A stretch of DNA of 55,818 nucleotides. Source: Hyphomicrobium sp. Its GTDB lineage: Bacteria; Pseudomonadota; Alphaproteobacteria; Rhizobiales; Hyphomicrobiaceae. Position numbers and translations under genes: made by a program. The stretch is taken from contig JALHQM010000012.1 in NCBI GenBank assembly GCA_022841965.1, forward strand, positions 2,323-58,140, read 5' to 3'. Below the pieces are notes generated by a model that saw only the letters and a program-made list of their open reading frames with translations, searched no databases and was not told the DNA's origin. Within the stretch, counting starts at the first letter, position 1. Every line of letters starts with the position of its first letter. This document shows, one piece after another, positions 1 to 55,818 of the stretch.

Positions 1-4
1 TTCA

Positions 5-487
5 ATGAACGCTCCCGTCAATCTTGTTTCCAACAGCACGACCCATCTTTTGCATCGCGCGGGGCAGCTCGCCGAAGATCTGTTCGCCCGCTCGATCGGT
101 GATATCGGACTGACAGCACGGCAGTTTGTGGTTTTGTCGGTCGTTGAGACATTGGACGATCCGAGCCAAACGGCGCTGTGCGAGATCTCCGGCATCGACC
201 GATCGACGTTGGCGGACATCGTTCGCCGTCTTGTCGCGCGGGGACTTCTGTCGCGGCGGCGGACACGCCAGGATGCGCGCATGTACGCGGTGCGCATTAC
301 GCCGGAGGGTAAAGAGGTGTTGCAGCGCGCATTGCCGATCGCCAACAAGGTCGATGACGCGCTGATCGACTCCTTGAGCCCCGAACAGCGGGCGCAGTTC
401 GGTGCCTTCCTGCAAAAAGTGGTCGCCCGTCAAGGCGTGCGGCCGCAAACTCAGGAAGCCAAGCAGAACGGTGAGATGCGGTCCTGA
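5..487 (+). CDS. MarR family transcriptional regulator
   Basis: Predicted winged-helix DNA-binding regulator of 160 residues, a normal length for MarR proteins. The N-terminal helix (about residues 10-35) would form part of the dimer interface. The recognition region follows at about residues 55-100, with the typical pattern ALCEISGIDRSTLADIVRRL and a wing containing RRTRQDAR, where D and R are the usual MarR wing residues. The C-terminal helices (115-145) complete the dimer. MarR proteins usually repress neighbouring or divergent genes and release DNA on binding a small ligand or on oxidation; no cysteine is placed to suggest a redox switch. The start lies only four bases from the window edge, so no ribosome binding site can be judged and an earlier start cannot be excluded. 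The target gene is probably outside the window; polA downstream is an unlikely partner. Confidence 0.85.
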   Translation: MNAPVNLVSNSTTHLLHRAGQLAEDLFARSIGDIGLTARQFVVLSVVETLDDPSQTALCEISGIDRSTLADIVRRLVARGLLSRRRTRQDARMYAVRITPEGKEVLQRALPIANKVDDALIDSLSPEQRAQFGAFLQKVVARQGVRPQTQEAKQNGEMRS

Positions 488-587
488 GGCGTGGAGAGCG
501 GGTGACTTTGAGCTCATTCTGGGGCGGCCCCGGTCGTGACTGACGGGGGCTGGCGCCGGGCTGCGAACTCCCTATAGTCCCGCGTCG

Positions 588-3500
588 ATGACCACTGCAA
601 AAACACCCCCAATGTCCGTCGACGCTCAACCCCGTGTTGATGAGCCTGATGCTCTGCCGATCGTGAAAGGTAGTCATGTCTACCTGATCGACGGGTCGGG
701 CTTTATTTTCCGGGCCTTCCACGCATTGCCGCCGTTGACGCGACCGTCAGATGGCTTGCCGGTCGGTGCGGTCCATGGCTTCTGCAATATGCTGTGGAAG
801 CTGCTGCAGGAAAGCCGGTTGTCAGAAGCGCCGACGCATCTGGCGGTTATTTTCGACGCGGGGCGCGAGACGTTCCGCAACAAGATCTACGATAAATATA
901 AAGCAAACCGTCCGCCACCGCCGGAAGAGCTGGTGCCGCAGTTCGCGCTTATCCGGCAAGCGGTGCGGGCGTTCAATGTGCCCAGTATCGAACTGGACGG
1001 ATATGAAGCCGACGATCTGATCGCGACTTACGCGCGCGAGGTCGTGGAGCGGGGCGGCGAGGTCACGATCGTTTCGTCCGACAAAGATCTCATGCAGCTG
1101 GTTCGGCCCGGCGTCGTCATGTTCGATGGCATGAAAGCTAAGCGGATCGGCCGCGACGAGGTGATTGAAAAATTCGGTGTGCCGCCGGAGAAGGTTGTTG
1201 ATGTGCAATCGCTCGCTGGAGATTCGACGGACAATGTGCCGGGCGTGCCGGGTATCGGGGTGAAGACTGCTGCTGAACTCATCAATGAGTACGGCGATCT
1301 CGACCAATTGCTTGCACGAGCTGGCGAGATCAAGCAGCCCAAGCGGCGCGAGAAGCTGATCGAGTTCGCGGATCAGGCGCGCGTTTCTCGCGATCTCGTG
1401 CGGCTCATGGATAATGTGCCCGAGGTGGTGCCGGTGGACGCGTTCGGCGTGAAGGACACCGATCCGGCGGTGCTGATCGCGTTTCTTCGTGAGATGGAAT
1501 TCAACACGCTGACGCGGCGGATCGCAGACAAGCTGGGCATCGAAGCGCCGGCTCCTCTGGAGGCGTCGGTGGGTTCATCGATCGCGAAAAGGCCGGTGCC
1601 GGGGAACGCGGCTGAGCCGGCTGGCGGTCCGTCCGGGCCGATGGGTGATGCCAACACACCGGCGCGGGGCGCTGATGCGGCAAAGGCTGCAGCGCGGGCG
1701 GTGGCATTCAACCGAGCGGCCTATCAGACGGTGACGACGCTTGAGGATCTCGATGCGTGGATTGCGAAAGCGCGGGCGCAGGGGCGGGTGGCATTCGACA
1801 CAGAGACGACAAGCCTCGATGCGATGCAGGCGGATCTCGTTGGGTTTTCGCTGGCAATTGCGCCGGGTGAGGCCTGCTATGTTCCCATCCGTCATGGCAC
1901 GACAGGTGACGATTTATTCGGAAGCAGTGCGCTTCTGCCCGGGCAGATTGGGCTGGCCGACGCGCTCGCCCGATTAAAGCCGCTGCTTGAAGATCCCGCG
2001 ACTTTGAAGATCGGGCAGAACCTCAAATATGATGCCCTCGTGTTGGCCAATCATGGGCTAACCATTCAGCCGTTCGATGACACAATGCTGATGTCGTATG
2101 CGCTCGATGCGGGACGCGGTGGGCATGGGATGGATGAACTGGCCGAGCGGCATCTCGGGCATTTGTGCATCTCGTTTGACGACGTGATTGCGCACGCGCC
2201 CGGGGTAAAGAAATCTGACAAGACTTTCGCTGGTGTGCCGATTGACAAGGCCACGGAGTACGCGGCTGAAGACGCTGATGTGACGCTCAGGCTTTGGATG
2301 GTGCTGAAGCCGCGGCTGGCAGCGGAGCGGGTGACCACGGTTTACGAAACACTTGAGCGGCCTCTCTTGCCGGTTATCGCTGCTATGGAGCGCGACGGAA
2401 TTAGAGTGGATCGCGATATTCTCTCGCGGCTGTCTGGTGCGTTTGCTCAGCGGGCGGCCGAGCACGAAGCGCTGATCTATGAGCTGGCCGGGCATAAGTT
2501 CAATCTTGGTTCGCCCAAGCAGCTCGGAGAATTTCTGTTCGACACGTTGAAATTGCCGGGCGGCAAGAAGACGAAGACGGGGCAATGGGAGACGCGAGCG
2601 GGATTGCTAGACGATCTGGCGGCCAACGAAGAGTTGCCGCCTGATGCGCGGCGTTTGATCGATACCATGCTGCAGTGGCGGCAGCTGACCAAGCTGCGTT
2701 CAACCTACACCGATGCGTTGCCTGGTTTTGTCGATCCGAAGACGAAGCGGATCCATACGTCTTATGCGCTGGCCGCGACGACGACTGGGCGGCTGTCGTC
2801 GTCTGATCCCAATTTGCAGAACATTCCGATCCGGACCAAAGAGGGCCGAGAAATTCGCACTGCCTTCATCGCGGAGAAGGGACACACGCTCGTCTCGGCG
2901 GACTACTCGCAGATTGAACTCCGGGTGCTTGCGCACATCGCGGATATTCCGCAACTCAAGTCGGCGTTTGCGAATGGGCTCGATATTCATGCGATGACGG
3001 CGAGTGAAATGTTCGGTGTGCCGTTGAAAGACATGACCAGCGAGGTGCGGCGGCGCGCGAAGGCGATCAACTTCGGTATCATCTACGGAATCTCGGCGTT
3101 CGGTCTGGCGAATCAACTCGGTATCAGCCGCGAAGAAGCGGGCGCGTACATCAAAACATACTTCGAGCGGTTTCCCGGCATTCGCGATTACATGGATGCG
3201 ACGAAGAAGGCGGTCCATCAGAACGGATATGTCGAAACGATTTTCGGGCGGCGTGTGCACTATCCGGAAATCAACACCAAGAATCCGTCGATGCGCGGTT
3301 TTCTAGAACGTGCCGCGATCAACGCACCGATCCAAGGGTCAGCGGCCGACATTATTCGACGGGCCATGATCCGGATGCCAGACGCGCTGGTCGTCGCCGG
3401 TCTCGGTCACGCACGCATGCTCCTCCAGGTGCACGATGAACTTGTTTTCGAAGTTGCAAATGGTGATGCGGATGCCTTGATTGCTACGGTGCGGTCGATC

Positions 3501-3590
3501 ATGGAGGGGGCCGCGGAGCCAATGGTACGACTGAGTGTGCCGATACACGTCGATGCCAAGGCCGCCGACAACTGGGAGGCTGCTCATTAG
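588..3590 (+). CDS. polA: DNA polymerase I
   Basis: Full-length Pol I of 1000 residues, used in Okazaki fragment processing and excision repair. An N-terminal 5'-3' exonuclease (FEN-like) domain covers about residues 25-320, starting at the DGSGFIFRAFHALPPLTRP stretch. It is followed by a poorly conserved Ala/Pro/Gly linker (about 330-375). The 3'-5' exonuclease domain (about 380-580) keeps its catalytic motifs: FDTET (D404, E406), GQNLKYDAL and YAAEDADVT, so proofreading looks intact, unlike in some Pol I lineages. The polymerase domain has motif A DYSQIELR (near 772), motif B RRAKAINFGIIYG (near 822) and motif C VHDELVFE (near 949). The start at 588 has no strong ribosome binding site; ATG at 612 is an alternative and would cost only eight residues. 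It looks monocistronic. Confidence 0.97.
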   Translation: MTTAKTPPMSVDAQPRVDEPDALPIVKGSHVYLIDGSGFIFRAFHALPPLTRPSDGLPVGAVHGFCNMLWKLLQESRLSEAPTHLAVIFDAGRETFRNKIYDKYKANRPPPPEELVPQFALIRQAVRAFNVPSIELDGYEADDLIATYAREVVERGGEVTIVSSDKDLMQLVRPGVVMFDGMKAKRIGRDEVIEKFGVPPEKVVDVQSLAGDSTDNVPGVPGIGVKTAAELINEYGDLDQLLARAGEIKQPKRREKLIEFADQARVSRDLVRLMDNVPEVVPVDAFGVKDTDPAVLIAFLREMEFNTLTRRIADKLGIEAPAPLEASVGSSIAKRPVPGNAAEPAGGPSGPMGDANTPARGADAAKAAARAVAFNRAAYQTVTTLEDLDAWIAKARAQGRVAFDTETTSLDAMQADLVGFSLAIAPGEACYVPIRHGTTGDDLFGSSALLPGQIGLADALARLKPLLEDPATLKIGQNLKYDALVLANHGLTIQPFDDTMLMSYALDAGRGGHGMDELAERHLGHLCISFDDVIAHAPGVKKSDKTFAGVPIDKATEYAAEDADVTLRLWMVLKPRLAAERVTTVYETLERPLLPVIAAMERDGIRVDRDILSRLSGAFAQRAAEHEALIYELAGHKFNLGSPKQLGEFLFDTLKLPGGKKTKTGQWETRAGLLDDLAANEELPPDARRLIDTMLQWRQLTKLRSTYTDALPGFVDPKTKRIHTSYALAATTTGRLSSSDPNLQNIPIRTKEGREIRTAFIAEKGHTLVSADYSQIELRVLAHIADIPQLKSAFANGLDIHAMTASEMFGVPLKDMTSEVRRRAKAINFGIIYGISAFGLANQLGISREEAGAYIKTYFERFPGIRDYMDATKKAVHQNGYVETIFGRRVHYPEINTKNPSMRGFLERAAINAPIQGSAADIIRRAMIRMPDALVVAGLGHARMLLQVHDELVFEVANGDADALIATVRSIMEGAAEPMVRLSVPIHVDAKAADNWEAAH

Positions 3591-3646
3591 AGCGTGTGCT
3601 CGATCAGGGGAACTTTTCCCGATGGTCAGGAAATCTGATTGAATTC

Positions 3647-3664
3647 TCACGAACTTGCGATTTG
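3647..3664 (+). promoter_or_regulatory. conserved element upstream of pqqA copy 1
   Basis: TCACGAACTTGCGATTTG lies 105 bases before the first pqqA start and recurs almost unchanged before copies 2 and 3. It is preceded by CTGATTGA-TT, which copy 3 also has. The TTGCGA core could be a -35 box, but I see no shared -10 hexamer at the right distance. A promoter or an activator site is the best reading. Confidence 0.5.
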
Positions 3665-3751
3665 AACGTGTGGTCGTTGATCGATAATAAGATGCCGAGC
3701 GCGGCCGGTTGGAGATCCCGGCAACGTCAGTCAAAAATGGAGGAGATCATT

Positions 3752-3841
3752 ATGAAGACCTGGACCAAGCCCGCCGTTCGCGAACAGGAAGTCGGCCTCG
3801 AAGTGACGTCGTACCTGCCGGCTGAAATCGACGTCATCTAA
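3752..3841 (+). CDS. pqqA: PQQ precursor peptide PqqA, copy 1
   Basis: A 29-residue peptide beginning MKTWTKPAVREQEVGLE. It has the PqqA signature E-x3-Y (E17 and Y21 in GLEVTSY). In the established pathway these two side chains are cross-linked by the radical SAM enzyme PqqE and excised to become pyrroloquinoline quinone, the cofactor of methanol dehydrogenase and other quinoprotein dehydrogenases. The length matches known PqqA peptides. The start is fixed by a strong ribosome binding site (GGAGGAG, 3739-3745) six bases upstream; the longer in-frame reading from 3596 adds an unrelated tail. The gene has its own upstream element and a strong terminator. pqqB, C, D and E are not in this window. 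The peptide is identical in all three copies, while the codons differ at synonymous sites. Confidence 0.95.
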   Translation: MKTWTKPAVREQEVGLEVTSYLPAEIDVI

Positions 3842-3868
3842 ACGTCGGTCCATTGATCGAAATTCAAA

Positions 3869-3901
3869 CGCGGTGGTTGCGGATGCATCCACCGCGTTTT
3901 T
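3869..3901 (+). terminator. rho-independent terminator of pqqA copy 1
   Basis: Perfect 8-bp stem CGCGGTGG/CCACCGCG around a 12-base loop, directly followed by TTTTT. Confidence 0.88.
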
Positions 3902-3969
3902 CGTTGTGGCGGGGCCATCACGTCGATCAGAAGACGTGGGACATTACATCAGCGTAATTTATGGATTGA

Positions 3970-3987
3970 TCACGAACTTGCGATTTG
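3970..3987 (+). promoter_or_regulatory. conserved element upstream of pqqA copy 2
   Basis: TCACGAACTTGCGATTTG, identical over 18 bases to the element before copy 1, followed by TAGTTAT as in copy 3 (AAGTTAT). It lies 88 bases before the start codon. Conservation here, while flanking bases have diverged, suggests function. Confidence 0.5.
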
Positions 3988-4057
3988 TAGTTATGGCTGA
4001 TCGAGGGTAACTTCTCGTCATCGGGCCAGGGAGATGGCCCCTTTGGAGGAAATCATT

Positions 4058-4147
4058 ATGAAGACCTGGACCAAGCCCGCCGTTCGCGAACAGGAAGTCG
4101 GCCTCGAAGTTACGTCGTACCTGCCGGCCGAAATCGACGTCATCTAA
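4058..4147 (+). CDS. pqqA: PQQ precursor peptide PqqA, copy 2
   Basis: Encodes the same 29-residue PqqA as copies 1 and 3, with the E17-x3-Y21 cross-link pair. It differs from copy 1 only at silent positions (for example GTT for GTG at V18 and GCC for GCT at A24). GGAGGA (4045-4050) is seven bases before ATG. It is separated from copy 1 by that copy's terminator and from copy 3 by its own terminator, so it should be an independent transcript. Too short for usual gene callers; the evidence is the exact peptide match and the repeated cassette layout. Confidence 0.95.
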   Translation: MKTWTKPAVREQEVGLEVTSYLPAEIDVI

Positions 4148-4176
4148 GCGTCGGTCTTACCTTAAGAATTCGAAGA

Positions 4177-4216
4177 CGCGGTGGTTGCTATCAGCAACTG
4201 CCGCGTTTTCTTTTTT
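4177..4216 (+). terminator. rho-independent terminator of pqqA copy 2
   Basis: Thirteen-pair stem (CGCGGTGGTTGCT with AGCAACTGCCGCG, two G-U wobbles) closed by a three-base loop, followed by TTTTCTTTTTT. The stem is related to, but not the same as, the one after copy 1. Confidence 0.9.
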
Positions 4217-4320
4217 GGCGTTTGTTGCCGGTGGTTCGTGTGCAGATCCAGGTGGGTCGGCACGGGAGTCAAGATGATCAGTCAGGGCCACGACAACGAT
4301 AAGATGCTCTGATTGATTTC

Positions 4321-4338
4321 TCACGCGATTGCGATTTG
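4321..4338 (+). promoter_or_regulatory. conserved element upstream of pqqA copy 3
   Basis: TCACGCGATTGCGATTTG, two or three changes from the elements before copies 1 and 2, preceded by CTGATTGATT and followed by AAGTTAT. It lies 94 bases before the start codon. Confidence 0.5.
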
Positions 4339-4414
4339 AAGTTATGATGAGCGTTGCCTATATACCTAACACCTCACCGAGGGAGTTTCGGAGAGGTTAT
4401 TGGAGGACTAAATC

Positions 4415-4504
4415 ATGAAGACTTGGACCAAGCCCGCCGTTCGCGAGCAGGAAGTCGGCCTCGAAGTGACGTCGTACCTGCCGGCTGAAATCGACGTGAT
4501 CTAA
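4415..4504 (+). CDS. pqqA: PQQ precursor peptide PqqA, copy 3
   Basis: Third gene for the identical 29-residue PqqA peptide with the E17/Y21 pair. Several silent changes relative to copy 1 (ACT for ACC at T3, GAG for GAA at E11, GTG for GTC at V28) show the copies are not an assembly duplicate. GGAGGA at 4402-4407 is seven bases before ATG. A hairpin follows. The three genes probably supply a high level of precursor peptide to maturation enzymes encoded elsewhere; the gene-dosage role is an inference. Confidence 0.95.
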   Translation: MKTWTKPAVREQEVGLEVTSYLPAEIDVI

Positions 4505-4532
4505 CGTCGTCTCCGCTCTAGCGGTTTTCTCG

Positions 4533-4567
4533 GTGCGGCGGTCCTTGCGGGCCGCCGTCACTGTTTT
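4533..4567 (+). terminator. probable terminator of pqqA copy 3
   Basis: GTG-C-GGCGGTCC / GGGCCGCC-GT-CAC stem around loop TTGC, followed by TGTTTT. The T-run is weaker than after copies 1 and 2. Confidence 0.65.
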
Positions 4568-4679
4568 CAGCGTCGCCTGTTTTTGGCGTCTGAAGCCCGC
4601 GGTGCCTCGATCCTGACAGCCGCGTTTGTTAGGGTCTGGTCGAATCGGCCCACCGGGGCCGGGCAGACGGGTTGGGCAA

Positions 4680-5339
4680 ATGACACGGCTCGAAAATCTG
4701 GGAATTCCGGCCGCGCTTGATGACGTGGTTCGTGATTTTGGCTGTCGCATTGCGGCTGCCGATCTTGATGGTTGTGGACCGTTTCTGGATTGGGTCGAGC
4801 AGATTCTCGTCGATCATCCGGAGAAGAAGGCGCTGGTTCTAGCGCCCGGCACGCTGATTGAGGACGATCTCATCCTGGAGAGCGATGCTGAGCCTTTTAC
4901 GCTTGGTTTTAGCTGCATCATTGCTACGGGAGATCTTACGGTCACGGGGCGGATTTACAATTCTGATGTCGAGAGTGGGCCGTCTCTCTTTGTTGCCGGC
5001 CGTCTCAAAGCGGGCGAGATCATCAAGGCTGCCTCCGCCATCGTGGTGCTGGGTAGCGTGGATGTTGACGGATTGGCGGTCTGCGACAGCGACAATGGGG
5101 CGTTTTTGGTCGGCGGTGATCTGAATGCGCGCGGCCTTATCGACTGCGATCATGAAATCCTCATCGCCGGCGATGTCAAAGCGACGGTGGCCAGCGACGA
5201 CCTTGGCAACATGCGGGCCTTGCTTGTGGCTGAAGTCTTTGAAGACCCCGATGATGCTTCGAACGAGTGGCCTGAAGGCGACTTGATTCGGGATCGTTTG
5301 CTTGCGGGATTGCCGGTCTTCAACGCTGGGGCTCTCTGA
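4680..5339 (+). CDS. hypothetical protein with beta-helix-like repeats
   Basis: Protein of 219 residues with no signal peptide or membrane segment, so probably cytoplasmic. About residues 55-180 are made of short repeated blocks such as LVLAPGTLIEDDLIL, GDLTVTGRI, LFVAGRLKAGEI, AIVVLGSVDVDGL, FLVGGDLNARGL and ILIAGDVKA. The alternation of hydrophobic pairs with G-D/G-x turns every 15-25 residues resembles a left- or right-handed beta-helix, as in bactofilin-like polymer-forming proteins. Family membership cannot be proved from sequence reading. The C-terminal part is acidic (FEDPDDASNEWPEGD). ATG at 4680 is preferred over TTG at 4626, whose extra 18 residues look random and would sit close to the pqqA terminator. 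Nothing links it functionally to PQQ apart from position. Confidence 0.7.
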   Translation: MTRLENLGIPAALDDVVRDFGCRIAAADLDGCGPFLDWVEQILVDHPEKKALVLAPGTLIEDDLILESDAEPFTLGFSCIIATGDLTVTGRIYNSDVESGPSLFVAGRLKAGEIIKAASAIVVLGSVDVDGLAVCDSDNGAFLVGGDLNARGLIDCDHEILIAGDVKATVASDDLGNMRALLVAEVFEDPDDASNEWPEGDLIRDRLLAGLPVFNAGAL

Positions 5340-5636
5340 GAATTTGAAGCGAATCACGGCCTGGCTTCGGCGCCAACGGCCTTTCAGGTGGCTGGACCGG
5401 CTTTTCAGTCTCGCGAAGACACCCGAAAATCCGGCGTTTTTGCAAAATCGAACACAATTTAACTCGCCGTTTACTGGCGGCTGAGACCTTCGACGCGAGG
5501 GGTTGTTCTCCCGTGCCGCGTGAACGCCATCCATGCCATTTCCCTGCGCGGCGCGATCTTCCGGATCTCTGACTTCCGAACGATTTCGACCGTCCCGGGC
5601 CTAGCTGTCGCCGCGCGCGACCCGAAGGACACGCAT

Positions 5637-8624
5637 ATGTCGAGAACGGAACCGGAGTATCAGGACTTCGAAGGCGCCGCAGAACAGCGCGAGCCTGGTA
5701 TTCCATCGGAATTGTGGTCGCTGTTGCGGACCATCTCGACGCAGATTAATGAGGCCGATCAGCGCCATACCGGTCTGCTGCAAGAACTGCGGGACCGTTT
5801 GGCGGTGCTCAGCCGTGAAGCGGAAGATGTTCGCGGTACGATGCCGGCCGATGCCGCGCCCGCCTACGAACGGATCGAAAGCGGTCTGGCCGATCTTGCA
5901 CAGCGCATCGACGCTTTGGATGAGTTGAGTTTGACCCCGGCGCAAGACGGACCGGCGGTCCTGAGGTCTGCGGCCGGTTCGGATGCGATGCCGGCCCGCG
6001 GGACCATCCCAGGCGGTATCGACCCGTTTGATGTGGTTGGCGACGAAGACGGCGACGGCTCGGTTTGGGACCGGAATGACGCGGAAGCGCTGACGCGCAT
6101 TTATGAAGACAGTGATGCGGCTCTGGTGCGTACGTCGCCACGCTCGCTACAGCCGGACTTGGCGCTGCCGCAGGCCGAGTTGCCAGATATGCCCGTGGCG
6201 TCACGACCTGCCGATCGTTTGGCCGATCCATTGCCCGTATTCTCCGCCGCACCTCCGGCCGCTGACGCTTCGATCTCTGGTGTGGATCGCAACTGGCTCG
6301 ATCAGCGCCTTTCGGATATTGCGCTGCGTCTGGAACAGTCGCTGGCCGATTTTAGAGGCGATTTCAGTGCCGATAACCTCGGACACCGCTTCGATGCGTT
6401 TGAGCAGCGCATGGGGTCGGTTCTGGGCGATGTGGCCACGCGGACGGATATGGACGGCCTGCGGGTTCTCGAGGGTCAGATTCAGGACCTCGCGGCCCAT
6501 CTCGAACACACGGAGCAGCAGCTCGGACGCCTTGATGGCATTGAACAGCAACTGCAAGCCGTCATTGATCATCTGTCGTCGGATTTCGGACCGCACGTCA
6601 GTGCTGATACGACTGAAGGCATGCTTCCTGACCTGAAATCTTTGGCCCACTCCACCGCCGAAGAAGTCGCTCAGCGCTTCGCTGCGGGGATGAATGCTGC
6701 TGGCGATCCGCGGATCGATGAATTGGGCTCATTGTTGCGCAGCATGATCCATGACCGGCGTAACTCGGACGAGCAGACGTTTACAATGCTCGATACCGTG
6801 CAGCAGGCCATGATCCGGATGCTCGATCGGATGGATGCTTTGGAAGCCGGACCTGCACCGCTGGCTGCAGGAATTCCGGACGGTGTTGAGACCAATCACG
6901 ACTTTGCTGAGCCCGGGTATTCCGAGCAGCAGCCGCAGATGATGGCGCGTGTTCCGCACGCGGCTCGGGCCGACATTGCCCCGGCCATGCCGTATCTCGC
7001 ACCAACTGTCACCGTGCAACCCGTTGACGCTGGCGCGCAGGACGGTCAGCTGGCGGCTCCAATTGCTGCCGCGTCGACGGTCGACAAATTACGCCAGGAC
7101 TTCATTGCAGATGCGCAGCGGGCCAAGTTGCGCGCGCAGGCAGCTGCAGCTGACGGTGCGGCCGCAGCTGCTTCGTCCGCTCCGCCTGCTGCCCGGCCTG
7201 CCGGTGGTCTGCCACGTCCGGGCTCCGTTTCATCCAAGTTGCCGGATGTTGCGATCGCTGGCTCGTCGCGCCGGCAGCGTCTGACAGCACTCGCGCTTTG
7301 CTTGGTGATCGCGGTTAGCGGTGCGGCGTTGTTTGCCAAACGGCAAAGTGCGCCGAGCCCGGTTGCGCCTGCCGGTGTTACAGAAATTGCACCGTCGACA
7401 TCGGCGCCAGCGGCATCAGTTCCGGCCGCCGAGGTCCCGGGAGAAGGATTTGAGATCGATGTTCCCGCCGCTGCTGGTGCGGACAACGCCGCTCCAGTGA
7501 CCGGGGAAGGTGCCGGCTTTGAAGTGCCGGCCGAGGCGGACGTCGAGGTACCGGCCCCGGTGCCTGACGCTTCATTGCAACCGGATAGCGATGCCTCGGG
7601 CGGGATTGGTAGCGAGGCTCCGGACGTTGAGCGCGGTCCGCAGGTTGAGGGCCGGGCGCCGCATGGCATTATTCTTCAAGATAGCGGTCGTAAGCCGAGT
7701 GCGCAGGAACTTGTGCATCTGCAGTCGCAGCAGAACCATGCGACGCTGTCCACGCGCCTGGGTTCGACCGCCTCGCGGTTGACGCCGGCGGACTTGATGC
7801 CGGAAGAGGTGGCTCGGCACACCGTCGCGCGGATCGCAGCCACTGCAGACGATTTGGATGCTGTCGCGGCCGTGCCCGCATCCTTGTCGGTTGCCGCGAT
7901 GCCCGGTGAGACGATCCAGGTGCCGGTGACGAACTTGAGTAAATCCTACTCACAGTTATCGCTGCCGCCGGCCACGGTCGGTCCTCTGTCGCTGCGTTTG
8001 GCGGCTGCGAACGGTGATCCTTCGGCAGCCTTCGAAGTCGGAGCACGGCTCGCAGAAGGCAAAGGCACGCCGCAGAACTTCCACGAGGCCATCATCTGGT
8101 ACCAGAAATCCGCATCGCAGGGGTTTGCACAGTCGCAGTACCGGCTGGGAACGCTCTATGAACGCGGACTTGGTGTGAAGGCCGACGTGGCGCGGGCGCA
8201 GATGTGGTACCAGCGCGCGGCGGAACAGGGCCACGTCAAGGCCATGCACAATCTTGCTGTTTTGAGTGCTGGCCGGACATCGGGGGCGCCCGACTATGTT
8301 TCGGCTGCCCGGTGGTTCGAAGGTGCCTCAGAATACGGACTTGCCGACAGCCAATACAATTTGGCCGTGTTGCACGAAAACGGACTGGGCGTGCCCAAAG
8401 ACGTCAAGAAGGCGTTCAAATGGTACGCGCTGGCCGGTCATGGCGGCGATAAGGAGGCCTTGCGCCGTCAGGACGCGCTGAAGACGCAGCTTAGCGCAGA
8501 TGAACGCCTGGCGCTGGAGAGTGAAATTGCCCTCTATCAGCCAAAGCGGAGCGAACCGCTGATCAACGACGCTCGGGTCGCAGGTGAAGACTGGAAGAAG
8601 CGGCAGGACGGCAGGTCGTCCTAA
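5637..8624 (+). CDS. Sel1-repeat, coiled-coil single-pass membrane protein (PodJ-like)
   Basis: Large protein of 995 residues. The N-terminal part (about 1-530) is cytoplasmic and has charged helical segments likely to form coiled coils (for example around residues 30-100 and 210-330), broken by Pro/Ala-rich linkers. One transmembrane helix, LTALALCLVIAVSGAALFA, lies near 548-567. A Pro/Ala/Glu-rich periplasmic stretch is followed by at least four Sel1-like repeats (about 785-940) with typical motifs AIIWYQKSASQG, AQSQYRLGTLYERGLGV and AQMWYQRAAEQG. This architecture matches alphaproteobacterial polarity factors such as PodJ and similar Sel1/peptidoglycan-associated proteins; a role in pole or cell-envelope organisation is an inference. 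ATG 5637 is chosen because GAAGGA (5624-5629) lies seven bases upstream; an upstream GTG at 5520 lacks support. A strong terminator follows. Confidence 0.85.
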   Translation: MSRTEPEYQDFEGAAEQREPGIPSELWSLLRTISTQINEADQRHTGLLQELRDRLAVLSREAEDVRGTMPADAAPAYERIESGLADLAQRIDALDELSLTPAQDGPAVLRSAAGSDAMPARGTIPGGIDPFDVVGDEDGDGSVWDRNDAEALTRIYEDSDAALVRTSPRSLQPDLALPQAELPDMPVASRPADRLADPLPVFSAAPPAADASISGVDRNWLDQRLSDIALRLEQSLADFRGDFSADNLGHRFDAFEQRMGSVLGDVATRTDMDGLRVLEGQIQDLAAHLEHTEQQLGRLDGIEQQLQAVIDHLSSDFGPHVSADTTEGMLPDLKSLAHSTAEEVAQRFAAGMNAAGDPRIDELGSLLRSMIHDRRNSDEQTFTMLDTVQQAMIRMLDRMDALEAGPAPLAAGIPDGVETNHDFAEPGYSEQQPQMMARVPHAARADIAPAMPYLAPTVTVQPVDAGAQDGQLAAPIAAASTVDKLRQDFIADAQRAKLRAQAAAADGAAAAASSAPPAARPAGGLPRPGSVSSKLPDVAIAGSSRRQRLTALALCLVIAVSGAALFAKRQSAPSPVAPAGVTEIAPSTSAPAASVPAAEVPGEGFEIDVPAAAGADNAAPVTGEGAGFEVPAEADVEVPAPVPDASLQPDSDASGGIGSEAPDVERGPQVEGRAPHGIILQDSGRKPSAQELVHLQSQQNHATLSTRLGSTASRLTPADLMPEEVARHTVARIAATADDLDAVAAVPASLSVAAMPGETIQVPVTNLSKSYSQLSLPPATVGPLSLRLAAANGDPSAAFEVGARLAEGKGTPQNFHEAIIWYQKSASQGFAQSQYRLGTLYERGLGVKADVARAQMWYQRAAEQGHVKAMHNLAVLSAGRTSGAPDYVSAARWFEGASEYGLADSQYNLAVLHENGLGVPKDVKKAFKWYALAGHGGDKEALRRQDALKTQLSADERLALESEIALYQPKRSEPLINDARVAGEDWKKRQDGRSS

Positions 8625-8674
8625 CCGCGCGGCATTCTAGCCACGCTCCCATGATGGCGGGATACCACAATGAC

Positions 8675-8707
8675 AGGAGCCGGTGGCATGTGCCGTCCGG
8701 CTCCTTT
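8675..8707 (+). terminator. terminator after the Sel1-repeat gene
   Basis: Perfect 9-bp stem AGGAGCCGG/CCGGCTCCT with an inner GGCA-TG-TGCC stem, then TTT. It contains the ATG at 8683, arguing that the next gene starts later, at 8770. Confidence 0.7.
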
Positions 8708-8769
8708 ACGTTCAGGGACCGTCTGGCGCGGCCAGACGGCCTCGTTTTGTGCATGAGCCGTCGTCTCCC

Positions 8770-9696
8770 ATGAACATCTACCTTCCGATCGCTGAAATGT
8801 CGGAGAGCGTGCTCGTGCTGCTCGGCATGGGTGCGGCGGTTGGTTTCCTATCGGGCCTGTTCGGTGTCGGTGGCGGCTTTCTGATTACACCGCTTTTGAT
8901 TTTCACCGGTGTGCCGGCGCCCGTCGCCGTGGGAACATCGACAGCGCAACTCGTGGCCTCTTCCATTTCTGGAGCATTGGCGCAGTACAACCGGAATAAC
9001 GTCGATATCAAGCTCGGGTCGGTTCTGCTCGGCGGGGGGCTCGTCGGTACGCTGATCGGTGTTGAGATCGTTCGCATTTTGCGGCAGGCGGGCCAATTCG
9101 ATGTTTTTCTAGCGCTTTGCTATGTGCTGTTTCTTGGCGTCATCGGGACGCTGATGTTCATCGAAAGCGTGCAGACGGTGTGGAAGTCGCGGCTGGGCGC
9201 GGCCCCGTTATCGCGGCGGCCGGGGGCGCACAACTGGGTGCATGGGCTGCCGCTGAAGATGCGGTTCCACCGTTCGAAGCTCTACATCAGCGCCATTCCA
9301 CCCCTGCTGATCGGTGCGTTTGTCGGGTTCCTCGCGGCGATCATGGGCGTCGGCGGTGGGTTCGTGATGGTGCCGGCCCTGATCTATCTGCTGCGCGTGC
9401 CGACTAACGTCGTCGTTGGGACATCGCTGTTCCAGACTGTGTTCGTGGCGGCGGCGGCGACCATTCTGCATGCGGGGACCATCTCATCGGTGGATTTGGT
9501 GCTGGCTGCCATTCTCATGGTCGGCGGGGTCATTGGCGCGCAGTTCGGGGCGTCTGCCGGGAGCCAATTGAAGGGTGAGCAGTTGCGGCTTCTGCTTGCT
9601 GGCATCGTGCTGCTGGTCTGCCTGAGATTGGGTTGGGATCTGGTGGTCACGCCAGCGGAACTCTACTCGCTGGCCAGAGCGGCAGGTGCATCATGA
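8770..9696 (+). CDS. TauE/SafE family sulfite/organosulfonate exporter-type permease
   Basis: Integral membrane protein of 308 residues with about eight predicted helices. It has the two internally repeated TauE/SafE half motifs: GFLSGLFGVGGGFLITPLLIF near residue 20 and GFLAAIMGVGGGFVMVPALIYLL near residue 190. The family moves small anions such as sulfite, sulfoacetate and similar compounds across the inner membrane; the substrate here is not readable. The N-terminus MNIYLPIAEMS matches the usual start of this subgroup. The ATG at 8683 lies inside the preceding terminator hairpin and is rejected. The last codons overlap the next gene by four bases (ATGA), so the two are translationally coupled. 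Confidence 0.9.
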   Translation: MNIYLPIAEMSESVLVLLGMGAAVGFLSGLFGVGGGFLITPLLIFTGVPAPVAVGTSTAQLVASSISGALAQYNRNNVDIKLGSVLLGGGLVGTLIGVEIVRILRQAGQFDVFLALCYVLFLGVIGTLMFIESVQTVWKSRLGAAPLSRRPGAHNWVHGLPLKMRFHRSKLYISAIPPLLIGAFVGFLAAIMGVGGGFVMVPALIYLLRVPTNVVVGTSLFQTVFVAAAATILHAGTISSVDLVLAAILMVGGVIGAQFGASAGSQLKGEQLRLLLAGIVLLVCLRLGWDLVVTPAELYSLARAAGAS

Positions 9697-10580
9697 TGAT
9701 GCGCAGGGCGGCACTGGTGCTGATGACGCTGTGGATTGTCGCTGCCGGCGCCGCCGAACCGGTGAACGCGGGGGAGGGCGCGGTGGTGGCGCAGGCGACG
9801 AAGAAGCCGAAGCCACGGCCGGCGGCGCCACAGCCACCGCCGCTGCAACCGACAGCGCAAGAGCGGGTGGAAGCGGATGTTTCGACGCGCACCATCGCGA
9901 TTACGTCGGGCTATTCGGGGGCGGAGATCCTCGTCTTTGGAGCGATCGAGAATAGCCGGCAGCCGAGCGCGGAGTCGGGCTTTTACGATGTCGCCGTGGT
10001 GATCGAGGGCGCGCCGGAGCCGTTGATGGTGCGCAAAAAGGGGCGCGTTGCTGGGCTTTGGGTCAACACCTCGACGTTCAACTTCAATGCGGTGCCGAGC
10101 TATTATGCCGTAGCGTCAACGCGACCGCTGGAAGAATTTGCCGATGCGGCATTGCTGGAAGAAAACGCATTGGGGCTAGAGGCGGTTCGGATGTCGGCGG
10201 CGGCGGATTCGGCGGTCCGGGTGTCGAGTGAGGATCTCGTTGCGTTCAAAGATGCGGTGCGGCGGCTGAAGCAGTCGGCGGATCTGTTCAAGCGGGCCGA
10301 CTATGGCGTGATCTTCACGGGGCGCAGTCTGTTTCGAGCGACGATCTCGCTGCCGGCGACGGTGCCGGTTGGGCCGCTGACAGCGCGTGTGTTCCTCTTT
10401 CATGAGGGACAACTGTTGAGCAAGTATCAGGCGCGGGTCGTGTTGGAGCGCGAAGGGATTGAGCGTTGGCTCTATGCATTCGCATTCGAGCGGCCATTTC
10501 TGTATGGGATTGTCGCGGTGCTGCTGGCGCTGATCACGGGTTTGGCCGCGTCCGCGGTCTTTAGGCGGCGGGGCACCTAG
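9693..10580 (+). CDS. TIGR02186-type membrane-anchored periplasmic protein
   Basis: Protein of 295 residues. An N-terminal signal sequence (RRAALVLMTLWIVAAGAAEPVNA) is followed by a basic/Pro-rich stretch and a periplasmic domain (about 60-250) beginning TRTIAITSGYSGAEILVFGAIE. A C-terminal transmembrane helix, FLYGIVAVLLALITGLAASAV, ends in RRR. This arrangement matches the TIGR02186 family (molecular function unknown), usually encoded directly after a TauE/SafE permease in alphaproteobacteria. The ATG overlaps the permease stop codon (ATGA), supporting the start and a shared function, perhaps as a periplasmic accessory to the transporter. Confidence 0.85.
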   Translation: MMMRRAALVLMTLWIVAAGAAEPVNAGEGAVVAQATKKPKPRPAAPQPPPLQPTAQERVEADVSTRTIAITSGYSGAEILVFGAIENSRQPSAESGFYDVAVVIEGAPEPLMVRKKGRVAGLWVNTSTFNFNAVPSYYAVASTRPLEEFADAALLEENALGLEAVRMSAAADSAVRVSSEDLVAFKDAVRRLKQSADLFKRADYGVIFTGRSLFRATISLPATVPVGPLTARVFLFHEGQLLSKYQARVVLEREGIERWLYAFAFERPFLYGIVAVLLALITGLAASAVFRRRGT

Positions 10581-10606
10581 ACCTTTGTCGTTCAATCTTG
10601 TGCCGG

Positions 10607-11335
10607 TCAATCCGGCCGGAGCAGCCGGGGGGCGACAGGATAGAGCCCTTCCTGGCCAAGCATCCAAACCGACATGCCATCGGATCCGAAGAGCGGATCG
10701 AAGGCGTCATCCAGAATATTGAGGCCGCCAGCGTACGTGCCGAAGGCGGGCATGATGAGGCGGAGTCCGTTGGACACGAAGCATGGGCGGCGGAAGCTGT
10801 AGCCGTGGAGGGACAGTTTGGCGGCAGGGTGGAGGTGGGCGGCAATTTCGTGGGTGGCGCGGCTGTTGGAGGGTTCGTGGCGGAAGGTGAGGCCCTCGAC
10901 GGTGAGGTCGTCGCGGATATGGCCGCCCAGTTCGCGGGCGATCTTCGGATCGTGATTGCCGGTGATCCAGATCCACTCGCGATCGTCTTGAAGGATTTTC
11001 AGACTGTCGCGGTCTTCGGGCGTCATGCGGGAGGCGCCGGCCGCGTCGTGGAGGCTGTCGCCGAGCGCGATGATCGTCTGGGGATTGAACCGGTCCATGG
11101 CTTCGGCGAGGCGGGTCAGCGTTTCGCGGGTATCGTAAGGCGGTAGCATGGTGCCCTTCGACGCGAAGGATGATCCCTTTTCCAGATGCAGGTCGGCGAC
11201 GATGAGGGCGTCTTCGGCTGGCCAGTAGAGCGCGCCGGAATAATCCGCGCGAAAGGACTTGCCGCAGATCGAGACGGGCTGATCATTGAATTCGCCGGCG
11301 TCGAGGCGCTCGGGCTTTAAGGCGAGGATTGCCAT
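10607..11335 (-). CDS. pdeM: ligase-associated DNA damage response endonuclease PdeM
   Basis: Calcineurin-type metallophosphoesterase of 242 residues. Metal-binding motifs are visible in order: ADLHLEKG (near residue 47), GDSLHD (near 91), GNHD (near 126) and the late H motifs HEIAAHLHP and LHGYSFRRPCF. This family is described as a DNA endonuclease acting with a DEXH helicase, an exonuclease and an ATP-dependent DNA ligase in repair. Only the helicase gene is next to it here, overlapping its start by 53 bases, so the two are co-translated. No ligase or exonuclease gene of the set lies in the window. Confidence 0.92.
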   Translation of the reverse strand: MAILALKPERLDAGEFNDQPVSICGKSFRADYSGALYWPAEDALIVADLHLEKGSSFASKGTMLPPYDTRETLTRLAEAMDRFNPQTIIALGDSLHDAAGASRMTPEDRDSLKILQDDREWIWITGNHDPKIARELGGHIRDDLTVEGLTFRHEPSNSRATHEIAAHLHPAAKLSLHGYSFRRPCFVSNGLRLIMPAFGTYAGGLNILDDAFDPLFGSDGMSVWMLGQEGLYPVAPRLLRPD

Positions 11336-13958
11336 GCGTCTTTTTCTCCCCCGTCGTCGTCTTTGGTCGCGGCTGCGGCTCTTCGTTGGTGGTGGCGGCG
11401 CGGATCAGGTCTTCAGCGGCTTCGCGAAGGAGATCCTCGCGGGCGAAGCGGGCCACCGGCTCCTTGCCGATTTCGAGAAGGATCGGAACGGAGAGTGGTG
11501 ACACGCGGTCCAGTGGTTGATGCCTGATTCGGCCTTTGATGCGGCCGAGGAACTGACCGAGGCGGCGAAGATCGAGGAGACCCGACGCGGCATCGTTCCA
11601 GGCTGCTTCGAGCAGGATGTGCCCGGGCTCGTGTTTTCTCAAGACGTCGTAGACGAGATCTGTGGACATCGTGACCTGGCGGCCGGATTTCTCGCGGCCG
11701 GGGTGGCGGCGTTCGATGAGGCCTGCGATGACGGCGCAATAGCGGAACGTGCGCTTCATGAGGAGGCTTTCGGCGAGCCAGGCGTCGAGGTCATCGCCGA
11801 GGAGGTCTTCCTCGAGGAGTTGTCCGAGGTCGATGCGTCCGGAGGCAATCAAGTTGGAGAGGTCGGAGGCGGCCCAGACGGAGAGACCGTAGTCGTTGGC
11901 GACGAAGCCCAAGGGTTTGGCGCCCCAACGGTCGAGGCGGCGCGTGATGAGCATTCCAAGCGTCTGGTGGGCGAGGCGCCCCTCGAAGGGGTAGAGCACC
12001 ATGTGGTGGCGCGTGGCCTGACGGAAGGTTTCGATGAGAACTTCGTCGCGGCCGGGGATGGCGGATTTTTCCTGTTGGAGGACCAGCCATTCGGCGACGG
12101 GACGGGGCAGGCTCGCCCAGGATTTGGGATCGGCGATCATGGCGCGCACGCGCTTCGCTAGGTGAGTCGAGAGCGGGAACTTGCCGCCGTTGTAGCTTGG
12201 GATCATGGCGTCGTTGGCGTTGGAGCGGGAGCAATAGGCTTCCGTTTCCTGCAAGCCTTCGAAGCGGAGGATCTCGCCGGCGAAGACGAAAGTATCGCCG
12301 GGGGCCAGCTGTTCCACGAAGTATTCTTCCACTTCGCCCAGCACGCGGCCGCCGGCGAAGCCTGAGGGTTGGCCGCGGTTCTTGTTGCGGGCACGGGTCA
12401 GGCGCAACTTGATCATCGGGCTTTCGACGATGGTGCCGACGTTCAAGCGGTACTGGCTGGCGAGGCTCGGATGGGCGAGGCGGAGTCTGCCGTCGTCCGT
12501 GGGGCGCAGGCGGGCGAAGCGGTCATAGGCGCGCAGTGCGTAGCCGCCGGTGACGACGAAATCGAGGATGCGATCGAAGGTGGCGCGGTCGAGGCCTGCA
12601 TAGGGAAGGGCGGAGCGGACTTCGGCGAAGAGATCGTCGGGGTAGAACGGCGCGGAGCAGGCCATACCGAAGACGTGCTGAGCGAGCACATCGAGGGCGC
12701 CGGTGCGGTCGACGATGGCATCTTGTTCGCCAGCGGTGGCGGCTTCAAGTGCTGCGCGGCATTCGAGGACTTCAAAGCGGTTGGCGGGGACGAGGAGGGC
12801 TTTGGAGGGTTCGTCGAGGCGGTGGTTGGCGCGGCCGACGCGCTGGATCAAGCGGCTTGCGCCCTTGGGTGCGCCGATGTTGACGACGAGATCGACGTCG
12901 CCCCAGTCGATGCCGAGGTCGAGCGTGGACGTGGCGACAACGGCTTTGATGGCGCCGGACGCCATCGCGGTTTCGACCTTGCGGCGCTGCTCGGCGGACA
13001 GCGATCCATGGTGGAGGGCGATGGGCAGCGCGTCGTCGTTGATGCGCCAGAGTTCTTGAAAGACGAGTTCGGCCTGCATGCGGGTGTTGACGAACACGAG
13101 CGTCAGGCGATGAGCCTTGATCGCGTTGTAGACGGTTTGGAGTGCGTAGCGGGCAGAGTGTCCGCCCCACGGGACGGGGTCATCTTGTTCGAGGATGGTG
13201 ATGTCGGGCGCGGCGCCGGGTGGGGTGATGACAACGTCGGCGAGGCTGATTGATTCATCAGGTGCGGTTTGCGCGTTGAGATAGGCGCGCAATTCCGCAG
13301 GGCGGGCGACGGTGGCGGAGAGGCCAATGCTCATGAGGTTCGGAGCAAGGCGGCGGAGGCGGGCGAGGTCGAGGGCGAGGAGGTCGCCGCGCTTCGACGC
13401 AGCGAGCGTGTGCAGTTCGTCGAGGATGACCGTGTCGAGGGCGCCGAACAGGTGGGGGGCGTCTTCGTGGCTGAGCAGGAGGGCCAACTGCTCGGGCGTC
13501 GTCATTAAAATATCGGGCGGGGATTGGCGCTGGCGTTGGCGCTTGGCGGCGGAGGTGTCGCCGGAGCGGGTTTCGCATTTGATGGGTAAGCCCATTTCGG
13601 CGATGGGCGCCATGAGGTTGCGGGCGACATCGACGGCGAGCGCTTTGAGCGGCGAGATGTAAAGCGTGTGCAGGCGGCGGCCGGGTGCGTTGGCGCGTGT
13701 GCGGCGGGCCGCAAGTGAGATCAGGCTCGGCAGGAAGCCGGAGAGTGTTTTTCCGGCCCCGGTCGGGGCGATCAGAAGTGTGGAGCGGCGGGCGGAGGCC
13801 TTTTCGACGAGGGCCAACTGATGTGCGCGGGGCTGCCAACTTTTGGCAGTGAACCAGCCCGCAAAGGGTTCAGGCAAGGGCGGCGCGAGCATCAGCGCAC
13901 TGCGTTGGCGGCGCGCCGAGGGGACAATCTTCATCCGCGCAGGGGATTTGGGTGGCAT
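11283..13958 (-). CDS. ligase-associated DNA damage response DEXH-box helicase (Lhr-like)
   Basis: Superfamily 2 helicase of up to 891 residues. Walker A APTGAGKT is near residue 65 and the DEXH-type box is DELH in VILDELHTLAASKRGD. Domain 2 carries TSTLDLGIDWGDVDLVVN and the arginine-finger motif QRVGRANHR. Residues beyond about 450 form the Lhr-type winged-helix and C-terminal region (for example TNRFEVLEC-like PANRFEVLEC and VLGEVEEYFVEQL). It would unwind or remodel DNA for repair with PdeM. The open frame extends to 14183, but the extra residues look random and overlap the divergent gene; ATG at 13958 or 13934 is preferred, and ATG 13892 is also possible. The basic tail KARAPRRRRIQ overlaps the start of pdeM. 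Confidence 0.9.
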   Translation of the reverse strand: MPPKSPARMKIVPSARRQRSALMLAPPLPEPFAGWFTAKSWQPRAHQLALVEKASARRSTLLIAPTGAGKTLSGFLPSLISLAARRTRANAPGRRLHTLYISPLKALAVDVARNLMAPIAEMGLPIKCETRSGDTSAAKRQRQRQSPPDILMTTPEQLALLLSHEDAPHLFGALDTVILDELHTLAASKRGDLLALDLARLRRLAPNLMSIGLSATVARPAELRAYLNAQTAPDESISLADVVITPPGAAPDITILEQDDPVPWGGHSARYALQTVYNAIKAHRLTLVFVNTRMQAELVFQELWRINDDALPIALHHGSLSAEQRRKVETAMASGAIKAVVATSTLDLGIDWGDVDLVVNIGAPKGASRLIQRVGRANHRLDEPSKALLVPANRFEVLECRAALEAATAGEQDAIVDRTGALDVLAQHVFGMACSAPFYPDDLFAEVRSALPYAGLDRATFDRILDFVVTGGYALRAYDRFARLRPTDDGRLRLAHPSLASQYRLNVGTIVESPMIKLRLTRARNKNRGQPSGFAGGRVLGEVEEYFVEQLAPGDTFVFAGEILRFEGLQETEAYCSRSNANDAMIPSYNGGKFPLSTHLAKRVRAMIADPKSWASLPRPVAEWLVLQQEKSAIPGRDEVLIETFRQATRHHMVLYPFEGRLAHQTLGMLITRRLDRWGAKPLGFVANDYGLSVWAASDLSNLIASGRIDLGQLLEEDLLGDDLDAWLAESLLMKRTFRYCAVIAGLIERRHPGREKSGRQVTMSTDLVYDVLRKHEPGHILLEAAWNDAASGLLDLRRLGQFLGRIKGRIRHQPLDRVSPLSVPILLEIGKEPVARFAREDLLREAAEDLIRAATTNEEPQPRPKTTTGEKKTHGNPRLKARAPRRRRIQ

Positions 13959-14046
13959 CACTCTTTGTACCGCAACAACCGGCGGGATGGGTCGCACTTT
14001 GGATGACCCTATGCTATCAGGCGGCTCGCAATTGCACAGGAGCGAC

Positions 14047-14322
14047 ATGGCCATGGACGGCAGATCGGTTTTTGGTGGCAGCCCGTTGGCGGTGGTGATC
14101 CGGCTGGCATTGCTCTCGATCGTCGTCGGCGTCGTTCTGAGCGCGCTCGGCATCAATCTTCGCAACTTCTTCGACCGGATCAACGAGCTTCTGAGAGCGA
14201 TCTATGATCTCGGCTTCGGCGCGATCGACTGGTTGCTGCAGTATTTGCTCCTTGGGGCCATCATCGTCGTGCCGATCTGGGCGATTGCACGGGCGCTCGC
14301 GATTGTGAAGAAGCCGGACTGA
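14047..14322 (+). CDS. small inner-membrane protein, DUF6460-like
   Basis: Protein of 91 residues with two hydrophobic helices: PLAVVIRLALLSIVVGVVLSAL (about 12-33) and LLQYLLLGAIIVVPIWAIARAL (about 62-84). The linker NLRNFFDRINELLRAIYDLGFGA is typical of a small alphaproteobacterial family of unknown function (DUF6460, from memory of the family). ATG 14047 is chosen because AGGAG (14038-14042) lies four bases upstream; the frame is open further upstream, but that part overlaps the helicase start region and is not protein-like. It is divergent from the helicase gene and convergent with pyrD, nine bases away. Confidence 0.75.
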   Translation: MAMDGRSVFGGSPLAVVIRLALLSIVVGVVLSALGINLRNFFDRINELLRAIYDLGFGAIDWLLQYLLLGAIIVVPIWAIARALAIVKKPD

Positions 14323-14330
14323 AGCTAGAC

Positions 14331-15422
14331 CTAAAGTTCAAACGGCTTGGCTGCCCATTCGGCGGCGCGGCGTCCGCGCAGTTCCGACAGATTTTTCACA
14401 CCGGCTCGGCGGACGGCCAGGGCGAGGCCGCGCTTCATGTCGCCGATCAGCCCGGGGCCTTGATAGATCAGGCCCGTATATAGCTGTAGGAGCGAGGCGC
14501 CGGCTTCGATTTTAGCGAGCGCGGTTTCAGCGCTGTCGATGCCACCGATGCCGACGAGGGGGATCTTGCCGGCCGTCGCCTGATAGACTTTTGCGAGCAT
14601 CACGGTGGCGCGGTGGAATACGGGGCGACCGGATGAGCCGCCGGCTTCGGATTTGTTGGGATCGCGCAACCCGTGACGCGACAAGGTCGTGTTGGAAACG
14701 GCGATGCCATCGACGGCGTGGGCGAGGAGGCGTTCGGTGATGGGGCCGATGTCGTCTTCGGCAATATCGGGGGCGATTTTTACAACGATGGGGCGCTTCG
14801 GCTTGCCTTCGGCGATTTTGGCTGTGCGGGCGGCCATCACGCGGCCAATCAGGTCATCGAGTGCAGCGGGGGCCTGGAGATCGCGCAGGCCGGGCGTGTT
14901 GGGCGACGAGATATTGACGGTGAACATCGAGGCGACGTCGTAGAACGTCTCGATGCCGCGCACGTAATCTTGCGCGCGGTCGGTGCTGTCTTTGTTGGCG
15001 CCGACGTTGACACACACGATACCGTTTGGCGGGCGGACCTGCAGGCGTGCGAGAGCGGCGGCGTGACCGCCGTTGTTGAAGCCGAGGCGGTTGATCAATC
15101 CGTTGTCGGAAATTAAGCGGAATACGCGCGGGCGGGGATTGCCGGACTGCGGCTGCGGGGTGAGGGTGCCGACTTCGGCGAAGCCACAGCCGAGGCCGAG
15201 TACAGCGTCAGGGACGCGGGCATCCTTATCATAGCCGGCGGCGATGCCAATGGGATTGGGGAAGCGGAGGCCGAAGACTTCGGTTGCCAGCTCGGCCGCG
15301 TTGTTGGATGGGTCGCGCGGATAAAGTCCGCGCTCGAGCATGCGCAACGTGAATTCGTGCGCATCTTCCGGTTCCATCGAAAAGAGCGCGCCGCGGGCGA
15401 GGCCATAGAGGCTTGAGAGCAT
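14331..15422 (-). CDS. pyrD: dihydroorotate dehydrogenase (quinone), class 2
   Basis: Enzyme of 363 residues oxidising dihydroorotate to orotate in pyrimidine synthesis, with FMN and membrane quinone as acceptor. Class 2 is shown by the N-terminal membrane-associating helices (LYGLARGALFSMEPEDAHEFTLRML) and by the catalytic serine motif NISSPNTPGLRDLQ. FMN/phosphate motifs include GIGGIDSAETALAKIEAGA and LYTGLIYQGPGL. ATG at 15422 overlaps the stop of the upstream DUF952 gene (TAATG), implying co-translation. Confidence 0.96.
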   Translation of the reverse strand: MLSSLYGLARGALFSMEPEDAHEFTLRMLERGLYPRDPSNNAAELATEVFGLRFPNPIGIAAGYDKDARVPDAVLGLGCGFAEVGTLTPQPQSGNPRPRVFRLISDNGLINRLGFNNGGHAAALARLQVRPPNGIVCVNVGANKDSTDRAQDYVRGIETFYDVASMFTVNISSPNTPGLRDLQAPAALDDLIGRVMAARTAKIAEGKPKRPIVVKIAPDIAEDDIGPITERLLAHAVDGIAVSNTTLSRHGLRDPNKSEAGGSSGRPVFHRATVMLAKVYQATAGKIPLVGIGGIDSAETALAKIEAGASLLQLYTGLIYQGPGLIGDMKRGLALAVRRAGVKNLSELRGRRAAEWAAKPFEL

Positions 15423-15769
15423 TAGTCGATGCCTCCGAGCACGCGCGGCACACCGTCGGCGCCAAGGATCATCGGTTTTTCCCAGAGGGCGGCGCTCGCC
15501 GGCAGATCCGCATAGAGGTGTGGAAATAGTGCGCCGTCGCGCGATGCTTCATTTTTGAGCAGGGGGCCCAGTGCATCCATCGAAAATGCGATCAGCACTA
15601 GGCCAGTGCGATTGCGGAAGTGACGTGCCGCCGTGCCTTCGATCTGATTGGCGAACGAGAGATGAATGTAGCCGTCGCGGCGATCGTCGGGCGATCCGCA
15701 ATAGGCACCAAGGTTCTGTGCTTCGCGCCAGGCCGATTGTTCTACGATTTTGTAAACGATGTTCGACAC
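15422..15769 (-). CDS. DUF952 domain protein
   Basis: A 115-residue protein with the DUF952 pattern: IVYKIVEQSAWREA at the N-terminus, DGYIHLSFANQIEGTAARHF in the middle and FPHLYADLP near the end. The family is small, cytoplasmic and of unknown biochemical role; some members resemble glutathione-S-transferase-associated or ADP-ribosyl-binding folds, which is not decidable here. The start is taken as GTG 15769, since this gives the family's usual length and an AGGA lies just upstream. The longer open frame to 15925 adds an Arg-rich, non-conserved stretch. It is coupled to pyrD through TAATG. Confidence 0.78.
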   Translation of the reverse strand: MSNIVYKIVEQSAWREAQNLGAYCGSPDDRRDGYIHLSFANQIEGTAARHFRNRTGLVLIAFSMDALGPLLKNEASRDGALFPHLYADLPASAALWEKPMILGADGVPRVLGGID

Positions 15770-16078
15770 GACATTCCTGCTGCCTATAAATTGGCTGCGA
15801 GGAGTAGGCCACCTGACCGTGGTGAGCAAGGCGCTGCGGCAATGACGTCGTTTTCTGCGAGCACTGCGGCCATGCATCCGGACCGTCACATTTTTTGAGG
15901 AACAGATGCTTTTTTTGAGGATCATATTCTTTTACGACGCACTTGCCGACAGCGGGCCGGTGGGGAATAATCGAAGCATCACTAGACACTGTGGTCGCGA
16001 CTTGTCTCTGCGGTACAGCCCGGGGACGGCAACGGGTGTCTAGAAAGACAAAAGCAAATTTGTACTGAGGGACTTTCT

Positions 16079-17926
16079 TTGGCTCAGCGACCGACACCAG
16101 AAGCCGCAACGGGTTTCTGGGCCCGCACCTCACTTGGCAGCCGATTGCAGCCACCTCTTGATCAGCAGGTCTCCGGCAATGCGGCCGACGCGCCTGGGTT
16201 TTCGGAGGAGCGGGTGCGGCTGCCGGACGTGAGCGCGCCCTTCGAGCCAATGGTGGCGGAAGTCCTCACCGTCGGCGCGCTTCTGGACGGACGCTATCGG
16301 TATCGCTTGGCATGTTTTCAACGGGCCTATGCTTGGAAACCGGAAAATGCGGTGCGGTTGGTCTGCGATCTCAGATCGGCCATGCAGCGCCCGTCGAGCC
16401 AGCGCTTCTACCCTCTTGGGCGGCTGATGCTCGCCAAGACGGCCGGGACGTCTGATGTCGAAGTCGTCGATGGTCACCAGCGGCTTGTCACATTGACCAT
16501 CTTGTTTTCCGTTTTGCGCGATCTGGAAACCGATCCGGTCCGCGCTGAGCGTCTGCACTGGCTGGTTGCGGTGGATCAGTGGCCTGCGCAGGGGGAGGGT
16601 CAGGATCTTCTGACCATCCAGGCTTTGCCAGCGAAGTTGTTCGCCAGCATCGTGCAGCGCCGGGGTTCGACGGAGCTTGATCCCGACGTGCCGCGGGAGG
16701 CTCTGTCGGAAAGTGAACGCAACATCGTCGACAATCGGGACAGCATTCGCTCGGAGTTGTTGGCGCCCGGCATGACGGACGAGATCCGGCGCGGGCTTGC
16801 GGACTATATTTTGGAGAGTTGCCGGCTGGTGACAATCACCGTCGACAATGCCGATCTCGCCTGGGACATGCTGAATACCGAGCAGAATACCCGTCTCGCG
16901 TTCAGTCATGCGGACGAGGCCAAGTCTCTTATTCTCTCCGCCATGCCAGCTGAGGCGCACGTGACGGCTGCAGGACTTTGGGAGAGCTGCGAAAGCATGC
17001 TGACCCCTGAAGATATGTTTCGTCTTCTGTCGCATGTCCGCGCGATGGCGTGGCGGGGGAAATCACAGTCCGCGCGGCCGGTGGAAATGGAGATCGTCGA
17101 GCGGTTCGGTATCGCCAACGACGGTTTGACGTTTATGGTCGATCATCTCGTGCCGCATGCCCGGCGGCTGAAGGATCTTCGCCACGGCCATGTGGGTCGT
17201 GACGACGGCGAGCGGATGTCGATTGCCCGATCGGTGGATTTTATGACGTGGATCGACGCGCACACCTGGGTGCCGCCGTTTCTGCTGTGGCTCAAGGTGC
17301 ATGGGGCGGGCGCAGCACACACCGTTGAATTCACGCGCCGTCTCGATTGTCTGGTGTGGATGTCGAAGATTGCGGGTGTCGATCCCGGCGTGCAGGAAAC
17401 GCGGCTGCTCCGGCTCATGGACGAGATCGAGACGGGGTGTCAGCCGAACGCGATGTCACGGCTCCATATCGAGTCCAAGTTGCGTGCTGAAGCGATAACC
17501 AATCTTCGGAGCCCGAATTTGGCCGGCAAACACTATGCGGGCAGCCTTTTGCGCCGGATTAGTGCCAACATGGGTTCCGACCCGGGCCCCATCCTGCGCG
17601 ACGAAGTGACGATCGAGCATATCCTGCCGCGAAATCCGCACGGGTGCAAAGCGTGGCTCGTGCTCTTCCGCAATCCTGATGGCTGCAAGGCGCACCATCA
17701 AAGGCTTGGCAACGTGGTATTGCTGTCGGGCCGCGATAATCAGAGGGCCGGTACGCTGTCGTGGGAGGAGAAGCGCGAGATCCTCGTGAGTTCGCCGTTT
17801 CTGCTGGCACAGAATGCGGCGACGGAAACAGTTTGGACAGCGCAGACCATTGCGCGGCGGACGGATGCGCTGATCAATCTGCTGTTGACAGGTTTTGATC
17901 AGCCGGTGCTGGCCAAAGGCGAGTAG
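16079..17926 (+). CDS. DUF262/DUF1524 protein (GmrSD-like predicted nuclease)
   Basis: Protein of 615 residues combining two domains found in type IV restriction enzymes GmrSD/BrxU and in the DNA-phosphorothioation-linked SspE. The N-terminal DUF262 (ParB-like NTPase) part has the family motifs ACFQRAYAW (near 80) and VVDGHQRLVTL (near 135), a variant of the usual DGQQR. The C-terminal DUF1524 His-Me-finger-type nuclease part has IEHILPRNP (near 510) and LGNVVLLSGRDNQRAG. Family knowledge suggests NTP-stimulated cleavage of modified or phage DNA. There is no ATG near the start; TTG 16079 has GAGGG eight bases upstream. It stands alone, with no methylase, dnd/ssp or BREX genes beside it, and differs from its housekeeping neighbours. 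Confidence 0.82.
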   Translation: MAQRPTPEAATGFWARTSLGSRLQPPLDQQVSGNAADAPGFSEERVRLPDVSAPFEPMVAEVLTVGALLDGRYRYRLACFQRAYAWKPENAVRLVCDLRSAMQRPSSQRFYPLGRLMLAKTAGTSDVEVVDGHQRLVTLTILFSVLRDLETDPVRAERLHWLVAVDQWPAQGEGQDLLTIQALPAKLFASIVQRRGSTELDPDVPREALSESERNIVDNRDSIRSELLAPGMTDEIRRGLADYILESCRLVTITVDNADLAWDMLNTEQNTRLAFSHADEAKSLILSAMPAEAHVTAAGLWESCESMLTPEDMFRLLSHVRAMAWRGKSQSARPVEMEIVERFGIANDGLTFMVDHLVPHARRLKDLRHGHVGRDDGERMSIARSVDFMTWIDAHTWVPPFLLWLKVHGAGAAHTVEFTRRLDCLVWMSKIAGVDPGVQETRLLRLMDEIETGCQPNAMSRLHIESKLRAEAITNLRSPNLAGKHYAGSLLRRISANMGSDPGPILRDEVTIEHILPRNPHGCKAWLVLFRNPDGCKAHHQRLGNVVLLSGRDNQRAGTLSWEEKREILVSSPFLLAQNAATETVWTAQTIARRTDALINLLLTGFDQPVLAKGE

Positions 17927-17939
17927 CAGCGGCGCGTTC

Positions 17940-19592
17940 TCACGCGGCCTGCCCCGCTTTTCCGGCGATCGCCTTGGCGATCAATGCGCGTGTTTCGTCG
18001 ATGCCGTAGAGGGCGATGAACGAGCCGAAGCGCGGTCCTTTGCTCTCGCCCAGCAGCACTTCGTAGATGGCGGCGAACCAGGCGTTGGAGACGCCGGGGC
18101 GCTCGGGCGTTGCGCCTTTTGCGTTGAGATCCTGATAGCGGGGGATCGATCGGCCGATGTCGTAGACGATGCCTTGCAGCTGCTCAGCAGTCGCGCTGGG
18201 AGGTGTGTTGGCCAAGGTGTCCGAGAGCGCCTGCAGGGCGTCGCGTTCGACGTCGTCGGGGGCGCGGTAGGATTTCTTGGCGAATTCGAAGTCGCGGTAG
18301 TAGCGCACAGCGTAGCCCGCCAGCGTGTCGAGCAATGGGTATTTTTCCGGCGTTGCGTCGTCCATGTGGCGGCGAATGTAGCCCCATAGGACATCTTTGT
18401 TTTCGGCATTCGAGGCGGCGACGAGATTGCGCAGAAGTGCGAATGAAATCGGGCTCGACTGGGCTGGCGGGGTGCCGGCATGGATATGCCACACGGGGTT
18501 GTCGAGCTGTGCCTTGGGGTCCTGGCCGGGATAGGCGCCGAGGAACTGAAGGTAGTCGTCGACGGCGCGCGGGATCACGTCGAAATGCATTTTCTTGGCG
18601 GACTTCGGCTTTTGGAACATGAACAGCGCTAGACTTTCCGGTGTGGCGTAGGTCAGCCACTCATCGATGGTGAGGCCGTTGCCCTTCGACTTGGAAATCT
18701 TTTCGCCCTTCTCGTCGAGGAACAGTTCGTAGACGAAATGTTCGGGCGGAGTGCCGCCGAGAACCTTGCAGATGCCGTCGTAGATGGGGGTGTTGGACAT
18801 GTGGTCCTTGCCGTACATCTCGAAGTCGACGCCGAGGGCGGCCCAGCGGGCGCCGAAATCCGGCTTCCATTGCAGCTTCACACGGCCGCCGGTGACGGGG
18901 AGCGTGGTGTCTTCACCGTCCTCGTCGGCGAAGGTGATGGTGCCGGCGTTGGCGTTGACGTCCTTCATCGGCACGTAGAGTACGCGGCCGGTCTTGGGCG
19001 ATATTGGCAGGAAGCAACTGTAGGTGGCCTGACGCTCCTCGCCGAGGGTGGGGAGCATGATCTCCATGATCTGCTGGTAGCGTTCGGCGGCGCGGAGGAG
19101 GATCTCGTCAAACTTGCCGGAGGTGTAATAGTCGGTGGCGCTGGCGAACTCGTATTCAAAACCGAAGGTGTCGAGGAAACGGCGCAGCATCGCATTGTTG
19201 TGATGGCCAAAGCTCTCGTATTGGCCGAAGGGGTCTGGGACGCGCGTCAGCGGTTTGTGGAGGTTTTCGCGCAGCATCGCTTGGTTGGGCACGTTGTCGG
19301 GCACTTTGCGCATGCCGTCCATGTCGTCGGAGAAGCAGAGAAGGCGCGTTTTGACCTTGCCCTCGGTCAGCGTCTCGAAGGCGCGGCGGACCATGCTCGT
19401 GCGGGCCACTTCGCCGAAGGTGCCGATGTGAGGCAGGCCCGATGGGCCGTAGCCCGTCTCAAAGAGGACGGTCTTGTCCATGCCGCCCTTCACCTTCTTC
19501 AGGCGATCGACGAGGCGGCGGGCTTCTTCGAACGGCCAGACGCGGACGTCGGCTACGACTTCGAGCTGGGCAGGCGTGACGTGGAAGGACAT
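17940..19592 (-). CDS. lysK: lysyl-tRNA synthetase, class I
   Basis: Enzyme of 550 residues charging tRNA-Lys. It is the class I (archaeal-type) form, not the common bacterial class II LysRS. The HIGH-like motif is [11 protein letters not shown] (H55) and the KMSKS-like motif is KISKSKGNG (near residue 300). A C-terminal alpha-helical anticodon-binding region follows. Many alphaproteobacteria use this form, so it supports the taxonomic reading. The gene converges on the DUF262 gene with only 13 bases between stops. Confidence 0.95.
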
Positions 19593-19990
19593 GTGACGAT
19601 TGTGCCCGGTGCTTGGCCGGGTCTCCGGTGTCTGGCTTAGGTTTGATTGCGGACGGATGACGCCCGCGACAGGCCGGGCAACGTAGGTGGGCCGCGTCGG
19701 CAGGTCAATTCACGCGCCGGACGTTCATCGCTTTTCCATTCGGGCCTCCAGACTGGGACTGGAGGCAACTATATTGCTGCACAACCGGCGGTGTGGCGGG
19801 TGGCCGTATCCGGCGCCCCAGAACCGATTAAATCACGGTAACGTCTAACTAATTTTGGGAACGGCGGGCATAAAGTTCGCTACGAAGAGCGGGTTGGACC
19901 GCACGTTCGCCGAGGCCGCACGCGGTCGTTGACCGAGGTGTGGGCGCGGGCTGGCCCCGCACGAGCTGATTTTTGGGGGAGGGTTGGAGC
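19593..19990. other. divergent intergenic region, no gene seen
   Basis: About 400 bases between lysK and the RND pump gene. Short open frames here lack protein-like composition. It holds a perfect hairpin GCCTCCAG-N7-CTGGAGGC at 19744-19766 without a T-run, and a G-rich stretch (GGGGGAGGG) just before the pump gene. It should contain promoters for both genes, but I cannot fix them. Confidence 0.5.
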
Positions 19991-22900
19991 TTGTGGATCG
20001 TTCGCTATGCCCTGGCGCACCGGCACAGCATCGGCGTGCTCGCCATTCTTCTGTTGCTGACGGGCACCTTGTCGGCGCAGCGCATGTCGACGGACATTTT
20101 GCCGGCAGTGAAGATCCCGGCCATCAATCTCATCTGGACCTATCAAGGTCTCAATGCGCCGGAAATGGCATCGAAGATTTCGACGTTCGGCGAAATCGCA
20201 ATCCTGAATAACGTCGACAATATTCGCGATGTCCGGTCGGAAACGCTGACGGGTGTGGCGATCATTCGGGTGACGTTTCAGCCCGGTACAGATGTGACCG
20301 CGGCGTTCGCGCAGATTACTTCGGTTAGTCAGACGATCTTGCGGAGGATGCCGCCGGGCACGTCGCCGCCGCTGATTGTACCGTTCGTGCCGTCGAGCGT
20401 GCCGGTGCTGCAGCTCGTACTTGCGTCCGACACACTGAATTCCGCTGCGTTGTTTGACTATGGCCGGCTGCAGTTGCGATCGCAGATCCAGTCGATTCCA
20501 GGGTTGCGGCTGACGCTGCCTTATGGCGGTGCGTCGCGGCAAGTGATGATCGACTTGAGACCTGAAGCGCTGCAAGCCTATGGCGTTTCGGCTGACGAAG
20601 TCGCGCGAGCGGTCAACACACAGAATCTCACGCTGCCGACAGGTCTACTCCGCGTCGATAGCCGCGAAATCGTGGTGACCACGAATGCAAGCCCGGAGCA
20701 GGTGTCGCAGTTCGCGGATCTGCCGTTGCGATCGGTCGAGGGGCGGGTGGTGCGCGTCGGCGATGTGGCGAGTGTTCGCGACGGTGCCGCCATTCAGACC
20801 AACATCGCGCGGCTGGACGGCCAGAATGCCGTGATTGTGGCCATCCTTAAATTGGGGGATGCGTCGACGGTCGATATTGTGCGGCAGGTGAAAGAAAAGT
20901 TGCCGGAGTTGCGCGCATCGGCCCCGCCAGGAATTACGATTGAGCCCGTGTTCGATCAATCGGTGTTTGTGGAGAATGCTGTCAACAATGTTTTGAAGGA
21001 AGGCGTTATCGTCGGCTGTCTGGTGGCCTTCGTGGTCCTCGTGTTTCTGGGAAGTTGGCGGTCGTCTTTGATCGTCCTGACCTCGATCCCTTTAGCGCTG
21101 CTGGCGTCTGTAGCGGGTTTGGCGCTGACGGGGCAGACGTTCAATCTGATGACACTCGGTGGATTGATGTTGGCGATCGGGATCCTGGTCGATAACGCAC
21201 TTGTCGAGATCGAGAACATCAATCGCAATCTTGAAAATGGAATGCCGTTGCAGGCGGCGATTTTGAAGAGTGCGGAGGAAGTGGCGTTCCCGGAGTTTGT
21301 GTCGACGTTGGCGATTTGCATCGTGTTCTCGCCGCTGTTCCTGCTGACGGGGACTGCGGCATTCATTTTCATTCCGCTCGGGCTTTCGGTCGTGTTTGCG
21401 ATGGCAGCGTCGTACATCCTTTCGCGGACGCTGGTCCCGTCACTCGCGTCACTGATGTTGACGGAACACGACCCTGACGATCATCCGCGCGGTGTGTTTG
21501 CCGGAGTGTCGGGTGCCGTTGGCCGCGCGCTCGGGGCCATTGAACACCTGCTGGTTGCGATCTTGCGGCTTTTCATCCGGTTTAAAATTCTGCCTGTGGC
21601 GGGTCTGGCGGCAGCGCTTTGTGTCGGTGGCTATGCGGCTTTGAACGTCGGGCGGGAGTTTTTTCCGCAGGCGGACGCCGGCATGATCCGCGTTTATTTG
21701 CGCGCGGAGCCGGGGACAAGGCTGGAACAGACCGCGACTGTCTTTGCTGATGTGCAGCGGGCGATGCGCGAGATCATTCCCGATGACGACATCGCCTTCA
21801 TTACGGAAAACATCGGTGCGCCTGAGGCCATCAATCTTGCTTGGGTGCAGAGTGGGGTCATCGGGTCGTTCGATGGTGAGGTTCTTGTCCAGTTGAAGGG
21901 GGGATTGGGGCGAACATCGGCGCATACGGATGCCATTCGCCGACTGCTGCGCGAGCGGTTCCCTCAACTCAGCTTTTACTTTGTTCCCGCAGATGCCACG
22001 TCGCAGACGTTGGCTGGTAGCGCGCAGGCTGACTTCGAGGTGCGCGTGATTGGCCGCGATGCGGGGGGGAATGCGGAAATCGCGCGTGATCTGGCGGAGG
22101 CGATCAAGAAGATACCGGGTGCTGCGGATGTGGTGACACGGCAAGTACGCAATCTCCCAGCATATAATCTTGAGATTGATCGCGTGCGGGCCTTGCAGTT
22201 CGGCGTAACACCCCAGGATGCCGCGAGTGCTGTCTTATCGGCCTTGGGAGTTGGCGGAACAGTCTCACCGAATTTCTGGGCCGATCCTGCCATTTCAGCG
22301 TCTTATAGCGTGCAGATTGTGGCCCCGCCGGTGCAGTTGAAAACGACAGAACAGCTGCTCAACATGCCGGTGCAGCCGGCGTCGGGCGGGCCGGCGATAC
22401 CGCTGCGGTCAATCGCGTCTCTGCAGATCAAGCAGCTGCCGGCGAATATCGATCGCTTTATGCTGCAGCCGACGACCACCATCCTTGCGAATGCGGCGGG
22501 GCGCGATATCGGCGGTGTCTATCGTGATCTCGAGCAGGCTATTGCAGCCGTGAAGCCGCGGCTGAAGCCCGGCAATCGGATCGACGTTGGTGGACAGGCG
22601 CAATCGATGGAGCAGGCCTATGGCGAGATGTTTGGTGGGATCGCGTTGGCGGCTGTGCTGGTCTATTTGATTATGGTCGTGAACTTCCAATCGTGGGTGA
22701 TGCCGTTGATTGCGTTGGGCACGCAGCCGGTTGCCATTGCGGGTGCTTTCTTCGCACTTTGGATCACAGGCACGCCGCTGTCAGTCCCGGCTCTGACCGG
22801 TCTGATCATGGTGATCGGCGTGGCATCCGCGAATAGTGTGTTGGTGACCAGTTTTGCGCGCGACCGCTTTCTCGCCGGTGTCGATCCGGTTGCGGCGGCG

Positions 22901-23185
22901 ATTCAAGCGGCGGAGACGCGGCTTCGGCCTGTGATCATGACTGCGATTGCCATGATTGTGGGGATCATTCCTCTGGCGCTTGGCCTGGGTGATGGTGGTG
23001 AGCAAAATGCTCCGTTGGGGCGGGCGGTTATCGGCGGACTTTTCTTTGGCACCGTGGCGACGCTGACGTTTGTGCCTGTGCTGTTCGCGTTGCTGGTCAA
23101 GCGGCGTTCGAAGATAATTTCTGGCGGCGGTGAGGTGCAACGGGCATCTTCACATCTGGTTCTTGACGGTGTGGGACCGAAATGA
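19991..23185 (+). CDS. RND efflux transporter permease subunit
   Basis: Inner-membrane proton-driven pump of 1064 residues, the usual RND length. It has twelve predicted helices and two large periplasmic loops. Helix 4 carries GILVDNALVEIENINRN, where one of the two [12 protein letters not shown] the AcrB-type DD pair is asparagine, as in many non-AcrB RND pumps. Helix 10-11 contains TGLIMVIGVASANSVLV. The start is set at TTG 19991 because family members begin with M-WIVR and a G-rich ribosome binding site precedes it. A four-base overlap (ATGA) couples it to the adaptor gene. The permease precedes the adaptor and no outer-membrane channel gene is present. The substrate is unknown. Confidence 0.9.
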   Translation: MWIVRYALAHRHSIGVLAILLLLTGTLSAQRMSTDILPAVKIPAINLIWTYQGLNAPEMASKISTFGEIAILNNVDNIRDVRSETLTGVAIIRVTFQPGTDVTAAFAQITSVSQTILRRMPPGTSPPLIVPFVPSSVPVLQLVLASDTLNSAALFDYGRLQLRSQIQSIPGLRLTLPYGGASRQVMIDLRPEALQAYGVSADEVARAVNTQNLTLPTGLLRVDSREIVVTTNASPEQVSQFADLPLRSVEGRVVRVGDVASVRDGAAIQTNIARLDGQNAVIVAILKLGDASTVDIVRQVKEKLPELRASAPPGITIEPVFDQSVFVENAVNNVLKEGVIVGCLVAFVVLVFLGSWRSSLIVLTSIPLALLASVAGLALTGQTFNLMTLGGLMLAIGILVDNALVEIENINRNLENGMPLQAAILKSAEEVAFPEFVSTLAICIVFSPLFLLTGTAAFIFIPLGLSVVFAMAASYILSRTLVPSLASLMLTEHDPDDHPRGVFAGVSGAVGRALGAIEHLLVAILRLFIRFKILPVAGLAAALCVGGYAALNVGREFFPQADAGMIRVYLRAEPGTRLEQTATVFADVQRAMREIIPDDDIAFITENIGAPEAINLAWVQSGVIGSFDGEVLVQLKGGLGRTSAHTDAIRRLLRERFPQLSFYFVPADATSQTLAGSAQADFEVRVIGRDAGGNAEIARDLAEAIKKIPGAADVVTRQVRNLPAYNLEIDRVRALQFGVTPQDAASAVLSALGVGGTVSPNFWADPAISASYSVQIVAPPVQLKTTEQLLNMPVQPASGGPAIPLRSIASLQIKQLPANIDRFMLQPTTTILANAAGRDIGGVYRDLEQAIAAVKPRLKPGNRIDVGGQAQSMEQAYGEMFGGIALAAVLVYLIMVVNFQSWVMPLIALGTQPVAIAGAFFALWITGTPLSVPALTGLIMVIGVASANSVLVTSFARDRFLAGVDPVAAAIQAAETRLRPVIMTAIAMIVGIIPLALGLGDGGEQNAPLGRAVIGGLFFGTVATLTFVPVLFALLVKRRSKIISGGGEVQRASSHLVLDGVGPK

Positions 23186-24348
23186 CGATGGCAACAGCGC
23201 TGGTGAAAGTTATGGGACTAGTGGGTGTCGCGGTTGGTGCGATTGCTGCCGATCGCCATTTTGATATTGCCGCTTCGCTGGCTGGCGCGCTGACGCCGGG
23301 AACGAAAGCCACTGCCAATGATGCCAAACCGGCGGTTGCCGCGCTCCGTTCGGTGAGGGTGGTGGCGCCAAAGGCTGCAGCCGGTCGGTTCGGGCTCACG
23401 CTCTCTGGGCGGACGGCGCCCATCGAACAGGCGCGTCTGTCGGGCCGGGCCACCGGCGTGGTTGCGGAGCGACGCGGCGAAATTGGTGATCGGGTGAAAG
23501 CGGGGGATGTCCTTGTCATTATTGATGCGCCCGAAATTCGGCAGCAGCTCGATCGGGCGAAGGCCGCAGTCGAACAAGTGCAGGCTCGGCTGGTGCTTGC
23601 GGAACTCACGTTAGACCGGGCGCAGGAGCTTGTGCCGAAGAAGTTTCTGCCCGAACAGGCCCGCGACGATCGCGAGGCGAATGTGGCGATTGCAAAGGCG
23701 GACCTCGCTGCTGCGCGGGCCGAAGTGCGGCGACTGGAAGAGGTGCAGGGTTTTCAGACGATCCGGGCGCCGTTCGACGGCGTGATCATCGATCGGCAGG
23801 TGGAGCGCGGCGATCGCGTGACGGGGGACTTCGGCGGGGCTGGGACCTACTTCTACAACATTGCCCGACTGGAGAAGCTGCGGGTTGAAATCGATGTGCC
23901 GCAGTCGTTCGCTTTAAAGGTGACGGAGGGGACGCCGGCGAAGTTTACGTTCGCTGAACTACCTGATCGGAAGTTCGATGCGAAGGTGGTGCGGACGTCG
24001 CGGTCTATCGATCAGACGTCGGGGACGATGCGCGCCGAACTCGTCATGGAAAATACCGATTTCGCCTTGCCGGCAGGTCTTTCTGGGCAGGTCGTGCTTG
24101 ACGTTGCACGCGACGTGCCGTGCGTGCTCGTGCCGGGCAACGCGCTTGTGGTACGGCAGGGCGAGCAGTTTGCAGCGGTCGTTGATGCTGAGGAGAAAAT
24201 TGCGTTTCGAAAGGTGGGTGTTGGGCGCGATCTGGGTGCGGAGGCCGAAGTGTGTTCGGGGCTGACGATGGATGATCGCGTCGTTCTCTCACCGAATGCC
24301 TTGCTCAAGCCCGGTGACACGGTCGAGGTCGTCAAGCCGGTAAGCTAG
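23182..24348 (+). CDS. RND periplasmic adaptor (HlyD/MFP family)
   Basis: Protein of 388 residues with an N-terminal signal/anchor (VKVMGLVGVAVGAIA). A lipoyl/barrel-sandwich half motif, RATGVVAERRGEIGDRVKAGDVLVII, leads into a helical hairpin (about 115-185, rich in A/E/R/L). The second half motif is IRAPFDGVIIDRQVERGDRV, and beta-barrel and membrane-proximal domains follow. It would bridge the RND pump to an outer-membrane factor encoded elsewhere. The ATG overlaps the pump stop. Confidence 0.9.
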   Translation: MTMATALVKVMGLVGVAVGAIAADRHFDIAASLAGALTPGTKATANDAKPAVAALRSVRVVAPKAAAGRFGLTLSGRTAPIEQARLSGRATGVVAERRGEIGDRVKAGDVLVIIDAPEIRQQLDRAKAAVEQVQARLVLAELTLDRAQELVPKKFLPEQARDDREANVAIAKADLAAARAEVRRLEEVQGFQTIRAPFDGVIIDRQVERGDRVTGDFGGAGTYFYNIARLEKLRVEIDVPQSFALKVTEGTPAKFTFAELPDRKFDAKVVRTSRSIDQTSGTMRAELVMENTDFALPAGLSGQVVLDVARDVPCVLVPGNALVVRQGEQFAAVVDAEEKIAFRKVGVGRDLGAEAEVCSGLTMDDRVVLSPNALLKPGDTVEVVKPVS

Positions 24349-24392
24349 GCCGTTTTTGATTTGGTGCTGTCGTCGCGGCTTCAGCCGGCAGC

Positions 24393-24920
24393 TCACATTA
24401 CGAGTTGGGCAGCGTTGTCAGCATAGCGCACCACGTGCGTCATCGTCGATGATGATAGAAACTGATCTGCAGCCGATAGTTGATCGGCCAGGGATTCTGA
24501 TAGGGCGAATACGTCGCTGTTGGGTTCGCAATCGAGAAGCGTCATGGCGCAGGCTTGAATCGCGGGACACGCCTTGTGTTGGTGCGCGGCGATGACGGCC
24601 ATAGCGACGCACTCATCCCGGCAGAAGCAGCGGCTATTTGGGGGCAGGACGCGAAGGTCGCGGCGGGAGCGTTCACTGAGGAGGCGGACCCACTGCGAGA
24701 AGTCGCGGCAGATGTTGCGCGCGGCGTCGCGGCCGATTTTTTCTTCAGCCAGATCGAATGCGCGTTCCCAATGGACGAGTTCGCCGGTTCGCAGTCCGGT
24801 GAGCCAGAAGCGAAACCCTTTGCCGATGAAAATGTCTGCGGGGCCGTGCAGATACTGACTCTGCCGGGATGGACGGCGGCTGAGGGAGACGGCAGACCGG
24901 AGTGAGTGGGCGTCTTTCAA
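24393..24920 (-). CDS. Cys-rich hypothetical protein
   Basis: A 175-residue protein I do not recognise. The N-terminal half reads FRFWLTGLRTGELVHWERAFDLAEEKIG and is rich in W, R and E. The second half has six cysteines, five of them in CFCRDECVAMAVIAAHQHKACPAIQAC and the sixth shortly after in LLDC, with two nearby histidines. That could bind zinc or an iron-sulfur cluster. No signal peptide or membrane helix is visible. The start is TTG 24920 with GGAG about ten bases upstream; no earlier ATG exists. It lies 146 bases after an Rrf2-type regulator on the same strand, so a redox or nitric-oxide-related role is possible but is only inferred from that neighbour. Confidence 0.7.
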   Translation of the reverse strand: MKDAHSLRSAVSLSRRPSRQSQYLHGPADIFIGKGFRFWLTGLRTGELVHWERAFDLAEEKIGRDAARNICRDFSQWVRLLSERSRRDLRVLPPNSRCFCRDECVAMAVIAAHQHKACPAIQACAMTLLDCEPNSDVFALSESLADQLSAADQFLSSSTMTHVVRYADNAAQLVM

Positions 24921-25013
24921 GAGCGTATCTCCAAGCGGAGAGGTTCAAGGCCTCAACATGGAACACTGGTGTTCGGCGCCAGTCTTTCGACAAAGCAATC
25001 GAATGGCCCCTGC

Positions 25014-25026
25014 TGTCAAGATGACA
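25014..25026. promoter_or_regulatory. inverted repeat, possible operator
   Basis: TGTCA-AGA-TGACA, a perfect 5-bp inverted repeat with a 3-base spacer, in the gap between the Rrf2 gene and the Cys-rich gene, about 95 bases before the latter's start. It could be a regulator site; such short repeats also arise by chance. Confidence 0.3.
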
Positions 25027-25066
25027 ACGGTGGACTGGGTCCGATGTTCGGCTGGGTTGGCGTCGT

Positions 25067-25582
25067 CTACTTTGGAACGCCTCTAGGTTTGGGTGCAGAG
25101 GCACGCTGCGTGCGAACGAGATGTGGACGACTTGCAGCCTTGCTGCGCGCCGATCGTGTCTTGGCTTTCGACGGCTTCGCGGCGACCCCGGCGATGCGGG
25201 CGCCGCTCTTATTGCGCACCATATCGGCCAATGTGTGCTGATTCAAAACAGAGACAAACGCTTCGAGTGCGTCATCGAAGAGGTGATTGAAATCGCGCCC
25301 GCCGGACTGACGAGCGTCTTCAATCGTCATGCGCTCCAGGGTGAGGACCACGTCGCCGATGCGGATATCTGCGGGGTTTTGGGCGAGTGTCATGCCGCCG
25401 TGAGGTCCGCGCACCGCCTTAACATAACCGCCACGGGACAGCAGATGGACGATCTTTGACGTGTTTTGTTCGGTCAGGTCGAGCTCTCGCGCGACGGCTG
25501 CGCCCTTGATCAAGTCTTTGCCTGACCTGGCCGTCGCAATCAGAATTTGCAGCGCGTTATGGGTCGTTTTGCTGATGCGCAT
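25067..25582 (-). CDS. Rrf2 family transcriptional regulator lacking cluster cysteines
   Basis: Protein of 171 residues. The N-terminal winged helix-turn-helix begins MRISKTTHNALQILIATARSG, with the recognition part AVARELDLTEQNTSKIVHLLSRGGYV and the family's conserved RGPHGGMTLA wing. In NsrR, IscR and RsrR, three cysteines near residues 90-110 hold an Fe-S cluster; the matching stretch here (EDARQSGGRDFNHLFDDALEAF) has none, so sensing must differ. The C-terminal 35 residues are a basic, Lys/Arg/Ala/Ser-rich tail. ATG 25582 is preferred to the longer frame from 25651, whose extra residues are not family-like. An AT-rich stretch at 25727-25746 upstream may hold its promoter or operator. Confidence 0.85.
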   Translation of the reverse strand: MRISKTTHNALQILIATARSGKDLIKGAAVARELDLTEQNTSKIVHLLSRGGYVKAVRGPHGGMTLAQNPADIRIGDVVLTLERMTIEDARQSGGRDFNHLFDDALEAFVSVLNQHTLADMVRNKSGARIAGVAAKPSKAKTRSARSKAASRPHLVRTQRASAPKPRGVPK

Positions 25583-25762
25583 GGTGCAAAGCTGCTTTTG
25601 GAAATGTTCTAGACTGCAGCCTGAGTAACACATAGCAGCGCGTCTGGGCAAAAAAGACCTTGAATTTCGCTGGGCTGTTGGCTGGAGCAGAGGACAGCCG
25701 AGGGCGTGTGACCGCTGCCGCGCGAGAAATGTATCAATTTTATCACAAAGAACGGAGGGGAC

Positions 25763-25794
25763 AGCGAGCGTGGCGATCCCGCGCCACGCTCGCT
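25763..25794 (-). terminator. stem-loop after btuB
   Basis: Perfect 13-bp stem AGCGAGCGTGGCG/CGCCACGCTCGCT with a six-base loop, eight bases after the btuB stop. There is no T-run, so it may be a 3'-end stabilising hairpin or an imperfect terminator. Confidence 0.6.
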
Positions 25795-25801
25795 GCTGGT
25801 T

Positions 25802-27865
25802 TCAGTTGGTGAAGCGCAGGCCGACGTAGGCGCCAAGTCCCGTGCCGAGGAAGCCATCTGGATTCTGATATTCGCGGTCGAAGAGATTATCGATGCGTCC
25901 GAAGAGGTTCATGTTGTCGTTGAGCTTGTAGTCCGCCGCCATGTTGACCAGCGTGTGACTCGGCAGCACGAGGTTGCCGAATGTCACGCGGTCGACATCG
26001 AGGGCTTCGCCCACGTAGAGAACTGAGCCGGACAACAGCAGTTTGTCGGTCGGCGTCCATCCAGCCGTGAAAGAGGCTTTGTCGCGCGGACGCCGCAGGA
26101 GTTCCGCGCCGGTCAGTTCGTTGGTTGCTTCCGTGTAGGTGTAGTCGGCGCGCAGGCGAATATCGTCGGTGACATCGGCTGATGCGAAAACTTCAACGCC
26201 TTCGCTTTTGGCTCGGCCGACGTTCACAACGGTCGAGTTAAATGTGACGGGGTCGAAGCTGAATTCGATAAGGTTGGTGATGTCGTTGTTGAAGTAGGTC
26301 GCACCGAATTGGGCACGACCGTTGAAAAGGGCCTGTTCAAAGCCCGCGTCCCAACCGGTGCTTTCTTCGGGCTGGAGATTTGGATTGCCGAAGAAGAAAA
26401 AGGCCGGGAAGTCCTCGAAGCGCTGGCTTAGGGTCGGCGCTTTGAATGCGGTGCCGATTGATGCTTTAAATTTGGTACCTGTTGATGGAACGGAATAGGT
26501 TGGAGCGATGCGCCAAGTTTCGTGACCGCCGAAGTTCTCGTTGTCGTCATACCGGATGTTAGCGGCCAGGAAGGCGTTTTTGAAGACTTCTGACTGCAAT
26601 TGGGCAAAGCCGGCGCTGTTGTATTCTTCGGCGACGAGTGATGCGGTCTTGAGGCTCTCGGACTGATGTTCTGCGCCAACAATGACGTCAGTGCCGGGGG
26701 CGATTGTGATCACGCTCCGCCAGTCGTATTTTATGCGTTCGCCGTCGTTAAAGCTGGGTGCGGACGGAACACTCAGGTTTGCGATATCTTTGGTGCTCAG
26801 ATCGGAGTAGTTGACCCCGAAGTAGCTTGTGACCGCGTCATCGAATCCGCGCCAAACGGCTTCGCCGCGAGTGTAGAGTTGTTCGAACGCAGATTGGGAT
26901 TGGAAAGCGTTGGGTGTTGCGCCGCCTGTGAAATCGAGTTCAGCATCTGTGTAGCGTGCGACAAAGTTTAGACTGACATCGTTCGTGACATCGACACCCA
27001 GTTTCGTCGAGTAGGTCCAATTTTCATAGGCGTTGTCGAAGCGTTGACGGCCGGGCGGGAGGATTTCAAGGGGCGTAATTGGCGTTTCATCGGCTTTGAA
27101 ATGCTGAACGTTGAAGGCATAGTTGATTGGTCCACTTGAGCCGCGAACACCAGCCGATTGGTTGAAGGTGCCGAACGAGCCGCCTTCGACTGTTGCGGTG
27201 ACTTTCGGTGGGCCTTCACCCTTCTTGGTATAGATGACGATCACGCCACCGAGCGCGTCGGCGCCGTAGAGGCCGCTTTGTGGACCGCGCAGGACTTCGA
27301 CACGCTCAATATCTCCGGTGAGCATCTGGCCGAAGTCGAACGAGCGGTTGGCGTTGCTCGGATCGCTTACGTCGATACCGTCGATTAGCACTTTGACGTG
27401 GTTCGAGTTCGTACCGCGCATGAAGACCGATGTCTGGCCGCCGGGACCGTTCGTTTGAACGACGTTTAGGCCGGGTACGCTTTTGAGCACATCGGGCAGC
27501 GTGCGCTGCTGTCGAGCCGCGATTTCCTTTGAAGTAATGACGGTGACAGAGCTAGCGATCTGATCGACCGGTGTCGTCTCACCGGTGGGAGAGATGGCGA
27601 CTTCCGATTTGTCGGTATCGCGGGCGTCGCCGGCTGGTTCGCTTGCCGAATTCACCGGCGTTGAACTTTGCTGGGCGGCCGCTGGTGCCTTTTTGGGTTT
27701 GCGAACGGGCTTGTTCGTTGCTGGCTCTTCTTGGCCAACCGTGACTTCAGGCAGTTCGATCGTTGGCGCGGCTGAGACCTGGGCGTGAGCATGCGTCAGA
27801 GGCAGCGTCATAGGACTTATTGCCATCGCGGAGATCGCGATGGACTTTGCGTGTTTGCGCAGCAT
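25802..27865 (-). CDS. btuB: TonB-dependent vitamin B12 receptor, BtuB-like
   Basis: Outer-membrane receptor of 687 residues. A signal peptide of about 29 residues ends in HAHA. A possible TonB box, IELPEVTV, follows and then a Pro/Ala/Lys-rich linker. The plug domain (about 100-220) has typical motifs SVTVITSKEIAARQQRTLPDVL, VFMRGTNSNHVKVLIDGIDV and VEVLRGPQSGLYGADALGGVI. The C-terminal beta-barrel ends in GLRFTN. Assignment to cobalamin uptake rests mainly on the cobalamin riboswitch upstream and the divergent BtuFCD-like transporter. It uses TonB/ExbBD energy, encoded elsewhere. Expression should fall when cobalamin is plentiful. Confidence 0.92.
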   Translation of the reverse strand: MLRKHAKSIAISAMAISPMTLPLTHAHAQVSAAPTIELPEVTVGQEEPATNKPVRKPKKAPAAAQQSSTPVNSASEPAGDARDTDKSEVAISPTGETTPVDQIASSVTVITSKEIAARQQRTLPDVLKSVPGLNVVQTNGPGGQTSVFMRGTNSNHVKVLIDGIDVSDPSNANRSFDFGQMLTGDIERVEVLRGPQSGLYGADALGGVIVIYTKKGEGPPKVTATVEGGSFGTFNQSAGVRGSSGPINYAFNVQHFKADETPITPLEILPPGRQRFDNAYENWTYSTKLGVDVTNDVSLNFVARYTDAELDFTGGATPNAFQSQSAFEQLYTRGEAVWRGFDDAVTSYFGVNYSDLSTKDIANLSVPSAPSFNDGERIKYDWRSVITIAPGTDVIVGAEHQSESLKTASLVAEEYNSAGFAQLQSEVFKNAFLAANIRYDDNENFGGHETWRIAPTYSVPSTGTKFKASIGTAFKAPTLSQRFEDFPAFFFFGNPNLQPEESTGWDAGFEQALFNGRAQFGATYFNNDITNLIEFSFDPVTFNSTVVNVGRAKSEGVEVFASADVTDDIRLRADYTYTEATNELTGAELLRRPRDKASFTAGWTPTDKLLLSGSVLYVGEALDVDRVTFGNLVLPSHTLVNMAADYKLNDNMNLFGRIDNLFDREYQNPDGFLGTGLGAYVGLRFTN

Positions 27866-28127
27866 TTATTTCCCCCGTCGTCGGACAATGAGGGTGGGAT
27901 GTCCGGCGGAGGCGGTGCAGGTCCGTTTAACTCGCTGGCGCACGCGTCAGCAATCGCGGCGCTGAGTGCGTCGCGGTCAAAAACGAGACGTTCGTGTGCA
28001 ATGGACGGGAACCGTTCATCGCAACGACCTGCATGCCTCCGATGGGTTTTCCCACCGATTGACACATCAGCCGCCGCTACGACTTCACGCTCTTCCGCGC
28101 CCCACGCACGGGAGATGGGCAGCTTGT
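27866..28127 (-). other. btuB mRNA leader between riboswitch and start codon
   Basis: About 260 bases of transcribed leader. One minus-strand frame is open from 28227 to 27817 and looks moderately protein-like (KTHRRHAGRCDERFPSIAHE), but it starts inside the riboswitch and overlaps the btuB start, and no ribosome binding site is seen. It may be a gene remnant or chance. The leader is unusually long for a riboswitch acting at the start codon. Confidence 0.4.
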
Positions 28128-28310
28128 GAAGGCAGGTCTCCTGACTCGCGGCTCGAGCGTTCCTTTCAGCCTTCCCGAGATCTCGATGTGAGACGTCAGT
28201 GGCATACGTGAAAAGAACTTGCCGCATACAGTTGCGGGGGCAGTCCCGGCATTGGCGTGTGAACGCCGCACCGTGTTCCCATTTTCACCACACGCGCAGA
28301 TTTGCCCGCG
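28128..28310 (-). promoter_or_regulatory. cobalamin riboswitch upstream of btuB
   Basis: Read on the minus strand, the conserved cobalamin aptamer blocks appear in order: GGTGAAAATGGGAAC, GCCGGGACTGCCCCCGCAACTG (the B12 box; 22 bases in sequence, key part CCCGCAACTG), TATGCGGC, GCCACTG, GGGAAGGC and GAGTCAGGAGACCTGCC. A GGGCA/TGCCT closing helix is possible. Binding of adenosylcobalamin or another cobalamin is expected to switch off btuB. Confidence 0.95.
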
Positions 28311-28328
28311 TGGAACCGTCACAAAGAC

Positions 28329-28358
28329 ATTCGAGCATGCAGTGCTCACGAGAGTCAA
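28329..28358 (-). promoter_or_regulatory. candidate promoter for the btuB transcript
   Basis: On the minus strand, TTGACT (-35) is separated by 18 bases from TCGAAT (-10). The predicted start, around 28322, lies just before the riboswitch aptamer. Confidence 0.45.
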
Positions 28359-28544
28359 TGCGGATTTGCGTTCGAGTAACGCCGGTCGTCATCGGGGCGC
28401 AAATTCGTCACAGTGGAAGACGCCGTGTGTATTAGGGTCCGCAGGATGCAGCTGGTTAATGCGATCTCAAAGGCGATTGGGCGGATTTGGCGCTGCGCGG
28501 GGAGCTTTGTTGCTCCAATAGATTAGGCTGCGAAGCATGCTCCG

Positions 28545-28573
28545 TTGACAAGGCTGTGGGGATGCGTTGTGTT
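28545..28573 (+). promoter_or_regulatory. candidate promoter for the btuFCD transcript
   Basis: TTGACA (28545-28550), 17-base spacer, TGTGTT (28568-28573). The -10 is weak, but the expected start near 28580 coincides with the first base pairs of the riboswitch P1 stem. Confidence 0.4.
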
Positions 28574-28578
28574 CGCTG

Positions 28579-28778
28579 CAATGCCGGCGTTCGAGCACGC
28601 GAGTGATTGGACAGGGAACGCGGTGCGGCGCTCATTGGGTGCCAAAACCGAGGCTGACCCCGCAACTGTAAGCGGCAAGCTCCTTCCAACGTAGCCACTG
28701 AGATGCGGTCACTGCACCGCGGATTGGGAAGGCGGAGGGGAGCGCCAGAGCCGCGAGCCAGGAGACCAGCCGGTATTG
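28579..28778 (+). promoter_or_regulatory. cobalamin riboswitch upstream of btuFCD
   Basis: A nine-pair P1 stem is formed by CAATGCCGG (28579-28587) and CCGGTATTG (28770-28778). Between them lie the conserved aptamer blocks GGGAACGCGGTGCGG, CTGACCCCGCAACTGTAAGCGG (B12 box; key part CCCGCAACTG), AGCCACTG, GGGAAGGCGG and GAGCCAGGAGACCAGCC. It is divergent from the btuB riboswitch. About 260 bases of leader follow before the first gene, in which I see no other gene. Confidence 0.96.
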
Positions 28779-29038
28779 TCGCCCACTCGTTCTGCGGGGA
28801 AGCGGAATGGAGCGGTCACCCGTGGTGGCGACGAGACGATTGCTGCGTGTCGCGGGCCGGGATTGATCTCGTTTTCGATTGTTTGTTGGTGACATTTTGG
28901 TGCTCTGGATTGCGGGTCCAAAATTCTGTGGGCCGCATGTGAGCGCCAAGTTCTGCCAGTGAACTGGGAAATGTTTTATCAGACTTCGCGGTGCGGCGGC
29001 GCTGTCCTTGTACAGGCTCTCGACGAGGAACGTTGCTC

Positions 29039-29926
29039 ATGGTCTCCGCAGTCTATCACCGTCTTCGTGCGGTGCTTTTGCTACTTGCCTCAAGCGTGCC
29101 GGTTGCCGCCGAGCCGCCGCAGCGCATTGTATCGCTCAACCTCTGCACCGATCAGATGCTGATGCTGCTCGTCGAGCCGGCGCGTATTGCTTCGGTGTCG
29201 TTTTTGGCGCAACAGGCCGACTCTTCGGTGATGTATAAAGAGGCTGCGGCGCTGAAACCGAACTATGGAGGGGCTGAGGAAGTCTTCGTGCTCCACCCGG
29301 ACCTCGTTTTGGCCGGGACGTATACGGCGCGTGCGACGGTGTCTATTCTTGAGCGCTTGGGGCAGCGTGTCGAGCAATTCGAACCGGCCACGACATTGGC
29401 GGATATTCGCGCTCAGCTTCTGCGTCTCGGCGATCTGGTGGAGGAGCGACCGAGAGCCGAGGCTTTGGTCGCGGCATTTGATGATCAAGTGCAGCAGTTG
29501 GACAAACCGCAGCACCGTCCGCTGGCGGCGTTCTATTTCGCGAATTCTTACACGACGGGACGCGGTACGCTGCCGAGTGCTGTTCTGGAGGCGGCTGGTT
29601 TGCGCAATCTTGGTTCGGAACTCGGGCTGGAGCAGACCGCGGCTCTGCCGCTGGAAGTGTTGTTGACGGCCAAACCGGATCTGGTCGTGAAGGGGCGGAC
29701 TTATGACCGCCCAGCTTTGGCGCAGGAGATCTTCGTTCACCCGGCGCTCGCGTATCTGGATGCGCGGAGTGAAGAGGCGGTGGTGCCTGACACGTACATG
29801 GTGTGTGGCACGCCCCATGTCCTCAGGGCAGTGGAGCGGCTGGTTGACATACGCCGGGGGTTGGCACCTGCGGTTCCGCAGCCTGTTGCAACGCGCTTTC
29901 ACAGCGGCGCGATGACCGTTCGATGA
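29039..29926 (+). CDS. btuF: ABC transporter periplasmic binding protein, BtuF-like
   Basis: Protein of 295 residues with a Sec signal peptide (LRAVLLLLASSVPVAAEPP) and no lipobox, so it should be soluble in the periplasm. The body follows the type III binding-protein fold: QRIVSLNLCTDQMLMLL at the start, EEVFVLHPDLVLAG in the first lobe, and a long helix linking to a second lobe with LLTAKPDLVVKG. It would hand a corrinoid to the permease. ATG 29039 is chosen over the earlier frame start because it opens directly on the signal peptide and has GAGGAA upstream. It is first in a three-gene operon under a cobalamin riboswitch; its stop overlaps the next start (ATGA). Confidence 0.88.
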   Translation: MVSAVYHRLRAVLLLLASSVPVAAEPPQRIVSLNLCTDQMLMLLVEPARIASVSFLAQQADSSVMYKEAAALKPNYGGAEEVFVLHPDLVLAGTYTARATVSILERLGQRVEQFEPATTLADIRAQLLRLGDLVEERPRAEALVAAFDDQVQQLDKPQHRPLAAFYFANSYTTGRGTLPSAVLEAAGLRNLGSELGLEQTAALPLEVLLTAKPDLVVKGRTYDRPALAQEIFVHPALAYLDARSEEAVVPDTYMVCGTPHVLRAVERLVDIRRGLAPAVPQPVATRFHSGAMTVR

Positions 29927-30924
29927 CCGAGCGCGCCCGCTTTCTGCTGCTGATGACCATGTTGACGGTTCTCGTCGGCGTTCTCTTCGTCGCCTCGCTG
30001 CTGATTGGGCCGGCGGGGCTCGGTGTGTCGGCTTCGCTTTCCGCGCTCTTTGCGGCGGATGGGGATGTTGTCGCGATCGTCATGCAGGAAATTCGATTGC
30101 CGCGCGCTATTCTTGGCGCCGCGATCGGAGCCACGCTGGGGCTTTCGGGCGCGGCGATGCAGGGCTATCTGCGCAATCCGCTGGCGGAGCCGGGGCTGCT
30201 CGGCATCAGTGCCTCGGCGTCGCTCGGGGCGGTATTGGCCATATATACCGGCGTCTCGTCGGTCTTTTCGTTGGCGCTCCCATTGATGGCGCTGGGTGGC
30301 GCGCTTTTCGCCGTGGTCGTCGTCCGCTTGCTCGCGGGACAAAATGCAACGCCACTTTCGCTCATCCTGGCTGGGGTCGCGGTTTCGAGCCTTGCCGGGG
30401 CATTGACGTCATTGGTTCTCAATTTGTCGCCCAATCCGTTCGCGGCGCTTGAAATCGTGTTCTGGATGCTGGGGTCGCTCAAGGATCGGTCGATGACGCA
30501 TGTCTGGCTGTCGCTGCCATTCATGGTGGTGGGCTGGGTGATGCTGGCGCATGTGGCGCGCGCGCTCGATGCCTTGACGCTGGGCGAGGCGACGGCGGCC
30601 AGTTTGGGATTCCGGTTGAACCGGGTGCAGGCGCTGGTGGTTCTCGGGACGGCAGCGAGCGTGGGGGCAGCGACGGCTGTTGCGGGGGCGATCGGATTTA
30701 TCGGCCTCATCGTGCCGCATGTGCTCAGGCCTTTGGTGGGGTCGCATCCGAGCCGCCTCTTGGGGGCCAGCGCACTCGGGGGGGCCGCCGTCCTGCTCGC
30801 TGCCGACATTGCCGTGCGGGTGATTGCGCCGGACCGTGACTTGAAGCTCGGTGTGTTGACGGCGCTCGTCGGCGCGCCCTTCTTCCTGTGGCTTATCTTC
30901 AAGACGCGGCGGGAGATGATATGA
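29923..30924 (+). CDS. btuC: ABC transporter permease, BtuC/FecCD family
   Basis: Inner-membrane protein of 333 residues, probably ten helices as in BtuC. Recognisable motifs are the conserved IRLPRAILGAAIGATLGLSGAAMQGYLRNPLAEPGLLGIS segment near residue 50-90 (family hallmark) and GFIGLIVPHVLRPLVGSHPSRLL near 255-280, which contacts the ATPase. Start and stop overlap the neighbouring genes by four bases each, so btuFCD is one coupled operon. Confidence 0.92.
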   Translation: MTERARFLLLMTMLTVLVGVLFVASLLIGPAGLGVSASLSALFAADGDVVAIVMQEIRLPRAILGAAIGATLGLSGAAMQGYLRNPLAEPGLLGISASASLGAVLAIYTGVSSVFSLALPLMALGGALFAVVVVRLLAGQNATPLSLILAGVAVSSLAGALTSLVLNLSPNPFAALEIVFWMLGSLKDRSMTHVWLSLPFMVVGWVMLAHVARALDALTLGEATAASLGFRLNRVQALVVLGTAASVGAATAVAGAIGFIGLIVPHVLRPLVGSHPSRLLGASALGGAAVLLAADIAVRVIAPDRDLKLGVLTALVGAPFFLWLIFKTRREMI

Positions 30925-31706
30925 CAGGTGTGGCCGCTCCGTTGTTTGAGGTCTCGGGCCTGTCGGTCGCGCTTGGCGGCCGGGATGTGATCGACACTTT
31001 GTCGTACACTTTGGAGGCTGGCACCGTCGTCGGGCTGATCGGGCCGAATGGCTCGGGCAAGTCGACACTTCTGAAAGCGGCTCTGAGCTTGCTGCCCTAT
31101 CGCGGGTCCATCCGGTATTCGGGCCAGGATCTTGCCGGGATAACTGCGACGGCGCGAGCCAAATGCTTGGCGTACCTGCCGCAAGATGGCGAGGTGATCT
31201 GGCCGATCGCGGTAGAAGACGTCGTGATGCTTGGGCGAGCGCCGCATCGCTCGGGGTTGGCGCCGCCGTCTCAGGCCGACGTTACGGCGGTGGAGTCAGC
31301 GCTGGCGGCGATGGATCTTATGGAGGTTCGCCGGAGGTCGGCGCGCATGTTATCGGGTGGGGAGCGCTCGCGGGTGCTCATGGCGCGGGCCTTGGCGCAG
31401 CAAACGCCATTGCTGCTTGCTGATGAACCGACGACCGGATTGGACCCCGCGCATCAGATCGCGTTGATGGAGACATTTCGGGGGATGGCGCGGGACGGGA
31501 AAACCGTTCTTGCGTCGCTGCACGATCTCGGGCTCGCTGCGCAATGGTGCGACCGGCTCTTGTTGCTCCATCAAGGGCGCATCGTTCTGGCTGGCACAGC
31601 ACAGGATGTTCTGACGCCTAAGGCGTTGGAGCAGGTGTACGGCGTTGAAGCTTATTTTGGGGAGAGCCGGGCGGGGCGCGTGGTGGTTCCGATTGCGCGG
31701 ATTTGA
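30921..31706 (+). CDS. btuD: ABC transporter ATP-binding protein, BtuD/FecE family
   Basis: ATPase of 261 residues. Walker A GPNGSGKST, Q-loop LPQDGEV, signature LSGGERSRV, Walker B LLLADEPTTGLD and H-loop LHDLGLAAQWCD are all intact. It powers import through the BtuC-like permease. ATG 30921 overlaps the permease stop (ATGA); an earlier in-frame ATG at 30888 would lie inside the permease gene and is rejected. Confidence 0.92.
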   Translation: MTGVAAPLFEVSGLSVALGGRDVIDTLSYTLEAGTVVGLIGPNGSGKSTLLKAALSLLPYRGSIRYSGQDLAGITATARAKCLAYLPQDGEVIWPIAVEDVVMLGRAPHRSGLAPPSQADVTAVESALAAMDLMEVRRRSARMLSGGERSRVLMARALAQQTPLLLADEPTTGLDPAHQIALMETFRGMARDGKTVLASLHDLGLAAQWCDRLLLLHQGRIVLAGTAQDVLTPKALEQVYGVEAYFGESRAGRVVVPIARI

Positions 31707-31747
31707 GGTCAGGGCGCGGCTGCGCATTGCTGCGTGATGTCCTCAGT

Positions 31748-31789
31748 GCTGGTCAGGAGAGGTGACCAGCGGCCCGTTTGGAATGGGCC
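31748..31789. terminator. tandem hairpins between btuD and yceI
   Basis: GCTGGTCA-N7-TGACCAGC (31748-31770) is directly followed by GGCCC-N9-GGGCC (31771-31789), in the gap between two convergent genes. No T-run is present, so intrinsic termination is only possible. Confidence 0.4.
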
Positions 31790-31825
31790 GTTGGTCTCGG
31801 CGTGCGCTGAGCCACGCGGTGTCGG

Positions 31826-32413
31826 CTATCGTTGAGGTCGGACGACCGCGTCGATCTCGATGGCGATTTCGTCGCCGACCATGTCGGCGTAGGAGTTCAT
31901 GTTGAAGGCACTGCGAGAGATTGTGGTTTTGGCCACGAATTTTTTGCTGCCGGCGCTGAATTTTAGGGCTGGGTCTTCGTGCGGGGTGAGCGTGACGGCG
32001 AGCGTGACGGGCTTTGTCACTCCATTGACTGTGATGTCGCCCGTGATCTCGGCGGTGTTCTCAGCCGTCGTTTTGACCGACCGGCTGCGAAATGTGAGTT
32101 CAGGGGCGGCCTTGACGTTGAAAAAATTCGCGCCCTTCAATTCGTCATCGACAATGGGTTGGCCCGTTTCAACGCTTGCTGTTGCGACCTTCGCGTAGAC
32201 TTTGCTGCTTTCCGGTGTGCGTTCGTCATATTGGAGGGAGCCTTCGACGCGGCTGAAGCGGCCGCGTTGCGTCAATAGCCCCATCATGTAGGAGAAGCGA
32301 ACTTCGGTTTTTCTGGGGTTGAAGATATAGCTCTCGGCTTTGGCCATTGGTGCAGACACGATGGCCGGGATTGCGGCGGCAAGAATGACGGTCATGAGAT
32401 GAGCATTTCGCAT
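31826..32413 (-). CDS. YceI family periplasmic protein (1)
   Basis: Protein of 195 residues with a Sec signal peptide (MTVILAAAIPAIVSAPMAKA) and a YceI lipocalin-like barrel: YIFNPRKTEVRFSYMMG, VDDELKGANFFNVKAAPELTF, ITGDITVNGVTKPVTLAV and TISRSAFNMN. YceI proteins bind polyisoprenoids such as quinone-like lipids in the periplasm. ATG 32413 is supported by GAGGGA upstream and by the signal peptide; the longer frame from 32488 is rejected. It is divergent from the cytochrome b561 gene. Confidence 0.88.
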   Translation of the reverse strand: MRNAHLMTVILAAAIPAIVSAPMAKAESYIFNPRKTEVRFSYMMGLLTQRGRFSRVEGSLQYDERTPESSKVYAKVATASVETGQPIVDDELKGANFFNVKAAPELTFRSRSVKTTAENTAEITGDITVNGVTKPVTLAVTLTPHEDPALKFSAGSKKFVAKTTISRSAFNMNSYADMVGDEIAIEIDAVVRPQR

Positions 32414-32595
32414 ATTGTGTCCCTCGAACAGTTGGTGTTCGTGGCGCATAGTGCGCGATGTTTGCCCCGTGCCGTTTTGTACGATCATGGTTTGGCAGAA
32501 ATGCAGCGGTGGCCGTCAATGTCTGGCCGGAATTTTCCGTCAGTTGAGCTGAGATGCCAAATTCTTGCGAGATTGCGGAGTGAGACACGCGTTCT

Positions 32596-33129
32596 ATGGT
32601 GATAAGAGATACACGTGAGCGGTATGGGGCAGTTTCGCGTGTGCTCCATTGGAGCATGGCGCTGGCTGTTTTTGCGCTCTTTGGGCTTGGGTGGTGGATG
32701 GTCGGGCTCGACTACTACAGTCCGTATTACAGAAGTGCACCGGATCTGCATCGGAGCGTGGGATTGCTGGTTCTCTTCGTGTTGGGTTTGCGGATCGCGT
32801 GGCGCTTAGTCAACGTGAAGCCGGACGGCGATGATCTGACGCCCACCGAGCGCCGTGCGTCGCGGATCGTTCATGTGGCGTTTTATCCGCTGCTGGTTAT
32901 TCTCATGGTGAGCGGCTATTTCATCTCCACGGCGGACGGTCGTGCGATCGACGTTTTCGGATGGTTCAGTGTGCCGGCGTTGGTTGTCGCGCCGCGACTT
33001 GAGGATGCCGCGGGGTTGGTGCACGAATGGACCGCCTATGCTGTGATGGCGCTGGCGGGTCTTCATTCGGCTGCTGCCTTGAAGCATCGGTTCTGGGATA
33101 GCGGTGCGACTCACCGCCGGATGTGGTGA
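32596..33129 (+). CDS. cytochrome b561 family protein
   Basis: Inner-membrane di-heme b protein of 177 residues with four helices. Candidate heme ligands are H18 in SRVLHWSMALAVF, H52 in DLHRSVGLLVLF, and histidines in VHEWTAYAVMALAGLHSAAALKH near the end. Bacterial b561 proteins pass electrons between quinol and small carriers or superoxide. Its stop is about 40 bases before a second YceI gene; the b561-YceI pairing is common in proteobacteria. Confidence 0.88.
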   Translation: MVIRDTRERYGAVSRVLHWSMALAVFALFGLGWWMVGLDYYSPYYRSAPDLHRSVGLLVLFVLGLRIAWRLVNVKPDGDDLTPTERRASRIVHVAFYPLLVILMVSGYFISTADGRAIDVFGWFSVPALVVAPRLEDAAGLVHEWTAYAVMALAGLHSAAALKHRFWDSGATHRRMW

Positions 33130-33170
33130 TGGCGTGTTACTCGATCTACTTTGCGAAGGGATATACTCAC

Positions 33171-33746
33171 ATGATCGCTCGAATGGTCAGCCTCGGATTG
33201 GCTGCTCTTGTTGCCGCTTCTCCACCGGTGAGTGCGGCTGACTACGATATCGATACCAAGGGAGCGCACGCCTCGATCAATTTTAGAATTCCGCACCTTG
33301 GCTTCAGTTGGCTCGTCGGACGCTTCGATACATTCTCAGGAACTTTCAGCTACGACGAAAAGAACCCCTCCGCCGCTAAGGTTGCCGTCGAAATCGATGC
33401 GGCAAGTATCAATTCAAATCACGCCGAGCGGGACAAGCACCTGCGCGCCGTGGACTTTCTTGATGTCGCGCAATTTCCAAAGGCGACCTTCGTCAGCACA
33501 TCGGTGACGCCGGATGGGGCGGGAAAAGCAAAGATCGTCGGCGATTTTACGCTGAGAGGTGTGACCAAGCCGATCACCATTGATGCGGTTTTCGTGGGTG
33601 GAGGCGACGATCCGTGGGGTGGATACCGGCAGGGCTTCGCCGGCAAGACCAAACTCGTTCTGGCCGATTTCGGCATCCTCAAAGAGCTTGGTCCGGCGTC
33701 GAAGGACGTTGAACTCGACCTCCACGTCGAGGGTATCCGCAAGTAG
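33171..33746 (+). CDS. YceI family periplasmic protein (2)
   Basis: Protein of 191 residues with signal peptide MIARMVSLGLAALVAASPPVSA. YceI barrel motifs: YDIDTKGAHASINFRIPHLGFSW, LRAVDFLDVAQFPKATF and VGDFTLRGVTKPITIDA. It is closer to classical YceI (including the HAERDKHL segment) than the other copy. ATG 33171 has GAAGGG ten bases upstream; ATG 33129, which overlaps the b561 stop, is a less likely start because it would place 14 polar residues before the signal peptide. Confidence 0.87.
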   Translation: MIARMVSLGLAALVAASPPVSAADYDIDTKGAHASINFRIPHLGFSWLVGRFDTFSGTFSYDEKNPSAAKVAVEIDAASINSNHAERDKHLRAVDFLDVAQFPKATFVSTSVTPDGAGKAKIVGDFTLRGVTKPITIDAVFVGGGDDPWGGYRQGFAGKTKLVLADFGILKELGPASKDVELDLHVEGIRK

Positions 33747-33754
33747 GGTGCGGC

Positions 33755-34366
33755 TCATTTTGGTCCGATGGGCGACTGGACATTTTCCGCCTGGGCTGAT
33801 TTCACGGCAGCGAGAGCTGCCGTGATTTCAGTATCAGATGGGGCTAGGCGCAGAGCTGTTTCGTAGGCACGTGCGGCGTCATCGGTTTGGCCGGTGTTGA
33901 GATAGGACCAGCCGAGCATCTTCCAGCCTTTGACGTCATCGGGCTGCTGCTTGAGCCGCGCCACAAGTTTGCCGATCATCTGATCGACGCCGGGAAGGGC
34001 TTCGCCTGTTGCTGCCTTGCTGGATGCTTTCTCGTGCGGTGCGTCGATCGATGAGGCGTAGGACTGGAGCGCGGCAAGATCTTCGTCGGCATCGAAGGCG
34101 GTATGAGCGGGGGGGGTCGACGCGGCGGCGCTCTGCGCTGTTGCTGTGCCGGTGGCCACCTCGGGGATGGCTGCGAACGCTACAGCGGCGATTGCAGAGA
34201 CCGCCGCGAGCACAATGCCGGAGGTGCGCGCGTCTGTCGTCACCCACCGTCGCGTCAGTGTCAGGAGTGGCCATTGTCCATTGAAACGTAGCCGCAAGAG
34301 AACAAGAATGGCCAGAAGCGAGCTGGCTGCTGTTCCTATGGCTAGAAGCGCAAAGCTCTGTGTCAT
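33755..34366 (-). CDS. CcmI/NrfG-like TPR membrane protein
   Basis: Protein of 203 residues with two N-terminal transmembrane helices (LLAIGTAASSLLAILVLLRL and SGIVLAAVSAIAAVAFAAI), the layout of CcmI. A Pro/Ala-rich linker and a periplasmic TPR module follow (LVARLKQQPDDVKGWKMLGWSYLNTGQTDDAARAYETALRLAPSD). CcmI/NrfG proteins present apocytochrome c to the heme lyase, recognising C-terminal ends. Being last in the multiheme operon, it may be a dedicated assembly factor for the decaheme protein; that is inferred. GGAGG eight bases before ATG 34366 supports the start. Confidence 0.75.
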   Translation of the reverse strand: MTQSFALLAIGTAASSLLAILVLLRLRFNGQWPLLTLTRRWVTTDARTSGIVLAAVSAIAAVAFAAIPEVATGTATAQSAAASTPPAHTAFDADEDLAALQSYASSIDAPHEKASSKAATGEALPGVDQMIGKLVARLKQQPDDVKGWKMLGWSYLNTGQTDDAARAYETALRLAPSDTEITAALAAVKSAQAENVQSPIGPK

Positions 34367-34405
34367 TTTCAAACCTCCGAAACGCGACGCTGACATCGAC
34401 AACGT

Positions 34406-36850
34406 CTATGGCGTGGGAATCTTCGTTTTCATGATGGGCGTCGATACCCCGTTCACGTGATATGCGTGGCAGAGGGTGCAGTCTTGACGGGCGGCGTTGG
34501 TGGCGTGGCAGGTCTGGCAGACCTCTTTCTTGACCGCACCGAAGTTCGAAGCGAAGATTTTTGGGTCGCCCTGCTCGTAGGTTTTGATGGGCGGAGTGTT
34601 TTTCTGCATTTCGTGGCACCCGCTACATCCCCGGTCTCCCATCAGCCCGAAGTGCGGCTCATGGGCGAAGCGGGTGAATTGTCCGGCTTTGCTCTTGGCA
34701 GAGAGTGGCGTGAAATTGACGGCGCGGCCCTGCCCGGCGATGTCATCCACGCTATGACATTTCGTGCAGGAGCCTTGCGCATCCTTTGCAATGAGCTGCT
34801 CGAACACCGCAGCTTCGGCGCCGGTCGCGCCCTTCGCTGCGACCGGACTGGTGAGCAGCAGCCATGAGGCGAGGAACTTATCCTTGTGACCCGCCGGCCG
34901 GTAGAAAATCGCGTGATCCTGCCGGTACCACCCTCCTGTGTCGGCCCAGGACTCGGCATCGAACGAATTGTCGACGGCGTTTTCGGTCTGTGCGGTGGTC
35001 TGATCTGGATTGCTGGCCGTCGTTGGGGCTGAGCTTGATGGAGGTGCGGCGGTTGCCGTCGCACTTGGTGGCGTGGCAGCGGGTTTTTCATCACTTGATG
35101 CTGGGTTTTCGGTCGCGGCAGGTGCTGCTGTTTTTTGCGGCGGGGCCCCTTTTTCCCGGGCTTTTATTTCGCGCAACTCGGCTTCAGTTGGCGCGAGCAA
35201 TTCATCGGTTTGATTGGCTGGGTCGGAAGGCGATGCGGCGGTCGTAGGGCTCGTACCCGTGTCGCCGGACGGTGCGGCGTCCGATCCTGTTGCGTTGCTC
35301 GCGTTAGGCGCGGGCTCTTCTGGTGGCGCTGACGATTTAATTTTGGCGGACGGGGGTGGCGTTGCGCCTATCTCCTGATCGAGCTGTTCGATGGACCGCG
35401 GCGTTCCACTGGGCAACGGCCGGCGCGGCATCGCTGTGTCGCCGTCGCTAAAATTATTGCCGCCAGCCTGCGCAAATTGGAGGGGCCGCAGATGAGCCAC
35501 CGCAGGTTGGGATCGCATGAAGGCGAGGACGGCGGATTTGTGGTTGACTGGGTGCGTGTTCCAGCCGCTGCGTTGACGTTCGCCGGTGTCTGGCCGTGCG
35601 GCGATTTCCTTCGCGAGGTTGGGCAGCCACTGCTGCTGCGCACTTGCGATGACGTCGCGTGGGAGGTTTGCCGTCAGGTCGGCGATCGTACCGGGGCTCA
35701 GTTTTGTGCTGCCCCCGATGGTCAGATTGGCGAGGATATCTGATGCCTTGCCGGACATCATGGCGTGGAAGAGTTTTTTGATTTCCCAGACGAGGCTCGT
35801 CACGGTTTTTATTTGTTCGTCATTTGCGGCAGATAGATCCTGTAGCGTTACGCCTTGCAGGCTTTGGATCAATGCCGCGCCGCTTGAGCTGCGCCCGATC
35901 ATGACCTTCATGAAAGGCGTCAACGCGGCCTCGGAGTCTTCGGGCCATTCGCCGATCTGCGCCCCCTTCTTGCGGAGGGATTGTACGTCGATACCCGGCA
36001 GAGACAGAAAGGCAATGCCTTTTGGCCCGCTTGCCCGCTCTTTGCCGGTGATTTGGTCCAGGTGACAGGTGCTGCAGGTTTTCTCAAATGGAGCCACTGC
36101 CATGACGGTACGGCTGGCGCTGCTGTCGTGGCACGTCGAACAGGTTGCCGGAAGTGTCTTGCCGGGTTCCTTCTTTGCCAACTCCGGGTAGTGCTTTCCG
36201 AAGTGGCCTGCGTGGTCGAAGATGATGCGCGTTCGTCTCTTGAATGGATAGGATTCGAATACAGGATGCGCGCCGTCGAAGCTGTCAAACTTCACTGCGT
36301 GGCACGACCTGCACTGCTCATTGGAAATCTCCTTGAGATTGAAGTTGGCACCTTGGTGCTCCTGGTGGCATGTTGCGCACTGAAGGCCTGCCGCAACCAT
36401 ATCGTGCGTCGGGAAAGCAGCTTCCTGCGCCTGCGCGGACAGTGGTTGATACGTTTCAGCGGCGATCTTCACCAGCCGGGTAGTGCTTTGTTGCAGGATG
36501 GCAGGTGACGCGCCGTGGGCGTTGAACGCGGTGTCCGGCATCACATGACAGGTGAGGCAGGCTTTGCTGTCGTCATGCGGGTTGCTTGCGGCGAGACCGG
36601 CAACCCAACTGAACTTTCCGGTTCCGGCTCTCGCATGGCAACTGCTGCAGGATTCAATTGAACTGTGTGCGCTGGTCAAGGGACCGGGCATCAGAAATTG
36701 CGTTCCGGAAGATACGAGAAATATGGCCGTGAGGCAGCCGATGGTGAGAAGCGCCAGTTGCCGCGCAATGTGGTCGCGAGATGGTCCTGACGGCGGTTGC
36801 TTGACGGCTTTCGTCCGAGGGAGCGACGCCACATTCTTGAGACCGCGCAT
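34406..36850 (-). CDS. decaheme c-type cytochrome, membrane-anchored
   Basis: Protein of 814 residues with ten CxxCH heme-binding motifs. Six are in the first third (CSSCH 68, CLTCH 98, CATCH 158, CRSCH 180, CSTCH 237, CSTCH 259) and four near the C-terminus (CTKCH 695, CSGCH 742, CQTCH 778, CTLCH 791). They are separated by a long region without hemes, including a Pro/Ala/Ser/Thr-rich stretch at about 500-650. An N-terminal helix (ALLTIGCLTAIFLVSSG, about 33-50) lacks a clear cleavage site and probably anchors it in the inner membrane facing the periplasm. Two heme domains on a flexible tether suggest electron shuttling across the periplasm. I do not recognise a named family. ATG 36850 overlaps the stop of the upstream b-type gene (TAATG). 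Confidence 0.88.
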   Translation of the reverse strand: MRGLKNVASLPRTKAVKQPPSGPSRDHIARQLALLTIGCLTAIFLVSSGTQFLMPGPLTSAHSSIESCSSCHARAGTGKFSWVAGLAASNPHDDSKACLTCHVMPDTAFNAHGASPAILQQSTTRLVKIAAETYQPLSAQAQEAAFPTHDMVAAGLQCATCHQEHQGANFNLKEISNEQCRSCHAVKFDSFDGAHPVFESYPFKRRTRIIFDHAGHFGKHYPELAKKEPGKTLPATCSTCHDSSASRTVMAVAPFEKTCSTCHLDQITGKERASGPKGIAFLSLPGIDVQSLRKKGAQIGEWPEDSEAALTPFMKVMIGRSSSGAALIQSLQGVTLQDLSAANDEQIKTVTSLVWEIKKLFHAMMSGKASDILANLTIGGSTKLSPGTIADLTANLPRDVIASAQQQWLPNLAKEIAARPDTGERQRSGWNTHPVNHKSAVLAFMRSQPAVAHLRPLQFAQAGGNNFSDGDTAMPRRPLPSGTPRSIEQLDQEIGATPPPSAKIKSSAPPEEPAPNASNATGSDAAPSGDTGTSPTTAASPSDPANQTDELLAPTEAELREIKAREKGAPPQKTAAPAATENPASSDEKPAATPPSATATAAPPSSSAPTTASNPDQTTAQTENAVDNSFDAESWADTGGWYRQDHAIFYRPAGHKDKFLASWLLLTSPVAAKGATGAEAAVFEQLIAKDAQGSCTKCHSVDDIAGQGRAVNFTPLSAKSKAGQFTRFAHEPHFGLMGDRGCSGCHEMQKNTPPIKTYEQGDPKIFASNFGAVKKEVCQTCHATNAARQDCTLCHAYHVNGVSTPIMKTKIPTP

Positions 36851-37755
36851 TACCACGCTCCGGATGCGTAGGCATACACGACAACGATGTGCAGCACGGA
36901 CAGCACGATCAGCGCATAGGTGACCGGCACATGCACGTACAGCCATCCCTTGGTGAGGAGGAGGTAGACATGTGCAAAGTCGAGCCGGTCTTTCTCGATC
37001 ACCAGATCCTTGATGGCGGCTAGTTTTTCCTGGCGGGGTGTATCGACAAAGCGCGATAGCGTATCGATTTCATTGAGTAGACGTTGTGCCGGGCTGCGCG
37101 AGCCAACGAGATGTGCTGTGAAATGACGGGGTGCGGGGAGAAAATCGCGGAGGTGATTGGCGTAAAGATCGAGGATCCAGACGTCATATGGCAGTGCCGG
37201 TAGGGGAAGGTCGGTGGATGGTGATGGGGTCTTCGTCACGGCAGCATGAATGGTCTGAGCGATTTCCTCACGGCGGATTGGGATGCGATCAAAGTTGAAG
37301 CCGGCGGACATTCCGTGTCTCGCCTTCAGTGACCAGGATAGGTACGTGCCGAACGCGCCGCTGAGTGCGATGAAGATGAAGCCTGTCCAAAGCGCCCATT
37401 CCAGTGCGGTATCTGGCAATGTAAAATTCGCGTGCGACAGGAATGCTGCGATCAGTACATAACCCAGAGAAATGTGAAACGTGCGCCAGCGCACGACCGC
37501 TTTCGGGGACAGTTGCGCGGTCTTGAGCGCGATATGGAAGTAGACCTGGAAGCTCATTCCAATAGCGAGCAGCCAACCGTCGAGATATCGCGCATCTCGA
37601 AGTCCTGATCCATACAGCCATACGCAAGCGAAGAGCAGGCCGGATATTGCGGCGATTGCCGCCGCCCGAGCGAGTGGCTTTAGGCGAAAGCCTGAGATCC
37701 TCAATCCGCTTGGGCCCGCCGCCCCTTCGATCGTGCGCTGAACCGCCAATCGCAC
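36850..37755 (-). CDS. membrane protein with diheme cytochrome b pattern
   Basis: Protein of 301 residues. Four N-terminal hydrophobic segments (about 30-50, 62-80, 93-111 and 118-140) are followed by a soluble stretch of about 110 residues and a last helix (about 276-296). Two helices carry histidine pairs exactly 13 residues apart: H94-x13-H108 and H275-x13-H289. This H-x13-H pattern binds two stacked b hemes in cytochrome b-type quinol oxidoreductases. It could therefore exchange electrons between the quinone pool and the c-type cytochromes encoded on either side. The start is GTG 37755 or TTG 37749; the latter has better spacing from AGAGG. It is coupled to the decaheme gene by TAATG. Confidence 0.8.
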   Translation of the reverse strand: MRLAVQRTIEGAAGPSGLRISGFRLKPLARAAAIAAISGLLFACVWLYGSGLRDARYLDGWLLAIGMSFQVYFHIALKTAQLSPKAVVRWRTFHISLGYVLIAAFLSHANFTLPDTALEWALWTGFIFIALSGAFGTYLSWSLKARHGMSAGFNFDRIPIRREEIAQTIHAAVTKTPSPSTDLPLPALPYDVWILDLYANHLRDFLPAPRHFTAHLVGSRSPAQRLLNEIDTLSRFVDTPRQEKLAAIKDLVIEKDRLDFAHVYLLLTKGWLYVHVPVTYALIVLSVLHIVVVYAYASGAW

Positions 37756-37773
37756 ACCTCTTCACATCGTGGA

Positions 37774-38817
37774 TCATTTGACCGCGGCGGCCGTCCGGGC
37801 TGACCCCTTGAAGGCTGCCGGCGGCGGTATCAGGGCATCGAGCCCAGACATCGTGGTGCCGTCGTAGGACGCACTGATTTTCTCCAACAACGCCTGAACG
37901 CTGTCGGCTGCCGTCGTAAGAGAACGGTTGTTGTTGAGTTTCAGTCCGGCTGTGTGGGCCAATTCGACGATTTTTTCGATTTCCGGCACATTGGGTGCGG
38001 CTTTTCCCGCTGCGGCCAGCTGCTTTCTAGCCCGGTCAACGCGCTGGGCCATCAGGAAGGCGTAGGGTTTGCGCTTGGTGGCTTTGGCAACGGCGCGCAG
38101 CGCTGTTTCCAATTCCACGCCCAGTCCGACGAGGTAGAGCATGCGCTTGCGCGCTGCGCTGGCCGGCAGGTTCTCCTTGCCTTTGGAATGCCAGGTGTTA
38201 TGCCGAACTTCCCCTTGCGACCAGGAGACGAGTTCGAATGCGCTGCCGGCTTTGTGTCCACCGGTATTCACGAGGTCTTCGTGGGGGACGACGTGGCAGC
38301 TGTAGCAGTTTTTTGCCAACCGGTAGAGGGATACGGGGCGGATCATGCCCTTCGAATCCGCCAGTTTCCATCGCGCGGCTGCCTCGGCCTTGCTTTCCGT
38401 CGCGGCGGTCTTTCCGCTGTAGCCGCTGTGAACCTTGATCCAGTCCTGACTGGCGCTGTGGCAGGACTCGCACGAGATGCCGGCGATCGGTTCCGGCTTA
38501 TTCTCCTTCTGTTGGACCGTGAAGTGGCAGCCGAGGCAGAGGCTTTCCACCTTAATGCGCCGGACGCCCATGCGGTCGGCGATTGCTTTGGCGCCTTCGT
38601 TGCGTGGCATATCGCGGAAGGTCTTGAAGTGATGCGTGCTCTTCCAGGCCTCAACCTCCTGTTTGTGGCATTCGGCGCAGGCGTTGGGTCCCGACACTTT
38701 GGCATGGTCGGATGCGCTTTCGGCAAAAGCAGCGACGCCGAAAAACGTCAGGACACCCAGAAGGTACGAGGCAAACGCAGGTTTTGACGCGCTATGGCGC
38801 AGCGTGGTCAGCCGCAT
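37774..38817 (-). CDS. tetraheme cytochrome c (cytochrome c554-like)
   Basis: Periplasmic protein of 347 residues with signal peptide YLLGVLTFFGVAAFAES. Four CxxCH motifs occur at residues 47, 94, 116 and 171, with the order and spacing of cytochrome c554-like proteins (GPNACAECH...AWKSTHH near the first heme; ISCESCH...W near the third). Extra histidines (H62, H63, H130, H179) could be distal ligands. The C-terminal 150 residues have no heme and are helical and Lys/Ala-rich, an addition relative to nitrifier c554. It lies ten bases after the reductase gene and 18 bases before the b-type gene, so it is part of one operon. Confidence 0.86.
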   Translation of the reverse strand: MRLTTLRHSASKPAFASYLLGVLTFFGVAAFAESASDHAKVSGPNACAECHKQEVEAWKSTHHFKTFRDMPRNEGAKAIADRMGVRRIKVESLCLGCHFTVQQKENKPEPIAGISCESCHSASQDWIKVHSGYSGKTAATESKAEAAARWKLADSKGMIRPVSLYRLAKNCYSCHVVPHEDLVNTGGHKAGSAFELVSWSQGEVRHNTWHSKGKENLPASAARKRMLYLVGLGVELETALRAVAKATKRKPYAFLMAQRVDRARKQLAAAGKAAPNVPEIEKIVELAHTAGLKLNNNRSLTTAADSVQALLEKISASYDGTTMSGLDALIPPPAAFKGSARTAAAVK

Positions 38818-38827
38818 GATGTGTGCT

Positions 38828-39931
38828 TCAAATTCCTAGACGTTGCTTTTCTCTCGTATCGGCGCCCTGCTTTGCCTTCATTGGCGGTTCTTGCCGCTGG
38901 CGGACGGACTGACGTTTCGGCCGGGCGGCCGGCAACGTTAGCCATCCTATTGCGCGGGTCAGTAAGTTGTCGGGTTCGGTGTCGTCGGTTGCGGGCAAAA
39001 ACGGGTCCGCGTAGCAGACTGCGCCCGCGCTCGCGGCGATCGACTTAACCTCGGCTACCATTGCTTCTGCACCGCAGACGAACAGCACATCGGTTGGGAG
39101 CATCACTGGGAGATAGTCGGTCGGGCGGCCGGGCAGAACCGGAGGCGGCAGGTTTTGCGAGCGGCTGCAGACGGGGACAAGCAAGACATTGGGAAAGCGG
39201 GCCAACTGCGCCAGGGCGGGACCCATATAGAGCGACTGTAGCGTGCGGCCGCCGGCGATGATCATGATGCTGCGGTTCGGGTTTTCCCGCAGGGCTGCAA
39301 CAGCAATGGACCAAATTGGCGCAAAGCCGGTGTTGGTGGCGACGAGAATCAGCCGTCCCTCGATATCTGGCCTGAAGTATGCGGAGCCGTAGGGGCCGCT
39401 CAGCGTCACGCGATGTCCAAGGGTGATGCGTTTGCCGAGGGATGAACTGACGCGTCCGGTCTCCATCCGGCGGATGTGAAACCAGACAGTCCTCGCACTC
39501 TGTTGGCCACTCAGCGCGTGCGTGACGCTATACGGCCGGCTTGGATAGCCTTCGAAACGCAATTTCATATATTGTCCGGCCAGATATGGCAGAGGGCGCT
39601 CGGTCGAGATCCCGACTTCCATCACCTCAGGCGACAGTGCTCTGAGCGAACTGAGTACCCCTTCGACTGTGCGGATACTCGGCGATTGGCCACTCTCGAC
39701 GACAACGTCACCAGAGATTCGGCACTGACAGGCGTGGACAATGCCCGGTTGTGCGCCTTCTCCGCCGAGCACTTTGCCGGAGACAAGCTGTACGCAGCAT
39801 GTGCCGCAGTGGCCGGCGCGGCAGTCGTGGGGAAGATCGACCCCATTTTTGAGGGCTGCGTCGAGGAGCCGTTCTCCATTCTGAGCGGTGAACGTCGTGC
39901 CGTTCACAGTGATCGTGTGTCTGCCTGGCAT
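38828..39931 (-). CDS. [2Fe-2S] ferredoxin / FAD / NAD(P) reductase
   Basis: Three-domain electron-transfer reductase of 367 residues. The N-terminal plant-type ferredoxin has ligands C37, C42, C45 and C68 (CRAGHCGTC and HACQC). The FAD domain (about 95-195) has RPYSVTH, and the NAD(P) domain (about 200-300) has GPYGSAYF and CGAEAMV. A basic C-terminal tail follows. Such reductases serve oxygenases (MmoC-, phenol hydroxylase-like) or other redox partners. No oxygenase is encoded nearby; instead it leads an operon of cytochromes. It has no signal peptide, so it would act in the cytoplasm. ATG 39931 begins MPGRHTITVNG, the usual ferredoxin strand. Confidence 0.9.
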   Translation of the reverse strand: MPGRHTITVNGTTFTAQNGERLLDAALKNGVDLPHDCRAGHCGTCCVQLVSGKVLGGEGAQPGIVHACQCRISGDVVVESGQSPSIRTVEGVLSSLRALSPEVMEVGISTERPLPYLAGQYMKLRFEGYPSRPYSVTHALSGQQSARTVWFHIRRMETGRVSSSLGKRITLGHRVTLSGPYGSAYFRPDIEGRLILVATNTGFAPIWSIAVAALRENPNRSIMIIAGGRTLQSLYMGPALAQLARFPNVLLVPVCSRSQNLPPPVLPGRPTDYLPVMLPTDVLFVCGAEAMVAEVKSIAASAGAVCYADPFLPATDDTEPDNLLTRAIGWLTLPAARPKRQSVRQRQEPPMKAKQGADTREKQRLGI

Positions 39932-40540
39932 TGTGTGCTCCTAGAGCTTTTCGATTTGTCCCGTTCGTCGTCAACGCTCAACGCCGTTACGCCTCGTTAG
40001 AAGCTCTCCAGTCTGGTGATGCTGCGGATAGATGCGGGCCATTTCGCACCCTGCTTCGGTTGGTTAATCCGACTTTGGCATTTCAATTTCTTTTGCCTCC
40101 ATTGCGAATTTATTATTCTCTCTATCTGATCTGACGATGGCGCTTTCATGGCTTCTTGGCACCGGTCTGTCACGAGCATATCTTCGGCAAGCTCGCTCAC
40201 TTGAAATGCTTTTACCCAGAAAAAGTACCATTGCTAACGTTTCAGAGGGAGAGCGGCGTTTCGCCAAAATACGCACGTTTTGTTGGCGTCTAGGCCTCTT
40301 TCTCCGAGCGGAAGTTTAGCTTCATTTTCATAGGAAGGGGCTGCCGTTTGAATTGCGGTGGCAAAATCAATTTTATTCCATCACTCCCCTGTATTTTTTG
40401 AATTAACAACTGCCATATCGCTGCCTTTTTTGGTCCATAGCCACACTATGGCTTGATGTTCTGCGGCGGCAGTGGTCAGGCGCCATTTCGCGGGGGAAAT
40501 GCGCAATCCGAAACTATCCGGACGCATGGGGGATTAGGAT
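39932..40540. other. 609-base divergent intergenic region of the redox cluster
   Basis: Noncoding region between the reductase operon (minus) and the pentaheme cytochrome gene (plus). It is visibly richer in A and T than its flanks, mainly at 40080-40420. Short open frames (for example 40137-40319) have no recognisable product. It should hold both promoters and regulator sites; I cannot place a convincing sigma-70 or sigma-54 promoter. Confidence 0.6.
40435..40451. repeat. inverted repeat upstream of the pentaheme gene
   Basis: CCATAG-CCACA-CTATGG, perfect 6-bp arms, about 90 bases before the start codon. Possible operator; chance cannot be ruled out. Confidence 0.35.
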
Positions 40541-42373
40541 ATGGCGATTTCGCGAGACGCATGGACGTGGATGCTCAGCGGCGCTGCTGCCTGCTGCATT
40601 GTGTTGGCCTGTGTGGCGCCTGTTTCAGCGCAGCAGAGCACAACGGCGGACGGTGAGCCGGTCGCTAAAAGTTACGAAGATAGTGCAGGGCCGGAGAACG
40701 CTGCGTCTGAGACCTTGCCGGCGGGACATGGCGGGGCGGCGCAGGACCTGTCGCTTTATCCAACGGCTGCTCAGTGCGGAGAGTGCCACAAGCAAATCTA
40801 TGAAGAGTGGTCGGCATCGCAGCATGCCTACGCGTCTATCTCGCCGATGTTTCACAAATTCGAGCAGAAGTTCCAGGAGTTGACCAAGGGAACGGTCGGC
40901 ACCTTCTGCGTCCGCTGTCATCAGCAGGTTGGCACCCAGCTCGGCGAAGATCGTGCAGCGCCGCTTTGGAAGCGCTCCCAAATTTCGCGCGAAGGCGTGA
41001 CGTGCATCACCTGCCATCGCGTGAAAGAACAGTACAATAAGGTCAATGGTGAACGCCGCGTGGAACCGGGCACGATCAACCAGCCCGTCTTTGGCAGTGG
41101 CGAACAGAGCGTGATCGATGACGTGATCAAGAACAAGGAGACTTACACCGTCGCTACGAGCGAGAAGGATCGCGGCAATCAGATTCACGCTGGGATGATC
41201 ACCAACGATCAGATTACCAAGTCAGAGTTCTGCGTCAGTTGCCATCAGGTGGCCGTCAACTTGGGCATCAAGCTTGAAGTTGTCTGGGACCAGTACCGCG
41301 ACAGCCCTGCTCGCAAGGCCGGCGTATCCTGCCAGGATTGCCACATGGGCAAGGTGCCGGGTAAGCCCGAAGGGTATGACACCGCGCCGACGGCGATCGT
41401 GGGCGGCAAGTCGATCAATCCGGGGCGCCGCCACGCCAACCATAGTTTCATTGGTCCTGGCTACTCGATCGCGCACCCCGGAATCTTCCCGCACAGCAAG
41501 AAGGGCATGGCGATCAGCATCGAGGACTGGCTCTTGTTCGACTGGCGCGCGGGATGGGGAACGATTGATTTCGAAGACAAGGTTGCGGCCGGCAAGATCA
41601 AGGCGAAATTTCCCAAGCGTTGGGCCGATGCCCTGGATCGTGAAGAAGCTCGTCTCATCATCGATGAGAATCTGAAGAAGCTCGACGAGCGCGACAAGTT
41701 ACGGCACGAGGTCTTAGAAAACGGGACCCACGTTGACGGTCCATTCATTACTAAAACGCCGAAGGTTGGCACCGATCTCGCCTTTACCTATCGCATCAAA
41801 AACACGAACTCGGGTCATAACCTGCCATCGGGGTCTCTGGGCGCGCAGCCACAGTTGTGGGTGAACGTGGCACTCGTCGATCCCGACGGCCAGAACGTCT
41901 GGGAGTCAGGTTACGTCGATAGCCACGGTGATATGGCCAACTTGCACAGCCTTGACGTTGCCGCCGGAAAAATCGCCACCGATCAGCAGCTCATACATTT
42001 CCAGACGATGTTCCTCACGACAAACGTGAAGGGCACGGAGCGGGAGATGTATCTGCCGGTGAACTTCGACATCGATCCTCTGCCGCATCTGCGGCCACCG
42101 GGTGTGCCAACGACGGTACTCAACCATCCGCCACTGGTGCGCATGGAGGCGCGCTCGCTAACGCCACTCGGTGAGAAGGTGGCCAAGTACAAAGTCCCGG
42201 GGAACCTCATCACGAAACCGGGCAAGTATCAGCTTGCGTTCCGCATGAGAAGCCGCGCCCAACCGATCTACTTCATGCGCTTCGTCACCGCGACGAAGGA
42301 AATGGAGCAAAGTATGAATGAGCGGATCATGAATTTCCACGCCTTCGCCGTCGATGTTGACGTGAAGGACTGA
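40541..42373 (+). CDS. pentaheme c-type cytochrome
   Basis: Exported protein of 610 residues with a signal sequence ending APVSA (residue 30); an overlapping VLAC could be a weak lipobox. Five CxxCH motifs lie in the N-terminal half at residues 79, 123, 155, 231 and 264 (CGECH, CVRCH, CITCH, CVSCH, CQDCH). The start resembles cytochrome c554/hydroxylamine oxidoreductase-type multiheme proteins (QCGECHKQIYEEWSASQHA). The C-terminal 300 residues have no heme and look beta-rich, with TFRIKN-type TYRIKNTNSGHNLPSG and LWVNVALVDPDG, perhaps a partner- or substrate-binding domain. It is encoded 72 bases before an outer-membrane barrel protein. AGGAT precedes ATG closely. I do not recognise a characterised homologue. 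Confidence 0.87.
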   Translation: MAISRDAWTWMLSGAAACCIVLACVAPVSAQQSTTADGEPVAKSYEDSAGPENAASETLPAGHGGAAQDLSLYPTAAQCGECHKQIYEEWSASQHAYASISPMFHKFEQKFQELTKGTVGTFCVRCHQQVGTQLGEDRAAPLWKRSQISREGVTCITCHRVKEQYNKVNGERRVEPGTINQPVFGSGEQSVIDDVIKNKETYTVATSEKDRGNQIHAGMITNDQITKSEFCVSCHQVAVNLGIKLEVVWDQYRDSPARKAGVSCQDCHMGKVPGKPEGYDTAPTAIVGGKSINPGRRHANHSFIGPGYSIAHPGIFPHSKKGMAISIEDWLLFDWRAGWGTIDFEDKVAAGKIKAKFPKRWADALDREEARLIIDENLKKLDERDKLRHEVLENGTHVDGPFITKTPKVGTDLAFTYRIKNTNSGHNLPSGSLGAQPQLWVNVALVDPDGQNVWESGYVDSHGDMANLHSLDVAAGKIATDQQLIHFQTMFLTTNVKGTEREMYLPVNFDIDPLPHLRPPGVPTTVLNHPPLVRMEARSLTPLGEKVAKYKVPGNLITKPGKYQLAFRMRSRAQPIYFMRFVTATKEMEQSMNERIMNFHAFAVDVDVKD

Positions 42374-42445
42374 CAGCCAGAAGCCCGATCATTGTAGCGG
42401 ATTTTTCGTATCTGCCGGGTTCAAGCCGCGACGTGGAGCATTCAA

Positions 42446-44080
42446 ATGATCTGCCAGAGACATGCGAGCCTTCATTTTTCCGTTGGGATTGCTGCCCTGA
42501 TTGCCGGCGTTCTGGCGGGTGGCTCGGCCTTTGCAGCGGACACGCCTGACGATAAGGCGCAGGCCGAGAACGTGAGCGAAGCCAGTAAAGCTGGCGAGGC
42601 AACGGAAGCGCAGATTGCTAAAGCCGAAGTGGAAGAAGCGGAAGTGGAAAATGACCCCGCGTCGTCCGCTTCAAAGGTCGTGAAGACGTCCAAGACGTTG
42701 GCGACTTCGAAGCGAAAGGCTGGCAAGGAAGATCTCTTCCGTGCCGATCCCGCCTACGAGAGGCAGTATGAGCATCAAGAGCAGATCGACATCTATGGTG
42801 GCAAGTTTGCCGTTGATCCGCCGCGCCCACCAATCGAGCTCGGGCGCCAGCAGTACACGTCCGGTATCTATGAACCGAGCGGTACTCTGCTGGGTGAAAA
42901 GAACCCACTTCTCCCTGGACTTGCCGTGTACGGCGATTGGCGCACGGCTGTCGCCTTCAATCAGAACAACGGCAAGGAGATCGGGCAAATCGCGACGCGC
43001 CTCAATCTCGACGTCGACTTTAAGATTACCGGCACGGAACGCATCCACGCCTTCTTCACTCCCATTACGAAGGACAACCAGTTCACGCGCTATGAGTTTG
43101 GTGGTGGGGACGCGGACCGACAAGAGAACTTCGAGTTCGATGCGGAACCGCAAACGCTCTTCTTTGAAGGTGACCTCGGTTCCCTTTATACTGGCTTCTC
43201 GGGGAATGAAGCGAGCTTCGATCTGCCGTTCACTGTCGGCTTGTTTCCATTGTTCCTGCAGAATGGCATCTGGGCGAACGACGCTATACTCGGCGGCGCC
43301 TTCAGCCTGCCGGCGAAGAACTCCGCCGCTCTGGGGCTTTCCAACTTCGACATCACCTTCTTTGCCGCCTTTGACGATGTCGACAATCCTGGCATCCTTG
43401 GCCTCAACGGTGTCAACAACCACCTTGCCAACCTTTACGGCGTGACTGCATTCATTGATGCCTTAGACGGTTACATCGAAACGGGTTACGGCATGATCGA
43501 CGGCCAGGGCTCCCAGGAGGGCACCACGCATTTCCTCACTGCGGCGTACACCCGACGTTACTTGAATACCCTTTCGAATTCGACCCGTGTCTTCGCAAAC
43601 TTCGGCGATGACCCGGACGGCGATAGCGACGGTTTCGCCATCATCTCAGAGAACAGCCTCATCACCCATTTGCCGAGCACTTTGCTCCCGTATGGCAATT
43701 TCTTCGTTGGCTTCGGCAATCCGCAGCCACTTGTCGACGGGTTCAACGCCGGTATTCTGAAAAACGTTGGTATCAATTTCGAAACCGATGCTTTGACGGG
43801 CTATCCCAAACTTGATGACACTGGTTCCAACGCTTTAGGCGGTGCCATCGGGCTTCAGTATTTGTTCAATCTCGATCAGCAGATCGTCTTCGAGTTGGCC
43901 ATGGTGCAGCCGTTCGAGAACGATGGCATCGGCGCCCGGGATGCACAGTACGCACTCGGTATGCGCTACCAAATTCCGCTCGACAATGCGTGGCTCTTCC
44001 GGGCCGATGCGACGTACCAAATCCTCCAAGGTTCTGAGGATAACTTCGGCATCCGATCCGAAGTGCGCCGGAAGTTCTGA
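42446..44080 (+). CDS. outer-membrane beta-barrel protein (porin-like)
   Basis: Protein of 544 residues. A signal peptide ends GSAFA near residue 30. A charged Ala/Glu/Lys-rich segment (about 32-95, possibly coiled coil) follows. The rest alternates short beta-strands with Gly/Asp/Asn-rich turns (AVYGDWRTAVAFNQNN, NLDVDFKITGTERIHAFFTP) and ends in EVRRKF, with the C-terminal aromatic typical of outer-membrane barrels. It carries no heme motif. Next to a pentaheme cytochrome, it could house or dock a cytochrome in the outer membrane, as MtrB/PioB do; homology to those is not evident. GGAG seven bases before ATG supports the start. It converges on actP with a 13-base gap. Confidence 0.8.
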   Translation: MICQRHASLHFSVGIAALIAGVLAGGSAFAADTPDDKAQAENVSEASKAGEATEAQIAKAEVEEAEVENDPASSASKVVKTSKTLATSKRKAGKEDLFRADPAYERQYEHQEQIDIYGGKFAVDPPRPPIELGRQQYTSGIYEPSGTLLGEKNPLLPGLAVYGDWRTAVAFNQNNGKEIGQIATRLNLDVDFKITGTERIHAFFTPITKDNQFTRYEFGGGDADRQENFEFDAEPQTLFFEGDLGSLYTGFSGNEASFDLPFTVGLFPLFLQNGIWANDAILGGAFSLPAKNSAALGLSNFDITFFAAFDDVDNPGILGLNGVNNHLANLYGVTAFIDALDGYIETGYGMIDGQGSQEGTTHFLTAAYTRRYLNTLSNSTRVFANFGDDPDGDSDGFAIISENSLITHLPSTLLPYGNFFVGFGNPQPLVDGFNAGILKNVGINFETDALTGYPKLDDTGSNALGGAIGLQYLFNLDQQIVFELAMVQPFENDGIGARDAQYALGMRYQIPLDNAWLFRADATYQILQGSEDNFGIRSEVRRKF

Positions 44081-44093
44081 CGCTTGCCTTCAC

Positions 44094-45803
44094 TCAGTGG
44101 GCGGCGGCGCCGGATGCACCGATTCCGGTTTCGGAGCGGATGAATTGGGCATCAAACGCGGCCCGTTCGGCGTCGGCAGTTTTGCTGCGATCGGTGATAG
44201 AGAACAGCCAGATGCCGAAGAAGGCGAGGCTCATGGAGAACAGCGCTGGGTTGTCGTAGGGGAACAGGGCCGAACCTTTTGGATAACCCAGAGTGGTCTC
44301 CCAGACCTGCGGGCTGACAATCACCATCAGTGTGGCGCTGAGCAATCCGAGGAAGCCACCGATCAACGCGCCGCGTGTCGTTGTGCCCTTCCAGAACATG
44401 CTCATGGCGAGGACAGGGAAGTTGCAACTGGCGGCAATGGCAAAGGCTAGTCCAACCATGAAGGCGACGTTCTGCTCTTCGAATATATAGCCCAGGAAGA
44501 TGGCCAAGAGGCCGATTGCAACGGCTGCTATTTTCGAAAGGCGGACCTCGAAATATTCGTTGGCGCGGCCCCTCGCAATCACCGACGCGTAGAGGTCATG
44601 GCTTACGGCTGTCGCGCCGGCGAGAGTCAATCCGGCGACGACGGCCAGGATGGTGGCGAATGCCACGGCGGAGATGAAGCCCAGGAACAGTGATCCCCCC
44701 ACGGCGTCGGAGAGATGGACGGCCGACATGTTGCCGGAGCCGATCATGTCAGCGGGGGAATAGCTGCCGTTGGGTCCTGCCACAGCGCCAGCCTTGAAAT
44801 AGGTGGGGTCTTGAAGGAGGAGCGTGATGGCGCCGAAGCCGATGATGAAGGTGAGAATGTAAAAGTAGCCGATGAAGCCGGTGGCGTAGAAAACCGACTT
44901 GCGCGCGGCTTTGGCATCCGAAACCGTGAAGAAGCGCATGAGAATGTGCGGCAAGCCGGCGGTGCCGAACATCAGGGCGAGGCCCAGCGAGATGGTGGAA
45001 ATGGGATCCTTGACCAAAGAGCCTGGACCCATGATTGACGCGCCGTTGGGGTGCACTTCGGTTGCGCGCTGGAACATGGCTTCTGGGGAGAAGTTGAACT
45101 TCGCCAAGACCATGAAGGCCATGAAGCTCGCACCGCCGAGAAGCAGACATGCCTTGATGATCTGCACCCAGGTGGTGGCCACCATGCCGCCGAAGGCGAC
45201 GTAGACGATCATTAACAGGCCGACGAGGATGACGGCGTAGAGATAATCCAGGCCGAACAGCGTTTCGATCAGTTTGCCGGCACCCACCATCTGGGCGATC
45301 AGATAGAAGGCAACGACGACAAGCGTGCCGACGGCGGACAGGATGCGGATGGGCGTGGGCTGCAAGCGAAAGGCGGCGACGTCCGCGAATGTAAACTTGC
45401 CAAGATTGCGCAAGCGCTCGGCAATCAGGAACAGAACGATGGGCCAACCGACCAGCCAGCCGACTGAATACATCAGACCATCGAAACCGCTGGCAAACAC
45501 CAGACCAGAGATGCCGAGGAACGATGCGGCCGACATATAGTCGCCAGCGATCGCGAGACCGTTCTGGAAGCCTGTGATGCCCCCGCCGGCGGCATAGAAA
45601 TCTGACGTTGATTTCGTGCGTCCGGCTGCCCACTTGGTGATCCCGAGCGTTGCCAAGACGAAGAGAAGAAACATCGAAATGGCTTCGATGTTGAGATCGG
45701 ATTTTCCAGTGACGCTGATGGAATCGGCTCTGGCTGCAGTCGCAAATGTCGTGATTGCCGCGAGCGCGAGCCCCGCGCGGACAGCTACGGAAATGTTCGT
45801 CAT
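44094..45803 (-). CDS. actP: cation/acetate symporter
   Basis: Sodium:solute symporter of 569 residues with about 13 helices plus an N-terminal signal-like segment, as in ActP. Family motifs include [36 protein letters not shown] near residue 65-100 and [21 protein letters not shown] near 285. It would import acetate and related short carboxylates. Its ATG overlaps the stop of the DUF485 gene (ATGA), the usual partner of actP. Confidence 0.94.
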
Positions 45804-46117
45804 TTTTTCAGCCTCTCGATGATCTGCTTGGTCAGGTCGTCGAAGGCCGTATTTGCCCGGGCGACGTAGATGCCCGTGAGCACGAAGGCTGACAGAATGA
45901 CGCCGATGCCGACTGGAATTCCGACCGTCGTCACGCCGCCCGTGAGAGACTGGGCGAGAAAATCTTTATTGTAGGCGATGGTGAGGATGAAGCCGAAATA
46001 AATGATGATCATGAGCGCGGTCAAAAGCCAAGCGAGGCGCGATCGCCGACGGACGAGGTCGTGGAATTTGGGATCGCTTTGGACTCGCTCCAGCAGCTGG
46101 TCACTCTCGATGGACAT
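45800..46117 (-). CDS. DUF485 membrane protein (YjcH-like)
   Basis: Small inner-membrane protein of 105 residues with two helices ([22 protein letters not shown] and [21 protein letters not shown]). The DUF485 signature [13 protein letters not shown] precedes the first helix. It is almost always encoded immediately upstream of actP, and the four-base overlap here fits. ATG 46117 is chosen; the frame to 46270 adds non-conserved residues. A run of nine G (coding sense) lies 9-17 bases before this start and may serve as, or disturb, the ribosome binding site. Confidence 0.88.
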
Positions 46118-46125
46118 TCCGATTA

Positions 46126-46134
46126 CCCCCCCCC
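46126..46134. repeat. homopolymer tract (C9 / G9) before the DUF485-actP operon
   Basis: Nine consecutive C on the plus strand, followed by GGG, in the leader of the DUF485 gene at ribosome binding site distance. Slippage-prone. Confidence 0.7.
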
Positions 46135-46338
46135 GGGTCTTGATCCCAATTGTATTCAAATGGCAGCGTTCGCCTAGGATCTCTGTGCAAGACTTTACCG
46201 GGTTTTTACGTCGTGGGAAGCGCTGTGCGAAACATATGATCAACTCCAGATGTCCATGGCGATGTGTCAATGTCGCGAAGACTACGGTCTTCTTCTGAGT
46301 TCAGCAGCCCGGTTGTGACCCGTGTTTGTGACGTCTAC

Positions 46339-47142
46339 TCAGACTTCATCCGTCCATACTCGGAAGCTCTCAAGTTTGTTTGGACCAAATGTTGTGATGA
46401 TCGCGACGTCTGCCGCATCCCGCCCCCGTGCAATGAGCACCCGTCCGATGCGGGGAACGTGGTTTCGTGGGTCAAAGGTGTGCCAACGGCCGTCGAGATA
46501 GGCTTCGAACCACGCCGCGAAATCGCCCGGTGGATAGGGAGGCGGTGTGCCGATATCACCGAGATATCCCGTGCAATAGCGGGCTGGGATATTCAGTGCG
46601 CGACAGAAGGCAATGGCCAAGTGGGCGTAGTCCCGGCAGACGCCTTGGCCTTCCTGATAGGCCTCAGAGGCTGTGCGAGATGGGCGCGCAAACCCATAGC
46701 CGAATGTGATCCGTTGATGCACAAAATCGCAGACGGCTTGCACGCGACCCCAACCCGGCTTGGCTGAGCCAAACTCCGTCCATGCGAGGTCGAGTAGTTT
46801 GTCACTATCGCAGAACCGGCTTGGAAGAAGGAAGACGATGGCCTCATCCGGGAGCTGTTCAACTGGAACCTGGGCCGCATCCGCGACGACGGGATCTGGA
46901 AATCCTCGATCCCGTATGGTTGAATTTGATGAGATGAGTACGGGTCCGGCTGGGGCTACAATCCGGCTGCACCAATTGCCGTATCCGTCGCGGTAGCCAG
47001 AGATCGGGACAGACGGGCTGATGACAATGTGATCGGGTACTTCGAGGTCGGAGGCGCGGGTGTAGTGGACGTTTAGCATAATTATTGAGGGGGTCGCTTG
47101 CGGAAATGTATAGCGAAGCTCGTAGCCGACGCGAAGCTTCAT
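46339..47142 (-). CDS. transglutaminase-like cysteine protease family protein
   Basis: Protein of 267 residues with no signal peptide. The N-terminal domain starts MKLRVGYELRYTFPQ, typical of the bacterial transglutaminase-like N-domain. The catalytic Cys is in GQGVCRDYAHLAIAFCRALNIPARY, the His in GRWHTFDPRN and the Asp in the same motif, so the C-H-D triad is intact. Members are often encoded beside alpha-E and circularly permuted ATP-grasp proteins; none are present here. ATG 47142 is chosen because GGAG lies nine bases upstream and the extension to 47274 is not family-like. Confidence 0.87.
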   Translation of the reverse strand: MKLRVGYELRYTFPQATPSIIMLNVHYTRASDLEVPDHIVISPSVPISGYRDGYGNWCSRIVAPAGPVLISSNSTIRDRGFPDPVVADAAQVPVEQLPDEAIVFLLPSRFCDSDKLLDLAWTEFGSAKPGWGRVQAVCDFVHQRITFGYGFARPSRTASEAYQEGQGVCRDYAHLAIAFCRALNIPARYCTGYLGDIGTPPPYPPGDFAAWFEAYLDGRWHTFDPRNHVPRIGRVLIARGRDAADVAIITTFGPNKLESFRVWTDEV

Positions 47143-47300
47143 GCTGCCATCTCCAAACGGTGCGGGTGCATGGCATCCTACGATGGGGCAATCGAATTCC
47201 AAAGGAGTAACCACCGCCCTGGAACCGACAGCGTCGGATTTCATGGATCGCATGCTTGGTTCATTTCCCCGCATGGGGGCAACGCGGATGGATTGTTCTC

Positions 47301-49619
47301 TTAGGACTTGCCGCTCTCACGAGCGCGACGAAGCGCTGCTGCGAGTGCGGATTCTCCGGCTTCTTTGGTCGTCGATGGAGGATTGGAGCGCTCATTTCTG
47401 GCCGGAGTTACGCGGCCCCGATCCGTCGTCGGCCCCGGCTGCGCGGATGTTGTGTCGATTGGGCCCGATTTCATCGTCAGGGCAATGCGTTTGCGCGCAA
47501 CGTCGACGTCCTTTACGCGGACTTTAACGACGTCGCCGGCCTTCACCACATCGCGCGGGTCTTTCACGAACTTGTCGGCGAGCTCCGAGACGTGCACCAA
47601 ACCGTCCTGATGGACGCCGACGTCTACGAATGCACCGAATGCCGTCACGTTCGTCACGACGCCTTGGAGCATCATGCCTGGGGTCAAATCCGCGATCTTT
47701 TCGACGCCCTCCTTGAATTCGGCGGTTCTGAATTCCGGCCGGGGATCGCGTCCGGGCTTTTCTAGCTCACTGAGAATGTCGCTGACGGTTGGAATGCCGA
47801 ATCGCGTGTCGGAAAATTGTTTCGGGTCGAGTGACTTCAGGAATGTGCGATCGCCGATCATGCTTTTGAGAGGCCGCTTCGTTGCTTCTGCGATGCGTTC
47901 GACGACCTCGTAGGCTTCGGGATGAACGGCTGAGGCATCCAGCGGATTTGCGCCATTCATAACGCGCAGGAAGCCAGCGGCCTGCTCAAAGGCTTTCGGA
48001 CCGAGGCGCGGAACCTTTTTGATTTCAGACCGCTTCTTGAACGCGCCGTTCGCATTGCGATGGAGCACGATATTTTGTGCAATCGTCGTGTTGAGGCCCG
48101 CGACCCGCGCCAACAGGGGCCCCGAGGCTGTGTTGACGTCGACACCAACAGAGTTGACGCAATCTTCCACGGCGGCATCCAGAGATCGCGCCAGCGCCGC
48201 CTGATTGACGTCGTGCTGGTACTGGCCAACACCGATGGCTTTCGGCTCAATCTTGACGAGTTCCGCCAGCGGGTCTTGCAGGCGCCGTGCAATCGAAACG
48301 GCGCCGCGCAAGGTGACGTCGAGATCGGGAAATTCTTTTGCCGCAAGTTCTGATGCCGAATAGATGGAGGCGCCCGCTTCCGATACCATCACTTTCGTGA
48401 GTTTTAGATCGGGCATCTTCTTGATCAGGTCGCCGGCGAGCTTGTCGGTTTCACGCCCCGCCGTACCGTTGCCGATCGCGATCACGTCGATCTTGTGCTT
48501 GAGGCAGAGGCCAGCCAGAGTGGAGAGCGCGCCGTTCCAATCGTTGCGCGGTTCATGCGGGTAGATCGTCGCGGTATCGAGCACTTTTCCCGTCGGATCG
48601 ACGATGGCGACTTTGACGCCGGTTCGAATGCCTGGGTCGAGGCCCATCGTGACACGGGGGCCGGCGGGGGCTGCCAGCAGCAGATCTTTCAGGTTCGATT
48701 TGAAGATGTCGATCGCCGCGCTGTCGGCGTTGTCTTTGAGCCGAACGAGCAGATCGGCGGTGAGTGATGGATGCAGCCTGGATTTCCACGCCAATTTGGC
48801 TGTCTCCATCAGCCATGTGTCGGCCGGGCGATTGCGATTGGCAATGTTGAAAGCCGACATGATCTTGATCTCTGCCGGGTGCGGTCGTCCTAACTCTGGT
48901 GCACCGTCCAGATGCAGATCGAGAATGTCTTCATTGCGTCCGCGCAAAAGTGCCAGTGCGCGATGGGAGGGGATGTCCCTGATTGACTGAGAAAAATCGA
49001 AATAGTCTGAGAATTTGGCACCCTCTGCTGCTTTGCCTTTCGCAACCTTCGACGTGAGATAGCCGTTCGCCCAGAGCCATTGGCGCAATTCACCGACGAG
49101 GTTGGCGTTCTCGCCGATGCGCTCGATGAGGATGAAACGCGCGCCATCGAGCGCTGCCTTGACGTCAGCGACACCAGTCTCTGCGCTGAGATACCTCGTG
49201 GCTTCCCGGTTTGGATCGAGCGATGGATTGCCGATGAGGGCGTCGGCGAGCGGCTCCAGCCCAGCTTCGCGCGCGATCTGCGCTTTTGTACGGCGTTTTG
49301 GTTTGAAGGGTGCATAGATGTCTTCGAGATCGACCTTGCTGTCGGCGCTATTGATGGCCCGTTGCAATTCAGGCGTGAGCTTGCCTTGCTCGGCAATGCT
49401 CTTGAGGATGGTCGCACGGCGCTCTTCCAGCTCGGTGAGATAGCCGAGCCGCTCTTCGAGCTTTCGGAGCTGGGTATCGTCAAGGCCGCCGGTTTTTTCT
49501 TTGCGATAACGCGCGATGAATGGCACGGTCGCGCCCTCGGCGAGCAGTTCTACCGCTGCCGTTACCTGGGACAACTGGACGTTCAGTTCTTTGGAGATGC
49601 GGGCGTTGATGGCGTTCAA
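47301..49619 (-). CDS. tex: Tex family RNA-binding transcription accessory protein
   Basis: Protein of 772 residues. Domains in order: N-terminal helical region starting [14 protein letters not shown], with the hallmark [17 protein letters not shown]; YqgF/RuvC-like domain ([16 protein letters not shown]); helix-hairpin-helix segments ([20 protein letters not shown]); and an S1 RNA-binding domain ([30 protein letters not shown]) near 650-720, followed by a basic tail. Tex binds nucleic acids at the transcription complex and affects expression and stress tolerance. TTG 49619 is preferred as the start: AAGGGA is eight bases upstream and the protein then begins like its homologues. The ATG at 49688 would add 23 odd residues. 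Confidence 0.93.
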
Positions 49620-49786
49620 GTGCGTTCCCTTGCCGGTTGCTCTGTACCCTTTTGGCCGGGCGATGAGACTGCTAAGTACTCTTGCCACGCTCGGAATGGC
49701 AATACCTGCACATGCACGTTCGTTATGGCTGGTCCGAAGGTTTGGCCGATGAGTGATGATGCTGCTGCCCGCTGGGAATTTTGTAG

Positions 49787-50746
49787 ATGATGCTTCAGTC
49801 TCTGGGTTGGAACGATCAACGAACGCGGGACTTCCTGCCTTACGCCGCGGACGGACTGACCCCGGGTCGCGTTGTTGCCGAGCATCGGACGCATTTTCAG
49901 GTTGCGACTGAGCTGGCCGAGTTGCCGGCCACGATTACCGGACGTTTTCGTAACGAAGCGGCGCAGCGGACCGACCTTCCAGGGGTTGGCGATTTTGTCG
50001 CTTTACGGCCGAGTACCGGTGATGGCCCGGGCCTTATTGAAGCGATCTTGCCGCGCACGAGCGCCTTTGTGCGCAAGGCTGCCGGCGAAACCCGGCCGCA
50101 ACTGGTGGCGGCCAACGTTGATTTCGTTTTCATCGTAATGGCGCTTGACGGTGATTTCAATCTGGAACGCTTGCAGCGTTACCTCGCACTGGTCGCAGAG
50201 AGTCGGTCGGTACCGGTTATCGTCATCAACAAAGCGGATATTCCGCACGTGACTGATGACATACGGGGGCAGATTGGAAACATTGCTCCAGGTGTGCCGC
50301 TGCATATTGTGAGCGCGCGCAATTCGAGTGGACTCGTTGACCTCGCGCAGTACTTTGACGGGAACCGCACGATCGCGCTTGTCGGCTCTTCGGGCGCTGG
50401 GAAGTCAACCATGACCAACCAACTGCTTGGCCAGGACTTGCAGGCAACGCAAGAGGTTCGGTCGCATGACAGCCGCGGCCGGCACACGACAACGCATCGG
50501 CATCTTTTTATACGACCACACGGTGGTGCGATCATCGATACGCCCGGCATGCGTGGATTGGAAGTGTGGGAGCCAACCCGGACCGTTGAAGCTGATTTCG
50601 AGGATATCGAAGTTCTCGCTGCGCAATGCCGGTTTCGCAATTGCCGTCACGATACCGAGCCGGCATGTGCGGTGCGGGCTGCCGTTGCAAGCGGGGCTTT
50701 GGATGCGGACCGCTTCGCGCTTTTCACAAAGCGCGCTCAAACGTAA
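49787..50746 (+). CDS. rsgA: ribosome small-subunit-dependent GTPase RsgA
   Basis: Circularly permuted GTPase of 319 residues. An N-terminal OB-fold is followed by G4 (NKAD near 148), G1 (GSSGAGKST near 204) and G3 (DTPGMRG near 249), the permuted order typical of RsgA. A C-terminal zinc site is C-x4-C-x-H-x5-C ([14 protein letters not shown]). It acts late in 30S ribosome maturation. The C-terminus ends soon after the zinc motif, so it lacks part of the last helix (usually ending in a Lys/Arg-rich YxKLxRE segment) seen in longer homologues; no frameshift is obvious. It diverges from tex. Confidence 0.93.
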
Positions 50747-50883
50747 ACGACCGCGATAGTTTTTTGCGTCGGGCTGCTTGACGGCGGCTTTTAGGAGCTT
50801 TGGGGGTCTCGCTGGGCGTGGAATGGCATTAAAGCCATCTGTCTGCTAAAGCCCGGGCAGAACGTTGATGCGCAGCAGGAACC

Positions 50884-52071
50884 GTGAACACCACATCATC
50901 CAACCGTTATGACGCAATCATACTTGGCGCGGGCGCGGCGGGGATGATGTGCGCCTTCACGGCGGGCCAGCGCGGACGCAGGGTGCTCCTCATTGACCAC
51001 GCCGACCAACCGGGAAAAAAGATCCTCATTTCGGGTGGCGGCCGGTGCAACTTCACCAATCTCCATACTCCGCCTGAGCGGTATCTTTCAGCAAATCGTC
51101 ATTTTGCAAAATCAGCGCTGAGCCGCTTTCGACCGGAAGACTTTGTCGCCTTGGTCGAGCGCCACGGTATTGCTTGGCATGAGAAGGGGCTGGGGCAGTT
51201 GTTCTGTGATGGATCGGCCCGACAGATCGTAGCGATGCTGCTGCAAGAGTGCGCCAAGGGACACGTCGAACTCCGGTTTGGCCACGGCGTTCGCGAGCTT
51301 GAGCATGCCGATGGACACTACCGCGTCAGTTGCGGTGATGAGGTCTTCACTGCGCCTTCGCTCGTCCTTGCTACGGGTGGCCTTTCCATACCGAAAATGG
51401 GGGCGACCGGCTTTGCCTATGATGTGGCGCGCAAGTTCGGGCTCGCGGTCATCGCACCGCGACCGGCCCTTGTGCCGCTGACACTTGGAAACGACGACAG
51501 GTTGTTTCAAACCCTTTCGGGTGTTTCGGCCGATGTGATCGCGCGGTCCGGTGGGGTCGCATTTCGCGAGGCGGCGCTCTTTACCCACAAGGGTTTGTCG
51601 GGTCCGGCCATCTTACAGATTTCTTCTCACTGGACGGGCGGCGAGGAGATCGGGATCAACTTTCTTCCGCAAACCGGGACGGCCTGGCTTATCGAGGCTA
51701 AGCGCACGTGCCCTCGTTCAGCGCTTCGATCGGTGTTGGCGCGCGCACTGCCAGCGCGCCTCGCTGATGCTCTGGCGGAGCGGATCGGCCTTGGCGGAGA
51801 GCTGGCCAACATGCCTGATCGTTCGCTGGAGAGCGCTCAGCGGCAGCTTTCCGACTGGCGCTTTCACCCCACCGGCACCGAAGGGTTCGCTAAAGCAGAG
51901 GTCACGGCCGGCGGCATTAGCACTGACGTACTGTCTTCACAGACCATGCAAGCAAGAAAAGTCGGCGGGCTTTTCGCGATTGGTGAAGCGGTGGATGTGA
52001 CGGGTTGGCTTGGTGGCTATAACTTTCAGTGGGCTTGGGCCAGTGGTTGGGTGGCTGGTCAGGCTCTGTAG
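50884..52071 (+). CDS. HI0933/YhiN-type FAD-dependent oxidoreductase (TIGR03862-like)
   Basis: Flavoprotein of 395 residues. The FAD-binding Rossmann motif is IILGAGAAGMMCAF (near residue 12) and the family signature is KKILISGGGRCNFTN (near 45). A second nucleotide segment is LVLATGGLSIPKMG and the C-terminal FAD contact is GGYNFQWAWASGWVAG. The family's physiological substrate is unknown. GTG 50884 is the start; the Rossmann strand begins eleven residues later. It follows rsgA by 137 bases on the same strand. Confidence 0.9.
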   Translation: MNTTSSNRYDAIILGAGAAGMMCAFTAGQRGRRVLLIDHADQPGKKILISGGGRCNFTNLHTPPERYLSANRHFAKSALSRFRPEDFVALVERHGIAWHEKGLGQLFCDGSARQIVAMLLQECAKGHVELRFGHGVRELEHADGHYRVSCGDEVFTAPSLVLATGGLSIPKMGATGFAYDVARKFGLAVIAPRPALVPLTLGNDDRLFQTLSGVSADVIARSGGVAFREAALFTHKGLSGPAILQISSHWTGGEEIGINFLPQTGTAWLIEAKRTCPRSALRSVLARALPARLADALAERIGLGGELANMPDRSLESAQRQLSDWRFHPTGTEGFAKAEVTAGGISTDVLSSQTMQARKVGGLFAIGEAVDVTGWLGGYNFQWAWASGWVAGQAL

Positions 52072-52438
52072 GCCGCAGGCATCCATCGATGCCGTCGCGC
52101 CTTTCTTTTGCATGCAACAATTGGTGGCGGATTGCGAAGCGATTGGTTTTGACAACGTGCGGCTCGTTTTGACCTTAGGTGTCGAAATTGAGATCTCGTC
52201 AGCTGGTTCTCTTCAAAGCAATATCGATACGCAATTTGGGCGGATTTCACCGCATGTCTTGATTGAACGGGATGGTGCCAACAAATGGCATTTAATGAAT
52301 TGCTAATACTTTGAATCAATGTCCAATTCCGGTCCTTTCTTAGCAATCTAGAAACTATAAGCCGTCTACGGTCAATTATAAGGCCCGGATTCCGTGTGTG
52401 GCGGAATGGGTTCGTATAAGTTCCCATAGGATGACCTC
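52072..52438. other. intergenic region before the giant surface protein gene
   Basis: About 370 bases without a credible gene; the open frame 52010-52306 overlaps the flavoprotein end and is not protein-like. The part from about 52290 to 52390 is AT-rich, with two TATAAG-type hexamers (CTATAAG and TTATAAGG), a likely promoter zone. ATTCCG-N7-CGGAAT forms a small hairpin near 52390 in the probable leader. Confidence 0.45.
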
Positions 52439-55400
52439 ATGGACCGCTCGTCTCTTTCCGGTAATTCGGACTCCGCTGATCTCGAAATTGCAGCCAATGA
52501 TGCCTCGTCATTACAGGCCGATCCGGGTGTCTTGAGGGTTCCTGGCCGGCGGGAAATCATCGATATTGACGCGACGGGCGGACAAGCGACGGGACTTTCT
52601 GATTTCGTTCTGCAACACGGGGCGAAGGCGACAGTCACGACGGATGGGCTTCTTGGATTTCGATTTGCCGATGGTGGGTTGATCGTACTTCGGGGCAGCG
52701 CGGGTATACCCGAGGCGTTTGAGAATAAGCATGGCGTACTGATCGATCTTCTGAATTCCGACCCGGCGCTGCTCGCGGCCGTTATCGGCGATTTAGAGCG
52801 GGGTGGGGTAGGAACGGGTCCGTTGGACCACCATCTGCCGCAAGATCTTGAGTTCGAGCCGGCAGAGCAGCCCATCGATGATCTTCCGATTGAGAGTGGC
52901 AGCAGCTATGGCCCAGTCACGTCGATCCCCGACACTCTGACAAGTGAGGCGGGACTTGCACAATTGGATCCGGCTGCGTTGGAAACGCGGCGGTGGGGCC
53001 GCGACGACATCAAGCGCGGTGAGGCGGGGTCCAGCGGTCGCCTTGTGGACGCCCCCGTCGGCTCGGCGCTATCGCACCTGACGGGACTTGGGGATGAGGA
53101 GCCCGGGCATCGCAATGGCGAGAAGATCGCCTCCAGTAACAATGGTCTCTACGTCGGTCCGGAGACGCCGGTTGGTGCATCGCTCGATCACCTTTGGCTG
53201 CTTGGCGATATCGAATACATCCGGGCATCGCGCGATATCGAGGAGGGGGGCGACGTTTTCGAAAGCGGCGGTTATCAGCCTGTCATCTGGGCGCCTATCG
53301 TGCCCATTACCGAATTTGGCAGCGTGGAAGATACCGTCTACTCTGGAAATCTCTTCGATCCGAGCATCATGCCACTGCCGATTACGACGTGGCAGGTCAC
53401 GCTCGATCCAGCCGCCGGGACGGTGACGTTCGGGCCAAAGGGTGAATTTGTGTTCACGCCGGCGCCTGGTTATTCCGGCACTACGTCGTTTGACTATTCC
53501 TTCCGCGATCCGCGGACAGGGTTGACGATAACGGGAACCGTCGACATCACGGTACAGGCGGTGGCTGATCCGGCGACCATTTCGGGGGCCGCCCAAACAG
53601 ACGAAGACGTGATCATTGCGACACCAGTCTCAATCTCGTTCAATGATCCGGATGGATCGGAAGATTTCGAGCAGGTCGTGATCACAGATCTGCCAGCCGG
53701 GGCGACGCTTGGTTGGGACACGGGTCTGCCAGGTTCGATCGTTCAACAGCCGGATGGCTCCTTTCTGGTGACGGGCGCGTCCAGCGAAATCGAGGCGCTG
53801 CTGCTGTCGCTGACCGTGACGCCGCCACAGGATTTTCACGGCCGCATCACGCTTGGTATCGATGTAACCACAATCGAGCGCAATGTGGATCCGGCGCTGC
53901 CAGGTTACGAGGACAGTGAAACAGTTCACTTCGACTATCACATCGATGTGGAAGCGGTCGCCGATCCGGTGACGGCAACGGGGGATGACGAGACGACCGA
54001 CGAAGATACGCTCGTGCATCTTAATGATCTCGCCGCGACCTTCGGCGATTTCATCGACGGATCGGAGACGCACGTTGTCGAGATTCGGGGCGTCAACGCA
54101 GATGCCAAAATCACGGACAGTAGTGGCGCAGAGTATCCCTTCACAGTGGCCGGTGATGGCACCAAGACCTACGCGCTGACGCCAGCGCAGGTTTCGAATG
54201 TGTATTTCCTGCCTCCGCCGGACGAGAGTGGCTTGTTCGATGGAATGACGATTGTTGCGATCGCGACGGAAGGTTCGAACGGCGACCAGGAGGTTGCAAG
54301 CGCGCCGATCAGCGTTCTGGTGAACCCGGTGGCAGACCCGGTCACACTCACTACACCGCCGCAGGCAACGGATGAAGATACGGCCGTTGTGTTCGGCGAT
54401 GACATCAGCATCCTCATCAACGACCCGTTGACGCAGACGCTTACGCAAGTCGTCGTGTCTGGATTTCCGGCGGGTACGATCGTGACTTATACGCCCGCGG
54501 GTGGCGGACCTGACGTGACGCAGACGATGCCGGCGAATGGGTCGATTACATTGACAGGGACGGAAGCGGACATCCGCGCCGAACTGGCGACGTTGACGCT
54601 CACGCCGCCAGAGCACACGGATCAGAACATCACGCTGACGGTCGCGGCGACGACCGAAGATTTGGGCGGGGTGACGGATACGCAGACGTCGCCGATGATC
54701 ATTACCGTTGCCGCGGTTGCGGATGGCCCGACGATCTCTGGTTCGGCTTTGGGCAACGAGGACCAGCCGATAGCACTGCCGATCACGGTGAGCCGCATTG
54801 ATGCGGACGGGTCGGAGCAGTACGACTTTGCGGAGATCACGGTTCCCACCGGCGTGACGCTGATCTATCCGGCGACGCTTCCGAACGGGATCACGGTTTC
54901 GGCAGTGGGCGATGTCTATACGTTTACGCCGGGTGCGGCGACGACGGCTCTCCAGTTCCAGTCGTTCCTGGCGACGGGCTTGCAGGTGCAGGCGCCGGCG
55001 GACAGCGATCTGAACTTCGACGTCGATGTGCGCGTGGGCACCATCGAGAGCGTACTCTCGGGTGGGGAGGTGACTCTGCTGCGGGCTGAGGATGCGGTTC
55101 AGATTCCGGTTGTGGTGCGTCCGGTGACGGATATGCCGACGGTGACGGGATCGAGCACGGTGGACGAAGATACGTCCGTGACGTTCGGCGCCAACATTGC
55201 GATCAGCCAGAACGACAAGACGGATGGGTCGGAATCGATCACGCAGATCGTGGTGGGGAATATCCCGGCGGCCGCGACGGTGACTTACACGACATCCGGC
55301 AGCGTGACGGTGACGCCGGCGACTGCGGCTGGGATCACGACCTATACGATCACGGGTGGGACGGAAGACGAGATCCGGGCGACGCTGGCGACGTTTACGT

Positions 55401-55818
55401 TGACGCCGCCGCAGCATTCGGACGTCAACATCCCTGTCTCGATTGCGATCACGAAGGTGGACCAGACGACGAGCGAGGGCGAGTCTGCTGCGACGACGAC
55501 CAGCACCTACACGCATACGATTGCGGTTGCCGCGGTTGCGGATGGCCCGACGATCTCGGGTTCGGCTTTGGGCAACGAGGACCAGCCGATTGCGCTCCCG
55601 ATCACGGTGAGCCGGATCGATGCAGACGGTTCGGAGCAGTATGACTTTGCGGAGATCACGGTTCCCACCGGCGTGACACTCATTTATCCGGCGACGCTGC
55701 CGAACGGGATCACGGTTTCGGCAGTGGGCGATGTCTATACGTTTACGCCGGGTGCGGCGACGACGGCTCTCCAGTTCCAGTCGTTCCTGGCGACGGGCTT
55801 GCAGGTGCAGGCGCCGGC
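52439..55818 (+). CDS. giant repeat-rich surface protein or adhesin (partial, 3' end beyond window)
   Basis: Open for 1126 codons to the window edge without a stop. ATG 52439 has AGGA about eight bases upstream. The N-terminal 300 residues begin MDRSSLSGNSDSADLEI; they have no Sec signal peptide and are acidic. Then follow cadherin/Ig-like modules marked by repeated V-A-D-P or V-A-D-G-P starts, (D)EDT, D-P-D-G-S-E and LTPP-Q/E-H motifs, as in VCBS/RTX-type adhesins secreted by type I systems through a C-terminal signal (not seen here). Modules become more alike toward the right, where a 273-residue unit repeats. Biofilm or surface attachment is the likely role by analogy. The minus-strand open frame 53630-55516 is a shadow caused by the biased codons. 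Confidence 0.85.
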   Translation, partial: MDRSSLSGNSDSADLEIAANDASSLQADPGVLRVPGRREIIDIDATGGQATGLSDFVLQHGAKATVTTDGLLGFRFADGGLIVLRGSAGIPEAFENKHGVLIDLLNSDPALLAAVIGDLERGGVGTGPLDHHLPQDLEFEPAEQPIDDLPIESGSSYGPVTSIPDTLTSEAGLAQLDPAALETRRWGRDDIKRGEAGSSGRLVDAPVGSALSHLTGLGDEEPGHRNGEKIASSNNGLYVGPETPVGASLDHLWLLGDIEYIRASRDIEEGGDVFESGGYQPVIWAPIVPITEFGSVEDTVYSGNLFDPSIMPLPITTWQVTLDPAAGTVTFGPKGEFVFTPAPGYSGTTSFDYSFRDPRTGLTITGTVDITVQAVADPATISGAAQTDEDVIIATPVSISFNDPDGSEDFEQVVITDLPAGATLGWDTGLPGSIVQQPDGSFLVTGASSEIEALLLSLTVTPPQDFHGRITLGIDVTTIERNVDPALPGYEDSETVHFDYHIDVEAVADPVTATGDDETTDEDTLVHLNDLAATFGDFIDGSETHVVEIRGVNADAKITDSSGAEYPFTVAGDGTKTYALTPAQVSNVYFLPPPDESGLFDGMTIVAIATEGSNGDQEVASAPISVLVNPVADPVTLTTPPQATDEDTAVVFGDDISILINDPLTQTLTQVVVSGFPAGTIVTYTPAGGGPDVTQTMPANGSITLTGTEADIRAELATLTLTPPEHTDQNITLTVAATTEDLGGVTDTQTSPMIITVAAVADGPTISGSALGNEDQPIALPITVSRIDADGSEQYDFAEITVPTGVTLIYPATLPNGITVSAVGDVYTFTPGAATTALQFQSFLATGLQVQAPADSDLNFDVDVRVGTIESVLSGGEVTLLRAEDAVQIPVVVRPVTDMPTVTGSSTVDEDTSVTFGANIAISQNDKTDGSESITQIVVGNIPAAATVTYTTSGSVTVTPATAAGITTYTITGGTEDEIRATLATFTLTPPQHSDVNIPVSIAITKVDQTTSEGESAATTTSTYTHTIAVAAVADGPTISGSALGNEDQPIALPITVSRIDADGSEQYDFAEITVPTGVTLIYPATLPNGITVSAVGDVYTFTPGAATTALQFQSFLATGLQVQAP
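54707..54999 (+). repeat. direct repeat copy 1 within the giant surface protein gene
   Basis: 293 bases nearly identical to 55526-55818, offset 819 bases (273 codons). About 13 substitutions, all synonymous, crowd the first two thirds; the last ~110 bases are identical. Confidence 0.92.
55526..55818 (+). repeat. direct repeat copy 2 within the giant surface protein gene (cut by window edge)
   Basis: Second copy of the 819-base period unit; it continues past the window. It encodes the same amino acids as copy 1 over the shared 97 codons. Confidence 0.92.

Follow-up and report, generated by a model that had tools for sequence, protein, structure and literature searches.

A PCC4-type multiheme cytochrome locus of Hyphomicrobium as a possible NAD(P)H-driven, porin-fed reductase

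Introduction

From which cytoplasmic partner, and to what end, do electrons move through a set of carriers that reaches from the cytoplasm to the outer membrane? This question is raised by a 10.3 kb island in a 55,818-nucleotide stretch of DNA from Hyphomicrobium sp. (assembly GCA_022841965.1), the whole of which we refer to as the window. The initial annotation took the island for an unrecognised gene set that could wire the quinone pool to the outer membrane. We examined its genes, relatives and predicted structures, and compared it with PCC4, a cluster type put forward in 2017 as a possible route of extracellular electron transfer in iron oxidisers.

Results

Seven open reading frames were confirmed at 33755-44080, a five-gene operon on the minus strand and a divergent pentaheme-barrel pair, in agreement with the initial annotation. 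The first operon gene (38828..39931, minus strand) encodes a [2Fe-2S]-FAD-NAD(P) reductase of 367 aa, in which the Pfam domains Fer2, FAD_binding_6 and NAD_binding_1 all score above their cut-offs and Fer2 comes first, as in the BenC-like order. The protein has no N-terminal hydrophobic segment, its single borderline segment (194-212) lies inside the reductase fold, and it is presumably located in the cytoplasm. The operon is compact. After 10 bases follows a c554-family tetraheme c cytochrome (37774..38817, minus strand; 347 aa, four CxxCH, Cytochrome_C554 at 65.1 bits in Pfam), which has an N-terminal hydrophobic segment at 14-32 and is presumably exported, and after another 18 bases the inner-membrane diheme-b protein, the 'IMP' of PCC4 (36850..37755, minus strand; 301 aa). 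The latter carries W-x3-H-x13-H twice, at residues 90 and 271, and SGxxG at 132. Its residues W90, H94, H108, H275 and H289 are invariant in an alignment of 24 sequences from three architectures.

The next gene encodes a membrane-anchored decaheme c cytochrome (34406..36850, minus strand; 814 aa, ten CxxCH), in which six hemes are followed by a long Pro/Ala/Ser-rich stretch and then by four hemes. Its start is most likely at 36850 instead of 36946, with an ATG that overlaps the diheme-b stop codon (TAA) by one base; counted on the longer reading frame, its one hydrophobic segment spans residues 60-78. The Pfam matches comprise Cytochrome_C7 and others, and a sequence search of the PDB gave no match up to E 1. 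Three bases separate this gene from that of an accessory, CcmH/CycH-like TPR protein (33755..34402, minus strand; 215 aa, two hydrophobic segments), which reaches 41.7 bits against a cut-off of 42 for TPR_CcmH_CycH, CcmH/CycH being involved in cytochrome c assembly. Among relatives, the TPR gene is located at the decaheme end or the barrel end, or none is seen.

An intergenic region of 609 bases (39932..40540) separates the two transcription units. Beyond it lie the genes for a pentaheme c cytochrome with a C-terminal immunoglobulin-like domain (40541..42373, plus strand; 610 aa) and an outer-membrane beta-barrel of porin size (42446..44080, plus strand; 544 aa). The 19 CxxCH sites previously claimed are made up of 10 in the decaheme, 4 in the tetraheme and 5 in the pentaheme protein; a six-frame scan yielded 19 such motifs in the island versus 2 in the remaining 45.5 kb of the window.

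He et al. (2017, PMC5566968) gave the name 'PCC4' to gene clusters in Hyphomicrobium and others that comprise a porin, 4-, 5- and 10-heme cytochromes, a conserved inner-membrane protein and other redox genes. According to these authors, the inner-membrane protein has five helices and carries SGxxG as well as a pair of WX3HX13H motifs, and subgroup I is confined to Hyphomicrobium, with differing gene directions and without the Fe-S gene (pfam13247) of subgroup II (PMC5566968). The island almost certainly represents PCC4 subgroup I. In it, a porin gene is accompanied by a tetraheme, a pentaheme and a decaheme cytochrome, and its membrane protein has the SGxxG and both WX3HX13H motifs, with five hydrophobic segments predicted at a relaxed threshold only (two at a strict one). 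Furthermore, its genes run in differing directions, it has no pfam13247 gene, and its tree position is next to Hyphomicrobium. A gene for a cNMP-binding and 4Fe-4S protein was seen by BLAST in none of the 23 relatives with full flanks and at least 73% pentaheme identity.

The tree, computed by a quick method with one support value, comprises 85 pentaheme proteins, i.e. that of the window, those of the best 80 of 307 loci and four distant ones. The neighbour of the window sequence is Hyphomicrobium sp. 12-62-95, with 93% identity over 557 kept columns. Their clade holds 37 rows, 35 of which have the subgroup I layout while two are on short pieces, and it is nested in subgroup II-type diversity; it also includes loci named Rhodomicrobium and Filomicrobium.

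The description of the gene set as unrecognised has to be withdrawn, since the same genes, heme counts, motifs and directions were catalogued as PCC4 in 2017 (PMC5566968). The expectation that its homologues are not characterised in a known pathway held: they are described as PCC4, and we found neither a characterisation nor, in the open-access literature, a functional test. In the portions considered, PMC13264449 mentions PCC4 only by citation, and PMC13322032 and PMC11475568 deal with other systems. The gene set itself is thus not new but of a known, orphan kind.

The genes also stay together across genomes, as had been anticipated. A search of the species-genome collection for the pentaheme protein confirmed 307 relatives, and the analysis covered the best 80 loci. 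Their taxonomy follows the names of MAG records, and some bins, e.g. those of Bordetella and Asaia, may be misassigned; genes in these loci were called by a codon-based procedure, longest-ORF calling being poor in GC-rich loci. Among these best 80 of 307, the barrel adjoins the pentaheme gene in all 63 loci that extend 2.2 kb or more downstream; in one locus (L076) it lies upstream. By BLAST, the 39 loci flanked by 9 kb on either side have the barrel in 39 cases, the tetraheme in 35, the decaheme and the diheme-b protein in 32 each and a type I or II reductase (see below) in 27. In the 23 closest full-flank loci (at least 73% identity), barrel, decaheme, diheme-b and tetraheme genes are found without exception and the reductase in 22 (BLAST). 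A profile search raises the count for the diheme-b protein from 32 to 34 of the 39, the missing cases being L047, L053, L059, L080 and L081. Together with seven other loci, these five make up 12 genomes whose pentaheme locus is devoid of the diheme-b gene. Nine of the 12 encode it elsewhere, whereas none was found in the genomes of L051, L063 and L081; the barrel is present in 11 of the 12 loci, and L063 ends too soon.

Within the window's family we surveyed 103 genomes. The pentaheme protein was found in 42, the barrel in 41 and the diheme-b protein in 45, counting strong matches and leaving aside weak ones in G501, G521 and G024. Pentaheme and diheme-b genes overlap in 41 genomes, pentaheme and barrel genes in 40, and all three in 40, while 57 genomes have none. 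Hence, 41 of the 42 pentaheme genomes encode the diheme-b protein and 40 the barrel; as family genomes share ancestry, Fisher values for this co-occurrence overstate the evidence. Two of the 42 (G006 and G479) are of the distant type described below. As exceptions, G527 (69% complete) has the pentaheme gene only, G483 is without a barrel, G477 has diheme-b and barrel genes without the pentaheme gene, and G478, G484 and G032 have the diheme-b gene only. Of 398 genomes drawn from the phylum, three matched: the window's own genome, one congener and one of the distant type. The distribution of the PCC4-type system is patchy. Hyphomicrobium facile DSM 1565, H. zavarzinii ATCC 27496 and Solimonas terrae KIS83-12 carry the pentaheme locus.

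A comparison of the loci revealed several input modules. Type I, to which the island belongs, consists of the Fer2-FAD-NAD reductase, tetraheme, diheme-b and decaheme genes and the divergent pentaheme-barrel pair. Type II has the order tetraheme, cNMP-binding and 4Fe-4S protein, diheme-b, decaheme, pentaheme, barrel and FAD-NAD-Fer2 reductase; the latter has a hydrophobic N-terminus and is present in all 11 type II loci with at least 1.5 kb beyond the barrel. In a third type (Solimonas terrae and several MAGs), a Pyr_redox-cNMP-4Fe-4S fusion is followed by diheme-b, decaheme, tetraheme, pentaheme and barrel genes. The fusion of Pyr_redox to the cNMP-4Fe-4S part is found in L076, L074 and L065, and the decaheme of this type bears an N-terminal FHA-like domain, with an FHA score just under the cut-off in L076 and just over it in L071. 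In a Nitrospirota MAG (L067), the cNMP, 4Fe-4S and diheme-b parts are fused into a single polypeptide; the decaheme is followed by an FHA protein and by a Pyr_redox protein that is cut by the locus edge. In a distant branch, whose pentaheme proteins are 38-39% identical, sufficiently long contigs show the same modules in other arrangements. The third type and the distant branch may extend the description of PCC4 by He et al., whose main text lacks the terms 'ferredoxin', 'cyclic nucleotide' and 'FHA' (PMC5566968).

It is important to note that three dissimilar NAD(P)-flavoprotein modules accompany one diheme-b family. This suggests that the cytoplasmic partner is probably NAD(P)(H), not quinone, and the PCC4 chain would then exchange electrons with NAD(P)H rather than with the quinone pool. 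The wiring to that pool put forward in the initial annotation is putative, the recurring cytoplasmic partner being an NAD(P)-flavoprotein instead. The same observation bears on the model of He et al., a proposal there, in which electrons from an outside donor, e.g. Fe(II) or Mn(II), are taken up at a porin-cytochrome complex and pass inward via the diheme-b protein to the quinone pool (PMC5566968). This model is in line with the habitats of PCC4 (a drinking-water filter, a pyrite-oxidising enrichment, Zetaproteobacteria) and with the likeness that He et al. see between the diheme-b protein and quinone-active cytochromes b (PMC5566968). Nevertheless, we consider it unlikely, as no quinone-linked partner was recognised among the recurring genes whereas NAD(P)-flavoproteins recur, and as the barrel is porin-sized. 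A RuBisCO large subunit was not found in the window's 88.8% complete genome with a model that matched 5 of 14 controls, which argues weakly against lithoautotrophy.

Beyond the known parts, clustering of neighbours yielded YceI and two families in 4-5 loci each. A YceI-type gene is located near the island, at either end, in 13 of the 34 subgroup I loci, many of which have short flanks. In the window, two YceI genes (one minus, one plus) enclose a plus-strand cytochrome b561 gene (31826..33746; Pfam YceI and Ni_hydr_CYTB) as possible accessory neighbours, and YceI together with cytochrome b561 is also seen in L002, L003, L005 and L007. These neighbours, together with an NAD(P)H input, would suit a periplasmic redox protection in which the electrons remove peroxide, nitrogen oxides or toxic metals and do not serve respiration. 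Such a role seems improbable, because the recurring set is without a known detoxification enzyme and because peroxide needs no dedicated porin. Acetate-permease-type and DUF485 neighbours were rejected as island members, being confined among the relatives to the closest one (L002), and so were cobalamin-type ABC neighbours, with high identity only in L002; other ABC matches (25-42%) are generic ABC transporters or, in L013, one btuCD-like pair. Outside subgroup I, molybdenum-hydroxylase genes occur near the locus in two lineages.

For the barrel, Pfam yields no match and NCBIfam none that exceeds the cut-off. Its AlphaFold model (pLDDT 76.3, the N-terminal 99 residues without confidence) shows a porin-type barrel, and the best structural matches are the porins OpdL, MOMP, OccK, OprD and AlgE (Z about 24-27), while MtrB is absent among the 50 barrel structure matches listed. 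The porins named are 18-stranded, whereas MtrB has 26 strands. A search of PDB sequences with the barrel profile gave no match up to E 5, and the MtrB/PioB model TIGR03509 is absent from the NCBIfam matches to the window barrel up to E 0.1; searched against the window's own genome, this model had no match anywhere, controls being likewise without match. The predicted porin fold supports the outer-membrane location of the barrel given in the initial annotation. In a barrel of ordinary porin size, an MtrAB-style threading of a cytochrome through the lumen appears doubtful.

The pentaheme cytochrome has five CxxCH motifs, an N-terminal hydrophobic segment and a Pfam match to Cytochrome_C554, and it shares 54-91% identity with 50 relatives. 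It is the most conserved part of the island, with a mean column identity of 62% (51 rows) versus 43% for the barrel (46 rows) and 37% for the diheme-b protein (24 rows), in alignments that hold different row sets. A protein in contact with the substrate would be expected to be strongly conserved, but protein-protein contacts can have the same effect. In the heme part, the histidines H95, H216, H301 and H312 are invariant outside the motifs. The AlphaFold model (pLDDT 75.6) matches 5ze8, the pentaheme cytochrome c552 of Thermochromatium tepidum, with Z 20.0 and rmsd 3.4 over 349 residues at 18% identity. This Z score is twice that of the next row (9.9), and the Ig-like part (389-610) is also matched by rows of the comparison. 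The match was obtained with VIA-align; Foldseek alone gave Ig-like and unrelated folds among the best 50 rows. By sequence, the pentaheme profile likewise finds 5ze8 (E 1.4e-9). As modelled, the protein thus displays the features of the c552/PHC family, i.e. five CxxCH, the c552 fold and an Ig-like C-terminal domain. With the ExtKL model NF040886 it reaches 36.2 bits, far under the cut-off of 250. Pentahemes of cable bacteria have been grouped with ExtKL and GSU2801, show structural homology to c552 and were modelled with an open (pentacoordinate) heme (PMC11976967).

The archaeal nanowire cytochrome AvECN is also reported to be related to c552 (PMC11976967), which is in favour of an outward extracellular transfer, where electrons from NAD(P)H or quinol cross or bypass the barrel and reach solid Fe(III) or Mn(IV), other cells or humics. 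In addition, the carriers span the cell from cytoplasm to outer membrane, and Geobacter with extHIJKL as its sole cluster partly reduces metal oxides (PMC6148476). However, no cytochrome of the set shows a sign of surface exposure, the barrel and the decaheme fall short of the MtrB/PioB and MtrA/DmsE models, and the barrel is of porin size. We regard this outward transfer as rather unlikely, yet as somewhat more probable than the inward model of He et al.

Discussion

The gene set, its conservation and co-occurrence, and its heme-ligand and domain signatures, together with the predicted porin and c552-type folds, provide the ground for a mechanistic proposal. We tentatively suggest, at somewhat less than an even chance, that the island is an NAD(P)H-driven chain that carries reducing power outward to a porin-fed periplasmic reductase. 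NAD(P)H would reduce the flavin and the [2Fe-2S] cluster of the cytoplasmic reductase, and the electron would traverse the inner membrane via the two b hemes. Decaheme and tetraheme would then ferry it through the periplasm to the pentaheme protein, which would sit at the porin's inner mouth or close to it and hand the electron to the substrate. As substrate, a small soluble compound or oxyanion entering via that porin is the most plausible.

NOX and ferric reductases pass electrons outward from NAD(P)H. He et al. compare the HX13H pattern to NOX and ferric reductases (PMC5566968). On the strength of this analogy, and of redox potential, an outward electron direction is favoured. Points against the proposed chain are that flavoproteins are able to run either way, that the pentaheme protein scores far under the ExtKL cut-off, that the genomes of L051, L063 and L081 yielded no diheme-b gene, and that BLAST revealed no NAD(P)-flavoprotein in the L062 locus. 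A Geobacter extI mutant showed less selenite and tellurite reduction, whereas Fe(III) citrate reduction was without significant change (PMC5877670). Taken together, the NAD(P) link, the porin-size barrel, the c552/ExtKL-type pentaheme and the ExtI phenotype place the reductase reading in the lead, with the conduit readings close behind; a true electron conduit is possible.

More speculatively, PCC4 in general may be a porin-fed reductase and not an outer-membrane wire, with a solute entering via a dedicated porin, a conserved pentaheme enzyme, NAD(P)H as the source and a NOX-like diheme b protein. Such a reductase would be a respiratory or protective system of several phyla. Since cyclic-nucleotide-binding and FHA domains are found on the input in other lineages, signalling could switch the current. 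If the NAD(P)H start and the porin-fed pentaheme end are true, PCC4 would mislead as a marker of metal oxidation, and an envelope reductase of several phyla would await its substrate.

With MtrCAB, PioAB and MtoAB the island shares a multiheme cytochrome beside an outer-membrane barrel. It differs from MtrAB and PioAB in that its decaheme scores 22.7 bits against the cut-off of 192.2 for MtrA/DmsE (TIGR03508), and in that its porin-size barrel has no match to MtrB/PioB (TIGR03509). In the Geobacter ext cluster (extHIJKLMNOPQS), the porin ExtI adjoins the pentaheme ExtKL as the barrel adjoins the pentaheme here, and a cytochrome b is encoded along with cytochromes of 12, 10 and 4 hemes; in contrast to the island, this cluster has rhodanese and Rieske proteins, and the gene list given holds no NAD(P) reductase (PMC5877670). 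T. tepidum c552 (5ze8) and the PHC family share five hemes and the overall fold with our pentaheme, and the PHC family also the Ig-like C-terminal domain, at only 18% identity to 5ze8. With PCC4 itself the island has in common the porin, the cytochromes with 4, 5 and 10 hemes, the diheme-b motifs and further redox genes, and with the Hyphomicrobium subgroup I the divergent layout; whereas He et al. propose a donor-to-quinone flow and a porin-cytochrome complex (PMC5566968), we favour NAD(P) coupling together with the fold of an ordinary porin.

Input modules and neighbouring genes

Some relatives of the island (pentaheme loci L076, 3187-8213; L071, 14214-15914; L074, 3525-8429) represent a third input module. 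It combines a Pyr_redox flavoprotein fused to cNMP and 4Fe-4S domains, as in L076 and L074, with a decaheme cytochrome that has an N-terminal FHA-like domain, and the combination suggests that electron input is under signal control. In L067 (3-5946), from a Nitrospirota MAG, the cNMP, 4Fe-4S and diheme-b parts are united in a single protein of 828 aa, a fusion suggesting that they work together. It is followed by the decaheme cytochrome, an FHA protein and a Pyr_redox flavoprotein, the latter truncated by the locus edge. An FHA domain (Pfam) also occurs in the first of two extra genes that are kept after the reductase in both L039 (14534-17194) and L041 (14435-17124); judged by eye only, this gene looks cyclase-like.

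Loci L082-L085 form a distant pentaheme branch (38-39% identity), the barrel of which is strongly diverged (25-29%). Despite this, L082 and L083, where the stretches are long enough for assessment, carry the same partner modules.

In the window, a YceI, cytochrome b561, YceI trio (31826-33746) adjoins the island. Among the 34 subgroup I loci, many of which have short flanks, 13 possess a YceI-type gene near the island; L002 and L003 have it on the decaheme side, other loci on the barrel side. Molybdenum-hydroxylase genes are found close to pentaheme-barrel pairs in two separate lineages: L047 (4714-8365; FAD_binding_5), L059 (4946-8453), L065 (14667-18406; FAD_binding_5, Fer2_2 and MoCoBD domains) and L066.
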